The notes below the pieces were generated by a model, which was not told the DNA's origin, ran no database searches, and saw only the letters and a program-made list of their open reading frames with translations. A program made the translations under genes and the position numbers. Source: Longimicrobiales bacterium (GTDB taxonomy: Bacteria; Gemmatimonadota; Gemmatimonadetes; Longimicrobiales; Gaopeijiaceae). From it: 64,000 bases of DNA. Below are positions 1 to 64,000 of this stretch, piece after piece (position 1 is the first letter of the stretch; every line of letters starts with the position of its first letter). The stretch spans positions 248,001-312,000 of the forward strand of contig OX639991.1 in assembly GCA_951828585.1 (NCBI GenBank), given 5' to 3'.

Positions 1-1194
1 TCCTGGCGCGGGCTTCCATTCCTGACGGTTGCCTTGATGAGCTCGGTGCTGGGGGCCACTTCCTGCGGCGACGCAATGGGCTCCGGTGCGCAGGGCACAA
101 TCCAGAGCTGGAGCCTGTCCGACGAGCCCACCGTCGTCATCGGCGGAACCGACGAGCGCGAGGGGTATCTCCTCCACCGGATCTTCGGAGCGACGCGTCT
201 CGGCGACGGCCGGATCGTCGTTGCGAATGGTAGCAGCCTCGAGCTGAAGTACTACGATCCGGAGGGGAGGCACCTCTACAACGCCGGGGGCCAGGGCGAG
301 GGGCCGGGCGAGTTCCGGACGTTCGGCGGATTCACCCGCCTTCCCGGGGATTCGGTGCTTGTGGAGTCCTGGTTGAAGCTCACGCGATTCGGCCCCGATG
401 GCCGGCACGTGAGCACAAGCGACTACGAATTGCCACCGCGCGGACGCTGCACGAGCCTCGAGGGTGGCCAACACCTGCTCCCCGACGGTTCGATGCTGCT
501 GGTCATCTCGGTCACTGTCGGTCGCGGCCACGACTACGATTGTCTGGAACCCAGCGAGCCGAGGCCTCCGGCGACGATCGCGCGATTCGACCCCGCAACC
601 GGGCTTCTCGACACGATCGCCGTGTTGCCGGATGCGGAGATTGTCTACGGAATCGAGAGCCAGTACGCATACGCGAAGAACCTGGTCCACGGGATCGCGC
701 GCGATCGCGTGTACCTCGGCGACACCGGGTCGGACACCATCCTCGCGATGAGTTTCAGGGGTGACACCATCGCGATCCTGCCCGTTCCCTTCGAACCGGT
801 CCCGGTTCCCGCCGACGCCATGGAGAAGGCGTTCGAGGATCGGGAGTGGACCGGGGGAGGGCAGACCATGACAGAACGGACCACCTTCATTTATCCGGAG
901 AACTATCCTTCCTACGCGCGACTGGTGGCGGCTCCCGCGGACCGGGTATGGGTGATGTCCTATCCCGCGTTGAAGGATCCGGTGATGCGCTGGGTATTGG
1001 TGAATCCGCAGTCTTCCCTCCGCTTGGCTGAAGGGGCGTGGTGGAGGGTGGTCAATAGCGATGGACACGTGATCGCCGAACTGCAAACGCCTCCGGGCTT
1101 CTTCCTCTTGGAAGTGGGTGACGACCACGTACTCGGCCTGCACAAGGACGAACTCGAGCGCGAAAGCGTGCAAGTCTATGGCGTGATCCGGTGA
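1..1194 (+). CDS. Six-bladed beta-propeller lipoprotein, 5' end cut by window
   Basis: Exported propeller lipoprotein whose substrate or partner cannot be told from sequence. The frame is already open at base 1; the codons before the first Met (TTG-ATG at 34-39) form a hydrophobic signal ending in the lipobox GATSC (Cys codon 64-66), so the true start lies outside the window. Blade-like motifs follow: DEPTVVIGGTDEREGYLLH, GDGRIVVANG, GEGPGEF and LHLGDTGSD-like YLGDTGSDTIL. The C-terminus (GFFLLEVGDDHVLGLH.DEL.RESV) is nearly the same as in the protein at 5440-6849, so the two are close paralogues. Function is unassigned. Family membership is clear; the start is missing. Confidence 0.85.
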   Translation, partial: SWRGLPFLTVALMSSVLGATSCGDAMGSGAQGTIQSWSLSDEPTVVIGGTDEREGYLLHRIFGATRLGDGRIVVANGSSLELKYYDPEGRHLYNAGGQGEGPGEFRTFGGFTRLPGDSVLVESWLKLTRFGPDGRHVSTSDYELPPRGRCTSLEGGQHLLPDGSMLLVISVTVGRGHDYDCLEPSEPRPPATIARFDPATGLLDTIAVLPDAEIVYGIESQYAYAKNLVHGIARDRVYLGDTGSDTILAMSFRGDTIAILPVPFEPVPVPADAMEKAFEDREWTGGGQTMTERTTFIYPENYPSYARLVAAPADRVWVMSYPALKDPVMRWVLVNPQSSLRLAEGAWWRVVNSDGHVIAELQTPPGFFLLEVGDDHVLGLHKDELERESVQVYGVIR

Positions 1195-1196
1195 GC

Positions 1197-1416
1197 GACC
1201 TCGAGCGCGAGAGCGTCCGGATCTTCACTTCACATCACCCGGCCCGGTTCAGCATCCAAGGAACGACTGCATCCGCCGTTTAAGGAGCCCGCTTATCGAC
1301 AGGAGTTGGTCCATCCGATGGGTACCCACCGCCTGGACGCAGGGGCACGTTGGAGGGTCGTCCTTGGGATACACAGGGACGAGTTGCATAGCGAAGTGTC
1401 CGGGTCTATCGCTTGA
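1197..1416 (+). pseudogene. C-terminal debris of propeller lipoprotein copies
   Basis: Just after the first gene there are two degenerate echoes of its 3' end. At about 1197-1235 the bases again encode LERESV-like residues. At 1321-1416 a frame reads THRLDAGARWRVV and then jumps to IHRDELHSEVSG before TGA. This matches ARRLDEGALWRVV...LHRDELHRESV of the protein at 5440-6849, but the roughly 25 residues between these blocks are missing. I see no start codon or intact ORF. Read as remnants of one or two tandem duplicates lost by deletion. Confidence 0.6.
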
Positions 1417-1530
1417 TCCAGTAGGGACACTGGCTCACCGAGATGGTCGGCGCAGGACGCGGACGAAATAGTCCACTACACATGACATTCTTCGAGCCAA
1501 CGGACCGCCGCCGCACGGCGACGGGCAGGG

Positions 1531-1920
1531 AGGCCGATCTCACAGGCCGCCTGCCTGCGCCTTGGATCACCGGTCAACCAGAGTGACCTGGGCCGGGACA
1601 TCGGACTCACGCAACCAACGGTGCATCGCTATCTGAACCTGCTCGAGACCTCCTACCTGCTCGTGCGCGTTCCCGCCTATTCGGTGAATCGCACCAAGCG
1701 GCTGCTCAAGTCCCCCAGGCTGTATGGGAGCGACGCCGGTCTGGCCACGCACCTGTCGCAGGAGGAGAAGCCGCGCGGCGCTCACCTGGAGAACCTGGTC
1801 CTGCAGGACCTGCTGCTGTGGCGCGATTCGCGGTCCACCCAGGCCGAGATCCTGCACTGGCGAACGACCACGAATGAAGGGGGATTCACTGGAGTGGAGC
1901 ACGCCCGAAGTGCTGGCCGC
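1531..1920 (+). pseudogene. Fragment of DUF4143-type AAA ATPase
   Basis: An open stretch without a credible start encodes the middle of the DUF4143 domain that ends many bacterial AAA ATP-binding proteins. It contains a helix-turn-helix-like segment (DLGRDIGLTQPTVHRYLNLL), then ETSYLL, a KRLLKSPRLYGSDAGLA motif and HLENLVLQDLL. In intact proteins this is preceded by a P-loop ATPase and followed by a nuclease-like EVDFV motif; neither is present. After about 1880 the reading dissolves into unrelated frames. Read as a decayed mobile-type gene fragment. Confidence 0.6.
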
Positions 1921-1948
1921 GCCGTGGTGGATGGTGATTTGAGGCCGG

Positions 1949-2029
1949 GTCCCTCCGACGGCGGTCCTTGCCCGCCTCGATCAAACGATCGGTCATGGGC
2001 TCGACCGGGCAGGTCGGGTCAGGACGCGC
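1949..2029 (-). pseudogene. Internal fragment of array-type propeller
   Basis: On the minus strand these 81 bases encode RVLTRP, then after a frame slip EPMTDRLIEAGKDRRRR. This matches the block [25 protein letters not shown] found in every member of the propeller array at 16.8-26.9 kb. Nothing else of the gene is left on either side. It lies immediately 3' of the ankyrin gene, whose 5' side abuts another propeller remnant. Recognition rests on one motif, so it is tentative. Confidence 0.5.
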
Positions 2030-2077
2030 GAATGTGGGATCCGGAGGGATGGATGCGCCCCGTGGCGTTCCAACGAC

Positions 2078-5050
2078 TCAGCGCGCCCCTTCCTCCCCCC
2101 CGATCAGCAGCCGTCGAACCTCGGGCAATCCGTGCAGGGCCCTGTTCAGCCTGGCATAGTCCATCGGCGTGTTGCCTTCGTCGTCCACGACGGCGGGATC
2201 GGCACCCAGAGCCAGTAGAGTGGGAAACACCGACGGGTTGTGGAGGGCCGCAAGGTGCAGCGCGGACTGGCCCTGCCTGTTTCGCAGCTCCAGATCGGCG
2301 CCGGCGCGCACCAGCGCTTCGAGAACGGCGGGTACGGCGTTGAAAAGCGCGGCGAGATGGAGGGGGGACTTGTGACCCAAATCGCCGAAGTTGTGCAACC
2401 CGCTCTTCGAGATGGACGACCAGAAAGGGTAGTGCGGCCGGAGTTCGGCGCGCTCCGCGTCGACGATCGCGCCCGCTTCGGCGAGCGTAGCGATTACCTC
2501 CGGGTTCCCGTTTCCGAGCGCGGCCAGATACATGGGCGTCAAACCCCGCAGAACCAGACCCCGCGGTTGCATCGCCCGCGCCTCGAGGTCGGCGCCAGCC
2601 TCCAGGAGAACCGCCAATACGGCCGGGCTGGTGTTTGCCCGCGCGGCGATATGGAGCGGGGTCTGTCCGTTCGCCTCCCTGGCGTCCACCTCGGCGCCCG
2701 CCTCCAGCAGCAGTTCCGCCACGAGCGGATTTCCGTTCCCAGCGGCCGTGTGAAGCGCGGTCTCGTACCCGTATACGCGGGCATTCACGTCCGCGCCGGC
2801 CTCCAGCAGAAGGGCAACCGCGCCGGGATCCCGGTTCCGCGCCGCAAGATGCAGCGGCGTCCAGTCCTTCGGGTCCCACGGATTGACGGGCCTGGACACT
2901 TCCACGCGACGGTTTGGGTCCGCACCGGCCTCCAGGAGTACCCGCATCGCGGCCGGCGTGCCGGTCGTAGCGGCGGTGTGCAGGGGAGTCCGGCCCTCGC
3001 CGTCGGTCCCGAGGAGTGGCGCTCCGGCCCTCATTAGCGCGTGAATCACGCCGGGATCACGCGCGGACCCCGCGGCCACTTGCAGTAGGGATTCCCACGG
3101 CAAAGCTCCACCCCGGCGTGTCATGGCTTCGATGCACCTGGTGACAAGATCGCCATCGGTCAGCGCAAAGTAGCTCCGCGCACCGAAGTTCTCGCAGCTC
3201 ACCGGATCGGCGACCCGGCCCGAGTCGTTGCGCGCGACAGCATCCGCAACCAGCTCCAGCAGGCGCGCCGCGGCGGCGGGATTGTCCAGCGCCACGTGCA
3301 GCGGGGTCTGTCCGCTCTCCGAGCGGGCGTTGACGTCGGCGCCTGCGTCAACCAGCAGGGATACCATTTCCGCCGCCGCCGCGTCCTGCGAGCCCCTCCC
3401 GGCCGCGGCGGTCTCGTGCAGCGGCGTTCGCCCTTCCCGGCCCTTCGCGTCGGCATCGGCGCCCGCCCGCAGGAGCGCTCGGGCGGCGCCAAGGGAATAC
3501 TCCGCGCCCCCGCGCCGGAAACTGGCGACCTCGTGAAGCGGCGTGAAACCGAGATCGCTCCTGACGCGCACGTCGGCGCCCGCCTCCAACAAAAGGGTAA
3601 GCACCTCGACACTCCCCCCCGGGAGCCAGAATACGGGCGTCCGACCGCGTGGCTCCGGCACCTCCGGGCTCGTGCCCGCGGCCAGGCAGCCGGCTACGCT
3701 CTCGACCGGGAACACGAACGGTGAGCCGAAATTCGCATAGTCTCCGGCACTCCAATCACAAAGCACCGCATCGGCACCTGCCGCGTCATCGGGCTCCGTC
3801 GTTACGGCTCCAGGCGTCGCCGGGTCCGCAACGGGCGTATCTCCGGGTCCACTCTCCCCGTTCAAATCGGCCCCGGCGTTGACGAGCATTTCGATCACCG
3901 CCGTCGTGGCGCCATCGGGCCGGCGATCCCCGGCCAAGGCCAGGGGCGTGTAGCCGTCCGCCGTGCGTTGCGACGGGTCCGCGCCAGCCTCGACCAGCTC
4001 CGCCACGCGGTCAGGGCTCCCCGCGTAGCGCAGGACCTGAAGGATCGCACCGTGAAGGGGCGCCCGTCCCTCCGAGTCGAGCCGGGCGATGTCGGCCCCG
4101 GCTTTTACCAGTATCGAGATCACGCCCGGCCTCCCGTTGCGCGCCGCGGCGTGCAGGGGCGTGCCGCCGTCCCGGGCCCGGGCATCCGGCTCCGCCCCCG
4201 CGTCCAGCAGCAGTCTGATCGCTGACGTGTCCGCCAGGAAGGCGGCGTGATGGAGTACGGTGCGCCCGCTCGCGTCCCGCGCAGCTACGTCGGCTCCCGC
4301 GTTCACGCATGCGGCGTAGTCCCCAAGGGCGGGGGTGAACGTTTCTCTCAGCACCATGCCGCGCAACTCCTGTGGGACCGCCGCCACGGCGAAGCTCCGC
4401 CGGTGCCAGTTCCGGCAGTCGCCCGGACTGGCCGGTTGGCCGTGGTCGTTGAGCGCCGCGGGGTCGGCGCCGGCCTCCAGCAGGAGGGTGGCCGCGCCGT
4501 CGATCGACCAGCCGTAGTGGTCGACGGGCAGGAAGGGACCGGGTTCACCCCAGGCCAGGTGGAGCGGCGTGTTGCCCAGCGCATCGCGCGCATTGACATC
4601 GGCCCCGGCCCCAAGGAGCGCCGTGACCGTGGGACTCCCTCGTTCCGAGAAGGGAGACAGCATGATTACGTCGGTTTCGTCGGGCTCTGCCGGCCGCTCG
4701 TGGTCCGCCGCGTCGTGCAGGGGCGTGCGGCCGAGCCAGTCCCGGGCGTTGACGTCGGCCCCGGCCGCGAGCAGGTCCCGGATGAAGGATTCCTTCCAGG
4801 CCCGCGCGGCGTTGTGCAACGGCGTCCGGCCCAGTTCGTCGGCGCGCGCGTGGAGGTCCTCGCCCGCCTGGAGGCATGCCCGGACCGCCCCCTCTTCGGC
4901 GAAATGGAAGAACTCGTACGTACCCCAGTACTGGCAGGCCTCCAGCCCGGTGGGCCGGGCTTGAGCGTCCTGTGCGGACGCGTGGGTCGCGTACCCGGCG
5001 AGCAACGTGGTCGCCAGCGCCCAGCACCCTGCGCGGCGTCTCAACTTCAC
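2078..5050 (-). CDS. Secreted multi-ankyrin-repeat protein
   Basis: About 990 aa, mostly ankyrin repeats (GRTPLHxAA...LLxAGADVNAR), expected to mediate protein binding outside the cytoplasm. The start chosen is GTG at 5050 because it directly opens a signal peptide (VKLRRRAGCWALATTLL... ending ATHASAQ). The frame upstream to 5224 is Arg-rich and lacks family character. The repeats fall into four groups, each opened by a non-ankyrin stretch with a Cys pair: CQYWGTYEFF...ACL, CRNWHRRSF...ACV, CDWSAGDYANF...GCL and CENFGARSYF...RCI. No membrane segment follows the signal. The GTG lies one base after the stop of a propeller remnant (5052-5360), suggesting translational coupling. Ankyrin proteins of this sort are common in host-associated bacteria; the target is unknown. 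Confidence 0.85.
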   Translation of the reverse strand: MKLRRRAGCWALATTLLAGYATHASAQDAQARPTGLEACQYWGTYEFFHFAEEGAVRACLQAGEDLHARADELGRTPLHNAARAWKESFIRDLLAAGADVNARDWLGRTPLHDAADHERPAEPDETDVIMLSPFSERGSPTVTALLGAGADVNARDALGNTPLHLAWGEPGPFLPVDHYGWSIDGAATLLLEAGADPAALNDHGQPASPGDCRNWHRRSFAVAAVPQELRGMVLRETFTPALGDYAACVNAGADVAARDASGRTVLHHAAFLADTSAIRLLLDAGAEPDARARDGGTPLHAAARNGRPGVISILVKAGADIARLDSEGRAPLHGAILQVLRYAGSPDRVAELVEAGADPSQRTADGYTPLALAGDRRPDGATTAVIEMLVNAGADLNGESGPGDTPVADPATPGAVTTEPDDAAGADAVLCDWSAGDYANFGSPFVFPVESVAGCLAAGTSPEVPEPRGRTPVFWLPGGSVEVLTLLLEAGADVRVRSDLGFTPLHEVASFRRGGAEYSLGAARALLRAGADADAKGREGRTPLHETAAAGRGSQDAAAAEMVSLLVDAGADVNARSESGQTPLHVALDNPAAAARLLELVADAVARNDSGRVADPVSCENFGARSYFALTDGDLVTRCIEAMTRRGGALPWESLLQVAAGSARDPGVIHALMRAGAPLLGTDGEGRTPLHTAATTGTPAAMRVLLEAGADPNRRVEVSRPVNPWDPKDWTPLHLAARNRDPGAVALLLEAGADVNARVYGYETALHTAAGNGNPLVAELLLEAGAEVDAREANGQTPLHIAARANTSPAVLAVLLEAGADLEARAMQPRGLVLRGLTPMYLAALGNGNPEVIATLAEAGAIVDAERAELRPHYPFWSSISKSGLHNFGDLGHKSPLHLAALFNAVPAVLEALVRAGADLELRNRQGQSALHLAALHNPSVFPTLLALGADPAVVDDEGNTPMDYARLNRALHGLPEVRRLLIGGEEGAR

Positions 5051-5051
5051 A

Positions 5052-5360
5052 CTACCCAAAGCGGCCTCCCTGGAACTCGCGGGTTCCACCTGCGCCGACC
5101 CCTCCGCTCGCCTGCGGCGGCACCCGCCTCGCGACCACCGTCTCCACCCCCGACTCGTCGCGCTCGATGAAGGCCGCCGGACCGCCGGGGCCGAAGGCGT
5201 CGGGAATCTCCGCCGCATCCGCACGGTAAATGCTCACGGACCGGCCCGCAATGTCCAGCCCGCCGACGGGACCATCGCCGGCGGGCTCCTCGTCGCGCCG
5301 CCGCACCCGGATCATGCTGACGGTTCCACCCGTCCGCCCGATCTCGCGGATCAGCTCCAT
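5052..5360 (-). pseudogene. Fused propeller remnant upstream of ankyrin gene
   Basis: A 102-codon frame that joins two distant parts of the array propeller. It begins ELIREIGRTGG (N-terminal [15 protein letters not shown] block) and passes straight into VSMIRVRRRDEEP (C-terminal [11 protein letters not shown] block). It continues with [29 protein letters not shown], the family's C-terminal signature, and a short novel tail. Some 250 residues are missing between the two blocks. There is no signal peptide. Its TAG at 5052-5054 almost touches the ankyrin GTG, so it may survive as a leader peptide for that gene. Confidence 0.65.
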
Positions 5361-5439
5361 CCTGTTCCGCCAAGGGGCGTCGCTTCATCTTTACTGTCGG
5401 CAGGACACGCGTGGTGAGGACTCCGGCCGCGGAGGAAGA

Positions 5440-6849
5440 ATGAACAGACCCAATCGCATACTCCCGGCGGAGTATGCGCGCCGACCCCTGGCCATGATGC
5501 TCATCCTCCTCGCTTGCGCGCTCGCCGTTACGTCATGTCGCGACGACCAGGGTGCCGGTTCGCAGTCTCAAACCGAGACCCGAACTCCGCCCGAGGAGCC
5601 GAGCGGCGTAACAGGTGTCGGCGAGCGCGAGGGCACGACCGATGACCGGCGCCCGTCCGAGGGACCCGGTGTCGCCACCGGAGGGGCGGACCAACGCGAG
5701 GACCAGGTCCTCCACAGCGATGACGGCAACCCCGATTCGCATGGACCGTTTCCAACCTGGCGTCTATCCGACGAGCCCCATGTCGTGATCGGCGGGGCCG
5801 ACGAACGCGAGGGCTATCTGCTGCACCAGGTCGTCGGAGCGGCGCGTCTCGGGGACGGACGCATCGTCATCGCGAACGGAGGCAGTCTGGAACTCAGGTA
5901 CTACGACTCGGAGGGCAGTCACCTCTTGAGCGCCGGGGGAGAGGGCGAGGGGCCGGGCGAGTTGCGACCACCCCTCGAGCACTTCACCCGTCTGGCCGGA
6001 GACTCGATCCTGGTGGCTTCGTGGCGGTCGGGATTCATTCGATTCGGGCCCGACGGCAGTTACGCGAGTTCGATTCCGTATGAGTTGCCTCCGCGGGGAC
6101 GTTGCTGGGAATTCGAGGGCAACGACCTGCTTCCCGATGGTTCGCTGCTGCTGCGCTACTCAGGTATCAGCCGTTTTTCGGATGCCAACGAGCCATGCTC
6201 GAGAAGCAGCGCGGTGCGGCCGCCGGTGGTGTTCGGACGTTACATGCCCGGCACTGCCACGGGCATCGATACGATCGCCGTGATGCCTGGGTTCGAGCGG
6301 ACCGGCAATCCCGATGACTTGTATGCCTACCCGAAGGATCTGGTCTTCGGGATCGGACGCGACCGTCTCCATCTCGGGGACACCGGGTCCGACGCCATCC
6401 TGGTGATGAGCTTCAGCGGCGACACCATCGGAACTCTCCCCGTGCCCTTCGAGCCGGCGCCCGTCCCTGCCGACGCCAAGGGGAAGCGGTTCGAAGACGT
6501 GACCCTATCGGACCGGGAAAGCACCTGGTCGGAGCGCTGGACCTTCAGGTATCCGGATCACTACCCCCGCTTCGCCCGACTCGTGGCATCTCCCCATGAT
6601 CAGGTCTGGGTAATGGCCTATCCACCGCTGAAGAACGCGGCATTCCCACAGGAGTTGACTCACGCGACCGTGGCTCGCCGCCTGGACGAAGGGGCGCTAT
6701 GGAGGGTGGTGGACCAGGAAGGAGTCATCGGCGAACTGCGAACGCCCCCGGGTTTCTTCCTGCTTGAAGTGGGTGACGACCATGTCCTCGGCCTCCACAG
6801 GGATGAGCTCCACCGCGAGAGCGTCCGGCTCTACCATCTGGTGCGCTGA
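5440..6849 (+). CDS. Six-bladed beta-propeller lipoprotein
   Basis: 469-aa exported lipoprotein, paralogue of the one cut by the left edge. The start is ATG 5440, behind a strong GGAGGAAG ribosome site; the open frame upstream has no family features. Residues 1-33 are a signal ending in the lipobox AVTSC. An unstructured acidic, Pro/Thr-rich linker (about 34-105) precedes the propeller (SDEPHVVIGGADEREGYLL, GDGRIVIANGGSLELRYYD, GEGEGPGEL, HLGDTGSDAILVMSFSGD). The C-terminus is LLEVGDDHVLGLHRDELHRESV. The linker suggests a surface- or periplasm-tethered domain; ligand unknown. It is monocistronic as far as can be seen. Confidence 0.85.
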   Translation: MNRPNRILPAEYARRPLAMMLILLACALAVTSCRDDQGAGSQSQTETRTPPEEPSGVTGVGEREGTTDDRRPSEGPGVATGGADQREDQVLHSDDGNPDSHGPFPTWRLSDEPHVVIGGADEREGYLLHQVVGAARLGDGRIVIANGGSLELRYYDSEGSHLLSAGGEGEGPGELRPPLEHFTRLAGDSILVASWRSGFIRFGPDGSYASSIPYELPPRGRCWEFEGNDLLPDGSLLLRYSGISRFSDANEPCSRSSAVRPPVVFGRYMPGTATGIDTIAVMPGFERTGNPDDLYAYPKDLVFGIGRDRLHLGDTGSDAILVMSFSGDTIGTLPVPFEPAPVPADAKGKRFEDVTLSDRESTWSERWTFRYPDHYPRFARLVASPHDQVWVMAYPPLKNAAFPQELTHATVARRLDEGALWRVVDQEGVIGELRTPPGFFLLEVGDDHVLGLHRDELHRESVRLYHLVR

Positions 6850-6866
6850 CGATGCTACACTGTCAA

Positions 6867-6903
6867 GTCAACTTCACATGACATAATGTAATGCGGAGTT
6901 GAC
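6867..6903. promoter_or_regulatory. Nested perfect inverted repeat, operator- or terminator-like
   Basis: Between two convergent genes lies a 37-bp nested palindrome. The outer arms are GTCAACT (6867-6873) and AGTTGAC (6897-6903). The core at 6877-6893 fits CATnACATnATGTnATG with perfect dyad symmetry. The same 18 bases that include the core (6876-6893) recur at 57847-57864, beside a promoter. It is AT-rich in GC-rich surroundings and has no U-run, which argues for a protein-binding site rather than a simple terminator. Confidence 0.5.
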
Positions 6904-6974
6904 AATCCAGCTTGCTCTGTTCCTACGCGGGGCGTCACAGCCTTGTCAAACCGTGAGCTCCACCCCTAATCGTC

Positions 6975-7757
6975 CTACCCCTTCTCCTTGCGTTCGGGCA
7001 GGTCATCGCCCAACCCGGCGTGGCCGCAACGATAGTACTCCGAGTGGACTTCTACGAATCGCTCCCACCGAAGCTCATGGAAAATCTGGGTCTTGAAATC
7101 CGCGTCATGGAGCCCGCCGAGCTCAAGCCGGAAGACGCCTTCGCTCTCCTCGATGATCTTGCCGAGCCGGTGCGCCTCGCCGATCAGGTGGCACGCATCG
7201 GTGATGTCCAGCTTCCCTTCCGGCAGACGCCCGAGCAGGTACTCAACGACTCGCACGGGATCGACATCGTAGAGGTGAATTGAGCGTAGAACACCGGCTT
7301 CGTAGATCCGCATTAACGCATTGAAAGCTCCTTCGTACCGGGTGCGGCGTGGGTTGTCTGGCGTAACCGATCCGGCAATCCTGAAGACGCTGGCGATCCG
7401 CCTCGCAATCTCGGTGGAACGCTCTCCATCCATGAGAGGGCTAGCGGTCGCCAAGGCCACGAGCTCCTCGGCGAAGGCATCCAGTGCCGTTTGGGTCCGG
7501 CGCCCACCCGACACTATCCCACCTATCGCGGGCCCCGTCCACTGCGTGAGGATTCGGTTGGCGGCATGACTAGCCACCCGGATCCCGTCTTCCTCGGGGA
7601 GCACATATGGGTTCAGGAGCATCGGGTCTCCTCCATTGAAAACGGCCAGGACGTTCCTGATCCCGTAGTCGTGGACCGGTGTATCCTGGCCCTCCGCCAA
7701 CCCCGTGGGAGGCACGAGCAAGCCCGCAGTTGCCAGCCAAATTGTCATGCGTCTCAT
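6975..7757 (-). CDS. Secreted protein of unknown function
   Basis: 260 aa. The start is ATG 7757, behind GGGAG with 6-nt spacing; it opens the signal MRRMTIWLATAGLLVPPTGLA (the longer frame to 7835 has no ribosome site). The mature part is mostly helical, with NGGDPMLLNPYVLPEEDG, ALDAFAEELVALATASP and several Asp/Glu-rich segments near the end (EYLLGRLPEGKLDITDACHLIG). I do not recognise a family. It starts 34 nt after the stop of the lipoprotein at 7792-9276 on the same strand, so the two are probably co-transcribed. Confidence 0.6.
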   Translation of the reverse strand: MRRMTIWLATAGLLVPPTGLAEGQDTPVHDYGIRNVLAVFNGGDPMLLNPYVLPEEDGIRVASHAANRILTQWTGPAIGGIVSGGRRTQTALDAFAEELVALATASPLMDGERSTEIARRIASVFRIAGSVTPDNPRRTRYEGAFNALMRIYEAGVLRSIHLYDVDPVRVVEYLLGRLPEGKLDITDACHLIGEAHRLGKIIEESEGVFRLELGGLHDADFKTQIFHELRWERFVEVHSEYYRCGHAGLGDDLPERKEKG

Positions 7758-7791
7758 TGGATTCTCCCTTCGGCGGACCCGCGGCGCCATC

Positions 7792-9276
7792 CTAGTTCTC
7801 GTTCGCCTTGATGAGCTTGTACCACATCCAGGCATTGTTCACGTACGACCATCGCCAGAACCTCGCGATCACGTCTGTCGGATGGTCGACAGCCTGATTC
7901 GCAGCCATCATATCCGCGATCGCAGCTTGAACCAGATCCTTAGCATCATCGGCAACCGTAATCGAGTCTCCAGTCAACACATCCAGATCCCCGGAGAGGT
8001 TCCGTCCCCCCTTGACCACCCCCTCGATGGCCTCGACGTGCTCCTCCTCATGCTCCTCCATTGCTCCCGGAGCCCATTCGTAGGTATTCGGGTCCGGAGC
8101 GCATTCGCCGTTGAGCTTCCACACGGTGAGCACCGTGACATCCGACCCTAACTTCTCGTCGCATTCCTCAATCAGTTCATCGCGCCACTCCAACGGCGTG
8201 TAGCCCGAGGGAACGACAGTGGTGGGCACGACATTCGTGGTATCGGGGCGGCGGAACTTCGGTCCGTTCACGTACAGTTGCGGCCGCAGGCTCGACCGGA
8301 TGATCACCGAGACGTTGATGTTGTCCGCGAAGAAGATGCCCTCCCAGGGGCCACTCCCCTCGGTGATCTTGTAGCCGTTCGCATTGATGATGTCGGCATG
8401 GCAGTCCACATGAGTCGTCTGGCCCCAATAGTCCCGGTACCGTTCTTCGGTCCATGAGTTGCAGGCCGGTGAGCTGGCGTCGCCCACACTTGATTGGTAC
8501 TCCTCTTCCCAATCCAAGCCCCGGTCGCCGACGGTGACCAGAGCGGTTCTGTGAACCGACTGGTTGTACATCACGAAGCCGACCCTCACGGTGGTCGTCT
8601 TGACCGCCCTCCCCGACCAAGTGAAGGCGTCATGCGCGGTGCCGGATCCGACGGAGCTACTCCAGTAGATGCCCGACAGCGCATTCTGCGGACCCTGGGT
8701 CGTCAGATTACAGGTGACGGTCGTCCCCCGCCGCGGCGAAGCCGGGAGGCATTTCAGTGTCACTTCATAATTCGTCTGGCCACCACCACTGCCGGGAATG
8801 ACATCGCCGTATTCGTCCAGGCAGAAGAGCTTGGTAATCGTAATGATCAGAATGGTCTCGCCATCATACGTAATCTCGATCCGGTATGCGCAATCGCCGG
8901 GCTCCAGCATCTCCGGGGCCACGATGTCGGCCGAGATGTCGGCCGAAGTCGAGTCGGACTCCTCCTGCTCCACATCCAGAATCGTCCCGACCGCTATCGT
9001 GTCGTCCTTGAAGATCGTGTCGCCCGCAATACTGATCTCGTCATCCGGGTCAAGCAGGCCTGCGGGGATACGCCCGTAAACGGTGTCGGCAACGCTAGCG
9101 GCCGAGTCGGCCGCTGCCGCTCCGTACACCCCCATCTCGCCTTCGCCACCCACCGCTTCCGAAGGTGGCGGAATGGTGGGTGCGTCCGTACACCCCTCCA
9201 TCAGCAGTACGTTCGCCATCAGCATGCCCCCCCCCAGAAGGAGCAAAGCGCCGTGAGGACGCGATTCCCGTTTCAT
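7792..9276 (-). CDS. Lipoprotein with HExxH motif, function unknown
   Basis: 494 aa. Starts at ATG 9276 with an AGGAG site about 8 nt upstream. The signal ends in LLMEGC, a lipobox, so it is predicted to be membrane-anchored on the outside. An acidic, Ser/Asp-rich linker follows (about 30-120), then a beta-rich region with several Cys (CAYRIEITYDG, CLPASPRRGTTVTCNL) that resembles an Ig-like fold. Near the C-terminus the sequence HEEEHVEAIEG (His at about 409 and 413) matches the zinc-metallopeptidase HExxH pattern, although it lies in an acidic helix and could be chance. It is the first gene of a two-gene operon with 6975-7757. Confidence 0.65.
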   Translation of the reverse strand: MKRESRPHGALLLLGGGMLMANVLLMEGCTDAPTIPPPSEAVGGEGEMGVYGAAAADSAASVADTVYGRIPAGLLDPDDEISIAGDTIFKDDTIAVGTILDVEQEESDSTSADISADIVAPEMLEPGDCAYRIEITYDGETILIITITKLFCLDEYGDVIPGSGGGQTNYEVTLKCLPASPRRGTTVTCNLTTQGPQNALSGIYWSSSVGSGTAHDAFTWSGRAVKTTTVRVGFVMYNQSVHRTALVTVGDRGLDWEEEYQSSVGDASSPACNSWTEERYRDYWGQTTHVDCHADIINANGYKITEGSGPWEGIFFADNINVSVIIRSSLRPQLYVNGPKFRRPDTTNVVPTTVVPSGYTPLEWRDELIEECDEKLGSDVTVLTVWKLNGECAPDPNTYEWAPGAMEEHEEEHVEAIEGVVKGGRNLSGDLDVLTGDSITVADDAKDLVQAAIADMMAANQAVDHPTDVIARFWRWSYVNNAWMWYKLIKANEN

Positions 9277-9469
9277 CGCGGAAACTCCTGTGTTTGCTAG
9301 GGAAGAGAAGATTCAATTCAATTGAAGGTAGCCCCGCCGGACCGAGCGTCGCAATATTTCGGTTCTGCTTCGGCCATGCAACAGGTGCTACGTGTTTCCT
9401 TTGGCAGCGGTTGACAATCTTCACCGGTACCCAGGGACATCGGCCCCCTCGAGATTCCCCTCAGCCAGC

Positions 9470-12400
9470 TCACCCCCCCGGCACCCTCACCGCCTCACCC
9501 ACCGCCGGCCTCACGCCCTCCGCGTAGAGCCGCGCATTCAGCGCCGGCACACGGGACGTGATCAGCTCGTTCAGCGGACCCACCAGCTCTTCCATGACCT
9601 CCCACGCGCGTTCGACCTGCCACACCTGGTCCTCGGTCGGCAGCGTGGACGAGCCCTCGATGGCCCGCGCCACCCCCGCGTTGCGTTGCGCCTCCTGCAG
9701 GTCGTCCTCGACCGCGTCGAGCGCGGCCCGGATCGAGTCCACCTCTTCGCTGACGCCCTCGGGCGGTTCGGCCGCCGCCTCGATCAGCTCCTCGGCCGCG
9801 TCGAGCTGCTCCTCCAGCTTCGCGATCGCGCGGCCGGCCTTGTAGATCGGCGCGGCCAGGGTGTTCAGGCGCATCAGGTAGGACTGGCGCTGCCTGCGGT
9901 CAGAGGGGGTCATGGGGCGGCGGGGGTCGGGCTGGATCTCGACCTGGGCCGAGAAGGTCTCGCCGCCGACGGTCATGCTCACGGTGTAGTGGCCCGGCAT
10001 CACGATCGGGCCATCGGGCGCGCCACCGCCACCCGGCCCCTCCTCCTCCGGTTCGTACGGCGGGTCGTGGCGCCAATCCCAGATGACCTCGTTGATGCCC
10101 GTTTCGGACGGGGGCTCCAGGGTGCGGATGTGGTTGCCGTCGGCGTCGGTGATGGTGAGGGCGAAGGTGGCGTCACCGGGATCCTCGCCGTCCGCGCCCG
10201 ATGACGCTGCCGCGGATCCCGCAGGCTCAACGGCACCCACGTCGCCGCCGTCTCCGGCGCCGGAACCGTCGTCGTCGCCGGAACCGCCGCCCTCTTCCCC
10301 ACCCCCCTCCTCCGCCACAACCGGCGCTTCCCACTGGTCGCGCAGGTAGTAGCGAATCCTCGCCCCTCGGGGCGGGTTCGGCGCGGAATACGTCGCGCCC
10401 TGAAACGGCCAGTCGCCGCGCTCCGCCCACATGATCGACTCGCGCGCGGGCGGGAAGACGCGCCCAGCCTCGGCCAGCATCTCCTCGGACAGGTGCTCGA
10501 GCGCGGTCACGTCGGCCAGGATCCAGAACGAGCGGCCGTGGGTGCCCACGAGGAGGTCGTTGTCGCGTGGGTGGATGAGAATGTCGTCGACCGGGACCGT
10601 CGGGAGGTTGTTCTTGAGCTGTACCCAGCGCGCGCCACGGTCCACCGACACGAACACGCCGACTTCGTTGCCGACGAAGAGCAGGTTGGGGGCGCGGTGG
10701 TGCTCGGTGACGACGTTGACCGACCAGCCGTCGGGGAGGCCCTCGGTGATTTGGGTCCAGTTCTGGCCGTAGTCCTCGCTGACGTACACGTAGGCCGCGT
10801 AGTCGCCGTTGCGGTGGCCGTCGAAGGAGGCGTAGACCCGGGCCTCGGCGTGTGCGGACGGCTCGAGGCGGCTCACATAGGTGCGCTCGGGGAGCCCGGG
10901 GACGCGGTCCGCCACATTGGTCCATGTCGCGCCGTCGTCGCGGCTCACCTGGACATTGCCATCGTCGGTGCCGACGTAAAGCAGGCCGGGGGTCACCGGC
11001 GACTCAGCGAACGCGGTGATATTGCCGTAACCGGAGATCCCGTCGTTGGCGGACATCTGCGGCGCCGAGCCGAGGACGCCCATGATCTCCAGCTCGGTGC
11101 GGTCGAACCGGCGGCTGAGGTCGACCCCGCCCACCTCCTCCCATGACATGCCCCGGTCCCGCGAGCGCATGAGGTAGTTGGCGCCCAGGTAGACGATCGA
11201 CGGGTCGTGGGGCGAGAGCTGCAGCGCCGCGTTCCAGTTGAAGCGGTAGGTCTTGGCGGTGTCTCCGTCTTCGCGGGGACCGGTGACGGGGCGCATGGGG
11301 ATCTTCTCGCCGGTCACCAGGTCGTAGCGGTTCATGTTGCCGCCCTGCGACTCGGAGTAGACGATGCTGGAATCGGTGGGATCGACGATGGTGAAGAATC
11401 CGTCGCCGTACACGGTCTCGTACCAGTCCTGGTGGCGGATGCCGTGGAAGGAACGCGTGTTGGACGGGCCGCACCAGGCGTCGTTGTCCTGGAGGCCGCC
11501 GCAGACGTAATAGGGGTCGCGCATGTCGTAGCCGATGGCGTAGAACTGCCCCAGCGCGAGGTTGTCGAACATGCGCCAGTGCGCGGTGCCGTCCCAGGAG
11601 GCGGAGACGCCGCCGTCGCTGCCCAGGATGAGGTGATCGGGGTCGTTCGGGTTGATCCAGAGGGCGTGGTGGTCGACGTGGATCTGCGTGGCGCCGTCGC
11701 GGCGGAAGGTGCGGCCGCCGTCGTCGGAGACCATGAGCTGGGTGCCCAGGACGTAGATGCGGTCCGGGTTGCTCGGGTCGATGCGGACCTGCGAGTAGTA
11801 CATGGGACGCGGGTTGGTGTTGGACATGCGTTCCCAGGTGTCGCCGCGGTCGAGGGAGCGGTAGAGGCCGCTCTGGCGTGGGCCGGCGCCACCTCCGCCG
11901 CCGCCTCCGGCACCGGGTCGCCGGGGTGTGCGCGGGTCGGCTTCGATGAGCGCGTAGACCACGTTGCCGTCCTGGCGGAAGATGTCGACGCCGATCCGGC
12001 CCTTGTCGCCCTCGGGGAGCCCCTCGTTGAGTTCGGTCCAGGTGTCGCCGCCGTCGAAGGTGCGGTGGAGGCCGCTCCCGGGGCCGCCCCCGTTGAACCC
12101 CCACCCCGTGCGCTGCCGCTGGTACATCCCGGCGAAGATCGTGTTGGGGTCTCCGGGGTCCATGGCGAGGTCGATCGCGCCGGTGTGCTCGTCGATGTAG
12201 AGGACCTTCTCCCAGGTCTCGCCGCCGTCCTTCGTGCGGAAGACGCCCCGTTCCTCGTTCGGACCCCACAGGTCGCCCACCGCCGCCACGTACACCACGT
12301 CCGGACTCCGCGGATGGATCAGAATGCGCCCGATGTGCTTCGTCCCCTCCAGCCCCATGTGCCGCCATGTGTTTCCGGCGTCGGTGGACTTGTAGACGCC

Positions 12401-12766
12401 GTTGCCCCAGCCGGAGGACTGCCGGTTCTGCGGCTCGCCGGTTCCGACCCAGACCAGGTTCGGGTTCGACTGGTCGAGGGTGACGTCGCCGATGGAACTC
12501 GTGGGCTGGTCGTCGAAGAGGGGCGTCCACGAGGTGCCGTGGTTCTCGGTCTTCCAGACGCCGCCGGTTCCGGTCGCGATGTAGAAGACCTGGGGCTTCG
12601 ATTCGACGACGGCGAGGTCGGCGATGCGGCCGCCCATGAGCGCGGGGCCGAGTTCGCGGTACTTCAGGTGCGAGATGGCGGTCTCGAGGGGGGTTTGGGC
12701 GGTGGTGGCGGCGGGCGCCAACGCGATGGCCGCAATGCAGAGAAGGACGGAGCGACGGGTGTTCAT
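9470..12766 (-). CDS. Sortilin/BNR-type Asp-box beta-propeller, exported
   Basis: 1098 aa with a signal peptide (MNTRRSVLLCIAAIALAPAATTAQ). Residues about 30-760 hold ten Asp-box motifs of the type S.DGG.TW (TENHGTSW, STDAGNTW, TKDGGETW, TFDGGDTW, SLDRGDTW, SDDGGRTF, SRDRGMSW, SRDDGATW, SEDYGQNW, SVDRGARW). This is typical of the VPS10/sortilin-like propellers often annotated as glycosyl hydrolase or exo-sialidase-like, without a proven reaction. A Gly/Asp-rich linker (about 815-850) leads to a FlgD-type Ig-like domain (LTITDADGNHIRTL ... MPGHYTVSMTVGG) and a C-terminal coiled coil. It starts 6 nt after the stop of the propeller lipoprotein at 12773-14026, so the two form an operon. Confidence 0.85.
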   Translation of the reverse strand: MNTRRSVLLCIAAIALAPAATTAQTPLETAISHLKYRELGPALMGGRIADLAVVESKPQVFYIATGTGGVWKTENHGTSWTPLFDDQPTSSIGDVTLDQSNPNLVWVGTGEPQNRQSSGWGNGVYKSTDAGNTWRHMGLEGTKHIGRILIHPRSPDVVYVAAVGDLWGPNEERGVFRTKDGGETWEKVLYIDEHTGAIDLAMDPGDPNTIFAGMYQRQRTGWGFNGGGPGSGLHRTFDGGDTWTELNEGLPEGDKGRIGVDIFRQDGNVVYALIEADPRTPRRPGAGGGGGGGAGPRQSGLYRSLDRGDTWERMSNTNPRPMYYSQVRIDPSNPDRIYVLGTQLMVSDDGGRTFRRDGATQIHVDHHALWINPNDPDHLILGSDGGVSASWDGTAHWRMFDNLALGQFYAIGYDMRDPYYVCGGLQDNDAWCGPSNTRSFHGIRHQDWYETVYGDGFFTIVDPTDSSIVYSESQGGNMNRYDLVTGEKIPMRPVTGPREDGDTAKTYRFNWNAALQLSPHDPSIVYLGANYLMRSRDRGMSWEEVGGVDLSRRFDRTELEIMGVLGSAPQMSANDGISGYGNITAFAESPVTPGLLYVGTDDGNVQVSRDDGATWTNVADRVPGLPERTYVSRLEPSAHAEARVYASFDGHRNGDYAAYVYVSEDYGQNWTQITEGLPDGWSVNVVTEHHRAPNLLFVGNEVGVFVSVDRGARWVQLKNNLPTVPVDDILIHPRDNDLLVGTHGRSFWILADVTALEHLSEEMLAEAGRVFPPARESIMWAERGDWPFQGATYSAPNPPRGARIRYYLRDQWEAPVVAEEGGGEEGGGSGDDDGSGAGDGGDVGAVEPAGSAAASSGADGEDPGDATFALTITDADGNHIRTLEPPSETGINEVIWDWRHDPPYEPEEEGPGGGGAPDGPIVMPGHYTVSMTVGGETFSAQVEIQPDPRRPMTPSDRRQRQSYLMRLNTLAAPIYKAGRAIAKLEEQLDAAEELIEAAAEPPEGVSEEVDSIRAALDAVEDDLQEAQRNAGVARAIEGSSTLPTEDQVWQVERAWEVMEELVGPLNELITSRVPALNARLYAEGVRPAVGEAVRVPGG

Positions 12767-12772
12767 GATTGT

Positions 12773-14026
12773 CTATTCCACATGGGTGATTTTCGCGCGC
12801 ACCACGTAGGGCACGTCCAGTTCGTCGAACACGACCGTCCAGTAGTGGTCGCCGCGGATGACGGGACTCAGCCAGAACACGGTTTCCAGCGGCGCGGGGG
12901 CCGTGCTGCCCAGATAGGCGCCATCGGGGGCCAGGACATCGTAGGTGATCCCTCCGCCCGGCGACGAGGTCCGCACCCACAGGTTCCCCTCCGCGGAGGT
13001 GACCAGGCCGAGCACCGCGGGTTTTGCATCGGGGATCCGGGACCAGTCGGCGTCGGCCTCGACGCCCCGCTCCCGGAACCATGCGCGCACCTCCGCGATC
13101 ACCGAGTCACGCTCGGCTGCGGTTACGGGCAGCGGCGGCCGCTGCGTTTCCACGACCAGCAACGTGTCCCCTCCCGGCATCCACTTATGGACCCGGTGCG
13201 AGGGGTCGCCGACCGCGGCCGACCACATCGCACCGGACGGATCGAAGGTGGTGGATCCACCGGGATAGAACGGCACCGCTCGAACCTCCCACCCCGTGGC
13301 CGACTCGACGAGGAAGATGCTCGGGTCCTCGTCTCCAGCGTTTTCCGCTCTCGGAGGCAGCGAGAGCGACGACAACTCGGTCATCGTGGAATCGAAGACG
13401 CGCATCGTGCTGCTCGAGTGCTTGAGGATGCGTCCGCCGGCGGTCATGGCACCCGTCCACACCCAGCCCCGCACGTAGCTCGTGAAGGGAAACGATTCGA
13501 CAAACCCGTCCGCGGGATCGAGCACGGACATCCGGGCGGCGTACGAGTCCGGCACCCATATGCGCCCGGAGGGGCCGAGCATCAGTCCGTTCGCGCCGAT
13601 GAACTCGCCGGGGCCCTCTCCCCGCTGACCGTGTGTCGCCAGGTGGGACCCGTCGGCGGCGAAGACCCGGATTTCCAGCGACTGGGACTCGAGCACGGCG
13701 AAGCCACCGCCTTCGAATCCCACCAACCCCTTGATCTGTCCGAAGGATTCGGGCCGGTCCGCCTCCACGGTGCCTACGCGGACTTCCTCGACCAGTGTCC
13801 AGGTGGGGGCAGTCTGCGGGGGCGGCGTGTTGGTGACCCGCTCCACGCCCGAGGGAAGGGTGTCCCGGACGATGGCCCATTCATCCGCGGGGCTGGAGTC
13901 GGAGCAGGCGGAGGCCGCGAGGGCGACGACCGTCAGAATACCGGGGATAGAGCCGCGCGAGCGTCGGGAGCGGCGAGGCACCGGGCTGGCAAGACGCTTT
14001 GGAGGAAGAATGGTGGCGCTACTCAT
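12773..14026 (-). CDS. Propeller lipoprotein carrying dispersed-repeat N-terminus
   Basis: 417 aa. The start is ATG 14026, with AAGGAGG 6 nt upstream. The N-terminus KRLASPVPRRSRRSRG is encoded by a copy of the dispersed repeat described at 45903 and 57731; the hydrophobic stretch and lipobox LAASACS follow. The body is a six-bladed propeller (ESQSLEIRVFAADGSHLATHGQRGEGPGEF, GPSGRIWVPDS, EGNLWVRTSSPGGG). It lacks the [12 protein letters not shown]-terminus of the tandem array, so it is a more distant relative. It lies directly upstream of the Asp-box propeller; the two may form one surface assembly (inference). Confidence 0.8.
   Translation of the reverse strand: MSSATILPPKRLASPVPRRSRRSRGSIPGILTVVALAASACSDSSPADEWAIVRDTLPSGVERVTNTPPPQTAPTWTLVEEVRVGTVEADRPESFGQIKGLVGFEGGGFAVLESQSLEIRVFAADGSHLATHGQRGEGPGEFIGANGLMLGPSGRIWVPDSYAARMSVLDPADGFVESFPFTSYVRGWVWTGAMTAGGRILKHSSSTMRVFDSTMTELSSLSLPPRAENAGDEDPSIFLVESATGWEVRAVPFYPGGSTTFDPSGAMWSAAVGDPSHRVHKWMPGGDTLLVVETQRPPLPVTAAERDSVIAEVRAWFRERGVEADADWSRIPDAKPAVLGLVTSAEGNLWVRTSSPGGGITYDVLAPDGAYLGSTAPAPLETVFWLSPVIRGDHYWTVVFDELDVPYVVRAKITHVE
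13966..13997. repeat. Dispersed repeat copy C, within lipoprotein gene
   Basis: Degenerate copy of the repeat best seen at 57731-57777 and 45903-45949. Shared core: GAGCGGCGAGGC, CCGGGCTGGCAAG. Here it is translated on the minus strand as RLASPVPRRSR, ahead of the signal peptide core of the gene at 12773-14026. Confidence 0.55.
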
Positions 14027-14188
14027 GGAAACCTCCTTGCAGTGGCGGGAAACCCTTTGTGGGTGGGACGCACACCGGAACATCGGAACCCGCGCCTCGG
14101 TACGAAAGACCATGGCGCGGATCCGAGAGACGCGCCGAACGATTTGGCTCACGCCCCAGCCCCGTGTCCCATCACAAGGAAGAGACCC

Positions 14189-14902
14189 ATGATCGATCAA
14201 ACCCAATCCACCGGAACGGCAAAGTCGAGCGGTTCCGCCAACGAAGCCTTCAAGCACTCCTTCTCACTCTGGTTCTGGGGATCGATTTCCGCGGCCACGC
14301 TGTTGCACTTTCTCGTTTTCGCGTTCTGGCCGTCGATGCAGGTCCTGGCTGTCAACGTCGACACGGGAGAGACGAAGGTGATCAACCCTCTCGCGGAGAT
14401 CGAGCCTCCCCCGCCCCCGGAAGCCATCACCCGGCCGGTCCTTCCCGTGATCAGCAAAGCCCTGGCTGATGTGGATGTCACGATCCCCGACTTCGACTTC
14501 AACGATCCTCCGCCAGCGCCGCCGCCCCCACCCGACGACGTCGATGCGAACATCGAGGACGCCCCCATGTGGACCGACTTCGATGTCTACCCCTTCATCA
14601 AGAACCGCGACGAACTGCAGCGGGCCCTGGAGCGCGAGTATCCGCCCTTCTACCGGGACGCGGGCATCGGTGGAACCACCAAGGTGTGGTTCTTCATCAA
14701 CGAGACCGGCAAGGTGGTGAAAACCCAGATCCACACGTCCTCGGGATACAAGGCACTCGACGACGCGGCACTGAAGGTCTCCCATCTGTACGAGTTCTCC
14801 CCGGCCATGAACCGCGACAAGCCGGTTCCGGTCTGGGTTTCGCTCGACATCACCTTCAGGACACGGGAGCAGCTGGTCCCTGGGGACGGAGCGGCTGTCT
14901 GA
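14189..14902 (+). CDS. TonB-family energy transducer
   Basis: 237 aa, start ATG 14189 behind AAGGAAGAG. It has a short cytoplasmic N-terminus, one membrane helix (about residues 28-50, SISAATLLHFLVFAFWP), and a Pro-rich periplasmic linker with IEPPPPPEAI and PPPAPPPPPDD. The C-terminal TonB domain (about 135-232) includes GGTTKVWFFINETGKVVKTQ, the YKALDDAALKVSHLYEFSPA helix and VPVWVSLDITF. Such proteins couple the inner-membrane ExbB/ExbD motor to outer-membrane receptors. No exbBD or receptor lies nearby, so its partner is unknown. It is a monocistronic gene divergent from the propeller lipoprotein operon. Confidence 0.9.
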   Translation: MIDQTQSTGTAKSSGSANEAFKHSFSLWFWGSISAATLLHFLVFAFWPSMQVLAVNVDTGETKVINPLAEIEPPPPPEAITRPVLPVISKALADVDVTIPDFDFNDPPPAPPPPPDDVDANIEDAPMWTDFDVYPFIKNRDELQRALEREYPPFYRDAGIGGTTKVWFFINETGKVVKTQIHTSSGYKALDDAALKVSHLYEFSPAMNRDKPVPVWVSLDITFRTREQLVPGDGAAV

Positions 14903-14920
14903 CGGTCCGCGGGCAAACCG

Positions 14921-14941
14921 CCGCAGGCGCCGGGCTGGCAA
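14921..14941. repeat. Dispersed repeat copy D, partial
   Basis: Seventeen bases, AGGCGCCGGGCTGGCAA at 14925-14941, match the core of the repeat at 57731 and 45903. They lie between the TonB stop and the 3' end of the broken serine hydrolase. The flanks no longer match. Confidence 0.4.
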
Positions 14942-14956
14942 CGGCACGCCCCACCG

Positions 14957-15442
14957 CTACCGCACCTTCCGCGAGTAGTTCCCGTGCACGCTGAGCCGGT
15001 CGATTGCGCCGGCTTCGCGATGGAAGACATACGCCTCGCCCAGCTCGCCGTCGTCCCGCACGCGCCGAAACGTGTCGTCCCTCGCCCGGCGCAGCTTCGT
15101 CATCGCCTCCATCGGGTCGTTGGTGGGGACGCGCAGCGCGATCAGGGTGTCGTCCCAGCGCAGAATCACCGTTTCGCCCCACGTCGACTCGTAGAGCCCC
15201 TCGTACTCGGCGAGCGCGACCGGACGCGCCGTCCCCCCGCCGGGGTCGCCCTGCACCGTCTCCAGCGCCGCGCCCACGATCTCCATCATCTTCGAGTACA
15301 CATCGCCCGGGTTCGTCCCCTGCGCGTTGATCATCACTACCCCGGCCAGCTTCTTCGCCGGGACCAGCTGCAGCGTCGGGACCGGGTCGTCCAGCCGCAG
15401 CTTGCCCTCGTCGCGCTGCTGCATGACCCCGATCGAGGTGAA
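14957..15442 (-). pseudogene. Truncated serine hydrolase (beta-lactamase-like) gene
   Basis: The frame begins after TGA with FTSIGVMQQRDEGKLRLDDPV, the helix that follows the SxxK nucleophile in class-C beta-lactamase-like hydrolases. It then jumps to PTLQLVPAKKLAGVVMINAQG, which normally lies near the end of the catalytic domain, and runs through the C-terminal lipocalin-like part (YEGLYESTWGETVILRW, GEAYVFHREAGAIDRLSVHGNY). SxxK and YxN are absent, and about 250 residues are missing. It is a clear pseudogene; a TGA at 15443-15445 closes the frame upstream. Confidence 0.7.
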
Positions 15443-15615
15443 TCACAATCCTGACACCCCACGAGCGACGCCGCGGTACACGACCGGAGCCGGATCGGTT
15501 GATCTCCGGATGCTTCACTTGGGCTGGAGAAATGCGCGAGTCCTGTCGCCTGGGATGACCGAGGGCGAATGTACGAGGGTACCCTGTACCCAGCCAATGA
15601 CCGGAGGATCGCTCT

Positions 15616-16758
15616 TTGGACGACCACGTCGGCACCTCAACCGAATCGCGGGCGTTGGTCCGCGTCCCCGGACCGGCTGTCGCCGGACTCTTCGCGGCCC
15701 TGATTCCCGCCACCTCCCCGACCCTCTCCGCCCAGCAACCCATCCCCGTCTCCGGCGAGGTCACCTGCGCCGACTGCGTCATCACTCTGGACACCGTCGC
15801 CACGATCGGGGGACGCGAGGACTTCGGCCTCCACGTGATCACCCCGTTTTCGCAGGTCGCGGTCGACCGCCGCGGCCGGGTCCTGGTCACGCACTTGAGC
15901 TACCCCGAGATCTCCATCTTCGACCTGGAAGGCGACTTCCTCGGGACGGTGGGCCGCGAGGGGGACCTTCCCGGCGAGTACGACGGCATCGCGCACGTCA
16001 ACGTCGGCCCCCGTTTCGTCCACGTGTTCGAGTTCCACCGGGGGCGAACGATGCTCGACCTCGGCTTCGAGGTGGTGCGGACGGATCGGTCGCTCGGGCA
16101 GGTTCTGTCGTCCGTGGTGATCGGCTCCGACGAGGTCGCGTTCGCGGTTCCCGTCCCCGAGCCGGGCGCAGTTGGGCACCTGCTCCGGATCCTTGACGTG
16201 CGGGGTAGGGTTACATCGTTCGGTGGTGAGGGTCGCGGGGACCCCGGTCCGCAGTTGCACAGGTTCGTGGTGGCCGGCGACGAGGAGGCTTTCTGGGCCG
16301 TGCGCCAGCAGGCGAACCGCGTGGTGCGCTGGAACCTGGAGCCGGAGCCGGTCGTCGCGCGGGTGTTCGACCGGACAGTCGAGGCGTTCGAACGGGACAA
16401 TCCGTCGGACCAGCTTTGGCCAAGGGCACTCAATGTGGGCGCCATGCTGGACGACGACGGCCTCTGGATCGCGTGGCAAACGCCGGACCCCGAATGGACG
16501 GAGAGAATCAGCCCCGGTGGCGAGATTCCCGAAGTGCCGTGGCAGACGGTCCTGGACGGGTGGTTGGATCTGGTCGACCCGTCGACGGGGCAAACGCTGG
16601 CGCGCTACCACGGGGACGACGCGGTGCTCGGGTTCGCGCATGGGTCGCGGTACGTGGTCTCGTACCATGAGCCGAGCGAGGGGGGGGCGTATATCCGTCT
16701 GCTGGAACCGAAGCTGTCGCGGGGGCAGTCTCCTCACGACCGTTTAAGTAAACTGTGA
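15616..16758 (+). CDS. Secreted beta-propeller protein
   Basis: 380 aa. The only start that fits is TTG 15616, 8 nt after GGAGG; it opens a signal ending LSAQ (about residue 37). The mature protein begins PIPVSGEVTCADCVITL, with a CxxC that may form a disulfide. Propeller blades follow (FSQVAVDRRGRVLVTHL, DLEGDFLGTVGREGDLPGEY, HRFVVAGDEEAFWAVRQ). It shares the blade motif GREGDLPGEY with six-bladed propellers but not the array C-terminus. It is transcribed toward the array and ends 49 nt from the last array gene. No function can be assigned. Confidence 0.75.
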   Translation: MDDHVGTSTESRALVRVPGPAVAGLFAALIPATSPTLSAQQPIPVSGEVTCADCVITLDTVATIGGREDFGLHVITPFSQVAVDRRGRVLVTHLSYPEISIFDLEGDFLGTVGREGDLPGEYDGIAHVNVGPRFVHVFEFHRGRTMLDLGFEVVRTDRSLGQVLSSVVIGSDEVAFAVPVPEPGAVGHLLRILDVRGRVTSFGGEGRGDPGPQLHRFVVAGDEEAFWAVRQQANRVVRWNLEPEPVVARVFDRTVEAFERDNPSDQLWPRALNVGAMLDDDGLWIAWQTPDPEWTERISPGGEIPEVPWQTVLDGWLDLVDPSTGQTLARYHGDDAVLGFAHGSRYVVSYHEPSEGGAYIRLLEPKLSRGQSPHDRLSKL

Positions 16759-16773
16759 TTTACAATTTGTAAA
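16742..16773. promoter_or_regulatory. Two adjacent AT-rich palindromes
   Basis: GTTTA-AG-TAAAC (16742-16753) and TTTACAA-T-TTGTAAA (16759-16773) lie at the junction of two convergent genes. The segment 16748-16764 matches 25541-25557 at 15 of 17 positions; there it sits at the 5' end of a broken array propeller. It may be the leftover 5' region of a lost array copy or a regulatory site. The U-poor context makes a terminator less likely. Confidence 0.35.
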
Positions 16774-16807
16774 GTGCGATTGACTTTTTCGAGCAAACGA
16801 CCCGCTC

Positions 16808-18094
16808 TCACCGCACCCCACCACGCACCACCAGCCGCTTCACCACCACGGTCTCCACATCCAGATCGTCCGTTTCGATGAACGCGACCAGCCCTCCGGG
16901 CCCAAAGGCGGCCGGCATCTCCATCGCTCCCGCGGGAAAGCTGCCCAGGTAGCGGCCATCGGCGGCAACTACATCGATGGACCCATCGCCGATTGGTTCC
17001 TCGCCGCGACGCATCACCCATATGTCACCATCAAGAGTGACCGCGAGTCGACGAATCACCGGGATCTCGGTGAAGAACTTCAGCTCCTCGATGCGCTCGC
17101 GGTCTTCCTTCAGGTCCTCCCCGGGCTCGGCCCCCTCCTCGAGTTCCGCCAGTCGCCGTCTTTTTTCGCCTCGAATCACGCCGGCCGTGACCGGCTCGGG
17201 CCGGACGGGACGCGTCAGGATCCGCACGATGCCCGCCCCCGCTTCGGCGATCTTCACCGTGTACGTCGTGGAGTCCGAGAACGCGACCCTGCCATCCGGA
17301 AGGACTCCCCAGTACAGGCGCGGCGCAAATGTGCGCAGCCGCGGTCGCTTGAACTCGAAGCCGTTGGGCATCCGCCCCAGGAACACTGAATCCACCGGGG
17401 GGAGCCAACCCACTGCAACGGTGTCCTTCACCGCTCCCATTCCCGCAAGCATGATCCGCTCGACCGCCCGCGAGGTGGCGGGAGCAGGCCGACCGCTCTC
17501 GTGGCTCCATTGGGCGGTAAAGGCACCCAGTCCCCCCGTGGACACGGTGATCAGCGCATCGGCACCCGGTTGGGCGACGATCGGCTCAAGGATGGCGGAG
17601 CCCGGATCACCTCCCATTTTCACCGTCCCCACCGGGTCCCCGTGCAGGTCGAAGACGTGGAACGAACGACGACCCAGCTCCGCAACCACCACACGTCCGT
17701 CCGGAAACACCGCCATCTGGTCGGCACCCTGGAACTCGCCCGGTCCCTCGCCCTTGCGCCCAACGCTGTGGACCAAGGCTCCCTCCGTGTCCACAACGAC
17801 GATGCGGCCAGCGGCCCATCCCTGCCGGTCGAAGATGTGGAGCCGTCCCGCGGCGTCGAAGGCGACGGTACGCACATTGCCGAACTGTTCCCATTCCTCG
17901 CCCGTCAGCGTCCCGACGCGGAACACCTCCTCGAAGTCGGCGTCGAGCCGGCGGTCCTCGCCGGGGAGTTCGATGGTCTCCTGGGCGCTCAGGGCTGCCG
18001 TGGTCGGCCAACCTGTCGCCAACAGGCAGGTGATGGGGACTATGGCCCAACGGGATCTTCCGTCGCCTCTCACTTTATTCACACCCCCAGTCAA
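16808..18094 (-). CDS. Array propeller 1: exported six-bladed beta-propeller
   Basis: 428 aa; the signal ends ALSAQ (about residue 37). The mature N-terminus [20 protein letters not shown] is the array hallmark. Conserved blocks in order: [64 protein letters not shown], a charged helix ([16 protein letters not shown]), [11 protein letters not shown], and [24 protein letters not shown]. It is the most 3' gene of the same-strand array, with a 31-nt gap to the next copy. The charged helix interrupting the propeller is a family trait. The role is unknown; export and tandem duplication suggest a surface ligand-binding protein under diversifying pressure (inference). Confidence 0.85.
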
Positions 18095-18125
18095 GCTTCT
18101 CGCAAGCTACGATCAACCCTCGCCC

Positions 18126-19451
18126 TCAGTTCACCTCGCGCGGCACCCGCTTCACCACCACGGTCTGAACCTCCAGCTCGTCCTCTTCAATGAACGCCAC
18201 CAGGCCGTCTGGGCCGAAGGCGTCGGGGATTTCGGTCGCGCCGAGGCGGTAGCTGCCCACATACCGGCCGGCCACATCCAGCACGTCGATGGGACCATCG
18301 CTGTCGGGTTCCTCACCCCGGCGCCGCACCCAGATCATGCCGTTCCAACCCGTACGGAGGTCGCGGATGACGGGGACTTCAGTGAAGAATCGCAGGTCTT
18401 CGATGTCCTCGCGCCTGGACTTCCTCAGATCCTCCGCGCCAATGGTGACAAGCTCCCCGTTGAGGACGATTCGGGGCCCGTCCAACTCGTCGTCCGGCGT
18501 GTCGGCCAGCTCCTTCAGACGGCGATCCCTTTCCGCCCTGACGAAGCGATCCGTCACCGGTTCCGGCGGGAAGGGCCGCGTCAGGATACGCACGACACCC
18601 GTTTCGGCCGCGGCGATCCTGACGGCGTAGGTCGAAGAGTCCGAAAACGCCACCGTCCCGTCCGGGAGTACGCCCCAGTACAGATCAGGGCTGAATTCGG
18701 GTGGGCCGCTCGTTCCGCCGAAACTGAAACTCGCTCCTCCGGCTGATCGTGAGACTCCGGATGTCGGATCCGCACTGGCCGGCAGCCACCCCTCCGCGAT
18801 CGTGTCCTTGACGATCTCCTCGCCGGACAGATCGACACGCTCGATGGGCCGGGTCGTCGGATCCGGCCGTTCAGACGGCTCAGCCCCTGCAACGCTCCTG
18901 ACCGAAATCGCTACCCTCTGGCCCTCCGCGCTCGTAACCAGCCCATCCGTGCCGCGCTGGGCCATGTGGGGCCCGATGACCGTGTACGTTGGATCTCCCC
19001 CAAATCGGACCATCCGCTCGAAGTCGCCGTTGGCATCGAAAATGTGATAGGCGCGGTGACCCATGTCGGCCACCACCACCCGCCCGTCCTCCAGGGCAAC
19101 GACATCGGCCGGGTTGCGAAACTCCCCCGGGCCCTCTCCCTTTCGCCCGATCTCGCGGATCAGGGCACCATCGGCACCCACGACGAAGATCCGCTCGGCC
19201 TGGTCATCGAACACATAGAGCCGGCCGGCGCCATCGAACATCACCCTTTGCACATCACCGAACTGCTCCCACTCCTCACCCATCAGGGACCCGATCCGGA
19301 ACACTTCCTCGAAGTCGGCGTCGAGCCAGCGGTCTTCGCCGGGGAGTTCGACGATCTCCTGGGCGCTCAGAGATGCTGCGGCCAGCCAACCTGCCGCCAA
19401 CAGGCAACCGATGTGGACGTTGAACTTATGGAACCAGCCGTTGATTCTCAT
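18126..19451 (-). CDS. Array propeller 2: exported six-bladed beta-propeller
   Basis: 441 aa, ATG 19451 with a purine-rich site just upstream. The signal ends SLSAQ, followed by [30 protein letters not shown]. Blocks [34 protein letters not shown] and [29 protein letters not shown] are almost the same as in copies 3 and 5. A low-complexity Ser/Gly stretch ([16 protein letters not shown]) lies just before [10 protein letters not shown] and varies most between copies. The C-terminus is [18 protein letters not shown]...KRVPREVN. Gap of 58 nt to copy 3. Confidence 0.85.
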
Positions 19452-19509
19452 CCTTCGCTTCCTCTCCGATCAAATCAAGTCTCTTCCTACCCCAGTCTCA
19501 CCCTTGCAC

Positions 19510-20832
19510 TCAGTTCACCTCACGCGGCGCCCGTTTCACCACCACCGTCTCCACCCCCAACTCGTCCCTTTCAATGAAGGCCACCAGTCCGTCCGGGCCG
19601 AAGGCGTCGGGGATTCCGGTGGCGCCGGTGCGGTAGCTGCCTACGTACCGGCCCGCCGTGTCCAGCACATCGATGGGACCGTTGCTGTTCGGTTCCTCAC
19701 CGCGGCGGCGGACCCAGATCATTCCGTTCCAGCTGGCGTGAAGGTCACGGATAACGGGAACTTCGCTGAAGAACTGCAGGTCCTCGATGTCCTTGCGCCG
19801 CTTTTTTCTTCGCTCCTTCGGGTCACTGGCCACGACCTGCCCGTTGATGACTGTTCGAGACCCGCCCAACTCATCGTCCGGCGTGGCCGCCAATCGCTTC
19901 AGCCGACGGTCTTTTTCCGCCTTGATCAAACGATCGGTTACCGGTTCCGGCGGGAAAGGACGTGTCAGGATTCGTGCAACACCCTTCCCGGCTGCGGCGA
20001 TCTTGACGGCGTAGGTCGTAGAGTCCGAGAACGCCACCGTCCCGTCCGGGAGGACGCCCCAGCTCAATCGGGGCGTGAACACGCGCGGCAGGCTGCTCCC
20101 ACCGAAGCTCACGCTTACACCGCCATCACGCGATTGGCGAATGCTCGGGACGAGACCGCCCCTGGGCGGCAGCCACCCTTCCGCGATCGTGTCCCTGCCG
20201 ACCTCCTCGCCGGACAGATCGACCCGCTCGATGGGTTGCGACATCGGATCCGGCCGTTCCGGCACTCCGGAACCGGCCACGGCCTGCACCGTAATCGACA
20301 TCGACCCCCCCGACATGCTCGTGACCACCGCATCGGTGCCGCGAAGGGGCATGTGGGACCCGACGGCCGTGTAGGACGGATCCCCTCCCATCCGCACCAT
20401 CCGCTCGAAGTCGCCGTTTGCATCGAAGAGTTGGTAGGCTCGGTGTCCCATGTCGGCCACGACGATCCGCCCATCCTCCAGGGCCACGAAATCGGCCGCG
20501 TCGCGGAACTCGCCCGGGCCTTCACCTTTCCGCCCGATCTCGCGGACCAGGGCGCCATCGGTTCCCACGACGAAGATCCGCTCGGTCTGGCTGTCGAACA
20601 CGTAGAGCTGGCCAGCCCCGTCGAACATCACCTTTTTCACATCGCCGAACTGTTCCCACTCCTCGCCCATCAGCGACCCGAGCCGGAATACTTCTTCGAA
20701 GTCGGCGTTGAGCCAGCGGTCCCCGGCGGGGAGTTCGATGGTCTCCTGGGCGGACGCCGATTCCACCATCGGCGTACCTGCTGCCACGATGGCGAACGCC
20801 ATACCTGACAAACGCTTTGCGAAGCTGCTCAT
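19510..20832 (-). CDS. Array propeller 3: exported six-bladed beta-propeller
   Basis: 440 aa. ATG 20832 is preferred to GTG 20841, which lies only 3 nt from the GAGG site. The signal ends SASAQ, then [20 protein letters not shown]. It is closest to copy 2: it shares [83 protein letters not shown] and the REVN C-terminus. The charged segment between the propeller halves ([17 protein letters not shown]) is more basic than in its neighbours. Gaps are 58 nt downstream and 100 nt upstream. Confidence 0.85.
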
Positions 20833-20932
20833 GTTGGTCACTGTCCTCGTATGGTGGTTGTCTTCTCGCGAGTGGCCAGCCGCTGACAGTTGGACCCCCG
20901 CTTCAAGCGGATTGGTTGGCGGGGCGCCGACC

Positions 20933-22183
20933 TTACGAACCGGGGGGCCCCACCACCACCCTCCTCACGACCACCGTCTGCACGCCCAATTCATTCGTCT
21001 CCACATACGCCCCCAGGCCGCCCGGGCCGAAAGCGTCCGGGATCCTGGTCGCGCCCGCCCTGTAGCTGCCCACATACCGGCCCTCCGGCGCAAGCAAGTC
21101 GATGGGCCCGTCATCGCGGGGTCCTTCGCCACGCCGCAGCACCCAGATCTCCCCGTCCCAGGTCGTCCCCAAACCTCGTATGACCGACAGTTCGGTGTGG
21201 AACTGCAATTCTTCGATCTCCCGGCGTCGCTCCCGAAGGTTGGCAGCGGGCGCGGCCCTTTCCTCCAGTCGGCGGAGCCGTCGGTCCTTCTCGGTGCGGA
21301 TCACGCGGCCGGTCACCGGCTCGGGCGGGAAGGGGCGTGTCAGGATCCGCCCGACGCCCGTCCCCGCCTCGGCAACTTTCACCGTGTACGTCGACGAATC
21401 CGAGAACGCCACGCGTCCGTCCGGGAGCACTCCCCAATGCAGCTCGGGGCCGAATTCGGGAAGCAGGCGTGTGGGCAACGCGGCGTAGTTGCGCAGATCC
21501 TTCCGGTCCAGACCTTCGGTGTCGATGGGGGGCAGCCACGCTTCCGCCACCGTATCGGTTTCCGACTCGTCCCCGGACAGGGTCGCGCGTTCGAACGCGT
21601 GTGAGGTGTCCAGCTTGACGGGTTGGCGAAACGCTTCCTTCCCCATCGTCATTCCCGTCGCCAGCGTGGGCACTCCGATGATCGCATCTGCGCCGGGCTG
21701 GGCCACGACCCGGCTGATTCTGACTATCGCAGGCGGTTTGGCCACGCCCACCCAGCGCTCGAACTCCCCGTCAGTGCCGAAGATGTGGTATCCCCGGCGG
21801 CTGAGGTCCACGACCACCACGCGTCCGTCGGCGAACACCGCCATGGCGCCCGAAGTCGAAAACTCGCCCGTACCTTCACCCGGCCTCCCCAACTCCCGTA
21901 TCAGGTTGCCATCAGGGCCCACCACGACGACGCGTTGGGACTGGCGGTCGAAGACGTGGAGGTTGCCCGCGCCGTCGAACGCCACATCCGCGATCTCTCC
22001 GAACTGCTGCCAGTCCTGGCCGGTCACCGCAGTGCCCACCCGATACACCTCCTCAATTCCGGCCTCCAGCCAGCGGTCCTCGGCGGGGAGGTCGATGATC
22101 TGCTGGGCGCCAGCGGGTCCCGCGGCCAGCAGCCAGACCGAAATGGTCCAGATTTCAATTCGGCCGATTCCGGAACGCCTCAT
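20933..22183 (-). CDS. Array propeller 4: exported six-bladed beta-propeller, divergent type
   Basis: 416 aa from ATG 22183, preceded by AGGGA at about 10 nt; the longer frame to 22267 adds no signal-like sequence. The signal ends AGPAGAQ, then [23 protein letters not shown]. It differs from copies 2, 3 and 5 in a shorter charged helix ([26 protein letters not shown]) and in its C-terminus, [24 protein letters not shown]. That version also occurs in the stub at 23657-23755, so two subtypes alternate along the array. The ligand and function are unknown. Confidence 0.85.
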
Positions 22184-22276
22184 TGTCTGTAGTCCCTGGC
22201 GGAGATTGGCGTGGGGTGCGAGCAAACGGCGGACACGGCAGGAGCGCATCACTGGGAAAACCCACACGAACCTATC

Positions 22277-23551
22277 TCAGTTCACTTCGGACGGCACCCG
22301 CTTCACGACCACTGTCTGCACCCCCATCTCATCCTTCTCGATAAACGCTACCAGACCCTCCGGGCCGAAGGCGTCGGGCATCCGGGTCGCGCCGGTTGGA
22401 TAGCTGCCCACGTACCGGCCAGCCATGTCGAGTACATCGACCGGCCCGTCGCTGACCGGTTCGTCGCCTCGCCGCTGAACCCAGATCCTGCCGTTCCAGC
22501 CGGCACGCAGGCCACGGATGACGGGCACTTCGTAGTAGAATTGCAGGCTCTCGATGCGCTCGCGCGCCAGCGCCCTTTCCTCCTCCGGATCTCTGGTGTG
22601 CACCCGTCCCTCGATAATGAGACGGCTGCCACCCAGTTCGTCATCGGGCTTCGCCTCGAGCTCTCGCAACCGGCGGCCCTTTTCGGCGTTGCTGAACCGA
22701 TCCGTCACAGGTTCGGGGCGAAGGGGCCTGGTCAGGACGCGCGTTACACCCGCACCCGCCGCTGCGATTCTGATGTCATAGGCGGATGAGTCCGAGAAGG
22801 CCACCGTCCCGTCCGGCAGGACGCCCCAGTAGAGTTCCGGACTGAATTCGAGCCTCCGCGTGGAGCCCGTTTCCGATTCGCCGGTCGGCGGTAGCCACCC
22901 TTCGGCAATCGTGTCCCTGACCACTTCCTCGCCTGCCAGAAGAAGCCGCAGAATCGGACGGCTGGTCGGATCGGGCGGTCGCGGCGTCTCGCCTCCACTG
23001 ACGATCATGCCCGAGAAGGCGATCGTCCGGCCACCCGAAGCCGTAATCAGCGCGCCGGCGCCCCGCTGGGCCAGATGGGAAGAGACCGTCGTGGACGAGG
23101 GATCGCCTCCCATGCGGACCATGCGCATGAAGTCGCCATTCGGATCGAAGAGGTGATAGGCGCGGTGCCCGATATCCGCGACGACCACCATCCCGTCCTC
23201 CATGGCCACCATTTCGGTGGCAAAGCGAAACTCGCCCGGGCCTTCCCCCGCTCGCCCGATCTCGCGAGCCAGCGCCCCGCCGGTATCCACGACGATGATC
23301 CGGTTGGCCTGTGTGTCGAACACGTAGAGGAGGCCGGCGCCATCGAACGCCACCCGGCTCACGCTGCCGAACTGCTCCCACTCGCGGCCCGCCAGGGACC
23401 CTATCTGGAACACCTCCTCGAAGTCCGCCTCCAGCCACCGGTCCTCGGCGGGGAGTTCGATCACTTCCTGGGCGTTCAGGGACGCGGCCGCCGGCCACCC
23501 TGCCACGATCGCCGACACGATGCAAACTGCCCGGTTCGTCGAGAACTTCAT
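22277..23551 (-). CDS. Array propeller 5: exported six-bladed beta-propeller
   Basis: 424 aa from ATG 23551 (AAGGG about 10 nt upstream). The signal ends SLNAQ, then [25 protein letters not shown]. It has the REVN-type C-terminus (here KRVPSEVN) and the full set of blocks: [90 protein letters not shown] perfect 9-bp inverted repeat lies 49 nt upstream of its start (23600-23623), so this copy may have its own promoter and operator. Confidence 0.85.
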
Positions 23552-23599
23552 GTTTCCCAACCCTTCCCTTCTGAGAGATGCGAAAGAACACGCTCACCA

Positions 23600-23623
23600 T
23601 TATTACGATGTATTTCGTAATAA
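23600..23623. promoter_or_regulatory. Perfect 9-bp inverted repeat upstream of array propeller 5
   Basis: TTATTACGA (23600-23608) and TCGTAATAA (23615-23623) are exact reverse complements separated by 6 nt. This AT-rich site lies just upstream of the gene at 22277-23551 and downstream of a propeller stub. The form suits a dimeric repressor operator; no cognate regulator gene is seen nearby. Confidence 0.45.
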
Positions 23624-23656
23624 ATGACGATCCGGTGTCCCCGTCAACCCTCGGTC

Positions 23657-23755
23657 TCAGTCGGAACCGTCAGCCACCAGCCTCCTCACCACCACCGTCT
23701 GCACGCCCAATTCGTTCCTCTCCACATACGCCCCCAGGCCGTTCGGGCGGAAAAA
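23657..23755 (-). pseudogene. C-terminal stub of an array propeller
   Basis: About 33 codons remain: [31 protein letters not shown], split here only by a changed Phe-Gly-Pro motif. They match the C-terminus of array propeller 4. Upstream, the reading meets the 3' end of the PIN toxin gene instead of the rest of the propeller, so the toxin-antitoxin pair replaced or displaced the body of this copy. Confidence 0.65.
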
Positions 23756-23783
23756 ATGGGTCTCCCAGCGGTTCAGCGTCGGC

Positions 23784-24203
23784 TCACCGAACGATGAACC
23801 CTTCGCGGTGCGCCGCCCGCGACAGGCGATCGTCGCTACATACCAGATCCAGTTGCTGCGGGTCTTCATCGGCAGCCGCCAGTGCAGCCGCCAGCTGTAG
23901 CGCGTCGGCAGCGCGCAGGGGGTGAAGCCGAAGCAGCCTCATCGCGCGCTTGCGAACTTGCCCCAGAGGCTCAATCTCGATCCAGCTCGCGGCCAACAGC
24001 CCGAGCTGGTCCATTGACCGGTCAAACCCATCACCTTCGAAGCGGCGCTCCCGCTCCAGGCGGTTCAGGGCCGATGCGCACTCGATCCGGCTTCCCCACC
24101 AAGTCACGACCACCGGATCCTCTCGGATCGTCGCCCGGCGCTCCGCGCTTTGCGGCTCCTCCACCAGGAGCGCGACCAGAGCCGAGGAATCCCAGTACTT
24201 CAA
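23784..24203 (-). CDS. PIN-domain toxin (VapC-like)
   Basis: 139 aa, predicted ribonuclease toxin of a type II toxin-antitoxin pair. The PIN acidic residues are visible: Asp5 in YWDSSALVALL, Glu41 in RIECASALNR, Asp100 in LRAADALQLAAAL, and Asp124/Asp125 in VCSDDRLSRAA. Length and spacing fit VapC proteins, which cleave tRNA or rRNA with Mg2+. Its ATG overlaps the stop of the antitoxin gene by 4 nt, the usual coupling. It is probably intact. It lies within the propeller array, which marks it as an insertion. Confidence 0.85.
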   Translation of the reverse strand: MKYWDSSALVALLVEEPQSAERRATIREDPVVVTWWGSRIECASALNRLERERRFEGDGFDRSMDQLGLLAASWIEIEPLGQVRKRAMRLLRLHPLRAADALQLAAALAAADEDPQQLDLVCSDDRLSRAAHREGFIVR

Positions 24204-24499
24204 CGGCTCGCCTCCCGCTCGGCCACGATGATCTCGCTGGCACGAGCGCCTCCGGTCAGCCGGGGTACCGGGACACGCAGGAAGCGCTCGACATCGAGGG
24301 ATTCGCGCGGCGGTGCCGCAACGCCCCGGCTCAGCAACTCGATCATAGCGCGGTCTGCGCCGGGGCCGTCAATGCGACAGGGTTCGATGCGCGCGACGGG
24401 CTTCCCCCGATGCGTGATCAACACGGCCTCCCCACGCCGAACCTCGCTCAGCAGTCCACTGAGTCCGTTCTTCGCCTCGCTGACGCTTGCTCGTTTCAT
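24200..24499 (-). CDS. Phd/YefM-type antitoxin
   Basis: 99 aa, begins [20 protein letters not shown], followed by [18 protein letters not shown]. This is the beta-alpha DNA-binding fold of Phd/YefM antitoxins. The remainder ([19 protein letters not shown]) should be the toxin-binding tail. It neutralises the adjacent PIN toxin and normally represses its own operon. The ATG at 24499 overlaps the TGA of the deleted array propeller (24496-24574 region) as ATGA, so translation may be coupled to that transcript; no separate promoter is obvious. Confidence 0.85.
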
Positions 24500-25574
24500 C
24501 TAGCCATGATGGCCATGTCGCAATGTCCTGTCAAGCTAGCGCGGGGCAGGCGCTTCACCACCACCGTCTGCACATCCAGCTCGTTCGTCTCGATGAACGC
24601 CACCAGGCCGTCCGGCCCGAAGGCATCCGGAATCGCGGTTGCCGCCACGGGAAGGCTGCCAAGGTAGCGTCCGTCGACCGTGAGTACATCGATCGGACCG
24701 TCGCCGAGGGGATCCTCACCGCGCCGCAGCACCCAGATGTGCCCGTCCCAGGTCGTTGCCAAGCCGCGTATCACTGGGACCTCGGGGAAGAACTCGAGGT
24801 TGTCGAGGCGCTCGGCGGGGTCGAGCATGGTCCAGCCCTGCCCGATGTTGTCCGGTTGCTCGCGACGCCGTTCCCGCTCGGCGCGCATCGTGCCGTCTGT
24901 CACCGGCTCGGGTTGGATCGGACGTCTCAGCACGCGCACTACCCCCCGACCCGCCTCGGCGATCTTGACCGCGTAGTCGGAGGAGTCCGAATACGCCACG
25001 CGGCCGTCGGTCAGCACGCCCCAATGCAGGGCGGGGGTGAAGGCACGCTGCAGTCCCGGGAACATCGAAGGGAAGGCCAGGAACCTGGCACTGACCTGAT
25101 TGTACTTTTCGGATGCAGCCGCCGCGTTCGCGTTGTCGAGCGGGTAGAGTCGCGGCTTGGCGATCGTATCCGTCTCGGCCCGGTCCCCCGTCAGGATCGT
25201 GCGCTCGATCGCGTGGGATGTGGCAGGCGGCGGCGGGCCGCCGGGGCCGCTGACGTAGTAGCTCTGCGACGCGCTCGGGACGCCGATGACGGCATCCACA
25301 CCCGACCGGGCCACGATCCCCCCACCCCTCAACGTCCCGTGGACAACGCTCATCCGCGACTTGTGCACGGGCTCCCTGTTAGCGGCGAAGACGTGGAAGA
25401 CGCGGTGCCCGACATCGGACACGACCGCCCGGCCATCCCGCGCAACGGCGAGTGCCGTCGCCCGGGGAGGTTGATCACCTCCTGAGCGTAAGCCGAAGGG
25501 GCAAGCAGCAGCCATGTCAGCAGGACCCCGCAACCGAAATGTAAACTATGATTTCCAAAATGGAATGTGTACAT
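24496..25574 (-). pseudogene. Array propeller with internal deletion and frameshift
   Basis: The 5' part reads a signal peptide and the array N-terminus ([22 protein letters not shown]). Right there it joins, in another frame, [26 protein letters not shown]. Compared with intact copies, about 75 residues covering the first two blades are missing. The rest ([68 protein letters not shown]) is intact to the stop at 24496. The downstream frame could only be made from an internal start without a signal peptide. Read as a recent loss of function. Confidence 0.7.
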
Positions 25575-25580
25575 TACATT
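25541..25580. promoter_or_regulatory. AT-rich 5' region of deleted propeller with inverted repeats
   Basis: 25541-25557 matches 16748-16764 at 15 of 17 positions. AATGT-GT-ACATT (25564-25575), followed by ACATT, shares CATTACATT with the 17-bp palindrome at 6877 and 57848. It is AT-rich in a GC-rich genome. Possibly a promoter/operator for the array gene that starts at 25574. Confidence 0.35.
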
Positions 25581-25601
25581 CGATTCAAAAAGGATGCGCC
25601 C

Positions 25602-26905
25602 TCACGACCCCGCCAGCCTTCTTACCACCACCGACTCCACTCCAAATTCATCCCGTTCGATGAACGCGACCAGGCCGTCCGGCCCAAAGGCGGCCGGCAT
25701 CCTTGCGATCCCGGCAGGGTAGCTTCCCATGTAGCGGCCGTCGAGCGAGATGACATCGATGGGACCGTTGCTCGTTGGCTCCTCCCCACGACGCACTACC
25801 CAGATATGACCGTCCCACGTCGTGCCGAGATCACGAACCACCGGGACTTCGCTTCCGTACTGCAGGTTCTCGATATGGCGAAGCCTCCGCCTGCGCACCC
25901 TGGCCGGACTCTCCAGGGACACGCCGTCCATGGTGGTGATTCCGCCCAGATCTTCGTCGGGCGTTGCGTTAAGGTCCCTCAATCGACGCTCGCGGTCTGC
26001 CTGGATGAAGCGGTCCGTAATTGGTTCCGGCGGGAAGGGACGTGTGTACATTCGGAATACGTCTGTTTCCGCGCCCGCGATCTTCACCGCGTACGTCGTT
26101 GAGTCCGAGAACGCCACGCTCCCGTCCGGTAGCACGCCCCAATGCAGGCTGACGCAAGTGGTCGCGGGATCTTCAGTTCCACACCGTTGAACACCATCCC
26201 GGTGCTCATGGAATCTGCCAGCGGTGGAAGCCATGCTTCCGCGATGGTGGTGCTGGTGATCTCCTCGCCCGCAAGGTCGATGCGCTCGATGGTGCGTGTG
26301 GTGTCGGGCACCAACGGGGCATTGTTGAGGACCTTGACTGAGGTGCCTTCCGTCCCGTATTCGGCCTGGGAGACCAACGCTTTCTGTCCCGGCTGGCCGA
26401 CGATTGTTCCGACAATCGCGGTCCGTGGGTCTCCTCCCATCCGTACCATGTGAAGAAAGATCCCGTTTGCGTCGAACACAGAGTAGCCTCGATGACCCGT
26501 ATCTCCCACTACCACACGTCCATCCGTCAGCACCGCCATTGCAGCGGCATCACGAAAATCACCCGACCCTTCGCCCTGCTGCCCGAACTCGTGGACGAAG
26601 CCGCCCCGGACATCAACGACGACAACGCGTACGGCCCGTTTGTCGAAGACATGGAGCCGGCCAGCGGCGTCGAAGGCCACTGTATGCACATTTCCGAATT
26701 GCTCCCAATCCTCGCCGGACAGAGAGCCAACCCGATAGACTTCCTCGAATACGGGTTCGAGCCAGCGGTCTTCCGCGGGCAATTCGATGACCTCCTGGGC
26801 TCCGGCGGGCCCCGCGGCCAACGGCCAAACCAGTGCGGAAATGATCCCGGCGACCGACCCGACCCCGACCGAACTACCCCTGGCTTCGCGCATTCTTCTG
26901 CTCAT
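25602..26905 (-). pseudogene. Array propeller with single frameshift
   Basis: The N-terminal half runs from ATG 26905 or 26893 with a signal ending AGPAGAQ and the array start [23 protein letters not shown]. It reaches [11 protein letters not shown], where the frame fails. The C-terminal half is in the next frame: [84 protein letters not shown]. One indel between about 26145 and 26170 explains it, either a real mutation or a sequencing error. The start overlaps the end of the HupE-like gene by up to 32 nt. It would be the first gene of the array. Confidence 0.7.
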
Positions 26906-28382
26906 CTTCTCTCGAGTCCCCCAGCTGCTGGTGCCCGCTGGTCGCCTGTTTCCCTCTCCTCCCCCCCCGGTCCCCCTTCAGATCCCCCAACCGCGCCGAC
27001 AGTTGCCGATAGAGGGCCCCCAACCCCCACCCCACCCCCACAACAACCAGCACCAGCAACAACCACCTCAGCACCACCGCCCAGAACCCCACATCCATCA
27101 CCGGTCTCACGAACTCGTACGCCCTCAGCACCCCCCACCGCTCCGCCATCCAGTGCAGACTCGTGTGCGCCACCAGCGCCGACACCACGATCGCCCCGAT
27201 CCGCGGCTTCACCACCTTCGAAAACAGCAGCGCGAGCCCCGGCACCATGAACACCAGCACCACCAGCTGCCCCAGCTCCACCCCCACATTGAACCCCAGC
27301 AGCGACGTGAACAGGTGCGACCCCGCGAACTGCAGCGACTCGCTCAACTGAAACGAAAACCCGAAACCGTGCACGAGCCCGAAACCGAAGGCCCACGCCC
27401 ACCTCCTCCCCAGCGTCTTCCCCACGATGTTCTCGAGCGCCATGAAGACGATCGACGCCGCGATGAGCATCTCGATCAGCGGGGGAAACCATAGCGCGTT
27501 GGGCGCCAGCCCCAGCACCGACGCCACCAGGGTGATCGAGTGCGCCACGGTGAAGGCCGTGACCACCGACACGAGCGGCCAGATCCGCCGCAGCGGGATC
27601 ACCAGGCATAGCAGGAACAGCAAGTGGTCGATCCCGTCCAGGATGTGCGCGAAACCGAGGGCGACGAAACGCAGCAGCGCCTGGTGCCAGCGGGGATCGA
27701 GGCGGACGCGACCGGGATTGCCCTGGTACTGGAATACCCTCTCCGCGCCCTCGGGGGTTATGAAGCGCAGCACGGTCGCCGTGCGGATCCCCAGGTGCGC
27801 CCACGCGGGGTCGATCGAGAAGCGCGCGTCGGGCGAGGTGATGGGGGTGCGGAGGACCACGTCGAGCATGGCCTGTTCCAGCATGAGTTCGGTGGAGGGG
27901 GGGAGGGGTGGGGCGGCGATGTGCGCGACGGCGCGGTCGTAGTCGGCGAAGGAGGGATCGGAGGGGAGCGAGATGCGGGCGCCGGTCACGACCGGGGCGG
28001 GCAACCGCACCGCCTCCTCGTAGAGGGTGACGTAGTCCGCAATCCACACCTTCGCCTGGTCGGCCAGGAGCAGCGTCGCCTCCTCGATTTCGACGTACCC
28101 GGGGCCTCGCACGGGGAAGTCCACGTCGCGCATCGAGGTGAGGGGGACGCGGACGACAAGGTGAAGCGCCCCTGCCTCGGCCTTCACGAAGGCGCGCACG
28201 ATCACGTCGGCGGGGATTTCGTGGGGGGCGGGCGGGGGAATGGCGGCAGCGGACGGGGTGGCCGGGCGCGCCGACCGGGCAACCGTGCCGGCGCTGCCCA
28301 ACCCTCCCGCAGGCGCAACGAGCAGCCACATCGCCGCCGCCAGCGCGACAATCGCACCGCTCCGAAATCTCCGTCCTCTCAT
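26874..28382 (-). CDS. HupE/UreJ-family membrane protein with exported N-terminal domain
   Basis: 502 aa from ATG 28382, directly behind GGAGGGGTGGG. A signal-like helix (about 8-28) precedes a periplasmic region of roughly 240 residues. The HupE/UreJ-2 domain follows: the signature GFAHILDGIDHLLFLLCLV with paired His, AFTVAHSITL, IEMLIAASIVFMALEN and GLVHGFGFSF, about seven to eight helices, and a charged tail. HupE/UreJ proteins are linked with nickel uptake or hydrogenase/urease maturation, but this long form is widespread without them and may carry other metals. The array begins within its 3' end, so array genes may be read through from here. Confidence 0.8.
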   Translation of the reverse strand: MRGRRFRSGAIVALAAAMWLLVAPAGGLGSAGTVARSARPATPSAAAIPPPAPHEIPADVIVRAFVKAEAGALHLVVRVPLTSMRDVDFPVRGPGYVEIEEATLLLADQAKVWIADYVTLYEEAVRLPAPVVTGARISLPSDPSFADYDRAVAHIAAPPLPPSTELMLEQAMLDVVLRTPITSPDARFSIDPAWAHLGIRTATVLRFITPEGAERVFQYQGNPGRVRLDPRWHQALLRFVALGFAHILDGIDHLLFLLCLVIPLRRIWPLVSVVTAFTVAHSITLVASVLGLAPNALWFPPLIEMLIAASIVFMALENIVGKTLGRRWAWAFGFGLVHGFGFSFQLSESLQFAGSHLFTSLLGFNVGVELGQLVVLVFMVPGLALLFSKVVKPRIGAIVVSALVAHTSLHWMAERWGVLRAYEFVRPVMDVGFWAVVLRWLLLVLVVVGVGWGLGALYRQLSARLGDLKGDRGGRRGKQATSGHQQLGDSREDEQKNARSQG

Positions 28383-28593
28383 CCCACCCCTCCAACAGGC
28401 CTGTCGCCGAGGTCCAACCGTCCGCGCCACCTTCCGGGACGGACGAATGTTGGGGGAAACCGGCCGTTGCCCAAGAGGCCCGCTCCACCACCAACTGCTA
28501 CCCTGGCCCCCCAACCCTTGGCTGACAAGCCATCCGCGCCGTACTTTGCTCCCCGAATCGTCACCCGTGCCCCCCTCACACAGGGAACTCACC

Positions 28594-29766
28594 ATGAAGC
28601 GCAAACAGCTTCTAGCCGTGGCTCTGGTCGTCGCCGTCGTGGTCGTCTACTTCGCCCAGAACCGCCTCCAGGCCGCGGCCGACCGCGTCGCCGATGCGCC
28701 GATCTTCGAGGTCGACCCGTTCTGGCCCCAACCCCTTCCCAATCACTGGGTTCTGGGGTCCGTCGTGGGGGTCGGCGTGGACTCGCGCGACCACGTCTTC
28801 ATCGTGCACCGCCAGGCGCCGCTCAACGAACGGACCGAGATCGGCGCGGCCCAGGATCCACCCACCGGCGAGTGCTGCATGCCGGCTCCGTATGTGCTGG
28901 AGTTCGACCCGGAGGGCAACCTGGTGAACTCCTGGGGCGGGCCCGGCGAGGGGTACACGTGGCCGCAATCCAACCACGGCATCACCGTCGACCCGATGGA
29001 CAACATCTGGATCGGGGGCAACGGCGCGGACTCGCACATCCTCAAGTTCTCGCGCGACGGGGAGTTCCTCGCGTCCTACGGCGAGGTGGGCGCCGACATG
29101 CCCAGCAGCAACAGCACCAGCTCCTTCGGGCGCGTTGCCAAGATTTCCTTCGACGCCGCGGCCAACGAGGCATACCTGGCCGACGGCTACGTCAACAAGC
29201 GCGTGGCCGTCCTGGACATCAACACGGGCGAGCTGAAGCGCTTCTGGGGCGCCTACGGCAACACGCCCGACGACACCCGCATGGGCCCCTACGACCCCGA
29301 CGCGCCGCTGCCGCAGCAGTTCCGCAACCCGGTCCACTGCGCGGATCCATCGAGCGATGATTTCGTCTACGTCTGCGACCGCCAGGCCAACCGCATCCAG
29401 GTCTTCCGCAAGGACGGCACCTTCGTGGACGAGGTGCGGATCGCGCCGCGCACCCTGGGCGACGGGTCCACCTGGGACATCGCGTTCTCCCGCGATCCCG
29501 AGCAGCGCTACATGTACGTGGCCGACGGGAAGAACATGAAGGTGTACGTGATGGACCGGCTCAACCTGGAGGTGCTGACCAGCTTCGGCGACGGGGGACG
29601 CCAGCCGGGGCTCTTCTTCGCCGTGCACAGCATCGCGACCGACTCGCAGGGCAACATCTACACGACCGAGACCTACGAGGGGAAGCGGGTGCAGAAGTTC
29701 GTCTACAAGGGGCTGGGGCCGGTGACGGCGATGAACCAGGGGGCGCCCTGGCCGAGGAACAACTGA
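28594..29766 (+). CDS. NHL-repeat beta-propeller, secreted or membrane-tethered
   Basis: 390 aa, ATG 28594 (AGGGA upstream). The N-terminal hydrophobic helix LLAVALVVAVVVVYFAQN is either an uncleaved anchor or a signal. The propeller begins FEVDPFWPQPLPNHW, which is common in exported peptidylglycine-lyase-like NHL proteins, and continues VGVDSRDHVFIVHRQ, EFDPEGNLVNSWGGPGEGY, GITVDPMDNIWIGGNG, VYVCDRQANRIQVFRKDG and MYVADGKNMKVYV. The catalytic reaction is unknown. It is the first of four same-strand genes (gaps 32, 8 and 7 nt) encoding exported proteins. Confidence 0.85.
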   Translation: MKRKQLLAVALVVAVVVVYFAQNRLQAAADRVADAPIFEVDPFWPQPLPNHWVLGSVVGVGVDSRDHVFIVHRQAPLNERTEIGAAQDPPTGECCMPAPYVLEFDPEGNLVNSWGGPGEGYTWPQSNHGITVDPMDNIWIGGNGADSHILKFSRDGEFLASYGEVGADMPSSNSTSSFGRVAKISFDAAANEAYLADGYVNKRVAVLDINTGELKRFWGAYGNTPDDTRMGPYDPDAPLPQQFRNPVHCADPSSDDFVYVCDRQANRIQVFRKDGTFVDEVRIAPRTLGDGSTWDIAFSRDPEQRYMYVADGKNMKVYVMDRLNLEVLTSFGDGGRQPGLFFAVHSIATDSQGNIYTTETYEGKRVQKFVYKGLGPVTAMNQGAPWPRNN

Positions 29767-29798
29767 GAGAGAACCACCAAATGAGAGGACCGAACACC

Positions 29799-30488
29799 AT
29801 GAAGATCAAAGCGATCGCACCCACCATCGTGCTTGCCGGCGCGGTGATGGGAACCACCTGGGCGTGCAGTGGCGCGGAGGGGGACGGGGCCGCAGACACC
29901 CCGCAGGAGACCATGACCTTCTTCATCACCAGCGCGGGGCCGGGTGACGGGGCCAATTTGGGCGGGCTCGATGGGGCCGACGCCCACTGTGAGACGCTCG
30001 CGGCCGCGCAGGGGGCTGGGGGCCGGGGCTGGATGGCCTACCTCAGCACGATCAACGACGACGGGAGCGCGGCCGTGAACGCGCGCGACCGGATCGGCAG
30101 GGGCCCGTGGCACAACCACGGCGGCGTGCTGGTCGCCAACAACGTCGATGAACTCCACTCCGACGCGGCCAACCTGACCAAGGAGACGATTCTCACCGAG
30201 ATGGGTGACATGGTCAACGGCCGCGGCGACGACCCCAACATGCACGACATCCTGACCGGGTCGAACCTGGACGGGACCGCGTATACCGGCGACGGCTACG
30301 ACAACTGCGGCAACTGGACCAGCAACAGCGCCGAGGGTAGCGCGGCGGTCGGCCACCATGACCGCACCGGCGGCGGCCAGAACCCCACCTCGTGGAACTC
30401 GGCGCACGGATCGCGCGGTTGCGGTCAGGAGAACCTGCAGGGCACCGGCGGCAACGGGTTCTTCTACTGCTTTGCGACCGGCGGGTGA
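29799..30488 (+). CDS. Lectin-like lipoprotein
   Basis: 229 aa from ATG 29799 (AGAGGA 8 nt upstream; ATG 29781 is an alternative). The signal ends in the lipobox TTWAC. The mature protein begins FFITSAGPGDGANLGGLDGADAHC, the opening of a C-type-lectin-like fold often annotated as lectin in environmental bacteria. It continues with the WMAYLSTINDDG, RIGRGPWHNHGGVLVANNVDELH and YDNCGNWTS blocks and a Cys-rich end (GCGQENL...FFYCFATGG). Four or more Cys could form two disulfides. Second gene of the exported run; sugar binding is inferred from fold only. Confidence 0.75.
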   Translation: MKIKAIAPTIVLAGAVMGTTWACSGAEGDGAADTPQETMTFFITSAGPGDGANLGGLDGADAHCETLAAAQGAGGRGWMAYLSTINDDGSAAVNARDRIGRGPWHNHGGVLVANNVDELHSDAANLTKETILTEMGDMVNGRGDDPNMHDILTGSNLDGTAYTGDGYDNCGNWTSNSAEGSAAVGHHDRTGGGQNPTSWNSAHGSRGCGQENLQGTGGNGFFYCFATGG

Positions 30489-30496
30489 GGGGGGCC

Positions 30497-31333
30497 ATGC
30501 GGGCTGCGTGGGCAACCGCGGCAGCGATGCTCGCGGCGTGCGGTCCGGGCGACGAAGGGGCTTCTGCCGACACACAGGCGCCACTATCCGCGGAGCCCCA
30601 GGAGGTCAACACCGTCTTCGTCGAGGAGATGACGTGGACCGAGGTCCGGGACGCGATCGCCGGCGGCGCTACCACCGTGATCATCCCCACCGCCGGGACC
30701 GAGCAGAACGGGCCCCACATGGTGACGGGCAAGCACCGCTACATCATCGAGGCGGCCAGCGACCGGATCGCGCGGGAGCTGGGCAACGCGCTGGTGGCGC
30801 CGGTCGTCACCTACGTGCCGGAGGGGAACGTGGATCCGCCGTCGGGCCACATGCGCTACGCCGGGACGGTCACCCTGCCGAACGAGTTCTTCATGAAGCT
30901 GCTCGAATACGCGGCGCGCAGTTTCCGGGTGCATGGATTCACCGACATCGTCTTGATCGGCGACAGTGGGGGCAACCAGCGTGGGATGGAGGAGGTCGCG
31001 GGCCTGCTGAACGGGGAGTGGGGGGGCGAGGGGGCACGGGTGCACTTCATCGGGGACTACTATGCGGCGAACGGCTACCGCGAATGGCTGGCCGAACAGG
31101 GAGAGACCGAGGAGAGCATTGGGCGGCACGCGGGGATCACCGACACCTCGCTGCTACTCTACGTGGCACCGCAGCACATCCGGCAGGACCAGCTGGCGCC
31201 GGGGGGCGGATTCGAGGGCAGCGGCGTCTCGGGCGATCCGACACGGGCTTCGGCGGAATACGGCGAGATGGGGATGGAGTTGCGGGTGGGTGCGGCCGTA
31301 AGGCAGATCCGGGATGCGGTCGGCGGGGGATAG
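30497..31333 (+). CDS. Creatininase-like lipoprotein with altered metal-ligand motifs
   Basis: 278 aa, ATG 30497 behind GAGGGGGG. The lipobox is MLAAC. The rest is the creatininase fold (TWTEVRDAIAGGATTVIIPTAGTEQNGPHM, GHMRYAGTVTLP, LIGDSGGN). The usual motif EQHGPHLPLxTD reads EQNGPHMVTGKH here (Glu69, Asn71, His80), and NGHGGN reads GDSGGN. Two canonical ligand positions (first His, Asp) and the second His are therefore replaced. Either this subgroup uses a rearranged site or it has lost amidohydrolase activity. Being a lipoprotein is also unusual, since classical creatininases are cytoplasmic. Gap of 8 nt from the lectin-like gene. Confidence 0.75.
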   Translation: MRAAWATAAAMLAACGPGDEGASADTQAPLSAEPQEVNTVFVEEMTWTEVRDAIAGGATTVIIPTAGTEQNGPHMVTGKHRYIIEAASDRIARELGNALVAPVVTYVPEGNVDPPSGHMRYAGTVTLPNEFFMKLLEYAARSFRVHGFTDIVLIGDSGGNQRGMEEVAGLLNGEWGGEGARVHFIGDYYAANGYREWLAEQGETEESIGRHAGITDTSLLLYVAPQHIRQDQLAPGGGFEGSGVSGDPTRASAEYGEMGMELRVGAAVRQIRDAVGGG

Positions 31334-31340
31334 GGTGGTG

Positions 31341-32132
31341 ATGATGCGTTGCGCGGCCCACTGGGCGACGGTTGCGGCTGTCGTTGCACTCGTGGCGGTG
31401 GGCACGGGGCTGAGCGAGACAACCACCCAGGAACCCCCTCCCCCCACCGACACCGCAACCTTCACCCTGACCGGCGAGATCCTCGACGGGCTCATCGACG
31501 TGCCGGTGATCGCCGCGGTCATCAAGGTCCCCGAACTGCGCCGGTTCACCTTCACCGACGTGAACGGGCGCTTCCACTTTTCCGACTTCCCCGAGGGCAC
31601 CTGGGAGATTATCGTCGAGCACCTTGGCTACAACACGGTCGAGGGCACGGTCACGTTGACCGAGGGGAACGGCCTCTTGCTGCGCATGACCCCCAACCCG
31701 GTGGCGCTGGAGGGACTCGAGGTGATGACGCGGTCGGACCGGCTCCTGGCCGAGAGGCGGCAGCGCTTTCCCTTCCGGGTCACGAGGATCTCGCCCCGGA
31801 TGCTCGCCGAGGCGATCAACGCCGACCCCACGGCCATCTTCCGGCGCAATTCGCTCTCGTACATCGCCGCATGCCCCGCACCGCCGACTCGCGCAACCGA
31901 CTGGATGACTCCCGATTGTGTGATGAAGAGCGGGGGCGCGGCCAGGATCCGCATCTACCTGGACGAGTTCCCCATGGCGGGGGGGATGATCCACCTGAGC
32001 GCGATGGCCAAGGAGATGATCCACTCCATGGACTGGATCCCGGAGACCGCGCAGTTGCGGGTCTACACGAAGGCGTTCATTCAGCGGCTGGACGAGGGGG
32101 CGTACAGCCTGGAGCCGCTGATCTGGGAGTAG
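31341..32132 (+). CDS. Carboxypeptidase-regulatory-like/plug-like secreted protein
   Basis: 263 aa; ATG 31341 or 31344. The signal is WATVAAVVALVAVGTG. It has a CarboxypepD-regulatory-like Ig fold (about 35-120: FTLTGEILDGLIDVPVIAAVI, FTFTDVNGRFHFSDFPEGTWEI, LRMTPNPVALEGLEVM). A segment like the plug of TonB receptors follows (MLAEAINADPTAIFRRNS ... IRIYLDEFPMAGG). The beta-barrel that would complete a receptor is absent, and the gene ends cleanly. It is the last of the four-gene run and is followed by an inverted repeat with T-run. Confidence 0.7.
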   Translation: MMRCAAHWATVAAVVALVAVGTGLSETTTQEPPPPTDTATFTLTGEILDGLIDVPVIAAVIKVPELRRFTFTDVNGRFHFSDFPEGTWEIIVEHLGYNTVEGTVTLTEGNGLLLRMTPNPVALEGLEVMTRSDRLLAERRQRFPFRVTRISPRMLAEAINADPTAIFRRNSLSYIAACPAPPTRATDWMTPDCVMKSGGAARIRIYLDEFPMAGGMIHLSAMAKEMIHSMDWIPETAQLRVYTKAFIQRLDEGAYSLEPLIWE

Positions 32133-32136
32133 CGAT

Positions 32137-32178
32137 CTGCTAGCAAAAAGTGCTGGTAATGTCTGGCGTTGCTAGCAG
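32137..32178. terminator. Bidirectional terminator-like inverted repeat
   Basis: CTGCTAGCAA (32137-32146) and TTGCTAGCAG (32169-32178) are exact reverse complements with a 22-nt loop. A TTTT run follows. It lies between the convergent stops at 32132 and 32207. The half-site TCTGCTAGCA also occurs twice at 63696-63719, in another convergent gap. Confidence 0.45.
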
Positions 32179-32206
32179 GTTTTGCTGGCACTCCGGGGGA
32201 GGTCCC

Positions 32207-33424
32207 CTATCCGGAACGTTTACCGCGCCGCAGCCGGTACATCGTCAGGGCAACCGAGAAGCCCGACCACGCCATGATCACGACCGCGAGCGCGAAGAGC
32301 CCGGCCAGCGCCTGCCCGGCAAGTCCCCAGTACTCCCCCGTGTGTGCGTAGCGGAGAAACTCCTGGGCGCGGTGGCCCGGTGTCCCGTCCCGGAATAGTT
32401 CTGCCGAGGCCACGACGCCGGTCCCCCGATCGACCATGAGGACGACTGCCTTCTGCGGCTGTCCGGCGCGTCCGGTGCGCACGTCCACCCGTATCTCCAT
32501 CGCCTCTGCGCGGGGAAGCGTGAGCGCGATGCTTCGCCACCCCGGAATCCGGGCCTCGGCGGCCGCCAGGGCCCCGGGGTGGCCCTCTCCGCCACCCCCC
32601 CCTCCCCCTTCCACCTCATCCCCTCCCCCCCACAGCACCACCCCCACGACCGGGTACACCCTGTCACCCACCGCCGGATACGACAGCACCACCCCCGTGA
32701 CCGAGATCGCCATCAGCGGAACCATCGACCAGATCCCGACCACGTAGTGCCAGTTGAGTCGCCGCGCCACCCCGCGCACGCCGCGCCGGAATACGAGGTT
32801 CTCGGTGACCGCCCTCTTTGTGATGCGCCGCGGCAGCCACAGCAGCGGCCCGGTCAGCAACAGGAACAGAAACGCCACGTTGGCCGCGCCAGTTACGGCC
32901 CGGCCCTTGCGCACCCCGCCCCCCGACGCGCCCAGCCAGCGGTGCCACCCGCGCACGCCCTCGAAGAAGCCCTCCAGGAGCGGGAAGCCCTCGCCCAGCA
33001 CTTCACCCGTCCAGGGGTCCACGAAAACGCGCCGGTCCCGTCCGGCGTGCACCTGCACGGCCGCGCCGGAGCGGTTCCGGTACTCGATGGAGGTGGCCGT
33101 GAAGGGGCGGTCCGTTCCCGCCCCCCAAGCCACCGCCGCCTCCACGATTTCGTCGGGAGATAGGCGCGGGGCACCCTCCCGCACGACCACCGACAGGCGA
33201 CGCTCGGCCAGCGACATCAGCGCGTCCTCACACACCAGCACGACCCCGGTCACGGCCATCGTGACGATGAAGAGGCCGGCGGCGAGGGCCACCGACAGGT
33301 GCAGACGGAAGAGGACCGTGCGGATCAGGTTCCGGAGCCGCCCCGGCGGAACGTTGCCCTCCGCAGCCTGCGGAGCACGGCGGCGACCCACCGAGCGCGG
33401 CGAGGCCGGGTCTTCTCCCACGGA
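32207..33424 (-). CDS. PepSY-associated membrane protein
   Basis: About 405 aa. The start is uncertain: GTG 33424 clears the upstream gene, while the longer frame to 33496 overlaps it. Four membrane helices with the PepSY-TM layout: LHLSVALAAGLFIVTMAVTGVVLV near the N-terminus, a periplasmic domain with FVDPWTGEVLGEG and the WHRWLG motif, a second helix (ANVAFLFLLLTGPLLWLP), a third after LNWHYVVGIWS, and a fourth near the end (LAGLFALAVVIMAWSGF). Such proteins are tied to iron-siderophore reduction or uptake. A Gly-rich insert (VEGGGGGGGEGH) sits in the second periplasmic loop. Confidence 0.8.
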   Translation of the reverse strand, partial: SVGEDPASPRSVGRRRAPQAAEGNVPPGRLRNLIRTVLFRLHLSVALAAGLFIVTMAVTGVVLVCEDALMSLAERRLSVVVREGAPRLSPDEIVEAAVAWGAGTDRPFTATSIEYRNRSGAAVQVHAGRDRRVFVDPWTGEVLGEGFPLLEGFFEGVRGWHRWLGASGGGVRKGRAVTGAANVAFLFLLLTGPLLWLPRRITKRAVTENLVFRRGVRGVARRLNWHYVVGIWSMVPLMAISVTGVVLSYPAVGDRVYPVVGVVLWGGGDEVEGGGGGGGEGHPGALAAAEARIPGWRSIALTLPRAEAMEIRVDVRTGRAGQPQKAVVLMVDRGTGVVASAELFRDGTPGHRAQEFLRYAHTGEYWGLAGQALAGLFALAVVIMAWSGFSVALTMYRLRRGKRSG

Positions 33425-33446
33425 CTGGCGCGCAGCCCGCGTAGAG

Positions 33447-33983
33447 CTAGTTGAGCCTGACGTAGCGCTCCAGGCGCGCGACTTCCTCTTCGTCAACGTA
33501 CTTCCCGATCTCGCGGCGGAACTGGTCCATGTCCACGTACGGGCGGTACTCCTCGAACTCGTGCGCCATGCGGTCGCCGACGCCGGGGATCAGGAGGATT
33601 TCCTCGGTGGAGGCGTCGTTGAGGCTGAGGGGCAGCCAGAGCCACTCGTAGGCCGCGAGCGCCGCCTCCTCGCCGATGGCGCCGACCAGGACGGCGTGGA
33701 CGTCGACCATGTTCGCGAACGGCCGCGCATCCATGAGGGCCACGACCGCTCCTTCGGTCATCCCCGCTACGGCGCCGAGGGTCTCGCCGGAGGCCTCGTT
33801 GGGGTTGAGGAGCATGTTCCCGTCGGCCGCATCGGCCGCGGGGTCGATGGTGGCCGCCTCCATGGTCGCCACTGGAGCGGCTTCCTCGGCCTCGCCGGAA
33901 TCGGTGTCGCCACCGCCGCATGCGAGTGCAACGGCCGGCAGGAGGAGAATGCCAACGGGAAGCAGGGGTCTCTTGGAGCGCAT
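33447..33983 (-). CDS. Lipoprotein with helix-hairpin-helix motifs
   Basis: 178 aa. The signal ends in the lipobox AVALAC; an acidic, Ala-rich linker follows (about 24-55). Two ComEA-like helix-hairpin-helix units come next: LNPNEASGETLGAVAGMTEG and LNDASTEEILLIPGVGDRMA. Such motifs bind DNA backbone in ComEA or act as protein scaffolds. The acidic context argues against strong DNA binding. It is upstream of the PepSY gene on the same strand with little or no gap, so it is likely co-transcribed. Confidence 0.75.
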   Translation of the reverse strand: MRSKRPLLPVGILLLPAVALACGGGDTDSGEAEEAAPVATMEAATIDPAADAADGNMLLNPNEASGETLGAVAGMTEGAVVALMDARPFANMVDVHAVLVGAIGEEAALAAYEWLWLPLSLNDASTEEILLIPGVGDRMAHEFEEYRPYVDMDQFRREIGKYVDEEEVARLERYVRLN

Positions 33984-34241
33984 GTTTGCCCTTCCTATGG
34001 ATGATTGGGGACACCGACAGATCGAATCTTCGAACGTCTTCCACCACGGGAGCGTTCACGACACCCGAGATGGACACCCAACATAGGTGGGCCCTCCGGG
34101 CCGCGCTACTCGACGCAACCCTCACGCTCATCCGCAGGGCGGCTCGGCCCGCCGTCGACCTGGCGGCCAGCCGCCCGCGGAACAGCTGTGCGCTCACCGC
34201 GTGCCGCTCATCCGCGCCACGCGGTGCTTGACCAGCCCCGG

Positions 34242-34508
34242 CTAGTTTCCGGTCGCGGCGGTGTCGGGCTGTTCGGCGTCGGGATCCTCGTGCTCCTCGC
34301 CCTCCTCGCCTTCCTCCGCCTCGCCCTCGGCACCTTCGTCCATGTCGCCTTCGGTGGAGGCTTCTTCGAGCGGTGTCGCCTCCATGGTCTCGGCCTCTTC
34401 GGCGGGAGCGTCCGCGTCCGCGGAATCGGCGTCTCCTCCGCCACAGGCAAGCGTGAGTGTGGGAACGAGAACGAATGCAAGCAGCAGGGCCAGGGTTCTG
34501 TGTCGCAT
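34242..34508 (-). CDS. Small acidic lipoprotein
   Basis: 88 aa from ATG 34508 behind GGAGAGGA. The signal ends in the lipobox TLTLAC, then GGGDADSADADAPAEE. The rest is almost wholly Glu, Asp, Ala and Gly (EGEAEEGEEGEEHEDPD). No fold is expected. Similar tails occur in the N-terminus of the neighbouring helix-hairpin-helix lipoprotein (ACGGGDTDSGEAEEA), so the two genes share an origin at least in their leader parts. Confidence 0.65.
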   Translation of the reverse strand: MRHRTLALLLAFVLVPTLTLACGGGDADSADADAPAEEAETMEATPLEEASTEGDMDEGAEGEAEEGEEGEEHEDPDAEQPDTAATGN

Positions 34509-34597
34509 CATTCCTCTCCTCTCGGCGAGTGGTGTGTCTGCATGAGCTTCGGGATGCAAATCTGCATACCGAGCTTCACCTTAGGCGACATAATACA

Positions 34598-34617
34598 GGC
34601 GCGGGGGCGCCCGCGCC
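34598..34617. promoter_or_regulatory. Strong GC hairpin in divergent promoter region
   Basis: GGCGCGGG and CCCGCGCC are perfect 8-bp complements around a GGCG loop. They lie between the divergent starts at 34508 and 34663. Position rules out an ordinary terminator of a neighbouring gene, so it could be a 5' leader structure or a regulator site. Confidence 0.35.
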
Positions 34618-34662
34618 AACGAACCAGCCCTCCGGGGTGTCTTATACGCTGTCAGAGGGAAG

Positions 34663-37005
34663 GTGCGCTTCCAAAGCTCCCCCCTTTCAGCCGAGCTCCT
34701 GAAGACGACGCCCAAGGTGTACGACAAACTGCCCCGATCCTCCCTGCTCTTCCTGGGCGCCCTGTTTGCCCTGCCCGCCTGCCCGATCGCTTCGCAGGAG
34801 TCGAACGGTGCGGACAACGGGGCGGTGGCACTGGTGGCGTTTCCCGTTGCCGCCGAAGTCATGATTCAACTCGACGGCCGACTCGACGAGCCGCTTTGGC
34901 AGAACGCAACCGCCATCTCCGACTTCACCCAGCAGGAACCCGTCGAGGGCGGGGAGCCCTCCGAGCGGACCGAGATCCGCGTGGTCTTCGACGAGGACCA
35001 CCTCTACATCGGCGCGATCCTGTACGACGATCCCGCCGGGATCCTCGCCTACCAGCGCCAGCGCGACGCCAGCTTGGGCACCGACGACCGCTTCATGTGG
35101 ATCCTGGACACCTTCCTGGACGGGCGCACGGGGTACTTCTTCGAGATCAATCCCGCAGGACTGATGGGGGACGGGATCCTGACCGGCGGGGGTCGGGGTG
35201 GGGGCGGCGGGGGAGGCGGAGGCGGCAAGGCCTGGGACGGAATCTGGGAGGCCCACACCGCCGAGCGTCCCGATGGCTGGTCGGCCGAGATCAGGATCCC
35301 CTTCCGAACGCTCAACTTCAACCCCGATCTGGACAGCTGGGGCATCAACTTCCAGCGCACCATCCGCCGCCGCAACGAGGAGATTCTGTGGCGGGGCTTC
35401 CGCCGCAACGAGGGACTGTTCAGGCCGGTGTACGCTGGGCGGCTCACGGGCCTGCGTAACCTGTCGCAGGGGCTGGGGCTGGAGGCCAGGCCGTCCGCCG
35501 TCGCGAGCTGGCGAAACGTTCCCGACAACACCGATCCCACAACGTTCCCCCGGGACATCAGTCTGGACGTGAACTACAGCCTCACCTCGAGCCTGCGGGC
35601 GTCGGCGAGCATCAATACGGACTTCGCCGAGGTGGAGAGCGACCAGCGGCGCGTCAACCTCACGCGGTTTCCGCAACGATTCCCCGAACGGCGCGACTTC
35701 TTTCTCGAAGGATCGGGCGTCTTCACCTTCGCCCCCCGGAGCGGTCCGTCCCCCTTCTTCTCACGGCGGATCGGACTCAGGTCGGGCGAGCAAGTCCCCA
35801 TCCAGTACGGGACGCGCCTCACCGGGCAGGCGGGGCGGTACGAGCTGGGGTTCTACCAGATCGGGACCAGTTCGCATACGTACTTCCCCTCCGGGATCGA
35901 TGCCGAGACCGTCCTTCCCCGCGAGAGCTTCACGGTCGCGCGCGTCAAGCGCTCGATTCTGGAGCAGTCGACGATCGGCGCAATCTACACGCGCGTGTCC
36001 ACCGTGGCCGATCCCTTGGGCTACGCCCCCGAAGTCGGCCACACGGTGGGCTTCGACATGCAGCTCAATACGCGTCGGTTCCTGGGCGACAACCGGGCCG
36101 AAATGGAGGCCTTTTTCGTCTGGAACTCCAACCCGGATCCCACGGTGGACCGTTCGCTGGGCGACCTGACGGCGCGTGGCTTCCGCTTGAACTTCCCCAA
36201 CGACGTCTGGCAAGCGCACCTGTCCTACAGGGAGTTCGGCGACGACTACCAGCCCACCCTCGGGTTCGTGGCCAGGAACGGGTTCCGCCGGGTGGAGCCG
36301 CGCATCGGCTGGGCCCCGAGGCCTGCGAGCATCGACTGGATCCGTCAGCTCGAATTCGCGATCCAGTTCCGCAACCTGACCCAGCTCGGCACCGGGATTC
36401 TGGAGGAACGGGAGTGGCAGCTCGACCTGTTCGACATCGACTTCGAGAGCGGCGACAACTTCGAGGTCCAGGCCACGCGTACGCTGGAATTTCTCGACAA
36501 CGGCTACGAAGTGAGCGAAGGCATCGACATTCTGCCGGGCGAGTACACCTCGTGGGAGTGGAGCATGCAGGGCCGTACTGCGTCGCGAAGGCGCGTGTCG
36601 GGGGGCGGCAGCGTGAGCCGGGGCGGGTTCTGGGACGGAAACCGGACCCGCTTCGACCTGCGGGCGTCGTTTCGGCCCAACCCGGGCGTGAGCATCTCGG
36701 CCAACTTCGAGCACAACAAGGTGACGCTGCCACGGGGCGACTTCGACGCCGACGTCTACGAGATCGAGGGCGAGTGGAACCCCAGTCAGTGGGTCAGCCT
36801 GACCAACCAGGTCCAGTACGACAACGACAGCGACATCGTGGGACTGTTCGCGCGCCTGCGATGGATCGTGCGGCCCGGAAACGACGTCTTCCTCGTGTAC
36901 ACGCACAACTGGCGCAACCTGGGCCTCGACATCCTCGACGATCGGGATCTGGTCACGCTGTCGCGCGGCGGCGCGGTGAAGATGAACTACACGTACCGGT
37001 TCTGA
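34663..37005 (+). CDS. DUF5916-type outer-membrane protein with CBM9-like domain
   Basis: 780 aa. GTG 34663 follows GAGGGAAG closely; GTG 34717 is an alternative nearer the signal LLFLGALFALPACPIASQ. Residues about 65-265 resemble the CBM9-like domain (IQLDGRLDEPLWQNA, RTEIRVVFDEDHLYIGAILYDDP, FFEINPAGLMGDG). A Gly run (GGGRGGGGGGGGGGKAWD) interrupts it. The remainder is a long beta-rich region with alternating aromatic residues (FSRRIGLRSGEQVPI ... GAVKMNYTYRF), ending in Phe like outer-membrane barrels. Substrate unknown. Transcribed divergently from the acidic lipoprotein. Confidence 0.8.
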   Translation: MRFQSSPLSAELLKTTPKVYDKLPRSSLLFLGALFALPACPIASQESNGADNGAVALVAFPVAAEVMIQLDGRLDEPLWQNATAISDFTQQEPVEGGEPSERTEIRVVFDEDHLYIGAILYDDPAGILAYQRQRDASLGTDDRFMWILDTFLDGRTGYFFEINPAGLMGDGILTGGGRGGGGGGGGGGKAWDGIWEAHTAERPDGWSAEIRIPFRTLNFNPDLDSWGINFQRTIRRRNEEILWRGFRRNEGLFRPVYAGRLTGLRNLSQGLGLEARPSAVASWRNVPDNTDPTTFPRDISLDVNYSLTSSLRASASINTDFAEVESDQRRVNLTRFPQRFPERRDFFLEGSGVFTFAPRSGPSPFFSRRIGLRSGEQVPIQYGTRLTGQAGRYELGFYQIGTSSHTYFPSGIDAETVLPRESFTVARVKRSILEQSTIGAIYTRVSTVADPLGYAPEVGHTVGFDMQLNTRRFLGDNRAEMEAFFVWNSNPDPTVDRSLGDLTARGFRLNFPNDVWQAHLSYREFGDDYQPTLGFVARNGFRRVEPRIGWAPRPASIDWIRQLEFAIQFRNLTQLGTGILEEREWQLDLFDIDFESGDNFEVQATRTLEFLDNGYEVSEGIDILPGEYTSWEWSMQGRTASRRRVSGGGSVSRGGFWDGNRTRFDLRASFRPNPGVSISANFEHNKVTLPRGDFDADVYEIEGEWNPSQWVSLTNQVQYDNDSDIVGLFARLRWIVRPGNDVFLVYTHNWRNLGLDILDDRDLVTLSRGGAVKMNYTYRF

Positions 37006-37012
37006 GGGGGAG

Positions 37013-37085
37013 TGGAGCCAACCGGGATCGAACCGGTGACCTCTGGCTTGCAAAGCCAGCGCTCTCCCAGCTGAGCTATGGCCCC
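37013..37085 (-). tRNA. tRNA-Ala (anticodon UGC)
   Basis: 73-nt cloverleaf on the minus strand. The acceptor stem GGGGCCA pairs with TGGCTCC plus discriminator A. The D arm is AGCTCAGCTGGGAGAGC. The anticodon arm CTGGC-TTTGCAA-GCCAG has anticodon TGC, and the T arm has GGTTCGATCC. CCA is not encoded. No introns or flanking integrase. Confidence 0.97.
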
Positions 37086-37242
37086 GAGGGTCCGGCGTGA
37101 GGCCGGAGCACAGTGAAGATAGCGCCGGGGCGGAATGGTTCCAAAGTGGGTGCTGGCGCCAGCCGCGCTCCCGGTCCGCCCTGTCGTTCCCCGCTGCGGG
37201 AACATTTGTGCTCGCCGCACGCGATTTCGGTTATATTGGGCC

Positions 37243-38697
37243 ATGAGACAACTTGCGGCGGGTCTCCTCATCGCTGTCTTCCTGGCGGGGTGTAACACGG
37301 GCGACGACGTGTCCCGCCAAACCGAGGACGCCGCCGAAACTCCGGTGGGGGGCGCCAACCCCGCCCCGGAGCCCTCGTCTTCGGTCTCGGCTACTCCGGT
37401 CGAGGAGATTCCGGTCGAGGAAACGGCGGTCGAGGACGAGGACGAGTCCAATCCGGACCCCGACCCCCTCACCCGGGCACCGGCCGATGGTGCCATCACC
37501 CCCGGCGAGCGCACCTTCTTCTTCTTCGAGCGACCCGAGCACGTGCGCGGACTCTATGTGAACGCGTGGTCCGCGGGGTCGCGGCGGCGCATGGCCGCAC
37601 TGATCAATCTCGCCCGGCGCACCGAAGTCAACAGCTTCGTCATCGACATCAAGGATGCCACCGGCTACGTGAGTCACCGCACTGCCGTGCCCATGGCCCA
37701 CGAGATCGGTGCAACCGGGGAGGTCCGCATTCCCAGCATGACCTGGTTGCTCACGCAGCTCGAGGAGGCGGGTATCTACCCCATCGCGCGCATCGTCATC
37801 GTGAAGGATCCTGTGCTCGCGGCGGCGCACCCCGAGCTGGCGGTGCAGGACACGTCGGGCGGGGTGTGGGAGGACAACAACGGGACGGTGTGGCTGAATC
37901 CGTTCAACCGCGGGGTCTGGGACTATCACGTCGACCTCGCGCGCGAGTTGGCGGAAATGGGCTTCGCCGAGATCCAGTGGGACTACGTGCGATTCCCGGA
38001 CGCGCCGGCGTCGGCGCTCGGGCGCGCGGACTTCCCTGGCCGTGACGGCCGACCCCGCACCGAAGCGATCCGGGAATTCCTCGCATACAGTCGCGAGGAG
38101 CTTTCCGAACTGGGGGTGGACGTCACCGCCGATGTCTTCGGGGTGACGACCACGGCCACACACGACGTGGGAATCGGGCAGGTGTGGGAGTCGTTCATCG
38201 ACGTGGTCGACGTGGCGCTGCCCATGGTCTACCCGAGCCACTACTGGAAGGGCAGCTTCGGCTACCAGAGGCCCAATTCATACCCGTACGAGATCGTGCG
38301 CCACGCGCTGGAGGACGCGATTGAGCGGTCGGCCGGGTTGGAGGATGCCGGCGCCACGCGGCCATGGCTCCAGGACTTCACCCTGGGTGCGCCCCGCTAC
38401 GAGGCACCGGAGGTCCGCGCCCAGATCCAGGCCACCTACGACGTGGGCATCGAGGAGTGGATCCTGTGGAATCCGGGCAGCCGCTACACGGAAGCCGCGC
38501 TTGAACCGGCGGAAGGGTTCCTCGAGGAGCCGATGGTTCGGATCGCGAACGAGATCATCCCGGTTTCGAGGCGCTTCGAGTTGTTCGATACGGTGACGGT
38601 GGTGGTGGAGGGAGAGGGGGATGCAGCGGCTGACAGTGCGCGGGACACGACGGTTGCCACCGACACGACCGGGGTGGGGAGGGGGTCCGGCCGGTAG
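37243..38697 (+). CDS. Putative glycoside-hydrolase-like TIM barrel lipoprotein (DUF4015)
   Basis: 484 aa, ATG 37243. The lipobox is VFLAGC. An acidic, Thr/Glu-rich linker (about 20-95) precedes the barrel: VRGLYVNAWSAGS, NSFVIDIKDATGYV, YPIARIVIVKDP, NPFNRGVWDYHVDLARELAEMGF, EIQWDYVRFPD, VDVTADVFGVTT and VALPMVYPSHYW. The family is assigned to TIM-barrel glycoside hydrolases by similarity only; the acidic residues in DIKDATG and QWDYVRFPD are candidates for catalysis. A TATATT box ends 5 nt before the ATG, so the transcript may be leaderless. Confidence 0.85.
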   Translation: MRQLAAGLLIAVFLAGCNTGDDVSRQTEDAAETPVGGANPAPEPSSSVSATPVEEIPVEETAVEDEDESNPDPDPLTRAPADGAITPGERTFFFFERPEHVRGLYVNAWSAGSRRRMAALINLARRTEVNSFVIDIKDATGYVSHRTAVPMAHEIGATGEVRIPSMTWLLTQLEEAGIYPIARIVIVKDPVLAAAHPELAVQDTSGGVWEDNNGTVWLNPFNRGVWDYHVDLARELAEMGFAEIQWDYVRFPDAPASALGRADFPGRDGRPRTEAIREFLAYSREELSELGVDVTADVFGVTTTATHDVGIGQVWESFIDVVDVALPMVYPSHYWKGSFGYQRPNSYPYEIVRHALEDAIERSAGLEDAGATRPWLQDFTLGAPRYEAPEVRAQIQATYDVGIEEWILWNPGSRYTEAALEPAEGFLEEPMVRIANEIIPVSRRFELFDTVTVVVEGEGDAAADSARDTTVATDTTGVGRGSGR

Positions 38698-38789
38698 CGG
38701 ACCGATTCCGCGGCGCCTGCGGGCCGTGCACCCTTCAGGTCCCCGTCCCGCTCAACCACCTCTGTTCGGTTCCCCAGGTGTCCCCCGGC

Positions 38790-39761
38790 TCAGCCCAGCG
38801 CGGCCGCATAGCTTCGCACCACGTCCCCCGCGGACTCGATCGCCGAGATCCCGGCCACGCTCTTGCCCGCCTGCCACAGCTCCTTTTCCTCGTCGTGCAA
38901 CGACCGTTTGAGCTGCCAGAAGGACTTCACCGAGTAGGCCAGGCGCATCCAGTGCTTGGTGCGGTTGCTTCGCAGCAGCTGCTTCGCCAGCGGACCCGCC
39001 TTGAGACCCATGCGGCGCACGTACGGGGTGTGCAGCAGGGAGACAGGCACCCCCGTCAGCCTCTCCGAAAGCACCACATCGCCCTCGCCCGCCTCCAGGA
39101 TGGCGCGCTTGTAGGCGTCCGAAGCGGTGCATTCGTGCGTGGCGATGAACCGGGTCCCCAACTGAACACCCGCGTAGCCAAGCTCCAGCGCCCGGGCAAA
39201 CTCGCGCGGCGTCCCCACCCCCCCCGCGCACACCACCGGAACCTCCAGATCGCCCACCTCATCCAGCAACGCCTCCACGCCACGCGGACCCGCGTGCCCC
39301 CCCGCCCGGCGATTCACCGCAATCAGCCCGTGCACCCCCGACTCGAGCCCCTTGAGCGCCCACTTGCGCTCCGTCACGTCGTGGTAGACCACGCCCCCGT
39401 GCGGCTCCACCCGCTCCACCACCCACCGCGGCTTGCCCAGCGACGTGACGAAGAAACGCACCCCCTCCTCCAGCGCGATGTCGATCCACTCGATCATCCG
39501 TTCGTGGTACTTCTTCGATGCCTTCTCGATCAGCGCGTTCATGCCGATTGGCCTGTCGGTCAGGGTGTGAATGTGGCGCAGCCCCTCGCGGAAGTCGTAC
39601 CCGTGCACCCAGGTCAGGCTGACCGGCTGCACGATCCCGATCCCCCCCGCCTCCGACGCCGCCGCCACGAGCTCGGGATTGCTGCACGGGTACATCGCCC
39701 CGCAGATGAGCGGCACCTCGATTCCGGCGTGCGCGGTGAGCGGAGTGGCGTGGGTGGTCAT
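38790..39761 (-). CDS. Nitronate monooxygenase-like FMN oxidoreductase
   Basis: 323 aa from ATG 39761; the longer frame to 39824 overlaps the divergent neighbour. TIM-barrel FMN protein of the 2-nitropropane dioxygenase/NAD(P)H-flavin oxidoreductase family: VPLICGAMYPCSNPELVAAASEAGGIGIV at the start, VVCAGGVGTPREFARALELGYAGVQLGTRFIATHEC for phosphate binding. The C-terminal helices contain RSNRTKHWMRLAYSVKSFW. It oxidises nitroalkanes or related anions in characterised members; the substrate here is open. Cytoplasmic, single gene. Confidence 0.85.
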   Translation of the reverse strand: MTTHATPLTAHAGIEVPLICGAMYPCSNPELVAAASEAGGIGIVQPVSLTWVHGYDFREGLRHIHTLTDRPIGMNALIEKASKKYHERMIEWIDIALEEGVRFFVTSLGKPRWVVERVEPHGGVVYHDVTERKWALKGLESGVHGLIAVNRRAGGHAGPRGVEALLDEVGDLEVPVVCAGGVGTPREFARALELGYAGVQLGTRFIATHECTASDAYKRAILEAGEGDVVLSERLTGVPVSLLHTPYVRRMGLKAGPLAKQLLRSNRTKHWMRLAYSVKSFWQLKRSLHDEEKELWQAGKSVAGISAIESAGDVVRSYAAALG

Positions 39762-39817
39762 GTTAGCTTCGTAGTCGCGGGCATATCCATTCCTGAACCT
39801 CGGGCTCTCCACGCGCA

Positions 39818-40606
39818 ATGGCATCCGACGACCGACGCCCCCCTTCCCGCCGGTACGGCGACGAGGCCGTGCGCCTCCTCCTGGAGCTGGCCACGGAGCT
39901 TCAGGACGAGGAGGCAGGGCACGGTCGCGGCAAACACCACGAAGGACTCACGCTGGCCCAGATTCAGGAGGCCGCGGCCGAGGTGGGGATCGATCCGGTG
40001 TTTGTCCAGCGCGCCGCGGCCCGGATCGATCTATCCGCTACCTCGGAGCCGGAAGTGTGGTGGGCGTGGCTGGCAGGGACACCCCTGACGATCCGTACGG
40101 AGCGGGTCGTGCCGGGTGAAATCACCAACGATGATTTCCGACAGGTCCCCGCGGAAATGGATGCGAAGCACACTTTCCTCGGACCCGGCAGCGTTTCGAC
40201 GACCGGCCGCACGCTCACCTGGAAGTCGGCGCAAGAGGGGAATCGCTCCATCCACGTCGCCGTAGCATCACGGATGGGAGAAACCCGCATTCACGCCTCG
40301 GAGGAATTGCATTCGGTGGCCGACAATCTCTTCGGCGGCATAGTTGGAGCGGGAGGACTGGCAGTGGGGCTGGGCGTCGGCATCTCCGTGGGCGGAAAGA
40401 TCCTCGGGTCCACACTCTTTACCGTGCTGTTCCCGCTCGCCCTGATCGGTGGACTCTACTTCGGGGCCCGGCGCATCATGAAGTGGATCAGCGCGAGGCG
40501 CCGCCGGATACTGGACGCCCTGGCAGATCGGATCGCCGACTACGCGCGCCCCGATGACGACACCGAGGCGCAGGAGGACCCGAGCCCCCCCGCCCTACCA
40601 GGATGA
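39818..40606 (+). CDS. Predicted membrane protein of unknown function
   Basis: 262 aa. The N-terminus (about 15-70) resembles a small helical domain with [24 protein letters not shown] and [19 protein letters not shown] beta-rich middle part follows ([38 protein letters not shown]). Two membrane helices (about 180-222: [20 protein letters not shown] and [17 protein letters not shown]) and a basic cytoplasmic tail end it. No known family. Its 3' end overlaps that of rpsN on the other strand by 12 nt. Confidence 0.7.
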
Positions 40607-40900
40607 CTTGCGAACCCCCGGGATCAACCCGTGGAGGGACATCTCGCGAAAGGCGATCCGGGAAATGCCGAACTTGCCGATGAAGCCGCGGGGCCGCCCG
40701 GTCATCTGGCAGCGGTTGCGGAAGCGCACGGCAGCCGAATCGCGGGGAAGCGCCTGCAGCGACGCCATGGCCTTCCGTTTCGCGTCGGGCGAGGCCGCCG
40801 GATCCTTCATGATGCTCGTCAGTTCCAGCCGCTTCTCGGCGTACCTGGCGACCAGCTCCGCGCGGCGGTCGTTCTTCTGCAGTTTGCCCTTCTTGGCCAT
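40595..40900 (-). CDS. rpsN: 30S ribosomal protein S14, zinc-free long form
   Basis: 101 aa from ATG 40900. [24 protein letters not shown] at the start and [30 protein letters not shown] at the end are typical of S14. The four-Cys zinc site of the short form is absent (only one Cys remains), so this is the zinc-independent long form as in E. coli. It is here outside the usual spc operon. The converging gene at 39818-40606 overlaps its last codons. Confidence 0.95.
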
Positions 40901-41031
40901 TCGGTGATTCTCTGGGGGGTGGGGGTGGTGTCTGGAGTCGACATGCACCGTAGCCTTTAATTGTCGCCAATTCGGGGAGGGGAATCAAGGTCATCAGGCG
41001 GGCTCGCTCACCCCCAGCCACCTTCCCCCCC

Positions 41032-41586
41032 TCAATGCGGCCGATACGCCTCCACCCGAGCCCGGTCCGTCTCCAGATACGGCCCCCCGATCAGGTCCAC
41101 GCAGTCCGGCACCGCCGCGAACACCGCGTCCAGACACTCTCGCACGGCCTTCGGCGACCCAGGCAGGTTGATAATCAACCCCCTCCCCCGCACCCCCGCC
41201 ACCTGCCGCGACAGGATCGCCGTCGGCACATGGGGACGCGACACGGCGCGCATGGCCTCGCCAAACCCGGCCAGCTCCTTGTCGAGCACGGCAGCCGTCG
41301 CCTCGGGGGTGACGTCACGCGGCGCGGGCCCGGTCCCCCCCGTGGTAATCACCAGACAGCACCCCAGGTCGTCCACCAACTCCACCAGCGTCGCGCTGAT
41401 CAGCTCCACCTCGTCCGCAATCACCCGGCTCTCGGCCTCCCACGGAGTCACCAGCACCTCAGCCAGGTACTCGCGCACCGCCGGCCCGCCCCGGTCCTCG
41501 TACTCTCCGCGGGACGCACGGTCCGACACCGACACGATGCCGACGCGCACAGGTCTCCCGCCCGAACTGCCGTCCTTGTCGCCCAT
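41032..41586 (-). CDS. mog: Molybdopterin adenylyltransferase family (MogA/MoaB)
   Basis: 184 aa from ATG 41586. It adenylylates molybdopterin as the step before Mo insertion. Family motifs: RVGIVSVSDRASRGEYEDRGG at the N-terminus, CLVITTGGTGPAPRDVTPEA with the acidic residue and Gly loop, and GLIINLPGSPKAVRECLDAV. Length and the GEYEDRGGP motif favour MogA over MoaB, but the two are hard to separate by eye. No other moa/moe genes are in the window. It diverges from the MazG-like gene with a 79-nt gap. Confidence 0.85.
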   Translation of the reverse strand: MGDKDGSSGGRPVRVGIVSVSDRASRGEYEDRGGPAVREYLAEVLVTPWEAESRVIADEVELISATLVELVDDLGCCLVITTGGTGPAPRDVTPEATAAVLDKELAGFGEAMRAVSRPHVPTAILSRQVAGVRGRGLIINLPGSPKAVRECLDAVFAAVPDCVDLIGGPYLETDRARVEAYRPH

Positions 41587-41665
41587 GTTCGACAATATGG
41601 CCCGTTTGTGGCATTTTTTCACGGCACGGACGGAACCGCCGCCCACCCCTCGCCAGCCCCTGCCC

Positions 41666-42037
41666 ATGAACGACGACATCCTCGCGGACTCCGCCAGCGC
41701 TCTTCTCCCCGCCAGCTACCGGGGACTCGGAACACTCCAGACGGAGTTCCAGCGCTACCAGGAGGCCGCCTTCCCCCACCGCCCACCCCGGTTCTTCGCC
41801 CTGGAACTGGCCGGCGAGACCGGGGAGCTCGCCAACTTGGAGAAGAAGGTCTGGAAAGGCCGGCATGTGGACGAGGCGGACTTCGTGGACGAAGCAGCGG
41901 ACGTCTGCATCGCCCTGCTGAACTTCGCCAACAGCCGCGGCATCGACCTGGCCGCCGCGGTTGAACAGAAAATGCGACACATCGACAGGAGACGACGCGC
42001 CGAGCCGGAAGCTCCCGGCGCCCCGAACGACATATGA
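41666..42037 (+). CDS. MazG-like nucleotide pyrophosphohydrolase
   Basis: 123 aa from ATG 41666. It carries the single MazG-fold four-helix motif: ALELAGETGELANLEKKVWKG (ExxE metal ligands) and DEADFVDEAADVCIALLNFA (ExxxD). Such small proteins hydrolyse nucleoside triphosphates, including damaged or deoxy forms, to monophosphate and PPi. The stop overlaps the folE2 ATG by 4 nt (ATGA), so they are translated together. GTP-derived folate precursors are chemically suitable substrates in this pair, though that link is inference. Confidence 0.8.
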   Translation: MNDDILADSASALLPASYRGLGTLQTEFQRYQEAAFPHRPPRFFALELAGETGELANLEKKVWKGRHVDEADFVDEAADVCIALLNFANSRGIDLAAAVEQKMRHIDRRRRAEPEAPGAPNDI

Positions 42038-42834
42038 ACGGACCAGTTGAAACCGCCACCCTGGCCGACGTGCAGGCCAACCCCGACGGGCGCCGTGTCC
42101 CCATCGCGAAGGTGGGGGTGCAGAACATCCGCTTCCCGATCGCCGTGAAGGACCGGCAGAAGGTGGCGCAGCACACCGTGGCCACGATCGACATGTCGGT
42201 GGACCTGCCCCACCACTTCAAGGGCACCCACATGAGCCGCTTCATGGAGATCCTTAACTCCCACGATGGCGTCGTGTCGGGGGACGCGCTGCCGGATATC
42301 CTGCGTACCATGCGCGAACGACTGGACGCCGAGACCGCGCACCTGCGCGTTTCCTTCCCCTACTTCATGGAGAAGCGGGCGCCGGTCACGGGCGCGGCGG
42401 GGCTGCTGTCGTACGACTGCGCCTTCGACGCGTCGAGCGGCATCGAGGACGATTTCGTGCTCACGGTGAAGGTCCCGGTCACCACGCTCTGCCCCTGCTC
42501 GCGCGAGATCAGCGCCCGTGGTGCCCACAACCAGCGCAGCATGGTGACCGTCCAGGCGCGTTTCGACGGCGAGCTGTGGATCGAGGACGTGGTCGCGCTG
42601 GTGGACGAATCGGCCTCGTGCGGCCTGTATCCTGTGCTCAAGCGCGCCGACGAAAAGTGGGTCACCGAGCAGGCCTACGACAACCCGCGTTTCGTGGAGG
42701 ACCTGGTGCGCGAGGTGACGCTGGGGCTCCGCGCGATGAACCAGGTGACGTGGTTCAGGGTGCACGTGGTCAACTTCGAGTCGATCCACGAGCACGACGC
42801 GTACGCCGAGGTGGAGGAGACGAAACGCGGGTAG
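42034..42834 (+). CDS. folE2: GTP cyclohydrolase I type B (FolE2)
   Basis: 266 aa. It converts GTP to dihydroneopterin triphosphate, the first step of folate (and queuosine) synthesis. The signature TTLCPCSREISARGAHNQRS carries the nucleophile-region Cys153/Cys155 and His166, with VGVQNIRFPI near the start and KGTHMSRFMEIL in the N-terminal half. FolE2 is the metal-flexible form that can replace the zinc-dependent FolE. It is coupled to the MazG-like gene by ATGA overlap and lies beside four ribosomal genes of zinc-free type. Confidence 0.95.
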   Translation: MNGPVETATLADVQANPDGRRVPIAKVGVQNIRFPIAVKDRQKVAQHTVATIDMSVDLPHHFKGTHMSRFMEILNSHDGVVSGDALPDILRTMRERLDAETAHLRVSFPYFMEKRAPVTGAAGLLSYDCAFDASSGIEDDFVLTVKVPVTTLCPCSREISARGAHNQRSMVTVQARFDGELWIEDVVALVDESASCGLYPVLKRADEKWVTEQAYDNPRFVEDLVREVTLGLRAMNQVTWFRVHVVNFESIHEHDAYAEVEETKRG

Positions 42835-42860
42835 CGGGGCTGTCTTGCGCCCCGGAGGAG

Positions 42861-42881
42861 GTCCGCGAGCAATTCGCGGAC
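42861..42881. terminator. Hairpin between convergent folE2 and rpmE2
   Basis: GTCCGCGA and TCGCGGAC form a perfect 8-bp stem with a GCAAT loop. It lies between the stop of folE2 (42834) and that of rpmE2 (42889). No strong T-run follows, so it would be a GC-type bidirectional terminator. Confidence 0.5.
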
Positions 42882-42888
42882 GGGCCCG

Positions 42889-43152
42889 CTATTCCTCTTC
42901 GGACTCCTCCTGGATCCCGTAGCGGCGCTGGAAGCGCTCCACGCGTCCCGCGGTGTCGAGCAGCCGCTGGGTGCCCGTGTAGAACGGGTGCGACGACGAC
43001 GAGATCTCGAGGGTGACGAGCGGGTACTCGTTTCCGTCCTCCCACTCGATCTTCCGCTTGGTCGAGACGGTGGAGCGGGTCAGGAAGGCGTAGCCGGTGG
43101 AGACGTCCTGGAAGACGACGGGCCGGTATTGGGGATGAATGTTCTTTTTCAC
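42889..43152 (-). CDS. rpmE2: 50S ribosomal protein L31 type B
   Basis: 87 aa from GTG 43152, which gives [20 protein letters not shown], the standard L31 start. It continues with [46 protein letters not shown]. It lacks all Cys, so it is the zinc-independent type B form; its length also fits. A likely promoter (TTGACC, 18 nt, TAGCTT) lies at 43218-43247. Divergent from rpmG. Confidence 0.95.
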
Positions 43153-43217
43153 TTCGGGTATTCCGGGTTTCGCTCCGCGGCGTCCGCGTGCGCTGGGTTC
43201 GGTAACGGCGAACATAC

Positions 43218-43247
43218 AAGCTATTCCGACTGGACGAATCCGGTCAA
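43218..43247 (-). promoter_or_regulatory. Sigma-70-type promoter for rpmE2
   Basis: On the minus strand TTGACC (43242-43247), an 18-nt spacer and TAGCTT (43218-43223) fit a housekeeping promoter. It would give a leader of about 60 nt before the GTG at 43152. No palindrome suggestive of a Zur site is seen. Confidence 0.4.
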
Positions 43248-43336
43248 CGGGCTATCTTAATTGGCGGCCCACGGCGGACCCGGCGAGCGCCGGGTCGAGG
43301 AAGCGGGTGAATGCACGGGCCAACGAAGGAGAAACC

Positions 43337-43504
43337 ATGGCGAAGTCCGGCAAGGGCCCTCGGGTCACGATCAAGATGTCGAGCACCGAGAGCCCGCATC
43401 GCTTTACCACCACGAAGAACAAGAGAAACCACCCCCAGCGTCTGGAACTCAGGCGCTACGACCCCGTCCTGCGCCGCCACGTCCTCTTCAAGGAAGAAAA
43501 GTAG
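43337..43504 (+). CDS. rpmG: 50S ribosomal protein L33, zinc-free form
   Basis: 55 aa from ATG 43337, with AAGGAGA 5 nt upstream. [43 protein letters not shown] is L33. The two CxxC zinc pairs of the C+ form are replaced (no Cys at all). Followed 50 nt later by rpmB in the same direction, the usual rpmG-rpmB pairing in inverted order. Confidence 0.95.
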
Positions 43505-43554
43505 GCTCGCGCGGAATCATCCACGAACTCTAGGGGTACAAACGGAGGATCACG

Positions 43555-43794
43555 ATGTCCCGCAAGTGCGACATCACGGGGAAACGGCCCCTGGTCGGGA
43601 ACAACGTCTCCCACGCTCACAACAAGACCAAGAAGCGGCAGCTGCCGAACCTGCAGAAGAAGCGGATCTTCGTCCCCGAGCTGGGGAAGAGGGTGCGGAT
43701 CAAGGTCTCCACTTCCGCCTTGCGGTCGATCGACAAGATGGGGTTGGCGGCATTTCTGCGGAAGAACGGGCTCTCGCTCAGCGACGTTACCTAG
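43555..43794 (+). CDS. rpmB: 50S ribosomal protein L28
   Basis: 79 aa from ATG 43555 behind a GGAGGATCACG site. MSRKCDITGKRPLVGNNVSHAHNKTKKRQLPNLQ is the conserved L28 start. It has a single Cys instead of the CxxC pairs of zinc-binding L28, so it is the C- form like E. coli. The following outer-membrane protein gene starts inside or right after this gene. Confidence 0.95.
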   Translation: MSRKCDITGKRPLVGNNVSHAHNKTKKRQLPNLQKKRIFVPELGKRVRIKVSTSALRSIDKMGLAAFLRKNGLSLSDVT

Positions 43795-45872
43795 CGGTTC
43801 TGGTCGCGTCCTGCGCCCTCCTGGCGGGCGCGGAGGCGGCTCTTTGCCAGGAGGCCGAGTTCGACGACTCCGCCACGATGTCCCTGGTGCGTCTCGCACG
43901 CGCAGTCAGAGCTTCCGGGACCTCGTTCGGCCACACGATCGCCTACGCGGCCCGCGCCGAAGGGCACATCTACTTCTACCTGGAGCGCGACGACGGGGGT
44001 GACCCGGTGCCGGTGCGGGTGGACCAGGTGGCGGTCGACGTCTACAGGAGCGGCGACGGGCGCACCCGCCAGATCATGCGCGGGCTGCGCCGGAAGGAAC
44101 TCCTGCCGGCCAAGGACTTCCGCTACTACATCGACCGGCTGACGGCGGTCCAGAACGGCTTCGGCGATCGGATTGCGATCGGCCAGGGGCGCGATGTGCG
44201 GGATGTCCCCCATCCGCTCGGCATTGAGGGCGAGGCGCTCTACCACTACCGGATCGTCAACACCCTGCAGCTCACCGTCCAGACTCTGCCCGCCCCCATC
44301 CGGGTGCACGAGGTGGAGGTGCGGCCGCGCCGCGACGACGTGCCGGCTTTCGTGGGCAGCGTCTTTGTCGAGGAAGGGTCGGGAGCGCTGGTGCGGATGA
44401 TATTCGGCTTCACCCCGGCTTCCTACATCGACCCGCGCACCGACCGGATCAATGTCCGGCTGGAGCACAGCCCGTGGTTTCTTCCGGCGCGGCAGACGCG
44501 GCCGGAGTTCCCCAACGACGAGGAGAACAGGTACTGGCTCCCGTACCGGCAGGAGGTGGAGGTGCGGCGCGAGATGCCGGAACTGGACCTTCCGGTGGGG
44601 ACCGTGATCCGCGCCCAACTGCTGGTGACCGGCTACGAGTTCGACCCCGAATTGGAACCGGGCTTTTTCGCCGGGCCCCGGGTAACGACGGTTCCGTACG
44701 GCACAGCCGACTCCAGCGCGTTTCAGGAAGGCCTCCTGGACCGGATGGCCGAAGAGGGTCTGTCACCCGTGAGCCTGGCCGGGCTCGAGGCCGAGGCACG
44801 GCAGATCGCGCGGGAGCAGCTGGTGAGCGGACTGCCGAAGACGCGGCTCTTCGCGGACCGGGTTTCGTCGGTGCTGCGGGTGAACCGGGCCGAGGGGGTG
44901 CACGTCGGGATGGGGGCATCGTTCGCGCCCCGGCCGACTCTCAACCTCAACGGGCTCGTGGGCTACGGGTTCGCGAGCGGGAGGCCTTCGGGGACGGTGC
45001 GGGGGCGGTGGAGCAACGGCGGCGGCACGACCGCCACGGTGAAGCTGTTCGGCTATGAGCTGCGCGATCCCGGTCCCCGGCCGGGGGCGTCGGGGGCGTT
45101 GAATACGCTCTCGACCGTGTTCCGCAACCTCGACTACAGCGATCCCTACTTCGCGACGGGCGCACGCCTCGGGGTGGAACGCCGGCTTGGAGACGGCAGG
45201 GCAAGCCTTCATGTGGAGGTGGCGTGGGAGGACTTTGACGGGGTCGGAGAGCCGTGGTCAACGGGGCTGGGCTCGGGTGACAGCCGGCGACCGCTGCGAC
45301 CGGTGGGGGAAGGCGCGTTCGCGAGCGGCGGTGGCGGGCTTACCATGCGGTGGGCTTCGGTGCCCGCCTGGAGCGTGGAGACGAGCCTGAGGGGAACCGT
45401 GGGCCGCTGGGACGGAGAGGGCAGCGCCACCGTCGCGGCGCGGGTGGAGGCACGGCTGGCCAATCAGGACATCACGCGCAAGGCCAGCCTGGCCGTGGAG
45501 GCGGGCGCGGTCCGGGGCACCCTGCCCGACCAGCTGCACTTCTTTCTGGGTGGGCGGGGGACCCTGCCCGGCCACCCGTTCCGCGCATACGGCGGGCGAC
45601 GTTTCGTGCTCGCCCGGGGTCAGGCGTCGCTGAGCGTGGTGCCCATGTGGCTCACGGCGAGGCTCGTGGCAGGCGCCGGAGCGGTCGGAGCCACCCCCGG
45701 AGCGCTCGCCGACGAATGGGAGGTGGCCCCAACTGACGGATTGCGCGGCTACCTGGGCGCCGGGCTGTCGACCCTGCACGACATCCTGCGGATCGACGGC
45801 GTGTGGGGACTGCCGGGGGGCGCCTTCGAGCTGGTCTTCTCGGTGGACCGGTGGCTGCGGCCCTATCTGTGA
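43752..45872 (+). CDS. Large outer-membrane protein, likely beta-barrel, start uncertain
   Basis: About 700 aa. The open frame overlaps the 3' end of rpmB. A signal peptide is clear (RRYLAVLVASCALLAGAEA ... LCQEAEF), but no ATG, GTG or TTG lies just before it; ATT 43752 is the nearest candidate, hence the boundary is provisional. The N-terminal third is a periplasmic domain (GHIYFYLERDDGGDPVPVRVD, VHEVEVRPRRDDVPAFVGSVFV, TPASYIDPRTDRINV). The C-terminal half alternates Gly/aromatic strands (LGVERRLGDGRASLHVEVAWEDF, LTMRWASVPAWSVETSLRG) and ends VFSVDRWLRPYL. It resembles DUF5686/surface-antigen barrels, with low certainty. Confidence 0.65.
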   Translation: MSAEERALAQRRYLAVLVASCALLAGAEAALCQEAEFDDSATMSLVRLARAVRASGTSFGHTIAYAARAEGHIYFYLERDDGGDPVPVRVDQVAVDVYRSGDGRTRQIMRGLRRKELLPAKDFRYYIDRLTAVQNGFGDRIAIGQGRDVRDVPHPLGIEGEALYHYRIVNTLQLTVQTLPAPIRVHEVEVRPRRDDVPAFVGSVFVEEGSGALVRMIFGFTPASYIDPRTDRINVRLEHSPWFLPARQTRPEFPNDEENRYWLPYRQEVEVRREMPELDLPVGTVIRAQLLVTGYEFDPELEPGFFAGPRVTTVPYGTADSSAFQEGLLDRMAEEGLSPVSLAGLEAEARQIAREQLVSGLPKTRLFADRVSSVLRVNRAEGVHVGMGASFAPRPTLNLNGLVGYGFASGRPSGTVRGRWSNGGGTTATVKLFGYELRDPGPRPGASGALNTLSTVFRNLDYSDPYFATGARLGVERRLGDGRASLHVEVAWEDFDGVGEPWSTGLGSGDSRRPLRPVGEGAFASGGGGLTMRWASVPAWSVETSLRGTVGRWDGEGSATVAARVEARLANQDITRKASLAVEAGAVRGTLPDQLHFFLGGRGTLPGHPFRAYGGRRFVLARGQASLSVVPMWLTARLVAGAGAVGATPGALADEWEVAPTDGLRGYLGAGLSTLHDILRIDGVWGLPGGAFELVFSVDRWLRPYL

Positions 45873-45902
45873 TGCTCAGCAGTCCGTGGATGAATCCGCC
45901 CG

Positions 45903-45949
45903 AGCACCGAGAGCGGTGAGGCGCCGGGCTGGCAAGGCGCGACGAAAGG
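45903..45949. repeat. Dispersed repeat copy B
   Basis: 47 bp, AGCaCCGAGAGCGG (45903-) then TGAGGCGCCGGGCTGGCAAG and GCGCGACGAAAGG. It matches copy A at 57731-57777 with two differences. It lies in the gap between convergent genes (45872 and 45959), so here it is noncoding. Confidence 0.7.
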
Positions 45950-45958
45950 CACGGGCTG

Positions 45959-46879
45959 TCAGGCTGCGCGGCCTGCCTTCACCGCGCTCTCGTAGGTGTA
46001 CAGGAAGTTGGTGAAGCCGCGGTCATAGTCCGACAGGCCGTTCTGTCCCGTCAGCTTCATGCGCGAGTCGTACAGCTCCCTCATGGCGTTCGAGAAGGTG
46101 CCCGCGCGCTGGTCCGGGGGGCGCAGGCGAGCGAAGTCGTCGAGGACCGGTCCGTCGAGGGGCGTTTCCGCGAGGAGTTCGCCGTAGCGGGCGGGATCGT
46201 CGTTGTCGAGCACGCGAAGGTTGCGGTACACGCGTTCGGCCAGCGCCGACTGGCGCAGCTGCGGGTCCCGGGAGCGCGACAGCGCCAGGTAGGCGAGCGC
46301 CTGCGCCTCCAGCTCCTTGAGGTAGCCCTTCCGGTGGCAGAACTCGTGGGCCAGGATGTGCGGCTCGAAGATGCCGACATTGCGAAACACCGCAATGTCC
46401 CCCGAAAGGACGTCGCAACTCCCCGATGCGAAGGGCATGATGAGCCGGGCCAGCGTCATCTCGCGCACGGAGCTGCTGGTCTCCACGCGCTGACCGGTAA
46501 TGCCCGCGATGTACGTCGTGAGGCGCTCGTTGATGTCCGCCGCAACCACCTCTCGGCTGCGCACGACCGGTTCATGGATCCTCATCAGCTCTTCGCTGTA
46601 GCGCTGGACGTCCTCCTCTCGCCGCGCCACCGGCATTTCGTCCATGTGCTTGACGTCGGCGCCGTAGGTGCCCAGAAAGTCGATCTTGCGCACGCCGCGC
46701 CGACTGGCCCAGTCGCTGAGCACGCAGCCCGCGTACGCACCGGCGGCCGCGGCCTGCACCAGGCGTCCCGGCAGCGTCGCCCCCAGGAGGAGGCGCGTCG
46801 CCAGCGGCGCCGCGAACATCAGGTCGGTGAGCGAGACGGGTGAGTACGTCGCGCTGTTCGGAATTCGAATCGTCTCCAT
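45959..46879 (-). CDS. Putative HExxH metalloprotease (DUF3810-like)
   Basis: 306 aa. The motif HILAHEFCHRKGYLKELEAQALAYLAL has His178, Glu179, His182 and the distal Glu191 of a gluzincin-type zinc site. This is the signature of the DUF3810 family and related membrane-associated peptidases. One short hydrophobic segment near the N-terminus (LVQAAAAGAYAGCVLSDWA) might anchor it. The C-terminus (GQNGLSDYDRGFTNFLYTYES) has the conserved soluble part. Substrate unknown; active site residues intact. Confidence 0.75.
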   Translation of the reverse strand: METIRIPNSATYSPVSLTDLMFAAPLATRLLLGATLPGRLVQAAAAGAYAGCVLSDWASRRGVRKIDFLGTYGADVKHMDEMPVARREEDVQRYSEELMRIHEPVVRSREVVAADINERLTTYIAGITGQRVETSSSVREMTLARLIMPFASGSCDVLSGDIAVFRNVGIFEPHILAHEFCHRKGYLKELEAQALAYLALSRSRDPQLRQSALAERVYRNLRVLDNDDPARYGELLAETPLDGPVLDDFARLRPPDQRAGTFSNAMRELYDSRMKLTGQNGLSDYDRGFTNFLYTYESAVKAGRAA

Positions 46880-47009
46880 ATTTCTATCACGGCGCCGGGC
46901 GAGGGTTGGTTTCCCGTCCGGAGTGGACGGTGGGCCAACCGTATGTTGGGTCGCCGTGCCTCTAATGAAGCGTCACCCTACATACCCCAGCAAGGGACAA
47001 CGATCCACC

Positions 47010-48245
47010 GTGTTCCAGAAAGAACCCGGGACGACGCAGTCTGGCGGCGCTCGATCGTGCGCCCCGGACCCCCCCGGTGGCGCGTCGGCCGATTCGCGCG
47101 GGGAGGTCGCCGTCGCGCCCCTCGCGGGGCTGCGCGTCCTCGACTTCACGCAGAACCTGGCGGGCCCGTTCGCGACGCAGATTCTGGGCGACCTCGGCGC
47201 CGACGTGGTCAAGGTGGAGCCGCCCGGGGGCGATCCGGCCCGGAGATGGGGACCCCCGTTCGTCGGAGGGAACAGCCATCTCTTCCAGGCGGTGAACCGC
47301 AACAAGCGCGGCGTGGTGGTGGATCTGAAGACGGAGCGGGGACGTGAGAGGGCGCTGGAACTGGCGGCAGGCGCGGACGTGGTGTTGCAGGCGCTGCGGC
47401 GGGGGGTGGCGGATCGGCTGGGGATGGGGTACGAGGCCGTGCGCGCGATCAACCCGGAGGTCGTCTACGTGTCCGTGACGTCGCATGGTACCGAAGGCCC
47501 GCTCGCCGACGACCCGGGGTACGATCCGCTCATGCAGGCGCGTTCCGGGCTGATGTCGGTGACGGGCGACCCGGAGGGGGATCCGGCCCGCGTGGGCACT
47601 TCGATCGTCGACCTGGGGACGGGGATGTGGACGGCGATCGCAGTGATGGGCGCGCTGATGGAGCGGGAGCGGAACGGACGCGGCTGCCATGTCACCACCT
47701 CCCTGCTGGACACGGCGCTCGCGTGGATGTCCTACCACATGACCAGCCATCTCGCCACGGGGGTGTTGCCGGAACGCATGGGGACGGGGCTCGCGATGAT
47801 CGCGCCGTACCAGGGTTTTCCCTGCACGGACGGCAGCGTCATGATCGCGGCGGGCAACGATGTCATTTTCGGGCGGTTGTGCGATGCCCTCGACCTTGAG
47901 CTGGTGGAGGACCCCGACTTCCGGTCGAACGCTTCGCGGGTGGAGAACCGGGAGAGGCTGGCGGGGATTATCGCCGAATGCACACGGCGGTTTTGTATGG
48001 AGGCGCTCCTGGGAGTTCTGCGGCGCCACCGGGTTCCCGCCGCCCCCATCCACACCGTGGCCTCGGCGCTGGCGGATCCCCAGACGGCCGCCACCGGCAT
48101 GCTGCGCCGCTGCGATCACCCCGGCATCGAGGACTACATCGACGTTGCGATGCCGATTCGGTGGAATGGAACTCGGGCGGCGCTTCGCCGGTATCCCCCG
48201 GAGGTGGGTGAACATCAGGGTGAACTGTTCCCAGGGGACCTGTGA
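47010..48245 (+). CDS. Class III (family III) CoA transferase
   Basis: 411 aa from GTG 47010, with AAGGGA upstream; ATG 46965 in the same frame is an alternative. It transfers CoA between carboxylic acids. Features: LAGLRVLDFTQNLAGPFATQILGDLGADVVKVEPPGGDPARRWGP, the standard family start; the catalytic Asp172 in DDPGYDPLMQARSGL; and the C-terminal PAAPIHTVASALADPQTAATGML. The substrate (e.g. formyl, succinyl, carnitine-like) cannot be chosen. No dedicated pathway genes are next to it. Confidence 0.9.
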   Translation: MFQKEPGTTQSGGARSCAPDPPGGASADSRGEVAVAPLAGLRVLDFTQNLAGPFATQILGDLGADVVKVEPPGGDPARRWGPPFVGGNSHLFQAVNRNKRGVVVDLKTERGRERALELAAGADVVLQALRRGVADRLGMGYEAVRAINPEVVYVSVTSHGTEGPLADDPGYDPLMQARSGLMSVTGDPEGDPARVGTSIVDLGTGMWTAIAVMGALMERERNGRGCHVTTSLLDTALAWMSYHMTSHLATGVLPERMGTGLAMIAPYQGFPCTDGSVMIAAGNDVIFGRLCDALDLELVEDPDFRSNASRVENRERLAGIIAECTRRFCMEALLGVLRRHRVPAAPIHTVASALADPQTAATGMLRRCDHPGIEDYIDVAMPIRWNGTRAALRRYPPEVGEHQGELFPGDL

Positions 48246-48403
48246 TGCGGCCTGGCAACCGGTGGAGGAGCGCGTGGCGGTCGGCCGCGGGCGCGCCGGG
48301 GATCGCCAGGGACTGGCGCAAATGTTCCCGTGAACGAAACATTTCAGTGGCCAGGAGAGTACCGATACCCAACCGCGTACGAGCGGTGAAGGAGGTTTCG
48401 GCA

Positions 48404-49498
48404 ATGAGCAAAAGGAATGGAGTGCGCTTCGCGACCCTGGCCGCGGCCGTGGTGCTTGATGTCCTATTCTTCCGTCCGATCGGCGGTCCGGCAGCGGTGG
48501 CACCCGGCCTTTTCGGCTTTGCGCACGGCGACTTCGCGGCTGCGATAGCGGTTCAGGAGAGTCACAATCAGGATCTGCTGGGCATACCAGGGGTGGCGGG
48601 CACCGCCGTGGCGATCGGGAGCAACGGCCTGCCGGTCGTCAAGGTCTTCCTGGCGCACGCCGGCGTCCTCGGCCTCCCTGCGAGCCTGGATGGCCACGCG
48701 TTCGTGACCGAGGTCACCGGCGAGTTCCGCGCGCTGGGCGACATGCAGCTGCCCGCGAAGGCCGACGGAGGTCCCGCGGCCGCCACCGCCACCGCCGCCG
48801 ACGAGACCGACCCCAAGCGCTCGTTCCCGCGCCCCGTGCCCATCGGCGTCTCGACCGGACAGGTCGACGTGACGGCCGGCACCATCGCCGCCCGGGTTGT
48901 CTCGGGCGAGGACGTCTTCGCGCTGAGCAACAATCACGTGTACGCCAACCGGAACGCGGCCAAGCTGGGCGACCACATCCTCCAGCCCGGCACCGTGGAC
49001 GGGGGCGTCAACCCCGACGACGCGATCGCCACCCTGCACGACTTCGAACCCATCCGGTTCTGCGCCCCCTTCCCGACCTGCCCCGAGAACCGCATCGACG
49101 CGGCCATCGCGGCCACGAGCACCGACCGGCTCGGCAACAGCACCCCGTCAAACGGCTACGGCACCCCCCGGAGCGCGACCGCGACGGCCCGCCTGGGCAT
49201 GGAGGTCCAGAAGTACGGCCGCACCACGGGTCACACCACCGGCAAGGTCACCGGCATCAACGCCACCATGAATGTCGGCTTCCGCGACGGCACCGCACGC
49301 TTCGTCGGCCAGATCATGATTTCGGGGACCGGGTTCTCGGGGCCGGGGGACTCGGGGTCGCTGATCGTGGCGGGCGGCGGCGGCTCGAACGCCCGCCAGC
49401 CTGTGGGGCTGCTCTTCGCGGGGAGCCAGAGCAGTACGCTGGCCAATCCGATCGACGCGGTGCTCAAGCGCTTCGACGTCACCATCGACGGGAATTGA
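48404..49498 (+). CDS. Exported trypsin-fold serine protease with N-terminal pro-domain
   Basis: 364 aa, ATG 48404 with an AAGGAGG site 8 nt upstream. A hydrophobic export signal (FATLAAAVVLDVLFF) leads to a small alpha/beta pro-domain (about 58-112: IPGVAGTAVAIGSNGLPVVKVF and TEVTGEF). An Ala/Asp-rich linker and a trypsin-type domain follow. The catalytic triad is visible: His178 in LSNNHVYA, Asp232 in NRIDAAIA, Ser317 in GPGDSGSLI. Two Cys (220, 226) lie near the Asp. The next gene (49503-49718) encodes a free copy of the pro-domain, 4 nt downstream. The target protein is unknown. Confidence 0.9.
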   Translation: MSKRNGVRFATLAAAVVLDVLFFRPIGGPAAVAPGLFGFAHGDFAAAIAVQESHNQDLLGIPGVAGTAVAIGSNGLPVVKVFLAHAGVLGLPASLDGHAFVTEVTGEFRALGDMQLPAKADGGPAAATATAADETDPKRSFPRPVPIGVSTGQVDVTAGTIAARVVSGEDVFALSNNHVYANRNAAKLGDHILQPGTVDGGVNPDDAIATLHDFEPIRFCAPFPTCPENRIDAAIAATSTDRLGNSTPSNGYGTPRSATATARLGMEVQKYGRTTGHTTGKVTGINATMNVGFRDGTARFVGQIMISGTGFSGPGDSGSLIVAGGGGSNARQPVGLLFAGSQSSTLANPIDAVLKRFDVTIDGN

Positions 49499-49502
49499 CA
49501 CC

Positions 49503-49718
49503 GTGCGGGACCGGTTCGAGGACGCGTGCAAGAAGGTCACCCGCAGAGTGATCGGGATCGAGGGAGTGGCCGGGACGGCGATTGGGCTGAAGGGGGGGAA
49601 GGCGTGCGTGAAGGTCTATCTGGAGCGCGATGATCCACGATTGCGGGCGAAGGTGCCGCGGTCGGTGGACGGGGTGAGGGTCGATGTCGAGGTGACGGGG
49701 AAGGTGCGGCGGTGGTAG
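49503..49718 (+). CDS. Standalone pro-domain-like protein paired with protease
   Basis: 71 aa from GTG 49503, only 4 nt after the stop of the protease, hence surely co-translated. IEGVAGTAIGLKGGKACVKVYL and DVEVTGKVRRW align with IPGVAGTAVAIGSNGLPVVKVF and FVTEVTGEFRAL in residues 60-110 of the protease. It has no signal peptide. It may act as a cytoplasmic inhibitor or folding helper that keeps the protease inactive before export, or be a remnant of a second protease; the clean start and stop argue against plain decay. Function not established. Confidence 0.75.
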   Translation: MRDRFEDACKKVTRRVIGIEGVAGTAIGLKGGKACVKVYLERDDPRLRAKVPRSVDGVRVDVEVTGKVRRW

Positions 49719-49747
49719 GGGTTGGCTAAGCGCTAGCCACCCAACCG
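49719..49747. terminator. Bidirectional terminator-like hairpin
   Basis: GGTTGGCTA on the left and TAGCCacCCAACC on the right form an imperfect stem across the gap of convergent stops (49718 and 49733). The right arm overlaps the stop codon of the TolB-like gene. Confidence 0.45.
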
Positions 49748-51508
49748 CCAGAACCGCGCCTCGTAGCTGAACACCGTATACGCCAGCCACTTTCCCGTCG
49801 GATCATAGGCCGGCTGCGTCTTCCGCGTGGGATCCATGGTCACCTGCTCGGCCACCCCTCCACCCAGCGACACCCGGTACACCTGGAAAAACCCGGCACT
49901 ATCCGGCCCGATGTACGCGACCCACGCCCCGTCCGGCGACACCGCGATCCCCGAATGCACCTGGTCCGAGGCCCATTCATGGAAGCGTTCGGGGGTGCCG
50001 CCCTGCCGCGGAACCATGTAGAGCGCCTTCCTGCCCGCCCCTTCCGCCGCTTCGAACACCAGTCCCTCCGAGTCCGGAGTCCACTCAGCCTGGAGCGCGT
50101 CGTGGCGGAAGTTTCCCAGATCCACCGCTCGCTGTGGCAGCGTCTGGCCGGTCTCCTGGTCCGCCGGGATCACGTAGAGGAAGCTCTTGCGCGCGCCGGC
50201 CGCGTCGCGGGTGTAGCTGGGGAAGACGATCCAGCGGCCGTCGGGTGACCAGCGGGGCCAGCCGGTCTCGTGCCCCTCGGCCGAGATGATGCGGGGGTCG
50301 GAGGGGTCGTCGGCGGGAATGAGATAGATGTCATCGGTACCGCCGATGTGGCTGTGATAGGTGATCCAGCGGCCGTTGGGGCACCAGTGCATGCCTTGAT
50401 CCTCGGACCAGGAGCTGCGAACGATTCGGTCGGGCGCGCTCCTTGGCGACGACGAGGCCGCGTCCACGATGCCGATGTGCTGGTCGATGTCGGGGTATAG
50501 CACATCGTCGGTGGCGACGCGCCAGCGGCCGAAGGTGAACGAGACCTCGGTGCCGTCGGGACTCCAGGTCGGGGTCTCGGACTGGAAGGTGGTGATGCGT
50601 CTGGCTGGACCGCCGTCGGCGGGGACCGCGGACAGGGAAACCATGTAGTGCTGGCTGCGGTAGACGATGTCTCCGTCGGCGGTTACGGCCGGCCCGTATG
50701 CATCTCGCTCGGCGACGGCCAGCTGCCGGGCTTCGCCGCCCCCCACGGGCCGGGACCAGAGTTCGAGGACCCCGTCGTCATTCGGTGCGGCGTAGTAGAT
50801 CTTTGCACCGTCACGGGAAAACGCGACGTGTCCATACGGCTGATGGCCGTCCAGCCAGTGGACCCGCGGCTGCGCACACGGGTAGCGGAGGTGCTGCACG
50901 CCCCCGTACCGCTCGACGCACGCCACCTCACCCGTGGGCGCAACTACGGGGTAGGAAAGGCTCAGGCTCTCGGCCACAACCTCGCCCGAGGTGCCATCGG
51001 TGCCGATTCGCCACACCCGGGAGACCCGTGCGTTCCTGACGACACCGACCAGCGACTGCCCGTCGGGCGCCCAGCTGAGTTCCAGCAGGGTGGACGGTGG
51101 GGGCAGCTCGGAGGAATACCCCGTGCCCCACATCGTCCCCTTGGCTCCGCTCTCGAGGTCGTAGACGAACCACGCCTGCCGGCGCCGGTTGAAGGAGCGC
51201 TCGTGCACGAGCAACCGGTCGCTGTCCGGGTGCCAGGTGACGTAGCGGAGCTGGCTGGGGGCGAGGCCGAGACTGCGGACTTCGTCTGTAGCGAGCTCCC
51301 GTACCAGCAATTCGCGGCCCTGGGTGTAGGCGAGGAAACGCCCGTCGGGGGAGATTCCGCCCGCCGGGTCCCGGTACGCCACCGGGCCCATCTGGTGGGC
51401 CGTGGCGAGATGGCCGGGCTCGGGACCCGGGTCGCATACCGTGACGGCTCCGGTCGCCAACACGCACAGGGTGGCGGCGACGAGTCGGTGCATGCGGGAA
51501 AGGGTCAT
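49733..51508 (-). CDS. TolB-like WD40 beta-propeller protein, exported
   Basis: 591 aa from ATG 51508 behind GGAGAT. The signal contains LVAATLCVLATGAVTVC, with a Cys that could serve as a lipobox. The body has repeated WSPDGRW/F blades: GGISPDGRFLAYTQGRELLV, LSWAPDGQSLVGV, VAFSRDGAKIYYAAPN, PTWSPDGTEVSFTF, MHWCPNGRWITYHSHI, PRWSPDGRWIVFPSYT, AVSPDGAWVAYIGPDS and PAYDPTGKWLAYTVF. No peptidase domain follows, so it is a pure TolB/PD40 propeller. Role unknown; many such proteins bind partners in the periplasm. Confidence 0.85.
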   Translation of the reverse strand: MTLSRMHRLVAATLCVLATGAVTVCDPGPEPGHLATAHQMGPVAYRDPAGGISPDGRFLAYTQGRELLVRELATDEVRSLGLAPSQLRYVTWHPDSDRLLVHERSFNRRRQAWFVYDLESGAKGTMWGTGYSSELPPPSTLLELSWAPDGQSLVGVVRNARVSRVWRIGTDGTSGEVVAESLSLSYPVVAPTGEVACVERYGGVQHLRYPCAQPRVHWLDGHQPYGHVAFSRDGAKIYYAAPNDDGVLELWSRPVGGGEARQLAVAERDAYGPAVTADGDIVYRSQHYMVSLSAVPADGGPARRITTFQSETPTWSPDGTEVSFTFGRWRVATDDVLYPDIDQHIGIVDAASSSPRSAPDRIVRSSWSEDQGMHWCPNGRWITYHSHIGGTDDIYLIPADDPSDPRIISAEGHETGWPRWSPDGRWIVFPSYTRDAAGARKSFLYVIPADQETGQTLPQRAVDLGNFRHDALQAEWTPDSEGLVFEAAEGAGRKALYMVPRQGGTPERFHEWASDQVHSGIAVSPDGAWVAYIGPDSAGFFQVYRVSLGGGVAEQVTMDPTRKTQPAYDPTGKWLAYTVFSYEARFWRLGG

Positions 51509-51792
51509 CGGGATCTCCAGGCGCAGCAGAGTCATGGCCATTCAAGATGACACGATCCGGGACATCGCGCCTTCGGCTGCACGTGGAACTCTCCAGCTGG
51601 AACCTGCGTTTCGCCACACAGACTCAGGGACGCGGCGGACGGCCCGGTCACCTTCGAGCCCACCGTCGTCTGTGACCACATCGGCATGATCTGGTGGGCT
51701 GGCGTGCCTGGTCCGATTATTGTGACGGGTCATTCGGAATCGCGGGCCGAAAGTCTGCCGCGCGCACGCCCCCGCAACCTAGGAATCGAAAC

Positions 51793-54246
51793 ATGATGCA
51801 CGCCCGTCTCGCTGGATTCTACGCTTTCACTCAGGTGGCACTTCTGGTCTGCACGCCGTCGACGGCCGCCGGACAGACGAGTGCCGGCCCCTTTCCGGCC
51901 GCGACCGTCGCGACCGCGTTTTCAGCCAGGATCGTCGTACAGGGGAACGAGATCTTCGTGGGGCGGCCCGGCGGGCTCGCGATCTTCCCCATGCCGGGGA
52001 ACCGCCCAGGGGGGGTTCACATCTTCACCCGCACGGATGACGGATGGACGGAGACGGCGGCGCTGCCGGCGCCTGTGACCGAGGCCGCCACGGGCTTCGG
52101 CGAAGGGCTGGACGTGGGCGGCGACATGTTGGCGGTTGGCGCACCCGGCGAGGGGACCGGAGCGGTGTACGTGTACCGACGGGGGGACGGCGGGTGGTCG
52201 CTAAGTGACCGCCTCGCCTGGTACGACGCGGCGGCGGGCGCCCGTTTCGGGGCCGCGGTGGCCACGAACGGGAGCGACATCCTGGTCGGTGCGCCGGGGG
52301 CCGACGAAGGACGGGGTGCGGTGTTCGTCTTCCAGCCGGGTGCGGCGGGTTACGAGTTGAGCGGAGCCCTCCAACCCGCCGACCTTCCCGACGGCGCGGG
52401 ATACGGCACCTCGCTCGACATCGAGGACGACCTGCTGGCGGTCGGTGCTCCCGGCGGGGCGATTTCTCTGATCCCCGGCACGGGCGTTCCCAATCTCCAA
52501 CCGGGGTTTGTCTACCTGTTCGGCGGGGAGTCGGGGACCTGGACACCGCTCGTGCGCCTTGAATCGCCCGAACCTGTTCCGGCCTCCATGGGAGCCAGCG
52601 TGGCGGTATCGCAGGGTGAGGTCTTCGCGGGTGCGCCTCTCGGTGGACAGCTGAGCGGTGCCGTCTACCACTTCATCCGGACCGGGGAAGGCACGGGTGC
52701 GGAGTGGTCGCACGCGCACACGATCCAGCCGGTCACTCCCGAGGCGGCGTCCGGGTTCGGCATGGCGATCGCCGCCTCCGGGGACGACGTCGTCGCCGGG
52801 ATGCCGTTGGTCGGCGGCGGCATCGGCGGGGGATTCGCGTTCCGCTGGGATGAGTCCGGGCAGTGGCGGGAGGTCGCCGAGTTCGGCCCCGGCGGCCCGT
52901 TCAACTTCTACGGCCTCGCCGTCGCCCTGGGTGCCGATGTGGCCGTGTTGGGCGCGCCCGGTGCCGACTTCTTCGAGGGGGTGGGGTTCCTCTTCGGCCG
53001 CACCCCCGACGGGTGGGAATCCGAAGGCAGGATCTTCGACGAGGGCAGCGAATTCGAAGCGCTGGTCGGCGGCGAGGTCGGGTGCGAGGGGGGTTCGGCG
53101 GGCGGATTCGGGTGCGGCGAAGTCGACCTGGTCGCCTTTGTGCCAACCCATGACCTGGGCGGTGAACGGGGCGCGATCGCCAACGACCTGTGGGGGTGGA
53201 CCGACCCCGAAACGGGGCGCGAATACGCGATCATGGGGCGGTCCGACGCGACGACCTTCGTCGACCTGACCGACCCCGCCAACCCTGTCTACCTGGGCGA
53301 ACTGCCGCTCACCGAAGGGGCGACGCCCAACATGTGGCGCGACATCAAGGTCTACCGCGACTACGCCTTCGTGGTGGCGGACAACGCCGGGCGCCACGGC
53401 GTACAGGTCTTCGACCTCACCCGCCTTCGAAATGTGCCGGATCCTCCCGCGACCTTCGAACCGACAGCGCATTACGACGGCATCAACTCGGCCCACAACA
53501 TCGTGATCAACGAGGAGACGGGCTTCGCGTACGTGGTTGGAGCCTCGGGGGGTGGGGAGACCTGCGGTGGAGGCCTTCACATGGTCGACATTCGGGACCC
53601 GCGCAGTCCCGTCTTCGCGGGCTGCTTCGCGGACGCCGGTACGGGGAGCGCGCGCACGGGCTACAGCCACGACGCGCAGTGCGTCCGCTACCGGGGCCCG
53701 GACGAAAAGTACCGGGACCGCGAAATCTGTCTCGGAGCGAACGAAAACGCGCTCTCGATCTCGGACGTGACCGACAAGGAGGCGCCCGTTGCGCTGTCCA
53801 GCGCCGGGTACCCCAACAGCGGATATCTGCACCAGGGTTGGCTGTCCGACGACCACCGCTACTTCTACATGAACGACGAGACCGACGAGCTCGCCGGGAA
53901 CGTGTCCCGCACACGCACGCTGGTGTGGGATATCGGCGAACTGGAGGACCCGGTGCTCGTCACGGAGCACCTCGGGACGACCACCTCATCGGACCACAAC
54001 CTGTACGTGCTCGGCGACTTCATGTACCAGGCCAACTACCTGAGCGGGCTGCGGATTCTGGATATCTCGAACCCGGAGGAGCCCCGTGAGGTGGGATTTT
54101 TCGACACCGTGCCGTTCGGGGAGGACAAGGCCGGATTCGCGGGGGCCTGGAGCGTCTATCCGTACTTCAAGAGCGGGGTGATCATCGTCTCGAGCATCAA
54201 GGAAGGGCTCTTCGTTCTGAAGAAGCGGCTGCCGGCGGTGTCGTAG
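51793..54246 (+). CDS. Choice-of-anchor-B protein with FG-GAP propeller, copy 1
   Basis: 817 aa from ATG 51793, behind AGGAA. The signal ends AAGQ. Residues about 35-430 form an FG-GAP-type propeller (FGEGLDVGGDMLAVGAPGEGTGAVYVYRRGDGGW and similar repeats). The C-terminal choice-of-anchor-B domain follows: NDLWGWTDPETGREYAIMGRSDATTFVDL, HNIVINEETGFAYVVG, TCGGGLHMVDIRDP, TGYSHDAQCVRY, GYLHQGWLSDDHRYFYMND and SSDHNLYVLGDFMYQANYLSG. Conserved Cys and His suggest disulfides or metal. The function of this domain is not known. Adjacent to a clear paralogue. Confidence 0.9.
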   Translation: MMHARLAGFYAFTQVALLVCTPSTAAGQTSAGPFPAATVATAFSARIVVQGNEIFVGRPGGLAIFPMPGNRPGGVHIFTRTDDGWTETAALPAPVTEAATGFGEGLDVGGDMLAVGAPGEGTGAVYVYRRGDGGWSLSDRLAWYDAAAGARFGAAVATNGSDILVGAPGADEGRGAVFVFQPGAAGYELSGALQPADLPDGAGYGTSLDIEDDLLAVGAPGGAISLIPGTGVPNLQPGFVYLFGGESGTWTPLVRLESPEPVPASMGASVAVSQGEVFAGAPLGGQLSGAVYHFIRTGEGTGAEWSHAHTIQPVTPEAASGFGMAIAASGDDVVAGMPLVGGGIGGGFAFRWDESGQWREVAEFGPGGPFNFYGLAVALGADVAVLGAPGADFFEGVGFLFGRTPDGWESEGRIFDEGSEFEALVGGEVGCEGGSAGGFGCGEVDLVAFVPTHDLGGERGAIANDLWGWTDPETGREYAIMGRSDATTFVDLTDPANPVYLGELPLTEGATPNMWRDIKVYRDYAFVVADNAGRHGVQVFDLTRLRNVPDPPATFEPTAHYDGINSAHNIVINEETGFAYVVGASGGGETCGGGLHMVDIRDPRSPVFAGCFADAGTGSARTGYSHDAQCVRYRGPDEKYRDREICLGANENALSISDVTDKEAPVALSSAGYPNSGYLHQGWLSDDHRYFYMNDETDELAGNVSRTRTLVWDIGELEDPVLVTEHLGTTTSSDHNLYVLGDFMYQANYLSGLRILDISNPEEPREVGFFDTVPFGEDKAGFAGAWSVYPYFKSGVIIVSSIKEGLFVLKKRLPAVS

Positions 54247-54428
54247 ATTGGCCGTCGTGTCTGACCCCCGACCACGCTCGGGCAGCCCGCTCGTCGCGTG
54301 CCATTCATCCCTCGATCTCGCTATGATTGACTGTTGTGCCGGATGCGGGCGGGAACTTCGACTGCCCCGTGATGCCGTGCCAACCGGCTGCGATCGGCGC
54401 GGCCGGACAAACCCAGGAGGTGATGATC

Positions 54429-56801
54429 ATGAGGCTGTCCATTCTTCCCCTGTTCGCATCGCTGGTCTTCTTCTCGCAACCGTCGCAGGCCGCGGCGCAG
54501 GGTTTCGGGAGCTCTGCCGCTCTGAGCGGGGACGATGTGCTTGTCGGGGAATCGCTCAACGAACGGTACCCGGGGTACGTGTACGTCTACCGCAAGAACG
54601 GAGGCGGTTGGACTGAAGTGCAGCGTCTTTCCGCCTCGGACGCTGCAGCCGGGGACCACTTCGGGCGGGCGCTGGGGGTGGTGGGGGACAACCTTCTGAT
54701 CGGATCGACGGTCATCGACGACACCCGGGGCGCGGTCTATGTCTTCCGGCGCAACGACACTGGGGTCTGGACCGAGACCGCCAAGATCTCCGCCAGTGAC
54801 GTGATCGCGAGTGAAGCCTTCGGGCGTGCCATGGCGGTCGGGGACGGCGTGGCGCTCGTGGCCGCGTGGGGGCACCAGGAGGGGCGCGGCGCCGTGTACG
54901 TATTGGCGCGCGACGATTCCGGCCAGTGGAGCGAAGAGGCCAAGCTCATGGCGAGCGACGCCGAGCCGCTGGACTGGTTCGGGAGTGCGATGGCCATCGA
55001 CGGGGAATACGCGCTGATCGGGACGATGCGGAAAAACCAGCGCCAGGGCGCCGTCTACGTCTTCCGCCGCGGGGCCGACGGCAGCTGGTCCGAGACGGCC
55101 AAGCTGGAACTCGAGGAATCCGGACCGAACACCCAGTTCGGGTCGGCGGTGGTGATGCGCGACGGTATGGCGATGATCGGAGCAATGGGTCAGGACGGGT
55201 TCGCCGGGGCGGTTCATAGCTACGTCCTCGACGAATCGTCGGGCGAGTGGCGCGCAGATGCGGTCTACAAGCCATTCGACGGGGACTACGGGACCCGGTT
55301 CGGCAGCGCCGTTACGATCAGCGGCGAAAGCATCTGGATTGCGGCGCCGGGAGCCGGAGGTTTCGAGGGACGCTACTACGTGATGTCGCCGGAACCCGGA
55401 GGCGCCGGTTGGGGCGCGATGACGAAGTTCTCCGTGGACGAGCTGTCCCCGGGTGACCAGATGGGGTCGGTCCTCGCGCTGGGCGAGAATGTCGGGGTCG
55501 TGGGGGTGGGGGGAGACGACTACGGACTGGGCACCGCCGCGATCATCGAGCGGCAGGGAGACGACTGGAACGGGGGGGTTCGGGTGGCCAGCGAAGTCGT
55601 CGGCCTCGACCCGATCACCGGTGACGAGGTCGCCTGCCAGGACGGGTCCGCCGATGTCTTCACCTGTGCCAACGTCGACATCGTGTCGTTCCTTCCGGTG
55701 CATCAACTGGGTGGCGCGCGCGGCGTCGAGGTCAACGACGTATGGGGGTGGACCGATCCGGTCATGGGGACGGAGTGGGCGATCGTGGGCCGCTACGACG
55801 GTACCTCCTTCATCGATCTCAGCGACCCCGCACACCCCAGAAACGCCGGCAATCTGCCACTGACCGAGGGGGCAAGCCCGAGCACGTGGCGCGACATCAA
55901 GGTCTATGCCGACCACGCCTTCATCGTTTCCGACGGCGCAGGCCGGCACGGCGTGCAGATCTTCGACCTTACGCAACTGCGCGACGCCACCGGCGAACCC
56001 GTCACCTTCGAGGAAACGGCGCGCTACGAGCAGATCCACAGCGCCCACAACATCGTCATCAACGAGGCCACCGGCTTCGCCTACTCGGTGGGATCCAGCG
56101 GCGGCGGCGACACCTGCGGCGGCGGCCTCCACATGATCGACATCCGCGATCCACGGAACCCCGTCTTCGCGGGGTGCTTCGCCGACGCCGCCACCGGGCG
56201 GGCAAAGACCGGCTACAGCCACGACGCCATGTGCATCATCTACGACGGGCCGGACACGGAGCACCGCGGCAAGGAGATCTGCTTTGGGTCCAACGAGACC
56301 GCGCTGAGCATCGCCGACGTCACCGACAAGAGCGCCCCAGTGGCGCTGGCGATGAGCACCTATCCCAACGCCTCCTACTCCCACCAGGGCTGGATCGACG
56401 AAGCCCACGAGTACTTCTACATGAACGACGAGCTCGACGAGCTGAACGACATGGTCTCCAACACCCGCACCCTGGTGTGGGACGTGAAGGACCTGGACGA
56501 CCCGGTCCTGGTCAAGCAGCATTTCTCCGAAAACACCTCCTCGGACCACAACCTGTACATCCGCGGCGACTTCATGTACCAGTCCAACTACGTGAGCGGC
56601 CTTCGCGTGCTGGACATCTCCGACCGCGAGAATCCGGTCGAGACCGGTTTCTTCGACACGGTACCGTGGGACGAGGACGCGCCGGGCTTCGACGGGTCGT
56701 GGAGCAACTACCCGTACTTTGAGAGCGGGATCATCGTGGTGACCTCGGGCAAGCAGGGCGTGTTCTTTGTGAAGCGGGCGCCGAGGGTGCTGATCCCGTA
56801 G
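54429..56801 (+). CDS. Choice-of-anchor-B protein with FG-GAP propeller, copy 2
   Basis: 790 aa from ATG 54429, with AGGAGG 8 nt upstream; the earlier ATG at 54423 is too close. The signal ends QAAAQ. It has six or seven FG-GAP repeats (DHFGRALGVVGDNLLIGSTV, AFGRAMAVGDGVALVAAWGH, TQFGSAVVMRDGMAMIGAMG), then a choice-of-anchor-B domain that matches copy 1 block by block (NDVWGWTDPVMGTEWAIVGRYDGTSFIDL, HNIVINEATGFAYSVG, YSHQGWIDEAHEYFYMNDE, SSDHNLYIRGDFMYQSNYVSG). The two genes arose by tandem duplication; the propeller half has diverged more than the C-terminal half. Confidence 0.9.
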   Translation: MRLSILPLFASLVFFSQPSQAAAQGFGSSAALSGDDVLVGESLNERYPGYVYVYRKNGGGWTEVQRLSASDAAAGDHFGRALGVVGDNLLIGSTVIDDTRGAVYVFRRNDTGVWTETAKISASDVIASEAFGRAMAVGDGVALVAAWGHQEGRGAVYVLARDDSGQWSEEAKLMASDAEPLDWFGSAMAIDGEYALIGTMRKNQRQGAVYVFRRGADGSWSETAKLELEESGPNTQFGSAVVMRDGMAMIGAMGQDGFAGAVHSYVLDESSGEWRADAVYKPFDGDYGTRFGSAVTISGESIWIAAPGAGGFEGRYYVMSPEPGGAGWGAMTKFSVDELSPGDQMGSVLALGENVGVVGVGGDDYGLGTAAIIERQGDDWNGGVRVASEVVGLDPITGDEVACQDGSADVFTCANVDIVSFLPVHQLGGARGVEVNDVWGWTDPVMGTEWAIVGRYDGTSFIDLSDPAHPRNAGNLPLTEGASPSTWRDIKVYADHAFIVSDGAGRHGVQIFDLTQLRDATGEPVTFEETARYEQIHSAHNIVINEATGFAYSVGSSGGGDTCGGGLHMIDIRDPRNPVFAGCFADAATGRAKTGYSHDAMCIIYDGPDTEHRGKEICFGSNETALSIADVTDKSAPVALAMSTYPNASYSHQGWIDEAHEYFYMNDELDELNDMVSNTRTLVWDVKDLDDPVLVKQHFSENTSSDHNLYIRGDFMYQSNYVSGLRVLDISDRENPVETGFFDTVPWDEDAPGFDGSWSNYPYFESGIIVVTSGKQGVFFVKRAPRVLIP

Positions 56802-56807
56802 CGGCCC

Positions 56808-57914
56808 TCAGCGTGGGCCGTGCAGGCGCGTGGCCAGGTACAGCGCGGCCTCGCCCATGCGCGGGCCCGGCCGGCCGAAGAGCGATCCGTCGACCGAGAT
56901 GACCAGGCCCGCCGTCACCGCCGGCACCGCCGCCCAACCCGGCCACGCTTCCAGACGCTCGATCGAGGGATCGCGGTAGCCTGGGCGCACCTCCGGTGTG
57001 CCGTAGCCCTGAACCGGCACGATCACATATGCGGGATCGCGCCGCACGACCTCTTCCATGCTCACTAGTGGCCAGGAACCCACGATGTCGCTGAAGGCGT
57101 TGACGGCCCCCGCTACGCCGAGCAGCGAATCCAGAAAGGTGCCGGGCCCCACGGTCATGGGCGGTTCCTGCTGCACGACGTAGACGACCTCCACCGGGTC
57201 CAGTCCCGACCACGACTGCGCCGCGGCCTCGAAGTCACGCTCCACCCGGGCGATCACGGAGTCGGCCGCAGCCGGGAGACCGACCAGACGTCCCAGGTTG
57301 CGCGCGTGCCGGTGGAAGTCGTCCACTGTCTGGATGGCGGCCGCGTACCAGTCCAGCCCGATCCCGTCGAGCCGGTCCTCCAGCAGAACCCCGTTCGCCC
57401 CGGAAGCCCACAGCACGACCAGGTCGGGGTCGAGCTGCGCCAGAAACTCGAGGCTCGGGTCGATTCCGCCCCCCACCGAGGGAAGATCCGCGAGCACGGG
57501 ATCTTCGTCATAGCGGGTGCGGGCGACCAGTCTGTCCGCCGCACCGATGGCCACCAGCGTCTCGGTCACCGCGGGAATGAGCGAAACAATGCGGGTGCGG
57601 GGGACGGACGGATTCTGCATCCGGCCCCGATCGTCCACCAGGGCGCCAGCGTCCCCCGACGCCGGTTGACCGGGCTTGCAGCCCCACATTGCTGCAAGGA
57701 AAGCCAGAGCCGCCAGCAGTCCGCGGACAAAGCCCCGAGAGCGGCGAGGCGCCGGGCTGGCAAGGCGCGACGAAAGGTGAATAGCAGGGCTATTCGCCCG
57801 AGGAGCAACGCAGAGCGTAGCCTCGGGGTGGAAGAAAGTATACCATACATGACATAATGTAATGTTGTCTTTACAGTGCAAATAGGCGAAGCGAAGCGGC
57901 CAGCGCGGATGCAT
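56808..57914 (-). CDS. BtuF-like cobalamin/metal-chelate binding lipoprotein
   Basis: Periplasmic-binding-protein fold of the BtuF/FepB type: RTRIVSLIPAVTETLVAIGAADRLVARTRYDEDP, LPSVGGGIDPSLEFLAQLDPDLVVLW, VVYVVQQEPPMTVGPGTFLDSLLGVAGAVNAF and WPLVSMEEVVRRDPAYVIV. It would capture cobalamin or a similar chelate for an ABC importer, which is not in the window. The signal RRSRGFVRGLLAALAFLAAMWGC has a lipobox. The start is doubtful: ATG 57914 lies upstream of the TATACT box at 57837-57842, and between that promoter and the signal no ATG, GTG or TTG is in frame. The RLASPAPRRSRG segment is encoded by the dispersed repeat. Confidence 0.75.
   Translation of the reverse strand: MHPRWPLRFAYLHCKDNITLCHVWYTFFHPEATLCVAPRANSPAIHLSSRLASPAPRRSRGFVRGLLAALAFLAAMWGCKPGQPASGDAGALVDDRGRMQNPSVPRTRIVSLIPAVTETLVAIGAADRLVARTRYDEDPVLADLPSVGGGIDPSLEFLAQLDPDLVVLWASGANGVLLEDRLDGIGLDWYAAAIQTVDDFHRHARNLGRLVGLPAAADSVIARVERDFEAAAQSWSGLDPVEVVYVVQQEPPMTVGPGTFLDSLLGVAGAVNAFSDIVGSWPLVSMEEVVRRDPAYVIVPVQGYGTPEVRPGYRDPSIERLEAWPGWAAVPAVTAGLVISVDGSLFGRPGPRMGEAALYLATRLHGPR
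57731..57777. repeat. Dispersed repeat copy A, within BtuF-like gene
   Basis: 47 bp that match copy B (45903-45949) with two differences, and copies C (13966-13997) and D (14921-14941) in the core GAGGCGCCGGGCTGGCAAG. Translated on the minus strand as SSRLASPAPRRSRG just before the signal peptide core. Confidence 0.7.
57837..57864 (-). promoter_or_regulatory. Extended -10 promoter with palindromic operator-like site
   Basis: On the minus strand TGG-TATACT (TATACT at 57837-57842) is an extended -10. Directly upstream, 57848-57864, is CATTACATTATGTCATG, a perfect CATnACATnATGTnATG dyad in the place of the -35 region. The same 18 bases occur at 6876-6893. A dimeric regulator bound here would block or recruit polymerase for the BtuF-like gene. 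Confidence 0.5.
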
Positions 57915-58000
57915 CGCCGCTCGAATGCCGGGGGGATCTTGTCTACGGGCTGCTAGATGGGGCGGAGGGTGCGCGTTGTGGACGGTGGGGTGCACGCGAT

Positions 58001-58573
58001 TCACCATGCACCAACGGGAGATCGACCCCCCAAGGTCAACCGTAGCGACAACCCGCCCGGAATGGGTACCGGATTCCAGATGTCGGTTTCGATTGCCAGG
58101 CCGATCAGCGATCCGATTATACCACCCAGCAACCCGATCCCAACGCTGTATACCACGACAATAGGCAGGTCGGAAGCATCACAGTGTACACTAGCACATA
58201 AGATCCCCCAGAACGTGCCCGACGGAATCGCCCCGGCCACGAACCCCAACATGAACCCACGCCCGGGATGGTTCCGGGTACCGCCCCATACTTCGAGACT
58301 CCGCATCGCGGCGTAGGGTACTTCGAGCCTCCGCATCCCGGCGTACGGTGGATACGCGGAAGACAGGAGCAGCCGGGTGCTGTCAGCGTCGACAACCACC
58401 CCGACCAGTTCGCCCGACACCCTCACACTGTCGCCCAGTTGCTGACCGGAGACTGAACTGGCGGTCAGGAACAGAAACACCCCAGCCGACCCGCACCACG
58501 GCCTCACGATTCGCCTACCGACTATCGTCGCCAACGACGCATTCCTCGTTGTCGTCCTAGGATTCCTTGTCAT
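58001..58573 (-). CDS. Secreted/membrane protein with glycine-zipper segments
   Basis: 190 aa. An N-terminal signal (SAGVFLFLTASSVSGQQ) leads to a small beta-rich part (DSVRVSGELVGVVVDADSTRLLL) and a short internal duplication, YAGMRRLEVP followed by YAAMRSLEVW, matched by a 30-bp imperfect tandem repeat in the DNA (about 58285-58344). Two Gly-rich membrane segments follow (FMLGFVAGAIPSGTFWGIL and IVVVYSVGIGLLGGIIGSLIGLAI). No family recognised. Its 3' end overlaps the open frame 5' of the BtuF-like gene. Confidence 0.6.
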   Translation of the reverse strand: MTRNPRTTTRNASLATIVGRRIVRPWCGSAGVFLFLTASSVSGQQLGDSVRVSGELVGVVVDADSTRLLLSSAYPPYAGMRRLEVPYAAMRSLEVWGGTRNHPGRGFMLGFVAGAIPSGTFWGILCASVHCDASDLPIVVVYSVGIGLLGGIIGSLIGLAIETDIWNPVPIPGGLSLRLTLGGRSPVGAW

Positions 58574-58745
58574 CTTGGGATTCCTTTCCTATGACGAGGA
58601 CGTGGGGATGGCGGGTGTCGTCGTGCGCGACGATCAGCGCCTCGTGGCCCTCAAGCCCCGACAAGCCTAGCGGTCCCGAGTTCGCGACTCAAGCCCTCAA
58701 GAAGTCGCCAAACGGCGGGAGTCAAAACAACGCGGACCCCCCGCG
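58574..58745. other. Intergenic, possible gene fragment
   Basis: Between the gene at 58001-58573 and feoB. On the plus strand one frame reads DEDVGMAGVVVRDDQRLVALKPRQA before TAG, faintly like a loop of Ku-type DNA-end-binding proteins. It is too short to call. Nothing else seen. Confidence 0.3.
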
Positions 58746-60689
58746 TCACAACAGCGCGTTCGCCGCCCATGCCCCCACGTACGCCAGCGTCAGCATGTAG
58801 AAGAACTGGAGGATCGGCCATCGCCATCCCCCTGTTTCGCGCCGCATCACGGCCACCGTGGACATGCACTGCAGCGCGAAGACGAAGAAGATGAGCAGCG
58901 CCACCGCGGCCCCGAAGTCCAGATCCTGCTGCAGGGCGGCGCGCAGTTCGAAGTCCTGATCGTCCTCCGTCTCCACACCGTAGATCGTGCCAAGGGCGCC
59001 CACGATCACCTCTCTGGCAGCCAGCGACGTGACAAGGCCGATCCCCACTCTCCAATCGAAGCCCAGCGGCTCGATCGCCGGCTCGATGACCCGACCCATT
59101 TGGCCGAGCGCGCTGTCGCCGATCTCGGGTGGCGCCCCGGCGGGCGTCCTGGGGAACTGGGCCAGGATCCACAGCACGACGGTCACCGCCAGGATGATCT
59201 TGCCGGCCCGCCGCAGGAAGACCTTCGTGCGGTCGAGCAGGCGCGCCAGGATCGAGCGGGCGCTGGGCCACCGGTAGGGTGGCAGTTCCATGACGAACGG
59301 CATCGACCGGCCGCGGAGCAGCGTGCTTTTCAGGAGCGCCGCCGTCCCGACCGCCGCGAGCAGTCCCAGCGCATACAGACCGATGAGGACCGCGGTGCGG
59401 CGTCCCAGAAACGGTCCGAGCAGCGGCCCGGCGGGGATGAAGGCCGCGATGAGGAGCGCATACACGGGCAGCCGCGCCGAACAGGTCATGAACGGCGCGA
59501 TGAAGATCGTCGCGATGCGGTCCCGATCGTCTTCGACGGTGCGCGCGGACATGATCGCCGGAATCGCGCAGGCGTAGGCGGAGAGCAGGGGCAGAAAGGA
59601 CTTGCCCTGCAGTCCCACCCTGTGCATGAGGCGGTCGGCAATCACCGCCGCGCGGGCCATGTAGCCCGAGTCCTCCAGGATCGCGATGAAGAAGAAGAGA
59701 ATGAGGATCTGGGGAAGGAAGACGAGCACCGACCCCACCCCGGCCCAGACCCCGTCGATCAGCAGGGCGCGGAACCAGGAGTCGGGCAGCACGCCCGTCA
59801 CGAACTTGCCCGATGCACCGATCAGGGATTCGGTGCCGTCCATGAGGGGAACCGCCCAGGCAAAGATGGCTTGGAAGACCAGTCCCACCACGACCGCGAA
59901 AACGAGCGGACCCCACACACGGTGAAGCACGATGGCGTCGAGCCGGTTCGTGAAGCGCGACGGCCGCGGGGCCCGGAACCCGGCCGAATGCCCCAGTTCC
60001 CGGGCGCGCTCGCGCCGGGCGGCGAAGACATCGATCACGGGCAGGGAGCGGCCCGACGGATGGCCCTCGAGGTGGTCGGCGGCGGCCACGATCGGACACG
60101 CGCGGGCCTCCTCGCCCCCCGTGTGGAGAGCGGTGAGGAAGCGGCGCACGGGTTCCAGGGTGCCGACGTCCCGGGCGTTCACCAGCGCCACCTCGACGCC
60201 CAGGTCCCGCGACAGCCGGGCGCTCTTCAGCGCGCCGTCGCGGCGGTCCAGTTCGTCGGCCATGGTGAGGACGACCAACGTCGGCAACCCGAGTCCCAGT
60301 ACCGGCTCCGCGACCATCAGGTGGGACCGGAGGCGGGTCGCGTCGAGCACCAGCACGACCGCGTCGGGCCTTCGATCGGTCTCCAGCTCGCCGAGAAGCG
60401 CGTTGCGGGTGATCGTCTGATCCAGGCTGCGCGGAGAGAGGCCGTGCACACCCGGGAGATCGATCATCTCAACCGGACCGGCGTCCGAATCGGCCACGCC
60501 GGACCGGCGCTCGACCGTGACCCCCGGGTAGTTCGCAACCTTCTGGCGCAGTCCCGTAAGGTTGTTGAAGAGGGTGGACTTCCCCGAATTGGGGGGACCT
60601 ACCAGAGCGACCAGAGGGTGGTTGGCGTCCGCCGAGGTTCTCTCGGCCGCCTCCGCCGGCAGCGTGGCGGACGCACTACCCGGGTTCAA
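58746..60689 (-). CDS. feoB: Ferrous iron transporter FeoB
   Basis: 647 aa from TTG 60689. N-terminal G domain: Walker A GPPNSGKST (about 32-40), YPGVTVE switch, DLPGVHG; the usual NxxD base-recognition motif reads TMADEL here. A membrane part of about eight or nine helices carries the two gate motifs: SAYACAIPAIMSAR with its Cys, and SLAAREVIVGALGTIYG. Shorter than E. coli FeoB (773 aa), with a compact inter-domain linker. It imports Fe2+ across the inner membrane. TTG overlaps the feoA stop (TTGA), so the two are translationally coupled. Confidence 0.95.
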   Translation of the reverse strand: MNPGSASATLPAEAAERTSADANHPLVALVGPPNSGKSTLFNNLTGLRQKVANYPGVTVERRSGVADSDAGPVEMIDLPGVHGLSPRSLDQTITRNALLGELETDRRPDAVVLVLDATRLRSHLMVAEPVLGLGLPTLVVLTMADELDRRDGALKSARLSRDLGVEVALVNARDVGTLEPVRRFLTALHTGGEEARACPIVAAADHLEGHPSGRSLPVIDVFAARRERARELGHSAGFRAPRPSRFTNRLDAIVLHRVWGPLVFAVVVGLVFQAIFAWAVPLMDGTESLIGASGKFVTGVLPDSWFRALLIDGVWAGVGSVLVFLPQILILFFFIAILEDSGYMARAAVIADRLMHRVGLQGKSFLPLLSAYACAIPAIMSARTVEDDRDRIATIFIAPFMTCSARLPVYALLIAAFIPAGPLLGPFLGRRTAVLIGLYALGLLAAVGTAALLKSTLLRGRSMPFVMELPPYRWPSARSILARLLDRTKVFLRRAGKIILAVTVVLWILAQFPRTPAGAPPEIGDSALGQMGRVIEPAIEPLGFDWRVGIGLVTSLAAREVIVGALGTIYGVETEDDQDFELRAALQQDLDFGAAVALLIFFVFALQCMSTVAVMRRETGGWRWPILQFFYMLTLAYVGAWAANALL

Positions 60690-61003
60690 TTCGAGTCGAG
60701 AACCCCCGCGGCTTCCAGTGCACTGCGCACGCAGAGACAGGACGCGGTCTCTCTCCGGAGCGCGACGAGGGCGCCGTCAACGCGATAGACGATCGGGCCC
60801 CCCGCGGGAGAATGCCGGACCGGACAGAGCTTGCACCCCGGCACGATGCCCTGCTCCAGCAACGGCACAACGTCGTCGCCGGCCACGTCCATCCGCACCA
60901 GGACAACTTCCTCTTCCAGGGGGACATCGGCCAGGACGCGCAGGGGCACTTCCCTCTGGGCATCGTCGGGTCGCCGGGGGGCGGAGTCGCCTGTCCGTTT
61001 CAC
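60686..61003 (-). CDS. feoA: FeoA-family protein
   Basis: 105 aa from GTG 61003, behind AGGGAG. The SH3-like FeoA domain: LRVLADVPLEEEVVLVRMDVAGDDVVPLLEQGIVPGCKLCPVRHSP and VYRVDGALVALRRETASCLCV. It modulates FeoB in the cytoplasm. The N-terminal 20 residues are poorly conserved. The upstream gap (61004-61138) holds its promoter; no clear Fur box is recognised there. Confidence 0.85.
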   Translation of the reverse strand: MKRTGDSAPRRPDDAQREVPLRVLADVPLEEEVVLVRMDVAGDDVVPLLEQGIVPGCKLCPVRHSPAGGPIVYRVDGALVALRRETASCLCVRSALEAAGVLDSN

Positions 61004-61138
61004 ACTCTACTCCCTGGAAGAGTCATGTTGCAGGGTCACGTTGCTCGATCCGAGCCACGCGATAGTAGAGTAAGGTGGTGTTCCCGAAATGGAAAGTCCT
61101 CTTCACACCTCTTCACACCTCTTCGAACGTGTCCGGCC

Positions 61139-61753
61139 ATGCATACCTACCGCGTCCCCTCCGCAGTCGCCGAAGTCGAGGACGTCATCCGGCGGAGCCG
61201 GTTCGTGACCCGTGCGGGGCGGGCCTCCGGCCGGGAGGAGGCCGCGCGGTTCGTTCAGGAGACGCGTGAATGGCTTCCCGGAGCGACCCACTACTGCTGG
61301 GCCTACAACGCGGGTCCGCCCGGATCCACGGCACAGGTCGGCATGAGCGACGCGGGGGAGCCGCACGGTACCGCGGGGAAGCCCATGCTGCACACCCTGC
61401 TGCACTCGGGGATGGGCGAGGTGGTGGTGGTATGCGCCCGCCACTACGGAGGGGTCAAGCTCGGTACGGGCGGGCTCGCGCGGGCGTACGCCGCGGGTGC
61501 GAAGCGCGTCCTGGAGGCGTGCCCCACAATGGAGCGGGTCGATCGGACCCCGGTGGTGGTCACGGTCGACTACCGCAGCACAGACCGTGTCGACCGCGCT
61601 CTCGATGCTCTCGGGGCCACCGTTACGGAGCGCGTCTTCGGCGCCGATGTCCGTTATCGAGTCCTGGTCCCGCGCCACCGCCGAGCGGATCTCGACAGCG
61701 CGATTGCCGAGATCACGGGAGGGAAGGGCCGTCTGGACGACGACTCCGGGTGA
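61139..61753 (+). CDS. YigZ/IMPACT family protein
   Basis: 204 aa from ATG 61139. N-terminal UPF0029 domain: HTYRVPSAVAEVEDVIRRSRFVTRAG, ATHYCWAYNAG, DAGEPHGTAGKPMLHTLL and VVCARHYGGVKLGTGGLARAYA, the signature of YigZ proteins. A C-terminal ferredoxin-like domain completes it (VDYRSTDRVDRALDALGATV). Role in bacteria not firmly known. Gap of 10 nt to the converging polyprenol-kinase-like gene. Confidence 0.9.
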   Translation: MHTYRVPSAVAEVEDVIRRSRFVTRAGRASGREEAARFVQETREWLPGATHYCWAYNAGPPGSTAQVGMSDAGEPHGTAGKPMLHTLLHSGMGEVVVVCARHYGGVKLGTGGLARAYAAGAKRVLEACPTMERVDRTPVVVTVDYRSTDRVDRALDALGATVTERVFGADVRYRVLVPRHRRADLDSAIAEITGGKGRLDDDSG

Positions 61754-61763
61754 CCCTGGCGGA

Positions 61764-62402
61764 CTACCCCGGCATCCCCACCAGCCAAAGCGCGAGAACG
61801 GTCGCCAAAGGGACGGTGAGATTGTCGTCGATACCGCTGGGCACAACCTCCGCAACGGCCACCACCAACGCGGATATCAGCGCGGCCGGGAGACCCGCAA
61901 AGGGGGTCAGTACAGCCACCGCGACCAGGAAGAAGATCCCGGTGCCTTCCCAGCTCCCCTTCCCCAGTTTGTGCCTCCCCCACAGCCGGCCGATCACGCT
62001 CGCGGCCGGATCGGCGAGCGCGAGGACCAGCATGGCCGGCGCAAACAACGGATGGGGAGCGACCACAAGGACAGTCAGGGCTCCGATCAGAAACCAGGTC
62101 GAAGATGCGAGCCTCCGGGCCTCACGCGGCGACGCTAGCGCGGAGAACCAGCGGAAGAAGGTGGTGTTGGCCACGCGCGACCGCAGACGGACCCAGTCCA
62201 GCAACAGCGCCGCGGCCAGCGCGCCGGCCAGGGTGGCAAACGGCACCATCGAGGCCGGTCCCATCCAGTGGACGAAGGCGGCGATCCCCACGCCGCCCCC
62301 CACATGAAACAGTCTGCGCCATGGTTGCACACCTTCGGTTCCCCGCACGGCGGCGGCGAATTCCGAACCCCCGGAGCGTTCCGCATCGCCGGTCACGAAC
62401 AC
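61764..62402 (-). CDS. Phytol/dolichol kinase-like membrane protein
   Basis: 212 aa, about six membrane helices. Features of the CTP-dependent polyprenol/phytol kinase family (VTE5/DGK1/SEC59): LADPAASVIGRLWGRHKLGKGSWEGTGIFF in the middle and VVAVAEVVPSGIDDNLTVPLATVLAL near the end, both with the conserved Asp, Lys and Glu. It would phosphorylate an isoprenoid alcohol or diacylglycerol at the inner membrane. The N-terminal 25 residues are poorly conserved and the start could lie further downstream. Confidence 0.8.
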   Translation of the reverse strand: MFVTGDAERSGGSEFAAAVRGTEGVQPWRRLFHVGGGVGIAAFVHWMGPASMVPFATLAGALAAALLLDWVRLRSRVANTTFFRWFSALASPREARRLASSTWFLIGALTVLVVAPHPLFAPAMLVLALADPAASVIGRLWGRHKLGKGSWEGTGIFFLVAVAVLTPFAGLPAALISALVVAVAEVVPSGIDDNLTVPLATVLALWLVGMPG

Positions 62403-62895
62403 AACTCCCTTCTCCCGACCGGGAGCCGGGCTCCTCGGGTGATGTAGCCACTTCCGAGCCGGAGTCGTTTCATCCGGGTTGCCTGGTCCTCACGCCGACG
62501 TTGCCGGCGACATGCAACTTGAGTTCGTACGCATACCGCGGATCATACACCGAGAATCGAGGGTGGCAAGCTGGAACGTTCGGCTGGACGGTGTGGACCA
62601 GAGACTTTTCCTGGCGATCCTGTCCCTGCAGACCCCCTCGCTGAATCGGATCATGAGCCGCGTCACCGTGGTCGCGGATCCGCCGGTGAGCCAGGTCTTG
62701 GGTACATTCTCGGTCCAAACCGGCTGCTACGTCCGGCTTTCGCACGCGCGGAAGGCTTTACAGGATTCGGCTATTCAAGGATGTTCCGGAAAGGAACGGC
62801 GGATTCAAGATCTTTCGCTACTACGACGAACACCCCGAAATCGTGATCGACGAGGCGCGGTCGGCGATTGGGGAACCGCCTCGGAGGGAGCGAGC
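62403..62895 (+). pseudogene. Degenerate region: PAP2-like fragment and unknown C-terminal fragment
   Basis: About 490 bases without an intact gene. On the plus strand at about 62575-62720 one frame reads DQRLFLAILSLQTPSLNRIM and VVADPPVSQVLG, like the first helix of a PAP2 phosphatase. In another frame (62690-62899) reads YRIRLFKDVPERNGGFKIF and RYYDEHPEIVIDEARSAIG, then stops at 62897-62899, overlapping the response regulator ATG as ATGA. I cannot name the second fragment. It may be a translated leader of the regulator or debris. Confidence 0.4.
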
Positions 62896-63687
62896 ATGAG
62901 ACCACTCCCGTCTACATCGGGCGCCGTGGCCGGCGTGGGGGCGGCGCGGGCCACAGACAGCGACGCGACCAGAATCTCTCCGCGTGTATTGGTCGTCGAG
63001 GACGAGGCCGAGATTGCCGCCCTGGTTGCCTACCAGCTGACCCGCGAGGGCTACCGGGTCGAGACGGCCCTGAGCGGCGCGGCGGCGCTGGACGCCCTGC
63101 ACCGGAACTTGCCCGACCTTCTCGTCCTCGACAGGATGCTCCCGGAGGTGTCCGGAGACGACGTGCTCAAGGCCGTGCGGACCGACCCCGCCACCCGGGC
63201 GGTGCCGGTACTGATCCTCACCGCGAAACGGGACCAGGCGGACCGGATAGACGGTCTGGAAATGGGGGCCGACGATTACCTCACGAAGCCCTTCAGCCCC
63301 CGAGAGCTCGTGCTGCGGGTGGACGCCATACTTCGCCGCGCCCAAGGCGAGTTGAAGGCCGGCACCGGCGGTGGCCGCATCCTGCACGCCGGGCCGCTCC
63401 GGGTGGACGTCGGCGCACACATCGTGACCCTGGACGACATGGAGGTCCAGCTCACTCCGACCGAATTCCGCCTCCTGCAGACACTCATGGAGCGCCGCGG
63501 CCGCACCCAGAGCCGCCATCAGCTCCTGACCGAGGCGTGGGATGTGGATCCGGCCGCGGCCAGCCGTCTGCATACCCGCACCGTGGACATGCACGTGCGG
63601 CGTTTGCGGGGCAAGCTTGGTCTCGCGGGAGAGTGGATCGAGACCGTCCGCGGTTTCGGGTACCGGTTTCAGCACCCTGTAGGATGA
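62896..63687 (+). CDS. PhoB/OmpR-type response regulator
   Basis: 263 aa from ATG 62896 with GGGAG upstream. Receiver domain (about 28-145): acidic pocket VVEDEAE, phospho-acceptor Asp79 in LLVLDRMLP, Thr109 in LILTAKR, Lys131 in YLTKPFSPREL. The C-terminal winged helix (about 165-260) contains LTPTEFRLLQTLMERRGR, HTRTVDMHVRRLRGKLG and IETVRGFGYRF, typical of OmpR/PhoB. The N-terminal 25-residue extension is unusual. The matching sensor kinase is not seen in the window. Followed by a direct repeat of TCTGCTAGCAC. Confidence 0.92.
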   Translation: MRPLPSTSGAVAGVGAARATDSDATRISPRVLVVEDEAEIAALVAYQLTREGYRVETALSGAAALDALHRNLPDLLVLDRMLPEVSGDDVLKAVRTDPATRAVPVLILTAKRDQADRIDGLEMGADDYLTKPFSPRELVLRVDAILRRAQGELKAGTGGGRILHAGPLRVDVGAHIVTLDDMEVQLTPTEFRLLQTLMERRGRTQSRHQLLTEAWDVDPAAASRLHTRTVDMHVRRLRGKLGLAGEWIETVRGFGYRFQHPVG

Positions 63688-63695
63688 CGGGATTG

Positions 63696-63719
63696 TCTGC
63701 TAGCACAATCTGCTAGCAC
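63696..63719. repeat. Tandem TCTGCTAGCAC repeat
   Basis: TCTGCTAGCAC at 63696-63706 and again at 63709-63719, each with the palindrome GCTAGC. It lies between convergent stops (63687 and 63741), the same setting as the related repeat at 32137-32178. Confidence 0.5.
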
Positions 63720-63740
63720 CAACGCGCCCTCTGACCGACC

Positions 63741-64000
63741 CTACCTTTTCGACCGACGGCTTCCCCCGTTCCCCCCGATCGGGTCCCCGGCCGGCAGCTG
63801 CAGCGACGGCGTCGGCGTCGTGTTCTCGATCCGCTCCTGCCAGCGGCGAATGTCGGCCGCCACCAGGCGCTGGTGCGCTGACGCCGCCATAAGCGCCTCC
63901 AGCTGGCCCGCCAACCGGTCCAGCCGGTCCGAGAGCACCGCCCGTGCCTCGGTCATCGTGCCCGCGCTGCCCGCGTGCCGCATCATCCGGTCCACCACCG
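63741..64000 (-). CDS. C-terminal part of an unidentified protein, cut by window
   Basis: The frame is open to the right edge. About 85 residues: a helical segment (TEARAVLSDRLDRLAGQLEALMAASAHQRLVAADIRRWQERI) likely to form a coiled coil, then a Pro-rich, basic tail (LQLPAGDPIGGNGGSRRSKR). Position next to a response regulator could suggest a signalling protein, but no domain is visible. Confidence 0.6.
   Translation of the reverse strand, partial: VVDRMMRHAGSAGTMTEARAVLSDRLDRLAGQLEALMAASAHQRLVAADIRRWQERIENTTPTPSLQLPAGDPIGGNGGSRRSKR

Follow-up and report, generated by a model that had tools for sequence, protein, structure and literature searches.

A NAL1-like trypsin-fold protease and a stand-alone homologue of its N-terminal domain form a conserved gene pair in Gemmatimonadota and other bacteria

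In a Longimicrobiales genome, a gene for a NAL1-like trypsin-fold serine protease is followed by a small gene encoding a free homologue of the protease's own N-terminal domain (N-domain), and this pair recurs across many bacterial phyla. We regard a functional partnership of the two products as almost certain. That in this ancient two-gene module an exported NAL1-like protease is accompanied by a dedicated trans-acting, pro-domain-like partner (inhibitor or foldase), we consider about an even bet. The pair lies in the window, the whole stretch of 64,000 nucleotides that was analyzed (G000:C1:248001-312000), within a genome of 4.47 Mb on one contig whose nearest relatives in the public collection are Gemmatimonadota/Gemmatimonadetes and Longimicrobiales MAGs.

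The features of the locus are collected in Table 1. An earlier sequence-only reading had placed the start of the small gene 4 nt past the protease stop, and had described its product as lacking both a signal and a catalytic part and as aligning with the protease. The open reading frames confirm the first of these points, since the gap from the protease stop to the GTG is 4 nt and neither a hydrophobic N-terminus nor a catalytic part is present in the small protein; the coordinates and the alignment were likewise borne out by the ORFs, BLASTP and hhalign. In a single BLASTP comparison, residues 58-109 of the protease and 16-69 of the small protein were identical at 22 of 55 positions (E 7e-07). 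Profile-profile comparison with hhalign, using family alignments of 70 small-protein and 66 protease sequences, gave a probability of 99.3% and an E of 4e-20 over protease residues 47-113. The similarity is thus far beyond chance, and a chance resemblance is ruled out by both comparisons. Programmed frameshifting or readthrough into a fused protein is disfavoured, because relatives differ in the frame of the small gene with respect to the protease stop, its start lying anywhere from -4 to about +25 nt, or further, from that stop. Scans for promoters and terminators gave no matches.

Table 1. Features of the protease/small-gene locus (positions in the window)
Feature	Position	Strand	Remarks
Protease ORF	48404-49498	+	364 aa; stop TGA at 49496-49498; NAL1-like trypsin-fold serine protease
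Hydrophobic N-terminal segment (residues about 9-23)	48428-48472	+	Probable signal or membrane anchor, by the hydropathy rule only; common to relatives
Protease N-domain (residues 41-110)	48524-48733	+	In-cis homologue of the small protein (BLASTP and hhalign)
Catalytic domain (residues 143-364)	48830-49495	+	His178, Asp232, and Ser317 with GDSGS
Cys220-Cys226 pair	49061-49081	+	Beside the catalytic Asp; probable disulfide
Candidate ribosome-binding site GGGAA	49490-49494	+	8 nt before the GTG, within the end of the protease gene; predicted from sequence
Small gene	49503-49718	+	GTG start; 71 aa; stand-alone homologue of the protease N-domain; no signal
Cys35 codon of the small gene	49605-49607	+	Signature cysteine of the family

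His178, Asp232 and Ser317 of the protease are invariant in a 66-row alignment and make up a His/Asp/Ser triad in a chymotrypsin fold. The AF2 model (pLDDT 88.8, pTM 0.86; pLDDT below 50 at residues 6-32) aligned by VIA-align with rice NAL1 over both domains (8pn2_A; Z 26.2, rmsd 3.8, 291 residues), and from residue 39 onwards with NAL1 chain 8hau_F (Z 24.9, rmsd 3.4, 280 residues). The protease N-domain, modelled as helix-strand-strand-strand, is covered by the NAL1 N-domain within this full-length match. NAL1 differs from the window pair in being a single gene and a plant regulator, and we know of no free N-domain for it. The catalytic domain alone matched streptogrisin B (Z 21.1, rmsd 1.8, 178 residues), and Z was about 20-21 for streptogrisins and alpha-lytic protease as a group. 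With Pfam Nal1_C, the window protease scored 24.3 bits, just below the gathering cut-off of 26.1, which was passed in 7 of 21 related genomes; planctomycete relatives scored 27.6 and 31.2 bits. The Pfam S64 match was weak (18.1 bits) and under its cut-off. All 27 proteases of the window family that are in alignment A4 have the cysteine pair beside the catalytic Asp, and most others lack it. This invariant FC-x5-C pair, combined with the hydrophobic N-terminus of the family, leads us to read the protease as exported.

The AF2 model of the small protein (pLDDT 88.8) is a helix-strand-strand-helix-strand arrangement (H2-16, E22-30, E33-40, H45-50, E58-64). Foldseek alone returned no significant match for it, and VIA-align was run on Foldseek's top 1000 chains. 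Two natural families lead this list. The NAL1 N-domain (8pn1_A, residues 93-173) aligned over 64 residues with Z 6.5 and rmsd 2.1; the pro region of alpha-lytic protease aligned over 69 residues with Z 6.7 and rmsd 2.9 for 4pro_C, and reached Z 6.4 for 3pro_D and 5.4 for 2pro_C. For a model of 71 residues a Z of 6-7 is within reach of unrelated small alpha/beta folds, and a Z below 8 can reflect a common arrangement; here a designed binder also reached 6.7 and unrelated small folds 5-6. Z is insufficient by itself, and we give the resemblance weight because both of these natural families belong to proteases of the trypsin fold. Searching the small-protein profile against PDB sequences gave chance-level matches, a Pfam pro-domain model did not match the small protein up to an E of 1, and no significant family match was found in Pfam, NCBIfam or PHROG. 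Several residues are nearly invariant across phyla. Among these, Cys35 is found in 123 of 125 small-gene domains, signal-bearing and signal-less alike, and no conserved cysteine occupies the equivalent place in the protease N-domain.

The sequence-only reading had proposed a search for the same pair in other genomes, and would have taken it as a refutation if homologous proteases elsewhere never had the small gene. The pair was found, and nearly all of the homologous proteases come with the small gene. Both genes occur in 72 of 121 genomes of the same family, neither in 44, the small gene alone in two and the protease alone in three (small-gene matches in 74, protease matches in 75). Co-occurrence gave a Fisher P of 7e-27, which is indicative only and overstates independence because the genomes are related. 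Two of the three protease-only genomes (G054 and G073) carry distant paralogues only, and the third (G065) has small-domain matches by a more sensitive profile; two genomes within the window genus (G023 and G025) are without both genes. A phylum-wide profile search matched 117 of 395 genomes. Scanning GTDB species genomes retrieved protease relatives from MAGs labelled Planctomycetota, Nitrospinota, Desulfuromonadales, Desulfobacterales, Chloroflexi, Acidobacteria, Fibrobacteres and Proteobacteria, and the small gene adjoins nearly all of them. The pair as such recurs in MAGs of Planctomycetota, Chloroflexota, Acidobacteriota, Desulfobacterota, Nitrospinota, Fibrobacterota and Proteobacteria, as well as in Rubrobacter and Rhizobium. 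MAG phylum labels can err, as with the 'Gammaproteobacteria' L157-L158 that match Gemmatimonadota, and MAG contigs are incomplete.

Across all 121 protease ORFs, the small gene is adjacent in 113, on the same strand and directly downstream in 110 and directly upstream in three. The swapped order is that of family f7 (L220, L221 and L245), where the protease downstream of the small gene has a hydrophobic segment at its N-terminus. Eight proteases are without an adjacent small gene: three are cut by contig ends, and of the five with sequence available, three are copies or fragments in L097 and L212, and L186 and L231 seem to be genuine absences. At L097 (G080:C14, 1500-4950), lipoprotein-type protease copies stand in tandem, the first of them with an apparent frameshift near 2210.

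Clustering of the flanking ORFs at 60 loci placed the protease cluster at 57 and its antisense shadow at 56, and no other cluster at more than 19. Clusters at 17-19 loci belong to the window genus, and otherwise they reach at most 11. The pair therefore persists while its neighbourhood changes. No third conserved gene was found at these 60 loci, the CaiB-like genes upstream and beta-propeller-like genes downstream being common to the genus only, and PADLOC gave no match for an anti-phage defence module.

Cultured bacteria carry the pair on plasmids. Plasmid 2 of Rubrobacter radiotolerans encodes the protease WP_051590075.1 and, next after it, WP_041339327.1, which is homologous to the small protein and has the conserved cysteine; its score with the profile that found the Rhizobium gene is not independent, because this Rubrobacter sequence and a single viral one had been added to that profile. 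On plasmid p_2 of Rhizobium lusitanum, the protease WP_183686299.1 lies beside the small gene WP_183686301.1 in divergent orientation. The Rhizobium small gene was found by that extended profile (E 1e-07), and the resemblance is also plain by eye. On the Rhizobium plasmids (L328 and L329), the pair adjoins genes for a radical SAM protein and a 'HEXXH motif-containing putative peptide modification protein', neighbours that suggest a peptide-maturation cluster.

IMG/VR contigs (L247-L326) encode about 80 NAL1-like proteases that are distant, at 30-50% identity, and in many of them an N-domain can be detected. A small gene was recognizable in two of these 80 viral loci, directly after the protease (L312 and L315), by profiles that may miss diverged partners. 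With most viral proteases lacking the small gene, the partner is evidently not needed for every such protease. The domain also occurs outside the pair. In the window genome, a 6-bladed beta-propeller lipoprotein (Pfam DUF5128, NHL) carries a two-cysteine version of the domain as a C-terminal fusion (L102, G000:C1:3869341-3869550, minus strand), and the same fusion was seen in two relatives (L100 and L101). Lone lipoproteins with the domain are few (L070 and L074) and rare beside the paired copies.

A tree of 136 domains, built from 81 columns and with weak inner forks, separates the small genes from the protease N-domains by one branch with 100/100 support. Because they form two separate clades with this support, the small gene is an ancient paralogue. 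Small gene and N-domain go back to one ancient split, and a recent local copying of the protease N-domain is rejected. The proposal that the small gene is a free copy of the protease's own pro-domain accordingly holds for homology to the N-domain and fails for origin, the small genes being a separate ancient paralogue family. That the domain is a pro-domain at all is something we infer; solved NAL1 chains retain the same domain (residues 93-172), so it need not be removed. Relaxed selection on the small gene, looked for as a refutation, was not seen. Within the genus, most pairs below saturation had a dN/dS of about 0.1-0.2, a level close to that of the N-domain and slightly above that of the catalytic domain; omega exceeded 1 in the very close pair L038/L040, from a handful of sites. 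The small gene is under purifying selection. In the quick protease tree and in the small-gene tree alike, the window family's pairs of lipoprotein type (L094-L099) group with pairs of other families, and this agreement fits joint transfer of both genes.

Export signals were called by hydropathy and a lipobox pattern. After a spurious match (L068) was dropped, the paired small proteins divide into 48 with an export signal and 64 without. Of the 48 signal-bearing forms, 40 have a second cysteine just before Cys35, as against 1 of the 64 signal-less ones; the eight signal-bearing small proteins without it are mostly from Planctomycetota. As the second cysteine is almost confined to signal-bearing forms, the signal-less ones are probably truly cytosolic. 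One small protein of the window family (G058, L053) keeps both the signal (TTG start, ...LLGAGSLAC) and the two cysteines. On the protease tree, the export state of the small protein changes eight times, at least four by starred branches. Judged from these sequence signals, the window lineage probably exports the protease and keeps the small protein in the cytosol, and other lineages probably export both. The partner had been described as cytoplasmic; this suits the window lineage, where it has no signal, and does not hold for the module as a whole, since in many other lineages the partner is made as a lipoprotein or with a signal peptide.

What might the small protein do? A stand-alone homologue of the N-domain has been kept beside the protease gene for a very long time, and its binding in trans to the catalytic domain is the simplest reading of this. 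One parallel is the pro region of alpha-lytic protease, which is both foldase and inhibitor and works as a separate chain. By VIA-align the small protein may resemble it in domain fold, and the client protease has the same catalytic fold. The alpha-lytic pro region differs in being encoded in cis with its protease and cleaved from it and in having two lobes rather than one, and there is no detectable sequence similarity between the two. This pro region accelerates folding of its protease (PMC2829044).

Further parallels come from other protease families. Stand-alone propeptide mimics of subtilases are known in the I9 family; SUB1-ProM of Plasmodium, a propeptide-like inhibitor encoded at a syntenic locus beside subtilisin genes, inhibits its cognate protease (PMC6993865). 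Such I9 mimics, which include SUB1-ProM, POIA1, the yeast peptidase B inhibitor, Arabidopsis SPI-1 and TgMIC5, resemble our case in that the small gene encodes only a propeptide-like domain, here of 71 aa and homologous to the protease N-domain. They differ in that the partner in the window is a trypsin-fold NAL1-like protease rather than a subtilase. SUB1-ProM and its like are moreover eukaryotic rather than a bacterial gene pair across phyla, and the small-protein model is without the first strand of the I9 topology (PMC6993865). In yeast Ssy5 (S64), a chymotrypsin-like catalytic domain is held inactive by a self-cleaved prodomain (PMC12958826). The weak Pfam S64 similarity of the window protease links the two; unlike our pair, Ssy5 has its prodomain in cis and is activated by prodomain degradation in a nutrient-sensing pathway.

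The apparent kinship in fold with the alpha-lytic pro region lends plausibility to a pro-domain-like inhibitor or foldase that acts in trans. By this analogy, the small protein would bind the catalytic domain of the protease in trans, much as that pro region does, and the bound partner would inhibit the enzyme or aid its folding. We consider direct binding likely; for inhibition or help in folding, we see the chances as evenly balanced. In the window lineage, the cytosolic small protein would act before export, blocking premature folding or activity of the protease and keeping a lytic enzyme harmless, and in lipoprotein lineages it would restrain the exported enzyme. The specific role of a cytosolic guard in the window lineage is a tentative suggestion, to which we give somewhat less than an even chance. 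Two points speak for caution: since NAL1 retains the domain, its role in this family may be other than that of an inhibitory pro-domain, and the two proteins of the window lineage would, from their predicted signals, share a compartment only before the protease is exported.

The small protein might instead be a structural or regulatory subunit in a protease hetero-oligomer, replacing the N-domain or capping the assembly and tuning activity. The protease matches NAL1 across both domains, the small proteins are homologous to N-domains, and several NAL1 structure entries contain three or six chains, so that N-domains may sit at subunit contacts. Yet a cytosolic small protein and an exported protease could not form a lasting complex, and we find this explanation unlikely, at perhaps one chance in five. 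Slightly less probable still is an adaptor or decoy, in which the domain docks cargo to the protease or competes at a site that the protease recognizes. Its fusion to a beta-propeller lipoprotein in the window genome and the few lone lipoproteins would suit such a role, but lone copies are rare beside paired ones and most small genes encode the domain alone.

The near-invariance of Cys35, which the protease N-domain does not share, raises the prospect that the small protein has a separate function, perhaps through this cysteine, and is merely co-transcribed with the protease. We rate this as improbable, a little below the adaptor, given that the pairing survives across phyla, swaps in gene order, the divergent orientation in Rhizobium and changing neighbours. 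A short gene with a GTG start just past a protease gene could also pass for a vestigial, functionless duplicate of the N-domain. Low dN/dS for most pairs, near-invariant residues across phyla and a single ancient origin refute this, and we give it practically no weight. Trans binding of the small protein to the protease remains the reading that we prefer.

The sequence-only reading knew of no described two-gene system of this form. The literature that we searched, which left most subscription journals and the NAL1 structure papers outside its scope, likewise contained no description of a conserved pairing between a trypsin-fold protease and a free paralogue of its N-domain; the pair itself is real and widely conserved. 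Its proteases on annotated plasmids are labelled hypothetical, and this, together with the lack of a family match for the small protein, is how a pair found in many phyla has gone unnamed. NAL1-like proteases are known mainly from the rice yield gene, and the pair gives them a bacterial context. We tentatively picture a widespread module whose trans regulator separated very long ago and has since changed compartment several times, between cytosolic guard and lipoprotein inhibitor, although we hold this full picture to be rather less than an even chance. Because cultured hosts such as Rubrobacter radiotolerans and Rhizobium lusitanum carry it, the pair can be tested. It offers a natural system with a pro-like domain both in cis and in trans, the roles of which are separable by genetics.
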